From a virus: a stretch of DNA of 20,323 nucleotides. Positions within the stretch are counted from its first letter, which is position 1, and each line of letters opens with the position of its first letter. Under the pieces are notes generated by a model. The model was not told the DNA's origin and searched no databases. It saw only the letters and a program-made list of their open reading frames with translations. A program made the position numbers and the translations under genes. The DNA is taken from IMG/VR virus record IMGVR_UViG_3300042355_000734, positions 1-20,323 of that record; one strand, 5' to 3'. Positions 1 to 20,323 of the stretch are shown piece after piece.

Positions 1-2
1 AT

Positions 3-176
3 GGATTGCCATACTCGGATGTATTGCGAGCATGCGGAACTCTCAGCGGCAAGAAAGCACGTGAACTGTGGGCGAGTCTATCAGGCCAACCGTTCCCGGA
101 AGAGATTTGCGAGACGGCGGCGAGTGCAGCTGTTTTGCGTGCAGTGAAAAATAAAGAAACCAAACACGTCAAATAA
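3..176 (+). CDS. C-terminal end of an unidentified phage protein (5' truncated)
   Basis: Reading frame 3 is open from the left edge to a TAA at 174-176 and gives about 57 residues, beginning GLPYSDVLRACGTLSGKKAR and ending in the basic tail KNKETKHVK. The stop lies 2 nt before the next ATG, the tight spacing expected of an operon. The other two + frames close sooner or give an unusually Arg/Cys-rich peptide, so this is the likely coding frame. Its place before a DUF669-type ssDNA-binding protein suggests a recombination or replication gene (an ATPase or nuclease often sits here), but no motif survives in this fragment and I do not assign a function. Confidence 0.55.
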   Translation, partial: GLPYSDVLRACGTLSGKKARELWASLSGQPFPEEICETAASAAVLRAVKNKETKHVK

Positions 177-178
177 GT

Positions 179-589
179 ATGCCATCATTCAAAGCAGTTA
201 AGCCGTCAGAACCACGTCAAACCATCGTTAAGCCGGGAAAATACAAGCTCGAAATCCTCTCAGCGTCCGACTCGGTTTCAAAGGCCGGGAACGAAGTCAT
301 CGAGCTTAAATTGGAGGCCGCAATGCCTGACGGATCCAAGGGGCCGATCATTTATGAGAACCTTGTGTTCTCGGAGAAGGTCTTCTGGAAAATCCAAGAG
401 TTTTTAACATCCATTGGAAACCACATCGAGGAAGGTCAGGATGTAGAAGTGGATTCAGAGGACCTGATTGGGCGCACATGCGAAGCAGTGCTATTTGTCG
501 AAGAGTACAACGGAAACGAGCGGATGAAGGTCAAGCGTTGGCTTCCTGAGCCGCAGAAGTCGGTTCCAAACGACGGGCTTGGGTTCTGA
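179..589 (+). CDS. DUF669-type phage single-stranded DNA-binding protein
   Basis: The 136-residue protein matches the layout of DUF669 proteins, which are regarded as phage ssDNA-binding, OB-fold-like proteins. It has an N-terminal PGKYKLEILSASD strand (residues about 20-32), a central ELKLEA strand, an FWKIQEFLTSIG helix (about 70-81), and a closing GRTCEAVLFVEEYNGNERMKVKRWLP stretch seen as GRTCEAV followed by EEYNG and KRWLP (about 98-123). The last residues, NDGLGF, end in an aromatic as bacterial SSB tails do, but the tail is not strongly acidic. It starts 2 nt after the previous stop without a clear SD. Lying just before a RuvC-like resolvase and upstream of the primase-helicase, it probably coats ssDNA during phage replication or recombination. 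The family assignment rests on recognising the pattern, not on a search. Confidence 0.75.
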   Translation: MPSFKAVKPSEPRQTIVKPGKYKLEILSASDSVSKAGNEVIELKLEAAMPDGSKGPIIYENLVFSEKVFWKIQEFLTSIGNHIEEGQDVEVDSEDLIGRTCEAVLFVEEYNGNERMKVKRWLPEPQKSVPNDGLGF

Positions 590-597
590 AAAACTTA

Positions 598-628
598 GGG
601 CAGGGAGGGTCCGACCCCCTCTCTGTCC
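598..628 (+). other. Intergenic hairpin between the SSB gene and the next ORF
   Basis: A G-rich left arm (598-609) can pair with a C/T-rich right arm (616-628) around a loop of about 5 nt, leaving a two-C bulge and some G-T pairs. It begins 8 nt after the SSB stop and ends 11 nt before the next ATG. The T run after it (TATTTTA) is short, so it is not a textbook rho-independent terminator. It could attenuate transcription, protect an mRNA end, or affect translation of the downstream gene. Only the pairing is seen; the role is unknown. Confidence 0.4.
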
Positions 629-639
629 GCACCTATTTT

Positions 640-855
640 ATGCAAAAAACATCAGACGACGAAACCAGCGGAGATTTTCGCATCATGCAAACCATGAAAG
701 AAATTAGCATAGCGTGCGACAGGTGGCTTGCATCGCGAGGGCTTGAGAAATTGACGTTGCGAGAGGTTATCAATCGAGAAACTTGCGCTGGCTTAAAAGC
801 ATTCCGGAAGTTTCAGCGCGAAGAGCGGCTGCAAACATTGGAGGGGATGGAATGA
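640..855 (+). CDS. Small hypothetical protein
   Basis: A 71-residue, charged, probably helical protein that I do not recognise. The middle reads IACDRWLASRGLEKLTLREV and the C-terminus is rich in Glu, Arg and Lys. The ATG at 640 has no SD. In-frame ATGs at 685 and 694 are alternatives; the one at 685 has GGAG about 11 nt upstream and the CATC-ATG context seen at other starts in this phage. Coding is supported by the stop codon, which overlaps the next ATG as ATGA (852-855), implying translational coupling to the resolvase gene. No catalytic motif or membrane segment is visible. Confidence 0.6.
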   Translation: MQKTSDDETSGDFRIMQTMKEISIACDRWLASRGLEKLTLREVINRETCAGLKAFRKFQREERLQTLEGME

Positions 856-1295
856 GCACAAGCATATTGGCTATTGATCCCGGCACCGATAAATCCGCGT
901 TTGTGGTGTGGGACGGGAGCAGGATCCACGATTGCGGTATCATGGACAACCTCGACCTGTTGCGGAAAATATCATTCGGCGAATTTCGCGCATATAGTGC
1001 AGCCATCGAAATGATTGCATCATACGGAATGCCGGTGGGCAGAGAGGTTTTTGAAACGTGCGTTTGGATTGGAAGATTTGTGGAGCGTCTCGGGCGCGTC
1101 CAATTGATTTACCGAAAGGATGTTAAACTCGCCATTTGCGGGAGTCCTCGTGCTAAAGATGCGAACATCCGCGCGGCTTTGATCGACCGACTAGGACAGG
1201 TGGGAACCAAAAATAATCCGGGCCCGCTGTACGGGATGAAATCGCATTTGTGGGCGGCGTTGGCTGTCGCTGTAACGGCAAAGGAGGCAGCATGA
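852..1295 (+). CDS. RuvC-like Holliday junction resolvase
   Basis: A 147-residue RNase H-fold endonuclease of the phage RuvC-like type, expected to resolve four-way or branched DNA during recombination and before packaging. The N-terminal strand ILAIDPGTDKSAFVVW carries the first acidic residue (D9). E53 in the AAIEMIASYG strand is a good second one. The basic segment YRKDVKLAICGSPRAKDANI (87-106) includes D103, and the C-terminal helix KSHLWAALAVAV resembles the family's final H/D-containing helix. The ATG at 852 is preferred over an upstream in-frame codon at 783 because it has GGAGGGGATGG just upstream, overlaps the previous stop as ATGA, and gives the compact family N-terminus. The next gene overlaps its stop, so it lies within a coupled operon. 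Confidence 0.85.
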   Translation: MSTSILAIDPGTDKSAFVVWDGSRIHDCGIMDNLDLLRKISFGEFRAYSAAIEMIASYGMPVGREVFETCVWIGRFVERLGRVQLIYRKDVKLAICGSPRAKDANIRAALIDRLGQVGTKNNPGPLYGMKSHLWAALAVAVTAKEAA

Positions 1296-1495
1296 AGCGT
1301 GAAGAAATTAACGAGCAAATTCAGAATCTCACAATCCGGCAGCAGGAGATTTTTGTTCTGAAACTGGAAAGTGTTTTTTTGAAAAACAATCCGTTGTGGG
1401 ATGGGCATTATTTGTTGATTGCATTTTTTGCTTCAGAAAACGAACTGCAAGAAGCACTGCTGAAAGCAACTGGAAAATGGGAGGAGGCGAAATGA
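1292..1495 (+). CDS. Small hypothetical protein
   Basis: A 67-residue protein (MKREEINEQIQNLTIRQQEI...) starting at an ATG preceded by AAGGAGG with ideal spacing and overlapping the resolvase stop as ATGA. The longer in-frame extension to 1250 runs through the resolvase gene and is rejected. It is helical and Glu/Lys-rich, with a hydrophobic centre (VFLKNNPLWDGHYLLIAFFA) that looks like a buried helix more than a clear transmembrane segment. Its last codons overlap the next start within GGAGGCGAAATGA. I do not recognise the family. Confidence 0.6.
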   Translation: MKREEINEQIQNLTIRQQEIFVLKLESVFLKNNPLWDGHYLLIAFFASENELQEALLKATGKWEEAK

Positions 1496-1737
1496 GCGAC
1501 ACGCCGGAGACAGACGAAGCATCGTTCGATTACGATGCACGGGCTGAATATTGGGTTGACGCAGAATTTGCCCGCAAACTGGAGAGGGAGCGGAATGAGT
1601 ACAAACGTATCTCCGAAGACTGGGAGCGGTGGATGAAGGAGGTCTTGACCGACTTCCGGATTCCGTATGATGCACACACGGAGGGAATGCGCATCGCATT
1701 AACCTACTGGATGGTAGATATGAAGGACCGAAAATGA
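1492..1737 (+). CDS. Small MSDTPETD-type hypothetical protein, copy 1 of a tandem pair
   Basis: An 81-residue protein starting MSDTPETDEA, a kind of N-terminus often met in small phage proteins of unknown function. A strong SD (GAGGAGG) precedes the ATG. The C-terminal two thirds (YWVDAEFARKLERERNEYKR, then DWERWMKEV and EGMRIALTYWMVDMKDRK) are closely matched in the next gene, so the two are paralogues. The sequence predicts a charged coiled-coil followed by a Trp-rich amphipathic helix. It overlaps both neighbours by 4 nt. Function is unknown. Confidence 0.65.
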   Translation: MSDTPETDEASFDYDARAEYWVDAEFARKLERERNEYKRISEDWERWMKEVLTDFRIPYDAHTEGMRIALTYWMVDMKDRK

Positions 1738-2105
1738 GCGACACGCCAGAAACAGACGCGCTTGGAACATTTACAGTTTTCGATCACGCTGGGCAGCCGT
1801 ATCAATCCGATCTGGTCCCCGGCGACTTCGCCAGACGACTTGAACTAGAGCGGAATGCTCTGAAAAAACAACTCAGCGAAATCGAAAAATATTGGGTTGA
1901 CGCAGAGTTAGCTCGCAACGAGCTTCGCTCAAGATTGTCGGATGCGCTGGTCGAGCGGGATGAGTACAGGCGCAGGTGGCAAGACTGGGAGCGGTGGGCG
2001 AAGCAGGCGGTGCAGTACTTCCGCAGAGTACCGCTTGATACCGCCACAGTTGGAATGCGGAACACGTTAACACACTGGATGCAAGATATGAAGGAGGCGA
2101 AATGA
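1734..2105 (+). CDS. Small MSDTPETD-type hypothetical protein, copy 2 of a tandem pair
   Basis: A 123-residue paralogue of the preceding gene. It also starts MSDTPETDA and ends with the same segments (KYWVDAELARNELRSRL, DWERWAKQAV, VGMRNTLTHWMQDMKEAK). It has about 40 extra residues, including FARRLELERNALKKQLSEIE, that read like another copy of the coiled-coil unit. Identical DNA stretches link the copies: 19 nt at 1547-1565 and 1888-1906, and 15 nt at 1618-1632 and 1983-1997. This indicates a relatively recent duplication followed by expansion or deletion. The start overlaps the previous stop as ATGA, and the gene ends in the same GGAGGCGAAATGAGCGAC junction that precedes copy 1. Function is unknown. 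Confidence 0.65.
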   Translation: MSDTPETDALGTFTVFDHAGQPYQSDLVPGDFARRLELERNALKKQLSEIEKYWVDAELARNELRSRLSDALVERDEYRRRWQDWERWAKQAVQYFRRVPLDTATVGMRNTLTHWMQDMKEAK

Positions 2106-2293
2106 GCGACTTCCCAAACGAGAGGACCCTGCGCAGAATGATAGAAGACCACAACCTATTCTCCTGCGATGGGAACGGGTGCAGTCAACCGGATTGCGTG
2201 TGGTGTACGGATGTGGTGGAGAGGATTTTGGATGAAAAGCAAAATCAAATAAACGAAACAGAAAACGAAAAAACACATGACTGGAAAAATTGA
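2102..2293 (+). CDS. Small Cys-rich protein, putative zinc-binding
   Basis: A 63-residue protein with four cysteines spaced CX4CX4CX2C (C22, C27, C32, C35) in SCDGNGCSQPDCVWC, which looks like a small zinc knuckle. A charged helix rich in Gln, Asn and Glu follows. The start has AAGGAGG with ideal spacing and shares the leader and first codons (GGAGGCGAAATGAGCGAC) with the copy 1 gene of the preceding pair, so the junction may have been duplicated with it. The end overlaps the next gene by 17 nt. The metal site is inferred from cysteine spacing only. It might bind nucleic acid or act as a small host-takeover protein, but nothing settles this. Confidence 0.55.
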   Translation: MSDFPNERTLRRMIEDHNLFSCDGNGCSQPDCVWCTDVVERILDEKQNQINETENEKTHDWKN

Positions 2294-2630
2294 ATACAGA
2301 TTGCCGACTGGCGAAATAATCGTTCAGGACAACAAAGACGAGAGGGTTAAAGCCTACGCCTTGAAACTCGGTTTGATCAACCAATTGGCGCGACTCGTTA
2401 AGGGGCCGGGGCAGAGGTTGGGAGTCGCATCGATATTAGACGGCGACAAACTGGTTTGCATTATGCAGTGGGCAGGTTTTGAGAAAAAACAAGACAACGG
2501 TTGGATAAGTGTTTGCGCGATAGCGAACGAAAACACATCAAAGGCAATCACTCGGATGGTTGAAAATGCCTCAAAAAAAATTGAACTCTTGGAAGTCGTT
2601 CCGATTAGCAGAGAGATGTGCAGGAATTAA
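2277..2630 (+). CDS. Hypothetical protein
   Basis: A 117-residue mixed alpha/beta protein beginning MTGKIEYRLPTGEIIVQDNK that I do not recognise. Strand-like stretches (LGVASILDGDKLVCIMQWAG and GWISVCAIANENT) are followed by a helix (KAITRMVENASKKIELLEVV). The ATG follows an A-rich leader (GAAAAAACAC) without SD and overlaps the previous gene by 17 nt. The last 13 nt overlap the following ORF. It lies in the early region between small accessory genes and the primase-helicase, so a replication accessory or host-interaction role is possible but not shown. Confidence 0.55.
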   Translation: MTGKIEYRLPTGEIIVQDNKDERVKAYALKLGLINQLARLVKGPGQRLGVASILDGDKLVCIMQWAGFEKKQDNGWISVCAIANENTSKAITRMVENASKKIELLEVVPISREMCRN

Positions 2631-2881
2631 CATTTGAAGAGGAGTGCCAGCGCCTCTTTAATCAATCAAGCCCGCAGGAGATCGAGGCAGCCCGATGGTT
2701 TATTGCTAAAGGGTTTGTCGAGTCGGTCCCTTGGCTGCCATGCCAAGGCCATCCCTGCGGGCTTTGTTGGCGTTGCAACTTAAACCAAAAAACACATCAT
2801 GCAGACAACCAACACAGACATTCCCAACTCAGTTTTGATTTATCTGGAACAGGGAGCACATTCCGGAGAGCGAAACGCTAA
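2618..2881 (+). CDS. Small Cys/His-rich protein, putative zinc-binding (GTG start)
   Basis: An 87-residue frame starting with GTG. The N-terminal half looks like real protein: a helix (EEIEAARWFIAKGF-like, residues about 19-33) then CQGHPCGLCWRC, giving a CX2HXCX2CX2C cluster (C42, H45, C47, C50, C53) typical of a small metal-binding site. After about residue 57 the sequence becomes Gln/His/Ser-rich and overlaps the start of the primase-helicase gene by 83 nt in another frame, so the tail may simply be read-through of the neighbour. No other start is obvious; an ATG a few bases upstream is out of frame. The fold and function are not known. Confidence 0.5.
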   Translation: MQELTFEEECQRLFNQSSPQEIEAARWFIAKGFVESVPWLPCQGHPCGLCWRCNLNQKTHHADNQHRHSQLSFDLSGTGSTFRRAKR

Positions 2882-4877
2882 ACTTTTTGCCGCAGCATGC
2901 CAACTCAGGGATGCTAGATTGACGCATTCCGTCGCGGAGGCTTTGCTATTGGATCGAGCAAAAACGGATGGGCTTACCGATCACGAAGCTCGGCAGACAA
3001 TCCATTCCGCTTACCGAGGCACACCACGCGAGCCTGCACTAGGCGCTTCTGGCCAACTTCGGCAAATGCCAAGACCGCAGGCTCCTCCTAAGTTTAGGAG
3101 GAAGTCTCACAGGGACGCGCTGGCGAGTACGCCAGTGCAACCGCCTGATCCGATCGACGGAGGGTTTGAGAGGCTCTTGAAACTCGCGTTTAAGGAGGGC
3201 GAGGGCGTTAGCCTCGGGCGAACGGTAGAGGGGCCAGACGGCGAGCGGCATCCGGACTCTGGTAACGTGCAGACAAGGGAGTTTTGGCTGAATAAAGCGG
3301 CCAAGAAAGGCGGGATTGATAGGGTTGAGAGCACCAAGGACGGGTTATATCTGCGGATCAACCCGATGCGCAAGGGCGGCAGCGGCAACGCGGATGTCAC
3401 CGAATTCCGGCATGTGCTGGTTGAGTTTGATTCGACAGCAGCAGGCGGACAGGTGCCCAAAGACGCGCAGTTTGGAGCATTCCTCCACTCAGGGTTTCCG
3501 ATTACCGCTGTAATCGACTCGGGAAACAAGTCACTGCACGCATGGGTGCGGGTGGACGCGGCGGACGCGGCGGAGTACGCGGAGCGGTGCGACATCGTGT
3601 TTAGTTGGTTTGAGTCGCTTAACCTCGACAAGGCCAACCGCAACCCGTCCCGGTATTCCCGCTGCCCAGATGGTTGGCGCACGGTTGACGGTGAACCGCG
3701 CCGTCAGCGGTTACTGGCAACGGAGCTAGGCGCGACTGATTGGGCGGATTGGGAGCGGCATGCCGCGGCAGAGCAACTCGGAAGCCCGACGAAACTTTCC
3801 AGCCTCCTGCAATACGACACTAAGGACGATGCGAACACACTCTTGGGTAACCGGTGGATCTGTAAGGGGGGTTCGCTATTGCTAGTCGGGCAAAGCGGAA
3901 TCGGGAAGTCGTCTCTCAACATGCAACTCGCCATCGGTTGGGCGCTTGGTCGATCGGACATGACGTTTGGAATCAAACCGGTGCGTCCGCTCAAAAGCCT
4001 TATCCTGCAGGCGGAGAATGACGACGGGGACCTTGCGGAAGTCGCTCAGGGCGTGGCAGCAGGCTTTGCGTTGAGTCAGGATGACTTAAGAGATGCAGAC
4101 AGCAGGCTCTTGTGGCACCGGATCACTACTCTTACCGGAGCGGAGTTCTGCGGCGCTTTGGAGAATCTAGTGGCTCTTCACAAGCCGGATCTGGTTTGGG
4201 TGGATCCGTTGCTGTCCTTTATCGGGGACGATCTTTCAGACGCAAAGGTAATCGCAGAGTTTTGCGCTACTCGGTTGGGAAGCATTGCGCTTCGGTCTGG
4301 TGCGGCGTTTGTGTTGGTGCACCACACAGGCAAGCCGCCGAAGGACAAGGGGCCGCTGGAGAACTGGACTTCGTCAGACCTTGCTTATTCAGGGCTCGGA
4401 TCTTCCGCTTTAACAAACTGGGCTCGGGAGGTTGCGGTTTTGGTCAGACAACCGACAGAGGAAGGTGCGCCGCCCACCTTCTCGCTGACAATGACAAAGC
4501 GGCGGCGGCGGGCCGGGCTGCAATCAACCGCAGGCGAATCGACAGAGACGATCTTCTTGCGGCACTCGACGGATGGGCGCATTCGGTGGGAGCAAACGGA
4601 TTACGAAAGGCCGGAGCCAAAGAAGAAGGGGCGCGAAGCAGCGCCAGAAAAACCAAAGGTCACGTTCAAAATCGGACGGCCTAAAAAGTTACCTGAAGGG
4701 GCTGCGGAAAAAGTGTTCTCGGAGATGGAAAAAAGTGGGGACCCAAAAGTCTGGAAAAAACTCATTTCCGAAGCAGCAAAAGAGCACTCGGTTTCGGAAA
4801 AAACTATCTCCAACGAAATTGCCGAAATTCGGCTCAAAAAGATAGGGTTGGCTATCTCCACCCCAAAAACTGATTAG
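2799..4877 (+). CDS. Primase-helicase fusion (AEP-like primase plus RepA/AAA_25 helicase)
   Basis: A 692-residue replication protein. Residues about 8-85 resemble a primase-associated helical domain (LEQGAHSGERNAKLFAAACQ). Residues about 195-310 look like an archaeo-eukaryotic primase core: VLVEFD (acidic motif, E209/D211), then SGNKSLHAW with the S-x-H motif at 245-247. The C-terminal half is a RecA-fold helicase of the RepA/AAA_25 type, with Walker A GQSGIGKSS (364-372, K370), Walker B DLVWVD (464-469), and a VLVHHTGK sensor/loop (505-512). A basic linker and a helix-turn-helix-like tail (about 650-685) may bind DNA. It should unwind the fork and lay primers for phage replication. The start follows AAACACATC without SD. 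A strong terminator lies 37 nt after the stop, followed by an origin-like repeat region. Confidence 0.85.
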   Translation: MQTTNTDIPNSVLIYLEQGAHSGERNAKLFAAACQLRDARLTHSVAEALLLDRAKTDGLTDHEARQTIHSAYRGTPREPALGASGQLRQMPRPQAPPKFRRKSHRDALASTPVQPPDPIDGGFERLLKLAFKEGEGVSLGRTVEGPDGERHPDSGNVQTREFWLNKAAKKGGIDRVESTKDGLYLRINPMRKGGSGNADVTEFRHVLVEFDSTAAGGQVPKDAQFGAFLHSGFPITAVIDSGNKSLHAWVRVDAADAAEYAERCDIVFSWFESLNLDKANRNPSRYSRCPDGWRTVDGEPRRQRLLATELGATDWADWERHAAAEQLGSPTKLSSLLQYDTKDDANTLLGNRWICKGGSLLLVGQSGIGKSSLNMQLAIGWALGRSDMTFGIKPVRPLKSLILQAENDDGDLAEVAQGVAAGFALSQDDLRDADSRLLWHRITTLTGAEFCGALENLVALHKPDLVWVDPLLSFIGDDLSDAKVIAEFCATRLGSIALRSGAAFVLVHHTGKPPKDKGPLENWTSSDLAYSGLGSSALTNWAREVAVLVRQPTEEGAPPTFSLTMTKRRRRAGLQSTAGESTETIFLRHSTDGRIRWEQTDYERPEPKKKGREAAPEKPKVTFKIGRPKKLPEGAAEKVFSEMEKSGDPKVWKKLISEAAKEHSVSEKTISNEIAEIRLKKIGLAISTPKTD

Positions 4878-4913
4878 AATAATTTTTAAGCCAATCCTTG
4901 GAGCAATTAGAGG

Positions 4914-4943
4914 CCCATCCTTTCGAGGATGGGTTTCTTTTTT
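4914..4943 (+). terminator. Rho-independent terminator after the primase-helicase gene
   Basis: A perfect 7-bp stem, CCCATCC (4914-4920) with GGATGGG (4927-4933), closes a 6-nt loop and is followed directly by TTTCTTTTTT. It should end the early transcript 37-66 nt after the primase-helicase stop. Confidence 0.85.
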
Positions 4944-4956
4944 ACATCCATTCACT

Positions 4957-5239
4957 GGAAAAAAGTCCATTCGCATAAATAATATCCTCTTAACGGAAGA
5001 AACCCCCACCCCCCCATCCACCCCCTTTAAGGGGGGGTGGAGGGGGTGGGGGGTTTCTTCCTTAGAGAGAGGAAGAAGAAGAGCAGCAAAAGACTTTTTT
5101 CCTTTTTTCCAAAAGCCTCGTAAAGCCCTGTAAATAAGGCATTTGCGGTGGAAAAAAGTCGTGGAAACAATTCAGGCGAGTTTTTTCCTTTTTTCTGGAA
5201 GTCGAGTTTTGGAAAAAAGTCTTTTTTCTAGTTTTTTCC
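4957..5239. repeat. Iteron-like GGAAAAAAGTC repeats in both orientations
   Basis: The exact 11-mer GGAAAAAAGTC occurs at 4957-4967, 5150-5160 and 5211-5221, and its reverse complement at 5092-5102. One-base variants occur as reverse-complement GAGTTTTTTCC (5178-5188) and as AGTTTTTTCC (5230-5239). Related words lie in the 3' end of the primase-helicase gene (4706, 4727, 4753, 4796). The intergenic copies sit on both sides of the long G/C hairpin. They may be binding sites for the phage initiator or a regulator, but the spacing is irregular. Confidence 0.55.
4995..5061. repeat. Long G/C-rich inverted repeat (about 31-nt arms)
   Basis: The left arm (4995-5025, GGAAGAAA then long C runs) is almost the exact reverse complement of the right arm (5031-5061), leaving a 5-nt TTTAA loop and needing only a few shifts or mismatches. 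The outer GGAAGAAACCCCC / GGGGTTTCTTCC ends pair perfectly. The right arm carries runs of seven, five and six G, which could also fold as a G-quadruplex on the + strand. It could be a strong bidirectional transcription stop, an origin structure or a replication pause site. Confidence 0.7.
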
Positions 5240-5316
5240 AGTTCTTTCCAGACGCTAAAAAAGGCAGCCAAAAACGGCTAAAAAATAGGGATCAAAAAAG
5301 CCATGTTTTGGACAGT

Positions 5317-5344
5317 TTCCAGAAGTCTCTGGAATGGTTTTTTT
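5317..5344 (+). terminator. Possible weak terminator or operator hairpin
   Basis: A perfect 7-bp inverted repeat, TTCCAGA (5317-5323) and TCTGGAA (5328-5334), encloses AGTC and is followed after 3 nt by seven T residues. The stem has only three G-C pairs, so termination would be modest. A dyad-shaped protein-binding site in front of the HTH gene at 5468 is an equal possibility. Confidence 0.35.
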
Positions 5345-5467
5345 AGGCGCAGCTATTTACAGAAATCAATCGTTGTTGGAGATTCGATTTCGCGAGGGGT
5401 GAAAGCCCTTGGGGGGTTGCGGGTTTTGATGTGTTCCCTGCAGCCCCCTCTCTCCCTCGCCCCTCGC

Positions 5468-6028
5468 ATGCAGTACAGACCAACATTCAAAAAAGGTCGA
5501 ACGCAGGAAGCCGATTGGAGGCACCCTGTTGACGACATCGAGCCAGAAGCCGAACCAACAACGGATTCGGCTCTTGTTGTTTCGAGGATCCTTAGGCACC
5601 TATCGTCGTTAAGGGGCATGGGTGCGGTAAAACTCGGGGACGAAACCGCCGCCATCGCAGCAATCGCAGTCCCGGAGGCATTTCCCGGCGGCTATAGGCA
5701 GCCCATGCTGGGCATTGGGCATGAAGATAAAGATGCGATTGAGCGCATGCAGGAGCTTTGGGACTGGCTTTGCATGTTTGGGCGCAGACCTAGGTTGTCA
5801 GCAATAGGCCATCGCACACTCGCGGCGATTTACGTCCTCCGGCCCGATCTGCTGGACGGGCAGCCGCTCGAAGTTTTGGGAGAGTGTAGTGGCATCACAA
5901 GGCAGGCACTCAGCAAACTCGTCAGCCAGTTCCGAGACTGCTTCGGTGGCGTGCGCAATAGGACAATGAAGAGCGATGAGACGCGGGCGCGGTGCCGATC
6001 CGCAAAGCGAGAGCACAGAGTTTTATGA
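5468..6028 (+). CDS. Hypothetical protein with a C-terminal helix-turn-helix
   Basis: A 186-residue protein, taking the ATG at 5468 (MQYRPTFKKGRTQEADW). The frame is open back to 5303, but that part reads through a T run and gives protein-poor sequence with no SD, so I reject it. An acidic linker (residues 20-35) leads to a helical core (IERMQELWDWLCMFGRRPRL, 91-110) and a helix-turn-helix-like segment, LEVLGECSGITRQALSKLVSQF (134-155, in which SGITRQALSKLVSQ resembles a recognition helix). The C-terminus is Arg/Lys-rich. It is probably a DNA-binding protein acting on the adjacent repeats or on the late genes; a regulator or an origin accessory factor are both possible. It overlaps the next gene as ATGA. 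Confidence 0.6.
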   Translation: MQYRPTFKKGRTQEADWRHPVDDIEPEAEPTTDSALVVSRILRHLSSLRGMGAVKLGDETAAIAAIAVPEAFPGGYRQPMLGIGHEDKDAIERMQELWDWLCMFGRRPRLSAIGHRTLAAIYVLRPDLLDGQPLEVLGECSGITRQALSKLVSQFRDCFGGVRNRTMKSDETRARCRSAKREHRVL

Positions 6029-6543
6029 CAGAAACACATGACCAAGCCGTTTGGGATGCGGCTCCGCAAGAGGTTCAAGACGCGCTAATGAATGCGCGGG
6101 TGTTTTACCATCACAAAGAGAGCGCTGAGGCACGAGTTAAGGCCGCCCTCTTCGCCGCGCATACACTAGGCACGAGCCTTGAGGTGGTGCGGAATAAATA
6201 CGCAGACGCATTCGACTCGGTGCTTGAGAAGGCGCAGGTAAGCAAACCGCTTGCAGATAGACTATTGCGGTTCAGTAAGGAGACGACGCTGGACGATATT
6301 AAGTTAGGCAGGATCCGGCAGGGAATGCTTGAACTTCAGTTCGTGCCTCCAGCGCAAAAGCAACATCCAATCGAAGATCGGCGCATGGATGCGTTGCCTC
6401 ACATCAGCGGAATGGTTCTTCACTGGCGGCGGGTGTCTCGCCTGATGGACCTTGGTCAGCTACGGGTGGACCGGGAACAGGTCAAGACGAAAACGAAAGA
6501 ACTGTTCAAGTGGCTTTCGGAAATCCACGGAGAGCAAGAATGA
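6025..6543 (+). CDS. Hypothetical protein, helical
   Basis: A 172-residue, mostly alpha-helical protein (MTETHDQAVWDAAPQEVQDA...). The ATG at 6025 overlaps the previous stop as ATGA, which favours it over an upstream in-frame codon at 5992. Internal stretches such as SAEARVKAALFAAHTLGTSL and NKYADAFDSVLEKAQVSKPL suggest a small helical DNA- or protein-binding domain. The C-terminal third (HISGMVLHWRRVSRLMDLGQ then QVKTKTKELFKWLSEIH) is basic. It is probably co-translated with the HTH gene before it. I cannot place it in a known family; its position in front of the late genes fits a regulator or accessory replication protein. Confidence 0.6.
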   Translation: MTETHDQAVWDAAPQEVQDALMNARVFYHHKESAEARVKAALFAAHTLGTSLEVVRNKYADAFDSVLEKAQVSKPLADRLLRFSKETTLDDIKLGRIRQGMLELQFVPPAQKQHPIEDRRMDALPHISGMVLHWRRVSRLMDLGQLRVDREQVKTKTKELFKWLSEIHGEQE

Positions 6544-6737
6544 GTATGCACGCCGCTGAATACGCTGGAAAATTGTTTATTCATGCAGGTAGGCAAAAAG
6601 TGCCGGTTTCGGACAAAAATCGGCAAAATTTGCCTAGTACCCCCCCTCTAAGGAATCTTTTTGGCCATTTTCAGGCTGCAGGGCCAGCAAAACACGCGGA
6701 CAAAGCCCATGACAGGAAAAATTTGCATTCTGTCTAG
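6540..6737 (+). CDS. Doubtful small ORF overlapping the regulatory region
   Basis: A 65-residue frame that begins at an ATG overlapping the previous stop (ATGA, 6540-6543). The overlap and the normal-looking first 20 residues (MSMHAAEYAGKLFIHAGRQK) favour translation. Against it, the rest has no recognisable pattern, is Asn/His/Lys-rich, and runs through inverted repeats and A-tracts that look regulatory. It may be a degraded gene, a truncated remnant left by insertion of the AT-rich block, or non-coding. Confidence 0.3.
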   Translation: MSMHAAEYAGKLFIHAGRQKVPVSDKNRQNLPSTPPLRNLFGHFQAAGPAKHADKAHDRKNLHSV

Positions 6738-6803
6738 GAAAAATTTTCCACAAGCAGGAAAAAAATACCTAGCACTAGGCAAAAAAAGCATACCAAAATT
6801 TTT
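6591..6803 (+). promoter_or_regulatory. AT-rich regulatory region with phased A-tracts and small dyads
   Basis: AGG(A/C)AAAAA units begin at 6714, 6736, 6756 and 6777, that is 22, 20 and 21 bp apart, or close to two helical turns. Another AAAATTTTT tract lies at about 6795-6803. In-phase A-tracts are known to bend DNA, so this stretch is probably curved. Small inverted repeats accompany it: GGCAAA-A-TTTGCC (6622-6634), GGAAAA-A-TTTTCC (6737-6749) and CCTAG-CA-CTAGG (6768-6779). Placed directly before the ParB-glycosyltransferase and late genes, it probably contains a promoter and regulator sites, though I cannot pick a convincing -35/-10 pair. Confidence 0.5.
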
Positions 6804-6822
6804 CTAATTAAAAGAAATTCTT

Positions 6823-7629
6823 ATGAACAAAAAGCAAGAACTGGGCGCTCTTTCTGTGCAGCAGGTCGATACGGAAAGCTTGATCCCCTATGCGAGAAAC
6901 GCTAAAAAGCACCCTCCGGCTCAGGTCGCAAGCATTGCATCCAGCATCAAAGAGTTTGGGTTCAATGCCCCTGTTTTGATTGATGGCGCAAACGGAATCA
7001 TTGCAGGGCATGGGCGCGTTTTAGCTGCGCAAAAGCTAGGAATGGAAAGAGTCCCATGCATTCGCATTGAACACCTTTCAGAAAACCAAAAGCGTGCTTA
7101 CATCTTGGCAGACAATAGGCTTTCAGAGCTAGGCGGTGGATGGGATGAGGAAATGCTAAAGCTCGAGATCGATGAACTTGCATCCCTTGATGTGAATGTT
7201 GAACAAATTGGATTTGATCAAGATTCGATCAAGGAGCTGATCAGCGCTGAGAAAAAAGAAATTTACACATCAAAGATCGATGCGCCTGTCTACAAACCGA
7301 CTGGTGAAAAGCCAGTAATTTCAACTCTTTTAGATTCTAAAAAGGCAGAAGACTTTCTTTCAAAAATAGACGCCAGTGACTGCACTGATGACATAAAAGT
7401 TTTTTTGAAAAAAGCAGCATCAAGGCACATCGTTTTCAATTATGGATTGATTGCTGAATTTTACTGCCATGCGGAGAAAAAAGTGCAGCATTTAATGGAG
7501 GAAATGGCATTGGTGATAATCGATTACAATCAAGCTTTAGAGCTTGGATATATAAAATTGAAAAAAGACTTACATGACTCATTGAGTGAAGAGCCCGAAT
7601 CTCAAATTGATGAAGACGAAAATGTTTAA
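6823..7629 (+). CDS. ParB/Srx-domain protein of a DNA-modification cassette
   Basis: A 268-residue protein. Residues about 10-140 form a ParB N-terminal (ParB/Srx fold) domain: LIPYARNAKKHP (20-31), ASIKEFGFNAPVLID (40-54), and the signature GHGRVLAAQKLG (62-73), then ENQKRAYILADNRLSE (87-102). In many phages this domain is followed by a DNA methyltransferase; here that is absent. In its place is a second domain (about 160-250) with KKAASRHIVFNYGLIAEFYC (196-215) and MALVIIDYNQALELGYIKL, and an acidic tail. I recall this layout next to phage TET-associated glycosyltransferases. ParB-fold proteins bind DNA and many hydrolyse nucleotides, so it may guide or regulate base modification. There is no SD. 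It overlaps the glycosyltransferase gene by 8 nt and is far more AT-rich than the virion genes. Confidence 0.8.
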   Translation: MNKKQELGALSVQQVDTESLIPYARNAKKHPPAQVASIASSIKEFGFNAPVLIDGANGIIAGHGRVLAAQKLGMERVPCIRIEHLSENQKRAYILADNRLSELGGGWDEEMLKLEIDELASLDVNVEQIGFDQDSIKELISAEKKEIYTSKIDAPVYKPTGEKPVISTLLDSKKAEDFLSKIDASDCTDDIKVFLKKAASRHIVFNYGLIAEFYCHAEKKVQHLMEEMALVIIDYNQALELGYIKLKKDLHDSLSEEPESQIDEDENV

Positions 7630-8482
7630 AAATAAATTTTGTGTTTTCATCATTTCGCATGGTCGCCCCAACAGCACAAAAACGTTAAACGTTTTACAAA
7701 AATCAGGATGTACTGACCCTGTTTTTATTGTCTGCGACGATGAAGACAAGACACTTGAAGAATACAAGAAAAACTTTGGAGCAAAGGTTTTAGTTTTCGA
7801 CAAAAAAACTTATGCATCAAAAGTAGATTCTTGCGATAATTTCAACAATCGAAGGACAACGACGCATGCTAGAAATGCATGCTTTGATTTCGCCGAGCAA
7901 CTCGGATTTGAATATTTCTTGGTGCTTGATGATGACTACACTAGCTTCAGATACAGCACTGACGGAGATGGAAAAATTGTAAGGAAAAGATGCTCTAAAA
8001 TTTCAAAAGTTTTTGAAGCTCATATCAATTTCCTTGATTGCGACGAAAGAATAAAATCGGTCTGCTTTTTGCAAACTGGAGATTTAATTGGCGGCCTTAC
8101 GGAGAAAACCAAATTAGACCATTTCCCATTCAAGAAGAGGAAGGCCATGAATTCCTTTTTTTGCAAAACAAGTAGGAGGTTTTGGTTTTTCAGCAGATTA
8201 AATGAAGACGTCAATACCTATTTGTTGTTAGGATCAAAAGGTGATTTGTTTTTTACAAATCCGACATTCTATCTGCAGCAACTTCAGACCCAAACAAATT
8301 CAGGCGGAATGTCTGAAACTTATTTGGCAAGTGGAACATATGTAAAAAGTTTTTACAGTGTTATGAATTTCCCATCATTTGCCAAAGTGGCCAAAAATAT
8401 GGCGATGAATCGCTTGCACCATAGAATATCTTGGGAAAACGCCATTCCAAAAATCATTGAGGATAAATGGAAGAAGACGTAA
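7622..8482 (+). CDS. TET-associated glycosyltransferase (TAGT / GREB1-like) for DNA base modification
   Basis: A 286-residue protein strongly resembling phage TAGT proteins. FIISHGRPNSTKTLNVL (9-25) fits the nucleotide-sugar-binding start of a GT-A-like fold. ARNACFDFAEQLGFEYFLVL precedes DDDYTSF (103-109), the metal-binding D-x-D type motif. Family-like blocks follow: RKAMNSFF (173-180), RLNEDVNTY (192-200), NSGGMSETY (226-234), SGTYVKSFYSVM (237-248) and LHHRISWENAIPKII (265-279). TAGT enzymes are predicted to add sugars to oxidised bases in phage DNA, usually beside a TET/JBP oxygenase, which is not in this window. The ATG at 7622 gives the usual N-terminus; an in-frame ATG at 7610 is the alternative. 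The gene overlaps ParB by 8 nt and the small terminase by 16 nt. It is markedly AT-rich, a sign of transfer. Confidence 0.85.
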   Translation: MFKNKFCVFIISHGRPNSTKTLNVLQKSGCTDPVFIVCDDEDKTLEEYKKNFGAKVLVFDKKTYASKVDSCDNFNNRRTTTHARNACFDFAEQLGFEYFLVLDDDYTSFRYSTDGDGKIVRKRCSKISKVFEAHINFLDCDERIKSVCFLQTGDLIGGLTEKTKLDHFPFKKRKAMNSFFCKTSRRFWFFSRLNEDVNTYLLLGSKGDLFFTNPTFYLQQLQTQTNSGGMSETYLASGTYVKSFYSVMNFPSFAKVAKNMAMNRLHHRISWENAIPKIIEDKWKKT

Positions 8483-9078
8483 AGCAGGCAAAGACATCAA
8501 TTTCGGAGGCGATGCTAAAACGCAACTTGGCAAACATTGCCAAGCGGCTGAATGATGGCAAAACGCTTACCCGTGCAGAGATTGAGTTGATTCAGTCCAC
8601 GGACTCGAAGACTCCAAAGACTGACAAGGAGTACGCAAGGCTTTACGGTTGCAATCCAAAAACAATTCAGCGTGCTAGAGACGCCGGGGCGCCGCTTGAC
8701 GACGTGGATGCGATGTCAGCATGGTTTGCTTCTAGGAAAAATTCTCCAGCAGGATCTTCAGGAATTGGAGGTAAAGCTGAAGCATTAGCGGACGCGAAGC
8801 TTGAAAAAGTTCTTGAGGAAATCAAACGCATCCGAATTAAAAACGACATCGACCTGAAGCGGGTCATACCTATTGACGCGGTTCAAAGGGACATGGTGCG
8901 GATTGGAAATGCATTCCGGTCTGAGCTTTTAAGGGTTGGCGGAGATGTTCCAAACTGGGAAGGGCTTCCGGCATCTGATATGCAAAAGCGATGGGACGAA
9001 ATCATGGAGAGGTTGTGTGCTGAATTAAGCAACTCGTTTTCGGAGCTTTACGATGATCCAGACAAGCAAGGTTGTTGA
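8467..9078 (+). CDS. Terminase small subunit (Nu1-like)
   Basis: A 203-residue protein directly before the GpA-type large terminase, where the DNA-recognition subunit is expected. A winged-helix or HTH segment is visible at about 52-90 (TDKEYARLYGCNPKTIQRAR, then DVDAMSAWFASRK), the layout of Nu1-type subunits that read 'cos' or 'pac' DNA. A Gly/Ser linker (about 94-102) leads to a long helix (EALADAKLEKVLEEIKRIRI) and a V-P-x-D-x-V-Q type segment (VIPIDAVQRDMVRIGNAF) commonly present in this family for oligomerisation. It overlaps the glycosyltransferase by 16 nt and the large terminase by 26 nt. GAGGA lies unusually close to the ATG. Confidence 0.75.
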   Translation: MEEDVKQAKTSISEAMLKRNLANIAKRLNDGKTLTRAEIELIQSTDSKTPKTDKEYARLYGCNPKTIQRARDAGAPLDDVDAMSAWFASRKNSPAGSSGIGGKAEALADAKLEKVLEEIKRIRIKNDIDLKRVIPIDAVQRDMVRIGNAFRSELLRVGGDVPNWEGLPASDMQKRWDEIMERLCAELSNSFSELYDDPDKQGC

Positions 9079-10831
9079 ATCTTGGGCCTCAACTTGGCGG
9101 CCAAGGGATAAAAGACCAGTCGCGGAGTGGGCGAGCGAGCACGTCAAAATACCAAACAGTGCCCGCTCTTCTTCGTTCGATCCGCACGCTTCGCCATGGC
9201 TTGCGGAACCATTGGAGTTTTTCGCTGACAACACAGTGAAGGAGCAGGTGTTGATTTTGCCGACGGGAGCCGGAAAGACCACAGTGTTCGATGTCGCCAT
9301 ACCTTACATCATTTCCGAAGCGCCCGGAGGGATCTTGCTTTCGATGCAGACGGATCCCGATGCGAAGGAGCACATGGAGGACCGGCTCCTTCCAATTCTC
9401 AAAGCGTGCGACCCGATTTCCGCTGCACTCGCAGGAATTGACCGACACGCAAAGCGCAAGGATGCGGTGATTCTGCCACACATGTCTCTCTTCGTTGGAG
9501 GTGCGAACAAGGCCAACTTCCAACGCAAGTCAGTTAGGTATGTGTTCCTTGACGAGGCGTGGCTGATTAAGCACGGCCTGATAGAAGAGGCGCGCGCCCG
9601 TACACATTCGCGGTGGAACTCGCGGATTATCATCGTGTCTCAGGGTGGCGACCAGCACATCGCGCTTCAAAACGAGAGGAGAAGTACGGAGCTTTTCGAC
9701 GCATGGATGCGGTCAGACAGGAGAGAGTTTTCGCTGGTGTGCCCGACGTGTTCGGAGGTTTCGCAATGGGATTTCAAAAACTTGAAATATGAGGTTGAGC
9801 GGACAGAGGATGGGCGGATTGACGAAGCGGCAATCGCTCAGTCTGCGCATTATGAGTGTCCTATGTGTTCGACACGATACGAGGACCGGCCAGAGGTTCG
9901 GCGCGAGCTTTCAATGGCGTCTCGTTACGTCGTTACAAATCCCGGAGGTTTGCCGGGACATCATGGATGGCATGCTCCAGCGATGGCATTGTTTCACGAG
10001 AAATGGGGCGACCTCGCACTCGGATGGACACGCGCACAAAAGGCGCTTTCGCTGGGCGATCAAGAGCCGTTGAAAATCTTCAAGACAAAACGACTCGCGG
10101 AGTTTTGGAAGGAAGAGGAAACCGCACCCGAGGTTGCGTTGGGCGGCGCTGGATATTCCAAAACGGAATATGAGAACGGAGAACCTTGGGACGGAGAAGA
10201 GTTTGAAAGCCGCCTGTCTCCGGTTGTCAGAGCGATGACGATTGACCGGCAACGAGATCACCGGTGGGTTATTGTGCGAGCTTGGAAGCGAGACGGGGAA
10301 AGTCGATTGCTTTGGGAGGGGAAGGTCCACACGTCAGAGGACATCGAGGCGCTCAGGCAGAGGATGCGTATTCGCAAGCAGTATGTATTTCAGGACGCGC
10401 AGTTTGAGACAGGGCAAGTTTACGATGAGTGCGTGCGGTTCGGATGGGTTGCCTTGCACGGAGCAAAAGACGATGGATTTATGCACTTCCCGAAAAACAA
10501 GCCTGCCGTCAAAAAATTCTACTCGGAAATCAAACGCGCTTCGGCTCCATGCGGCGGGACGGCACTCTATTTGTTTTGGTCAAACGAAAAGGTGAAAGAC
10601 GTTTTGGCTAACCTTCGTGGAGGAAAGGGAGCCAAATGGGAAACACCTGACGACGTGTCAGGAGATTACATCCACCAGATTGCATCCGAGGTTAAGCGCG
10701 ACGTTGTTAACAAGGCGACGAAGGCCGTGGCAGCGCGATGGGAACGGATCCGCAAAGACAACCATTTGTGGGATTGCGAGGCGATGCAGACGGTGTTTGC
10801 AATCTTCAATGGGTTCTTGGGATCGAGTTGA
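9053..10831 (+). CDS. Terminase large subunit, GpA family
   Basis: A 592-residue packaging motor that translocates DNA into the prohead and cuts it. The N-terminal ATPase has Walker A LPTGAGKTT (69-77), a coupling region, and Walker B RYVFLDEAW (162-170, D167/E168). IIIVSQGG (192-199) fits motif III. A paired CxxC site (C230/C233 in CPTC and C269/C272 in CPMC) forms the zinc-binding insert typical of lambda gpA relatives. The nuclease begins at AMTIDRQRDHRWVIVRAW (D398), with YVFQDAQFETGQVYDECVRF after it. Length is near the usual 600-650 residues. GGAG lies 7 nt before the ATG, inside the small-subunit gene. The cassette fits a cos- or pac-type siphovirus. Confidence 0.92.
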   Translation: MIQTSKVVESWASTWRPRDKRPVAEWASEHVKIPNSARSSSFDPHASPWLAEPLEFFADNTVKEQVLILPTGAGKTTVFDVAIPYIISEAPGGILLSMQTDPDAKEHMEDRLLPILKACDPISAALAGIDRHAKRKDAVILPHMSLFVGGANKANFQRKSVRYVFLDEAWLIKHGLIEEARARTHSRWNSRIIIVSQGGDQHIALQNERRSTELFDAWMRSDRREFSLVCPTCSEVSQWDFKNLKYEVERTEDGRIDEAAIAQSAHYECPMCSTRYEDRPEVRRELSMASRYVVTNPGGLPGHHGWHAPAMALFHEKWGDLALGWTRAQKALSLGDQEPLKIFKTKRLAEFWKEEETAPEVALGGAGYSKTEYENGEPWDGEEFESRLSPVVRAMTIDRQRDHRWVIVRAWKRDGESRLLWEGKVHTSEDIEALRQRMRIRKQYVFQDAQFETGQVYDECVRFGWVALHGAKDDGFMHFPKNKPAVKKFYSEIKRASAPCGGTALYLFWSNEKVKDVLANLRGGKGAKWETPDDVSGDYIHQIASEVKRDVVNKATKAVAARWERIRKDNHLWDCEAMQTVFAIFNGFLGSS

Positions 10832-10848
10832 CAGGGATTTGAATTTCA

Positions 10849-11151
10849 ATGGCCGCGCCTGACTTTTTCATCAAATCGCTTTTGAGGATTGCGATGACGC
10901 AGGGCCGCGAGGTTCTCGAAAACATCGTGACCGGCCAGTTTTCCATGCTCACAGAGAAGGGCGGGAAAATGATGACGAGTCTTTCCGCAAACGGGAAGTC
11001 GTTCTCCTTCCAAGTGGATCCGAAATTAAGCACGTCGCAAATCATGGCGACTGCGGAAGAGGCGCTTGAATTTTTTGACGGGTCGAGTCTGCAGGAAATA
11101 CAGGACTACCTAAACACGAAACCGGTCCGGACAACCAAAGCGAGGTTCTGA
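10849..11151 (+). CDS. Small protein between terminase and portal, possible head-tail connector
   Basis: A 100-residue protein. In lambda-like gene order the position between large terminase and portal is that of gpW, a head-completion protein, but I see no clear gpW sequence signature here. The sequence has a basic N-terminal helix (FFIKSLLRIAMTQGREVLEN), a strand-rich centre (NGKSFSFQVDPKLSTSQIMA) and a helix (EEALEFFDGSSLQEIQDYL), with a basic tail (RTTKARF). There is no good SD. The portal ATG lies 1 nt after its TGA. The connector role is inferred from position alone. Confidence 0.6.
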   Translation: MAAPDFFIKSLLRIAMTQGREVLENIVTGQFSMLTEKGGKMMTSLSANGKSFSFQVDPKLSTSQIMATAEEALEFFDGSSLQEIQDYLNTKPVRTTKARF

Positions 11152-11152
11152 A

Positions 11153-12649
11153 ATGCCAATCGTTGACCAGTTCGGATACCCCATTGACGCGCGACTCTTA
11201 AACGCAGCGTCGCAAACCACCGGCCGCCCTTACATCCCGGTCCGCACAGAAGGCATCTCAAAGGCCGTCGACCTCACAGACTGGCGTGCGGTGCTTTCGC
11301 TGTCGCGGCGCTTGTGGGCAAACAACGGAATCGTAAAAGGTGCCACCGTCCAGAAGGCAATGCACGCCATCGGGCGCGCTTGGAATCCAGTTTTCAGAGG
11401 GGCCGATCAAGAGTGGGGGAAGGTTGCTTCCGAGTGGTTGCGGCTATGGTATGGGACATGTAATGTCCGAGGGGAAAACCACGATTTCAAGACCTCGCTT
11501 TACCTGACATCGATCGCGATTGACAGGGACGGGGATCAGGGCTTTTTGCTGACGACATCAGAGGACGGGATGTGGCCGATGGTGCAAACCATTCCCGCGC
11601 ATCGAATCGGGCAGCGGGTAAAAGAAACCACCGTTCAAAGCGGTCCTTACAAGGGGCTCGAAATTTCGCATGGCGTTATCTGCAACAAAACAGGAAGACC
11701 GGTTGCCTATCGGATTCTTGGAGACACCGAGGCAGACGATAGAGACGTTTCGGCGCGTGATTTGATTTTCTCGTACGATCCAGAGTGGGCCGACCAACTC
11801 CGAGGATTCCCGATTTTTTCGCATGCGTTGAACGATTTACGGGACGCTGACCAATCGCAATATTGGGAGCAACTCAATCAACTCGCCTCGTCAAGTCGCA
11901 CTTTGATCGAGACGAACGAGAGCGGGCAAGCAGACATCAACGACCCCGGAATGGTTTTGGGTGATTCGGGACGCGATGGAGACATGAGCATCCAGCGACT
12001 TGAGGGCGGCACCATCACTTATTTCAAGAGCGGCTCGGGGTCCAAGCTGGAGCAGTTTGTTAACATGAGGCCCGGCGCGGACTGGGATTCGTTCCAAGAC
12101 CGGCTCGCGCGCAAGGCGCTTCTAGGCATTGGATGGCCTTACAGCTTGTGCTGGAAACCAGACGGGCAGAACGGAACGCAGGAGCGCGCAGAGATCGAGA
12201 AGGCACGCACGACGATTTTGGACCGACAGGAACTCCTTCGTCCGATGGCAAATCGGATTGTCGGATATGCGGTTTCAAAAGCGATAAAGGAAGGCATACT
12301 TCCAGAATATCGCGGCTCCGATCCAGCAGGGTTCCTGCAGTGGGATTTCACATTGCCACCCAAATTCTCGATCGATCTTGGGCGCGATGGCGCAGCGCGG
12401 CGCGAGGATTACAAACTAGGCTTCAAAAACCTTTCCGAGGTCATCGCAGAGCAGGGAGAGGTTATCGAGCAGCACATGGACGCACGCGAGCGAGAAACAC
12501 TCGACCTGTTGACGCGCGCGCGAAGGGTTGCGGATCAAGCTGGAGTGGATTTCGGAATCGCCCTTAATCTCATTCAGCAGCGCACTTCAGCCGGAGCAAT
12601 CGGAGGAGGCATGCAGGGCGCTCCGGTTGACGACATGGCGCAGAGTTGA
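11153..12649 (+). CDS. Portal protein (lambda gpB family)
   Basis: A 498-residue portal protein, the dodecameric ring through which DNA enters and leaves the capsid. The sequence follows the lambda portal pattern: LSLSRRLWANNGIVKGATVQ near residues 42-65, SIAIDRDGDQGFLL (the clip/wing region), PAHRIGQR, GVICNKTGRPVAYRIL, and the long stem helices containing DQSQYWEQLNQLASSSRTLI. Next come PGADWDSFQDRLARKALLGI and then GIGWPYSLCWKPDGQNGTQE, a conserved block near the C-terminal third of this family. The length (usual about 500-530) and position directly before the ClpP-type protease match lambda. A GCGAGG SD lies 8 nt upstream of the ATG. The tail is Met/Gly-rich. Confidence 0.9.
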   Translation: MPIVDQFGYPIDARLLNAASQTTGRPYIPVRTEGISKAVDLTDWRAVLSLSRRLWANNGIVKGATVQKAMHAIGRAWNPVFRGADQEWGKVASEWLRLWYGTCNVRGENHDFKTSLYLTSIAIDRDGDQGFLLTTSEDGMWPMVQTIPAHRIGQRVKETTVQSGPYKGLEISHGVICNKTGRPVAYRILGDTEADDRDVSARDLIFSYDPEWADQLRGFPIFSHALNDLRDADQSQYWEQLNQLASSSRTLIETNESGQADINDPGMVLGDSGRDGDMSIQRLEGGTITYFKSGSGSKLEQFVNMRPGADWDSFQDRLARKALLGIGWPYSLCWKPDGQNGTQERAEIEKARTTILDRQELLRPMANRIVGYAVSKAIKEGILPEYRGSDPAGFLQWDFTLPPKFSIDLGRDGAARREDYKLGFKNLSEVIAEQGEVIEQHMDARERETLDLLTRARRVADQAGVDFGIALNLIQQRTSAGAIGGGMQGAPVDDMAQS

Positions 12650-12664
12650 CACGCGAAAAACATC

Positions 12665-14098
12665 ATGCCAAGCAACTGGTTTGAATTCAAAGCGTCCGCA
12701 GAAGCGCCTCAAAGCGATCTGTACCTTTACGGAGAAGTGGGCGGTTGGGGCGCTTCGGCAGTTGAGTTCATCGATGTGTTGAGCGCTCGCAAAGATCAGC
12801 ACATCAATCTTCACATTCACTCGCCCGGCGGATCAGTTTTTGAAGGTCACGCCATTTTCAACGCGCTTCGGAGCCATCCGGCAGGCGTCACGACGATGGT
12901 TGACGGAATCGCCGCCAGCATGGCCTCCGTTATCGCGATGGCAGGCAAGCCCGTGAAGATCGCCTCCAACGGCTTCCTAATGATTCATAACCCTTGGAGC
13001 CAAGCCGCAGGCGGATCCGAGGAGATGCGCAAGCAGGCCGACGTTCTCGACAAGCTCAAAGATTCGCTGGTCAAAATCTACGCGGACAAAAGCGGGATGC
13101 CAGAGGAAGACATCGCTGCAGCAATGGACGATGAGACATGGTTCTCCGCAGAGGAAGCCGTGGCGTTTGGCCTCGCCGACGAAATTTTCGAGGGGATGCA
13201 GGCCGCCGCGAAGATCGATCTTTCCGCCATCTCAGCCAAGGCACCTTCCGGAGTTTTCCAGTTCGCGAATCCGTGGCCCGCGCCCGGATGGATGCGCGAC
13301 AATTTTCGAAAAGGACTCGACTGGTTCGAGAAAGGTTTCGGCGGAGACGGGCTCGCAGACTCGACGATTGAGGAAGCGCGTGCAATCGCTGGAGGGAATC
13401 TCGTTTCGCCTGACAAGGCTCAGAGGATGGCAGCATGGTTCGCGCGGCATATGGGCGATCTGGACGGCGTCGAGGGAGACGAATCGAATCCGACCCCCGG
13501 TATGGTTGCGCATGCGCTTTGGGGTGGGTGGCCTAAGTCGGACTCGGAGCGTGCGATGGCGTGGGCCGAAGCGAAATACGCGGAGCACGAGAAAACTTTG
13601 GAGGACAATAAAATGGACCTAGAACGAAATGAAAAACAGGCTCAGGAGCCAGTGCTGGAGCAGGCTTCGGAACCAGTGGCGGCTTTGATTGAAGAGCCAG
13701 TGTTGCCTGATTTCCATGCGATGCTTGCAAAAGCTGGCGTTGAACTGAGCGAAGCACAGGCGCACATCGGCATCCTAAAAGTTGAGGTCGAGGCTGCACG
13801 AGTTGACCTTGAGGCAGCACGCGCCGAAGTTAACGCGCTGAAAGCCGAACTCGAATCCGAGAAAGCAAAAACGCTTGAATCAGAGCAGCGGTTGAACGCA
13901 AAGGCCGCTGAAATCGTTGCCCGTGCAGGGCACCCTCCAATCGCTCTTGGAGCGAAAAGCGAGCCTTCTGAGGCTCCTAAAAAAGATCTTCTGAGGCAGT
14001 ACAATGAACTGTGCGAGAAGGGCAGCGCATCCGAAAGGATTGCGTTTGTCAGGCAGCACCGTAACGAGCTTTTCGTTGCGGCGAAATCCACCAAGTAA
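12665..14098 (+). CDS. Prohead protease (ClpP/SppA-like) with C-terminal scaffold
   Basis: A 477-residue capsid maturation protease. Residues about 18-185 are a ClpP-fold serine protease: LYLYGEVGGWG, NLHIHSPGGSVFEGHAIFNAL (the oxyanion region, shown in part), GIAASMASVIAMA with the Ser nucleophile (S85), FLMIHNPWS with the catalytic His (H108), and DDETWFSAEEAVAFGLADEI, which holds the likely acidic residue (D156 or E157). Residues about 245-310 contain a separate module (RMAAWFARHMGDLDG, then GMVAHALWGGWP and AMAWAEAKYAEH). From about 317 on it is a charged coiled-coil (IGILKVEVEAARVDLEAARA) ending in ARAGHPPIAL, a scaffold-like tail. It should cleave head proteins during maturation and help assemble the capsid. 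The start follows AAAAACATC with no SD. Confidence 0.88.
   Translation: MPSNWFEFKASAEAPQSDLYLYGEVGGWGASAVEFIDVLSARKDQHINLHIHSPGGSVFEGHAIFNALRSHPAGVTTMVDGIAASMASVIAMAGKPVKIASNGFLMIHNPWSQAAGGSEEMRKQADVLDKLKDSLVKIYADKSGMPEEDIAAAMDDETWFSAEEAVAFGLADEIFEGMQAAAKIDLSAISAKAPSGVFQFANPWPAPGWMRDNFRKGLDWFEKGFGGDGLADSTIEEARAIAGGNLVSPDKAQRMAAWFARHMGDLDGVEGDESNPTPGMVAHALWGGWPKSDSERAMAWAEAKYAEHEKTLEDNKMDLERNEKQAQEPVLEQASEPVAALIEEPVLPDFHAMLAKAGVELSEAQAHIGILKVEVEAARVDLEAARAEVNALKAELESEKAKTLESEQRLNAKAAEIVARAGHPPIALGAKSEPSEAPKKDLLRQYNELCEKGSASERIAFVRQHRNELFVAAKSTK
13613..14098 (+). CDS. Nested capsid scaffold protein from an internal start
   Basis: Within the protease gene, an in-frame ATG at 13613 (residue 317, MDLERNEKQAQEP) is preceded by a perfect GGAGG at 13600-13604 with 8-nt spacing, a better ribosome site than that of the full-length gene. 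Translation from it would give a 161-residue acidic, coiled-coil protein that is exactly the scaffold-like part. This is the lambda C/Nu3 arrangement, in which the protease carries the scaffold as its C-terminus and the scaffold is also made alone in large amounts. Production of the short form is an inference from the SD, frame and domain boundary. Confidence 0.6.
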   Translation: MDLERNEKQAQEPVLEQASEPVAALIEEPVLPDFHAMLAKAGVELSEAQAHIGILKVEVEAARVDLEAARAEVNALKAELESEKAKTLESEQRLNAKAAEIVARAGHPPIALGAKSEPSEAPKKDLLRQYNELCEKGSASERIAFVRQHRNELFVAAKSTK

Positions 14099-14117
14099 CC
14101 CAAAATAAAAATCCCAT

Positions 14118-15014
14118 ATGGCAAACACCATTACTGGCATCAACGACGATGTCATTTCGCAGGGGGTGCTCGACGGTTTCGTCGCTGCCCTCCTTCCTCT
14201 GCAGGCGTTCAGCACAAGCTTCAATGCTGATGCTGTAAAAAAAGGCGACAAAGTGTCGATTCCGCGGATCGGCGCTCAGTCGGTAGCAGTCGCAAAAGTC
14301 ACAGGCGCGGACTACGTCATTCAGGACAACACGTCCGACGCAGTCGAAATTAGCCTTGGGCAGCCCGTGTACGTTTCCGGGGCTTTGGACGACGTCGAAG
14401 TTGCATCTTCGAGCGTTCTGAATCTCGAAATGTACGGCAAGCAGAAGGGCTTCCAGCTCGGGAAGAAAGTCGTGCAGGACATCCTCGCGAATGTGACTCT
14501 AGCCAACTTCGGCGCGGCATCATTCACCGGCGCTGCAACCGCTTTCGACGTCGACAGCGTCATCACTCTGGCGCAGGTGTGCGATACCGCAGACATGCCC
14601 GAGGAAATGCGCTCTTTGGTCCTGAAGGAAACCTACTACGCGAACCTTCTCAAGGATCAGACTGTGACCGTGCTTCAGGCCTACGGAACCAACGATCCTT
14701 TGCACAATAACAAGCTCCCACGCTTGGCAGGGTTTGACGTGTACAAGAGCACGATCATTCCCGCCAACGGCCAGAACCTTGTTGGGTTCGCTGTGCATCC
14801 TTCCGCGCTCGCGGTTGCCATCCGCTACCTCGCTCCGCAGGAGGGCCACGGATACACCCGCGCAGAAGCCCTTACGGATCCGGCTACCGGAATCACGATC
14901 GGCGTGCGCGAATGGTACGACGAAGATTCCGGCCAGAAAAAGAAGGTGTGGGAATGTGTCTACGGTTCCGTTGTCGGCATCGGCGCAGGCATCAAGCGCA
15001 TCGTCTCCGCCTAA
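14118..15014 (+). CDS. Major capsid protein (HK97-fold)
   Basis: A 298-residue protein directly after the protease-scaffold gene, where the coat protein belongs. It starts MANTITGINDDVISQGVLDG, then GFVAALLPLQAFSTSF, an N-arm and strand followed by KKGDKVSIPRIGAQSVAVAK, the usual long beta region of an E-loop. A spine-helix-like segment (LEMYGKQKGFQLGKKVVQDI) and P-domain or A-domain strands such as LPRLAGFDVYKSTIIPANGQ are visible. The C-terminal half has the 'DPATGITIGVREWYDEDSG' stretch often seen in such coats. At about 300 residues it is a normal size for a siphovirus coat and has no long propeptide. There is no SD; an A-rich leader precedes the ATG. Confidence 0.8.
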   Translation: MANTITGINDDVISQGVLDGFVAALLPLQAFSTSFNADAVKKGDKVSIPRIGAQSVAVAKVTGADYVIQDNTSDAVEISLGQPVYVSGALDDVEVASSSVLNLEMYGKQKGFQLGKKVVQDILANVTLANFGAASFTGAATAFDVDSVITLAQVCDTADMPEEMRSLVLKETYYANLLKDQTVTVLQAYGTNDPLHNNKLPRLAGFDVYKSTIIPANGQNLVGFAVHPSALAVAIRYLAPQEGHGYTRAEALTDPATGITIGVREWYDEDSGQKKKVWECVYGSVVGIGAGIKRIVSA

Positions 15015-15026
15015 ACTTAAAAAGCC

Positions 15027-15266
15027 ATGGCAAATTTCGCTTACGTTTTGGGCGTCTGCAGTGGTTCGGCTCAGGCCATCGGGCAACCGACAGACTTGAG
15101 CAGCGCCAAAAAGCGGTTTGCATCAATCGTGTTGGATGGCGGCGTGTCGGAAGGCACTCCATTCGACGAAGTTTGGTTGGTCGACACTGTGCAGGGGCGG
15201 TTGCGGCGCAAGGCGTTCTGCCATGCTCCCGCGCCAGAACCAGCGCCGAAAAAAGCCAAGGCTTAA
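15027..15266 (+). CDS. Small hypothetical protein of the head region
   Basis: A 79-residue protein 12 nt after the capsid stop. The body (MANFAYVLGVCSGSAQAIGQ, SIVLDGGVSEGTPFDEVWLV, LRRKAFCHAP) seems beta-rich, and the end APEPAPKKAKA is a flexible Ala/Pro/Lys tail. Position between the coat and the connector genes suggests a decoration, head-completion or minor head protein, but I recognise no family. It starts MANF, echoing the coat's MANT, after an A-rich leader (ACTTAAAAAGCC) with no SD. A terminator hairpin lies 23 nt beyond its stop. Confidence 0.55.
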   Translation: MANFAYVLGVCSGSAQAIGQPTDLSSAKKRFASIVLDGGVSEGTPFDEVWLVDTVQGRLRRKAFCHAPAPEPAPKKAKA

Positions 15267-15289
15267 AAAGGCAGTAGCTAAATTGAAAC

Positions 15290-15323
15290 GGGGGAGCATC
15301 GGGCAACTGGTGCTCCCCCTTTT
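15290..15323 (+). terminator. Rho-independent terminator after the capsid genes
   Basis: A perfect 9-bp stem, GGGGGAGCA (15290-15298) with TGCTCCCCC (15311-15319), encloses a 12-nt loop and is followed by TTTT. Capsid transcripts, which must be abundant, probably stop here in part before the tail genes. The T run is short, so read-through into the connector and tail genes is likely. Confidence 0.75.
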
Positions 15324-15340
15324 CGCAAAAATCAAATCAC

Positions 15341-15670
15341 ATGGGAGAGTTTTACGATTTACTGCAAAGTGGTTTTTCCGAAGTCGCGAATGAGTGCGGG
15401 AGCACAATCACTCGAAACTCTCTCTCCGCTCAATGCGTTCTCACTCCGTTTGCCGAAACACTGGCAATGCAGGCCAGCGGGTTCTTCGGGGATTTCAGTT
15501 TAACAATTGAGATGCTGCGGACGGAATGCACCCGTCTCGGGATCGTTGTCCGCTCAACCGCTCAACTAGACGGAAAATGGGTCCGCGTTACTCAGTTGGA
15601 CGACGACCCGGACGATCCGTGTGTACGGCTGATGCTTAAAGAAGAGCAACCTCCAGCGGTTCCTCGATGA
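15341..15670 (+). CDS. Putative head-tail connector or head-completion protein
   Basis: A 109-residue protein that opens the connector/tail block. It has a helical N-terminus (MGEFYDLLQSGFSEVANECG) and then strand-rich sequence (GKWVRVTQLDDDPDDPCVRL). The length and the place just after the coat genes fit a head-tail stopper or adaptor, but I see no decisive sequence signature. The ATG follows ATCAAATCAC with no SD. Its TGA overlaps the next ATG as ATGA, so it is probably co-translated with the next gene. Confidence 0.6.
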   Translation: MGEFYDLLQSGFSEVANECGSTITRNSLSAQCVLTPFAETLAMQASGFFGDFSLTIEMLRTECTRLGIVVRSTAQLDGKWVRVTQLDDDPDDPCVRLMLKEEQPPAVPR

Positions 15671-16419
15671 GTCTTCAAATCAACGTCGACACGGTTGGCT
15701 TCAAAAAGCTTTGCGATGACCTTGCGAAGATGTCAGGCAAAAGCTTTGAGGATGTTGTGAAAACTCAGGCCGGATCTGTGCTAAAGCGCGTGATGGGCAA
15801 GACGAAGGCGGCGGATCGTGCGAAACTTAATGCGCGGGCGCGGCAGGTTGCGAATATGGAAAAAGGCTTTTTCCCGTTGAGGGACGGAACCGCAATTATC
15901 ATTGGGACGCGTACCGGTAAAAAGTTCTGGAAGGATTATGCGACCAAGACAGGAAAGCCAACGATCTACCCTATAATTCCGGAGCGGCGTTGGTCGGATG
16001 CGCGTTGGGCGCGATACACCGCAGCGAATAACCGCATCGCCTTGAAATTGAAGGAGTGGAGTAAAAAAATCCTAGGTGCTCGCGGCTTCTCGAAACAGAC
16101 TTGGCTAAATATCGCAAAAGAGTTCGGAGTTGAGTACATCCTCAAAGCGCCTGCATACGTCCAGAAAGCCAAGTCGACATCAAAGAAAATTTACAGGAAT
16201 ACGGAAGGCACCGAACACTTCACCATGCGAGACGCCTATGTTGTAATGAAGCAACGCTACAAGAATCTGACGGAGAACGGCTTTGCGTCTGTAATCCTTC
16301 AGGCCGCAATCAAAGCCCGCGTGAAGGCCTTTATGAAAGACGTGGACGCTAAGGTCTTTGAGGATGCAAAGAAGCGGGCGACGCGTTATCCCGGCGTGTT
16401 TGTCAAACCACCTAAATGA
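15667..16419 (+). CDS. Hypothetical connector/tail protein, highly basic
   Basis: A 250-residue, Lys/Arg-rich protein. It begins MSLQINVDTVGFKKLCDDLA and has many basic helices: KRVMGKTKAADRAKLNARAR, WARYTAANNRIALKLKEWSK, KAPAYVQKAKSTSKKIYRNT. Its place, second after the coat gene and before a tail-terminator candidate, corresponds to the neck/tail-completion region (HK97 gp10 family or similar). The basic character would fit contact with packaged DNA or with an acidic partner. I do not recognise a family with confidence. It is coupled to its predecessor by a 4-nt overlap. Confidence 0.6.
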   Translation: MSLQINVDTVGFKKLCDDLAKMSGKSFEDVVKTQAGSVLKRVMGKTKAADRAKLNARARQVANMEKGFFPLRDGTAIIIGTRTGKKFWKDYATKTGKPTIYPIIPERRWSDARWARYTAANNRIALKLKEWSKKILGARGFSKQTWLNIAKEFGVEYILKAPAYVQKAKSTSKKIYRNTEGTEHFTMRDAYVVMKQRYKNLTENGFASVILQAAIKARVKAFMKDVDAKVFEDAKKRATRYPGVFVKPPK

Positions 16420-16420
16420 T

Positions 16421-16894
16421 ATGAGCGCACCAGACTTACAAACACTGTTTAAGGTAGAAGACGCAATCGAATCAGCATGGCAGAACGTACTCGAAGCCGA
16501 TGGGTTGACGGCATTTAAGAGCCGGGATGTTGACGTTTTGACAATTCCGCGTGTGGACGTGCAAGCGGTGCTCGGAGGAGCAACCGGGCATCGCGGGCAA
16601 TATGCCGCAGGGCTTTTTACTTTAGACGCGTGGAGCGGAACGCTTACAGCGCAGGTCAAGACAAAGCGCGTAGAGGATCAACCTGACATCCATTCCGACT
16701 GGGTTGCTGACGTGCGCCTTGCGGCGCAATATTTTCAAGACCGATTCAATGCGACGGTGCTTCCATATCACACGCTCACAATGATTCAGGAGAGCGGCAC
16801 TGAAAGATCAATTGGTGAGGAGGATGAAACCGACGTTTCCACGATCCAATTTGATTTCATCGTATCGATACGAACGAACGCTTGGCCTAGTTGA
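16421..16894 (+). CDS. Putative tail terminator/completion protein
   Basis: A 157-residue protein. The ATG at 16421 follows the previous TGA by one base; a longer in-frame opening at 16358 lies inside the previous gene and gives unlikely sequence, so it is rejected. It starts MSAPDLQTLFKVEDAIESAW, has a helix-strand pattern (LEADGLTAFKSRDVDVLTIP), and ends with STIQFDFIVSIRTNAWPS, a C-terminal strand. Size and position fit a tail terminator (lambda gpU role) that caps the tail tube, but this is inferred from position. No SD is seen. Confidence 0.55.
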   Translation: MSAPDLQTLFKVEDAIESAWQNVLEADGLTAFKSRDVDVLTIPRVDVQAVLGGATGHRGQYAAGLFTLDAWSGTLTAQVKTKRVEDQPDIHSDWVADVRLAAQYFQDRFNATVLPYHTLTMIQESGTERSIGEEDETDVSTIQFDFIVSIRTNAWPS

Positions 16895-16910
16895 CACGGC
16901 CTAAAACATC

Positions 16911-17285
16911 ATGCCAGATCCAGCAGGAACCAAAAACGACGGCGGCTTAGTATTCGGCTCACAGGTCGTCACGATCGACTCTGTCGCATACGTTGCCGAA
17001 AACATTTCCATCGATGCTCCATCCACGATCATCGAACAAAAGGACGAATACGGTGTCCCAAGCGGTCAGGTGATCGTTGAGGGGTTCGTTACCGGAACCG
17101 CAACCCTCCAGCTTGCAAGCAGCGCAACGGCGTTGCCTGCAATCGGCGACGCATTCCAAATCACGACCGTTGGCGGCGTGGCAGTTTATTTTCTGATTTC
17201 TCAGGTCGGACAGAGCTTCTCGCAAGACGCAGAGACCAAGGTCAACGTCTCGTTCAGGAAACGCATCAACACACCGGCACCTTAA
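16911..17285 (+). CDS. Putative tail tube (major tail) protein
   Basis: A 124-residue, beta-rich protein. The core repeats hydrophobic strands: FGSQVVTIDSVAYVAENISI, VPSGQVIVEGFVTGTATLQL, FQITTVGGVAVYFLISQVGQ, ETKVNVSFRKRINTP. Such a compact beta-barrel before the tape-measure region is what a small tail tube protein looks like. It is shorter than lambda gpV (246 residues), which has an extra domain. The start follows TAAAACATC with no SD, and the preceding 26 nt resemble the junction before the protease gene. Function is inferred from fold impression and gene order. Confidence 0.5.
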   Translation: MPDPAGTKNDGGLVFGSQVVTIDSVAYVAENISIDAPSTIIEQKDEYGVPSGQVIVEGFVTGTATLQLASSATALPAIGDAFQITTVGGVAVYFLISQVGQSFSQDAETKVNVSFRKRINTPAP

Positions 17286-17303
17286 TCGGGCCGGAGGATT
17301 CGC

Positions 17304-17924
17304 ATGAACCTCCGAGACATTCCCGGCTTTAAGGAAGCGGTTGAGCAGGAGCAGTCCGCAAGGTCTTCCGTCCTTTTGGGCATCGGGGGGGAGGTTTGCG
17401 GGATTGAGTGCAGGCCGTTTACGGTCCGCGACTTAATCAACCTGCAGGCGATTAAGTCGCCGTTTGTCTCGGGTGGTTTTATCTCGCGGATGGATTGCAT
17501 GCGGTTCCTTATTTTGCAGTCTGTATCGCATCGGCAACCAAAGGCGGGGTGGTTGGAGCGCATGCTTCTGAAGCGCAGAAATTCGGCAGTTTTGCGCCGT
17601 GTGCGCAGAGCTTCAACGGAGAGTATGATTGGCGAAATAAATGGGTTTCTTGACGATGCATTTATGGACGCGCCTGCATCAAGCGGAGCCGCAGATTCCA
17701 GCGCTCCAATCGCTTCAAGTGCTGCTGTCATGGTTGACGCGATTGCCTCAGAGTATAGTTGGCCAATCTCTGAAATTTTGAATCTGGAAATTGCATTTGT
17801 GTTTCAGCTTTTCCGTTTGCGACATGTTGCACGCGGCGGCAATCGAGCTGCGCTAATCAATCGCAAGTCGAGCAAAGTGGTCGGTGAGTATCTCCGAAAA
17901 CTGAATGAGGAGGTTGCGGCATGA
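17304..17924 (+). CDS. Pre-tape-measure protein, possible tail assembly chaperone
   Basis: A 206-residue protein immediately upstream of the tape measure, where tail assembly chaperones normally sit. It starts MNLRDIPGFKEAVEQEQSAR, has RPFTVRDLINLQAIKSPFVS in the first third, then a basic middle (MLLKRRNSAVLRRVRRAST), an Ala/Ser-rich linker (PASSGAADSSAPIASSAAVM), and ends with ILNLEIAFVFQLFRLRHVAR, a hydrophobic helix, before KVVGEYLRKLNEEVAA. I find no slippery sequence or overlapping second frame, so the usual programmed frameshift of chaperones is not evident. GGAGG lies 6 nt upstream of the ATG, and the gene overlaps the tape measure as ATGA. Confidence 0.6.
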   Translation: MNLRDIPGFKEAVEQEQSARSSVLLGIGGEVCGIECRPFTVRDLINLQAIKSPFVSGGFISRMDCMRFLILQSVSHRQPKAGWLERMLLKRRNSAVLRRVRRASTESMIGEINGFLDDAFMDAPASSGAADSSAPIASSAAVMVDAIASEYSWPISEILNLEIAFVFQLFRLRHVARGGNRAALINRKSSKVVGEYLRKLNEEVAA

Positions 17925-19321
17925 GCACAACAGTGATGGCGAAACTTGGGGTCGACACGGCCTCAATGGACGTAGGGCTTGCGCAGGCAAAGGGTAAAAT
18001 GGATCGTGCTGCGCGTGATATGCAGCAGTCTGCATCCAAGGCTGGATCAAGTGCTGGTGGGATTTTCTCCGGAGCAATCGGCAAGCTCGCATCGGTTGGC
18101 GCAAGTTTGTTTGCGGTCGATAAACTGGCAGGGTTTGCAAAGGGCTTAATGGATGCGGCTGGAAGCGTCGCGGACATGAGCGACAACCTAGGCGTCACGG
18201 TTGAGCAACTGCAGAGGCTTAAAGGCGCGTTCGGTGAGTCTGGAGTGAGTGGAGAGAAATTCGGGAAAGCGATTGAAACGCTAAACTCAAACATAGAAGA
18301 GGCGAAGGGTGGCAGCGAATCAGCCATCGCTGATTTTGAGGCGCTCGGAGTCACACTGGACGATCTGCGGAATATGTCGCCGGACGAGGTGCTCTTGAAA
18401 ATCGCAGATGCTACAAAAGAAATGAGTTCTGCGGCAGAAAAAACCGTCAAACTCTCTGCGGTATTTGGTAAGGCTGGAAAGTCAATGGTTGGCGCAATGT
18501 CGCAAGGCTCGGATGGCATTTCAGAAACAAGCGACAAAATACAGGTGATGTCCGAGGAGACAGTTAAGGCTTTGGATGAGGCGAGCGATGGAATTGACCG
18601 CTTTTGGGAAAACGTAAAATCGAAATCCGCAAACGGGCTTGCGGCATGGTTTAAAGGCGTGCAGTTCACGGTTGGGAAAATGGGGTTTGGTGAGCAGATT
18701 CAAAATCCGATGGCAGAGGCGCAGGCCGTTGGCCCTGCAAAAGAGGTTGTGGCAGCCGAAAAAGCGGACAATCGCCGCGCAGAAAACCAACGACTTTTCG
18801 AGCAGGAAATATCGAAATTCAAAAAGGATCGAGAGAAGGAGGCCGAACAGACTGTGCTTGAAGTGCATCGGCGGCGGATGGATGCCGAGGAGGATCTAGC
18901 AAAGCGCCAAGACGACTCTGAGAAAAAGGTGTTGGATTTTCGAGGAAAGCAAAAGGCGCAGATGAAGGAAATGCTGCACATGCTGGAACAGGCAAAAGAA
19001 GTCGGTGGAGACATCGGCGGGGAATTTGCTGCCAAGGCCGGACAAGCCAAAATGGATCTAGTAGAGGCGCAGACCCAGCGGCTCCTAATGTCTCCGGCGG
19101 AACGGGTTGCCGCAGACAGAGAAGCGCGGCGAGTGCGTCAGGCGCAGCAACGGGCCCAGAGGATGGTTGATCGACAAATCCGAGAGGGCAAAATCCAAGA
19201 CGCCGCGCCGGCAATGCAGCCGATGGCACCAGAGCAACGCATGGATAAAGCTGCGGGCGATTTAAGCGCAGCAGCTGCCAATTTGAAGGGCCTTAAAATC
19301 GTCGCAATCACGAACCAATAA
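17921..19321 (+). CDS. Tail tape measure protein
   Basis: A 466-residue tape measure, which sets tail length and leaves through the tube at infection. The N-terminus (MAKLGVDTASMDVGLAQAKG, then DRAARDMQQSASKAG) is typical. A glycine/alanine-rich hydrophobic patch (GGIFSGAIGKLASVGASLFA, 46-65; KGLMDAAGSVADM) follows, then LGVTVEQLQRLKGAFGESGV, a segment common in tape measures. The C-terminal third (280-420) is a long charged helix or coiled-coil (EQEISKFKKDREKEAEQTVL). At about 1.5 angstroms per residue, the length predicts a tail of roughly 70 nm, short for a siphovirus. GAGGAGG lies 7 nt upstream, and the start overlaps the previous stop. Confidence 0.85.
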   Translation: MSTTVMAKLGVDTASMDVGLAQAKGKMDRAARDMQQSASKAGSSAGGIFSGAIGKLASVGASLFAVDKLAGFAKGLMDAAGSVADMSDNLGVTVEQLQRLKGAFGESGVSGEKFGKAIETLNSNIEEAKGGSESAIADFEALGVTLDDLRNMSPDEVLLKIADATKEMSSAAEKTVKLSAVFGKAGKSMVGAMSQGSDGISETSDKIQVMSEETVKALDEASDGIDRFWENVKSKSANGLAAWFKGVQFTVGKMGFGEQIQNPMAEAQAVGPAKEVVAAEKADNRRAENQRLFEQEISKFKKDREKEAEQTVLEVHRRRMDAEEDLAKRQDDSEKKVLDFRGKQKAQMKEMLHMLEQAKEVGGDIGGEFAAKAGQAKMDLVEAQTQRLLMSPAERVAADREARRVRQAQQRAQRMVDRQIREGKIQDAAPAMQPMAPEQRMDKAAGDLSAAAANLKGLKIVAITNQ

Positions 19322-19327
19322 CACGCT

Positions 19328-19972
19328 ATGCCAACCGGAGTTTACTACGATCTACCAGCGGCAGCGACAACGGCTCAAGCATCCGGGCCCAGAGTGTTCG
19401 GTTACGACTCTGACGTTCAGGCGAAATTCTTTACGCAAGAATTTCAGGTGAACGCCGCGAACTTCTCCCCGCTCGCGTGGAATAGCACGATCAACATCAG
19501 CGGCACGCTTTACTATCTGGTTGAGGAGTCGACGCCAACGGATGCCGGGGCGGGCATGCTGCAGTGGACGCGGACCTATTACCAAAAGCCGCCCGACAGG
19601 AGCGAATTTGAGAGCATCGTTTACAATTACACCGTCGTCTATGTGCGCGACATTGACACGGGCCTCTGGATTGGATTTCCGCAGGGCGCATCTTTCCCGT
19701 TGCAGGCATCGACGCGGGTTGATTACAAGTATTACACAACAGACAATCCGGCAGTCGACATTCCGATCAATAAGGGCTGGAAGATTTTCAAAATCGAAAA
19801 CGCAATTTGCACACAGGGAACAAACCCTGTTTCGGGCACTCCACCATCCCTGACAATCACGAGTCCGTATCTAGGAGACGACTCGGAGGTCACGCGCTGG
19901 AAAGGGAATATTTGGGTGCGGAAAGAACGTTACGTCCCATACCCTGATGTAAATGTGGAGGTGCTGGTCTAA
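19328..19972 (+). CDS. Hypothetical tail protein after the tape measure
   Basis: A 214-residue, beta-strand-rich protein with many aromatic and threonine residues (MPTGVYYDLPAAATTAQASG, LAWNSTINISGTLYYLVEES, LQWTRTYYQKPPDRSEFES). Position after the tape measure suggests a distal tail, baseplate or fibre-base component. I see no distal-tail signature I can name. The ATG follows TAACACGCT without SD. Its TAA overlaps the next ATG (TAATG), and the last codons carry GGAGGTG, which serves as the SD for the following gene. Confidence 0.55.
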   Translation: MPTGVYYDLPAAATTAQASGPRVFGYDSDVQAKFFTQEFQVNAANFSPLAWNSTINISGTLYYLVEESTPTDAGAGMLQWTRTYYQKPPDRSEFESIVYNYTVVYVRDIDTGLWIGFPQGASFPLQASTRVDYKYYTTDNPAVDIPINKGWKIFKIENAICTQGTNPVSGTPPSLTITSPYLGDDSEVTRWKGNIWVRKERYVPYPDVNVEVLV

Positions 19973-20289
19973 TGGCAAAACGCATCGCTCCAGTCGTTAA
20001 AGGGTCTGAGGACACGCTCTTGAATGCGGAGCGTGCAAACGAATTAATTGGGACCGTCAATTCGCTCGCGAACATGACCTTCATTCCGACCAACGCTGCC
20101 AAGCTAGAGGTCGGCCCTGAGGGCGGCGCTGTCCTGACTTTCAACCTCGACGTGCTCGGGGGCGGCGGAAATACCGCCGACATTTACGCAATCGTTCGCG
20201 AGGTTATCGCGAGCGCAACCGTCACGATCACCTGCACGGATCCCGGCGTTATGGACATCAATTTTACAATTCCTCCCGCACCAGTTTAG
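19972..20289 (+). CDS. Small hypothetical tail protein
   Basis: A 105-residue protein overlapping the previous stop by one base (TAATG), with GGAGGTG 8-9 nt upstream inside the previous gene. It starts MAKRIAPVVKGSEDTLLNAE and has a helix (NAERANELIGTVNSLANMTF), a Gly-rich loop (LDVLGGGGNTADIY) and strand-rich ends (VTITCTDPGVMDINFTIPPA). It is compact, acidic to neutral, and without a membrane segment. Its place among tail genes suggests a minor tail or fibre-associated role; I do not recognise a family. Confidence 0.55.
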   Translation: MAKRIAPVVKGSEDTLLNAERANELIGTVNSLANMTFIPTNAAKLEVGPEGGAVLTFNLDVLGGGGNTADIYAIVREVIASATVTITCTDPGVMDINFTIPPAPV

Positions 20290-20300
20290 GAAATGACTCC

Positions 20301-20323
20301 ATGCCCTCCCGAGGACCCGTGCA
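20301..20323 (+). CDS. Start of a further gene, truncated by the window edge
   Basis: An ATG at 20301 (MPSRGPV...) has AGGA 9 nt upstream and stays open to the right edge. A second ATG at 20293 opens another frame (MTPCPPEDPC...), also open, but the AGGA would then be only 1 nt away. Seven to ten codons are too few to identify the gene or settle the frame; it is probably another tail gene of the same operon. Confidence 0.25.

Follow-up and report, generated by a model that had tools for sequence, protein, structure and literature searches.

A candidate phage DNA-glycosylation cassette in which a TAGT-family glycosyltransferase is paired with a companion domain on exchangeable N-termini

Introduction

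The TET-associated glycosyltransferases (TAGTs; PF20691) are phage enzymes with a GT-A fold. They include the β-glucosyl-HMC-α-glucosyltransferase of T6, the characterised DNA-acting member of the family, which uses an already modified base (PMC13216743). The α-glucosyltransferase of T4 has a GT-B fold and binds the T4 sliding clamp gp45, which places DNA glucosylation at the replication clamp and after replication (PMC13216743). In the phage ParB-DNA methyltransferase fusions (PHROG 498, PADLOC MTase_II), often found near terminase genes, a ParB part and a methyltransferase share one polypeptide. Solitary TAGTs, which occur without an α- or β-glucosyltransferase, are present in 288 of 753 genomes in a 2026 T4 paper, where they are reported as unexplained and acknowledged as an open question (PMC13216743). 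That paper makes no mention of a partner gene, a companion domain or a tether swap, and the word "ParB" occurs in it zero times. A partial literature search returned no description of a ParB–phage TAGT pair, and Iyer 2013 may have noted a ParB association.

The locus described here resembles each of these systems in part. Its TAGT shares the Pfam family, the GT-A fold and the phage context of other PF20691 members, but belongs to a distinct clade with an obligate companion domain and, in nearly all of the relatives surveyed, without TET/JBP or hydroxymethylase genes. As with the solitary TAGTs, no α- or β-glucosyltransferase accompanies it. In contrast to T4, the predicted clamp motif of its relatives is on the partner protein and a hydroxymethylcytosine pathway appears to be lacking. 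The ParB part is common to the methyltransferase fusions, which do not contain the companion domain. By the gene content of its relatives, the cassette is neither a TET/JBP system nor a T-even hydroxymethylcytosine system. By analogy, it may work most like the clamp-bound T4 α-glucosyltransferase, or like a ParB-methyltransferase in which a sugar transferase replaces the methylase. On balance, the pair is probably a phage DNA-glycosylation cassette that is self-contained, moves horizontally and has swappable tethers.

Results

Organization of the locus

The DNA studied is the whole IMG/VR record IMGVR_UViG_3300042355_000734 (20,323 bp, classed linear), referred to here as the window. It is a fragment of a tailed phage, and because it is a linear fragment, genes missing from it say little on their own. 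Both open reading frames of the ParB-TAGT pair proposed in a preliminary description are present, and they overlap (Table 1). A longer form of the TAGT reading frame, starting from a GTG at 7586, is possible. Among relative pairs, the TAGT gene is in the +1 frame relative to its partner in 104 of 114 cases, and this relation, together with the 8-nt overlap in the window, suggests translational coupling.

Table 1. Features of the gene pair and its neighbours in the window
Feature	Positions	Strand	Matches
ParB/Srx-domain and TAGT-companion protein, 268 aa, ATG start	6823..7629	+	PHROG 620 (E=2e-57); PHROG 498, the ParB part of phage ParB-methyltransferases (E=9e-49); PADLOC MTase_II, N-terminal part (residues 9-148, E=2e-34)
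ParB/Srx-like part, common to phage ParB-methyltransferases; proposed DNA tether	6823..7263	+	
C-terminal companion domain, approximately residues 148-257	7264..7593	+	no Pfam family
TAGT-family GT-A glycosyltransferase, 286 aa from the ATG at 7622	7622..8482	+	
Overlap of the ParB-protein and TAGT genes, 8 nt, +1 frame	7622..7629	+	
Terminase small subunit, neighbour outside the cassette	8467..9078	+	PHROG 57 (E=1e-15)
Terminase large subunit, GpA type, neighbour	9053..10831	+	PF05876 (E=1e-29)

No RNA families or tRNAs were found in the 20,323-bp window. At 1396-2105, the adjoining reading frames 1396-1737 and 1734-2105 are diverged tandem duplicates with DNA blocks that are 73-74% identical. 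An adjacent inverted repeat with C-rich and G-rich arms (4987-5069; 41 nt, 76% complementary) lies just 3' of the primase/helicase gene and is a possible terminator or G-rich structure.

The TAGT-family glycosyltransferase

The protein encoded at 7622-8482 matches PF20691 in an HMM search with E=5.6e-35, scoring 121.6 bits where the cut-off is 27.5, and matches PHROG 842 with E=4e-63. Its assignment to the TAGT family is thus confirmed, and all of the motifs on which the assignment had been based (SHGRP, DDDY, RKAMNSFF, RLNEDVNTY and NSGGMSETY) are present in the translation. DDDY corresponds to residues 103-106 and NEDV to residues 194-197 of the 286-aa protein. In 182 TAGT relatives, DDD is kept in 169 and N[ED]D in 176. 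An AF2 model from an alignment with 50 relatives has a pLDDT of 86 and a pTM of 0.87. Compared with solved GT-A enzymes (VIA), the model has Z scores of 14.7 for GnT-I and 14.2 for GalNAc-T2, and protein and peptide glycosyltransferases are among its closest solved folds. The predicted structure is that of a GT-A nucleotide-sugar transferase with a DxD and an acidic N-E-D motif.

Two TAGT genes per locus, mostly in tandem, are found in L100, L107, L111, L099, L064, L106 and L204. The extra copy in L111, L099, L064 and L106 has DDD and no N-E-D motif, and is perhaps a non-catalytic subunit.

The companion domain is the constant partner of the TAGT

In loci with 134 TAGT reading frames, an HMM built from the ParB proteins finds a partner near 133 of them, almost always directly upstream. 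At 26-27 of these loci the partner is approximately 130 aa long and consists of the C-terminal domain alone (model positions ~140-257). This companion domain spans approximately 110 aa with six invariant residues (Y, R, A, Y, E and D) and matches no Pfam family. It is previously undescribed and is new here. An AF2 model of the domain from a relative is helical (pLDDT 81, pTM 0.56). No solved relative of this model appears at E<=0.001 in Foldseek and no Z score exceeds 3.3 in VIA, a null result that, with so small a helical model, does not establish a new fold.

The domain is always accompanied by a TAGT in the records searched. In a tblastn search the companion domain is present in 28 of 50,697 phage records, all 28 of which are also TAGT records. 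In an independent IMG/VR scan of 80 loci, the same domain as query finds 82 reading frames, all with a TAGT; 78 are directly before it, and in the other four the TAGT is further downstream or overlapping. No companion domain without a TAGT was found in the 50,697 phage records or the 80 IMG/VR loci. In phage Ld17, kin of phage c5, the ParB gene is lost and the TAGT is broken, with part of its interior deleted and the C-terminal end scrambled, so the two genes have decayed together. The ParB-TAGT pairing of the preliminary description is real, but what stays constant beside this TAGT clade is the companion domain, and ParB itself is replaceable.

The ParB/Srx part and the partition annotation

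The match of the 268-aa protein to Pfam ParB_N is weak (E=1.5e-4) and under the cut-off. The PHROG 498 and PADLOC MTase_II matches cover the N-terminal part alone, and there is no methyltransferase domain behind ParB. This ParB part recurs in fusions with phage DNA methyltransferases encoded close to terminase genes; in P8625 and pOW20-A, for example, the ParB-methylase gene is just upstream of the terminase genes.

In public annotation, the partner gene is labelled a ParB-like partition protein, which would make it an ordinary partition gene whose pairing with a TAGT is accidental. The window protein scores only 25.8 bits against the partition model TIGR00180, far under the cut-off of 58.45. 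The ParB part is also missing in many relatives, in which the companion domain and the gene overlap persist. This reading deserves almost no credence and is refuted by the obligate pairing.

ParB-less partners and a predicted clamp-binding motif

The short, ParB-less partners open with sequences such as MKQINLFG. The bacterial β-clamp motif, QL(S/D)LF, is highly variable (PMC9690074). A Qxx[LM]F or Qxx[LM]xLF motif is present in 19 of 23 unique short tails and in none of 80 ParB forms; shuffled sequences yield a mean of 0.43 and a maximum of 5, and background N-termini contain it in 14 of 3,548 cases. When both locus sets are pooled, the motif is present in 65 of 74 ParB-less proteins and in 1 of 85 ParB forms. 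It is absent from the window's own ParB-form protein. In the variants QANMF, QTTLF, QYDLF and QQSLF, the Q, L/M and F are constant and the other positions differ widely. The motif count is weakened by relatedness, since most of the short forms with the motif fall in one clade: motif-bearing clusters number 5 of 11 at 60% identity, 21 of 29 at 70% and 38 of 46 at 80%. In the TAGT tree there are at least 13 changes of ParB presence, of which only 3 are forced by well-supported branches. Taken together, the motif distribution and the swaps suggest that ParB and the clamp motif are two alternative ways of tethering to DNA. The simplest reading of these sequences is that both N-termini, ParB or predicted clamp peptide, would put the enzyme on DNA.

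The same features could instead belong to a protein glycosyltransferase, in which a complex at replication forks or on ParB-bound DNA modifies the clamp, the partner, the terminase or a host factor. GREB1, a distant TAGT relative, reportedly glycosylates protein, and the solved folds nearest to the TAGT model point in the same direction. Proteins that block the clamp, SocB among them, likewise have clamp motifs (PMC9690074). However, what ParB and a clamp peptide have as a common target is DNA rather than any one protein, the TAGT of T6 acts on DNA, and the ParB part is fused to enzymes that methylate DNA. A protein target is quite unlikely, and DNA glycosylation is the likeliest role of the pair. 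To this extent the earlier proposal is supported; the sugar-modified bases themselves are an inference.

Acceptor-making enzymes are rare in cassette-bearing genomes

Enzymes that could make an acceptor base were surveyed in 50 cassette-bearing virus records. TET/JBP (PF12851) is present in one, the 13.4-kb IMG/VR contig L050, approximately 4 kb downstream of the companion/TAGT pair. The thymidylate-synthase/hydroxymethylase family (PF00303) is present in one, a 191-kb Vibrio phage. C5-methyltransferase (PF00145) and another 2OG oxygenase (PF13640) are each found in one record, and the amino-methyltransferase family PF01555 is found in eight. TET/JBP, PF00303 and PF00145 are all missing from five complete genomes: c5 (31.8 kb), jlb1, NTR1, HHTV-2 and Porphyromonas phage005b. 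This rarity in records and complete genomes suggests that the missing oxygenase is a general trait rather than a consequence of where the window ends. The preliminary description had raised, among other options, a TET-type cassette whose acceptor oxygenase was out of view, and the occurrence of the same pair in complete phage genomes without these enzymes does not bear this out. An oxygenase as a regular partner of the cassette was likewise rejected, as PF12851 and PF13640 each occur in 1 of 50 records.

Other genes adjoin the TAGT in some relatives. A UDP-galactopyranose mutase gene in L123 (10825-11973) overlaps the TAGT 3' end, which suggests UDP-galactofuranose as the donor in that phage. 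In ten loci of gut phages or prophages (L100 at 10830-11819, L009, L104, L107-L112 and L116), the TAGT is directly followed by a radical-SAM gene. The mutase, radical-SAM and tandem TAGT genes are accessory and not universal.

The TAGT might only add the sugar, as the second step of a classical pathway in which an unrecognised phage gene or a host enzyme first hydroxylates or hydroxymethylates the base. The T6 enzyme behaves in this way, one cassette contig carries a TET/JBP gene and one another 2OG oxygenase, the radical-SAM gene follows the TAGT in the gut-phage loci, and genes without a Pfam match in the complete cassette-bearing genomes could be acceptor-making enzymes. Yet there is no common acceptor-making gene, either across the 50 records or among the complete genomes surveyed, of which one has only 31.8 kb, and the hosts Lactobacillus, Escherichia, Nocardia and Haloarcula share no known base hydroxylase. 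This pathway is unlikely, but it is to be taken seriously.

A T6-type transfer of a second sugar onto glucosylated hydroxymethylcytosine is suggested by the PHROG name and by the T6 member of the family, and is very improbable here. PF00303 is absent from 49 of the 50 records, the phage-record search for the companion domain gave no match in T-even records, and identity to the TAGT clade that includes the T4-like Aeromonas phage 65 is only approximately 25%.

Mobility and distribution

The G+C content is 36-43% across the gene pair and roughly 50-57% in most of the remaining window. Relatives of the cassette adjoin many unrelated terminase types. In two phages, L134 and L137, with terminases 84-87% identical, the same flanking gene is followed by the small terminase gene, and the gap at the cassette site is only 115-157 bp as read from the ORF lists. 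Hosts of the cassette include Lactobacillus, Escherichia/Salmonella (Rac prophage), Nocardia, Porphyromonas and the archaeon Haloarcula. Of 5,426 complete E. coli genomes, 885 (~16%) contain 80% or more of the pair, in Rac prophages. The cassette is a mobile accessory element that moves horizontally.

The K-12-type strain C600 contains just an 87-codon ynaK remnant, and ynaK of E. coli K-12 is a remnant of the full ParB gene (L230:2501-2764, L231:2501-2758). A pair-bearing E. coli strain carries a gene with 100% DNA identity to the full-length copy of the Rac phage, yet its annotation reads incomplete ynaK.

Discussion

In a self-contained glycosylation cassette, the TAGT would move a sugar from a nucleotide-sugar onto phage DNA. 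The companion domain at the C-terminus of the partner would bind the TAGT; the remainder of this protein would hold the complex on DNA, by the ParB/Srx domain in the window and by a sliding-clamp peptide in relatives. The likely outcome would be DNA that is poorly cut by host nucleases. A stronger form of this proposal, which is tentative and the less probable of the two, is that the complex glycosylates an ordinary, unmodified base directly, with no prior hydroxylation, via the interchangeable ParB or clamp tethers. A literature search of limited reach found no prior description of direct glycosylation of an ordinary DNA base.

The cassette is small, is present in cultured phages and in approximately 16% of complete E. 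coli genomes, and occurs as an intact and a broken pair in c5 and Ld17, so that its substrate is directly measurable. Should canonical bases prove to be glycosylated, the chemistry would be new among DNA modifications. The exchange of ParB for a clamp motif suggests a role that ParB domains may have in phage DNA-modifying proteins generally.
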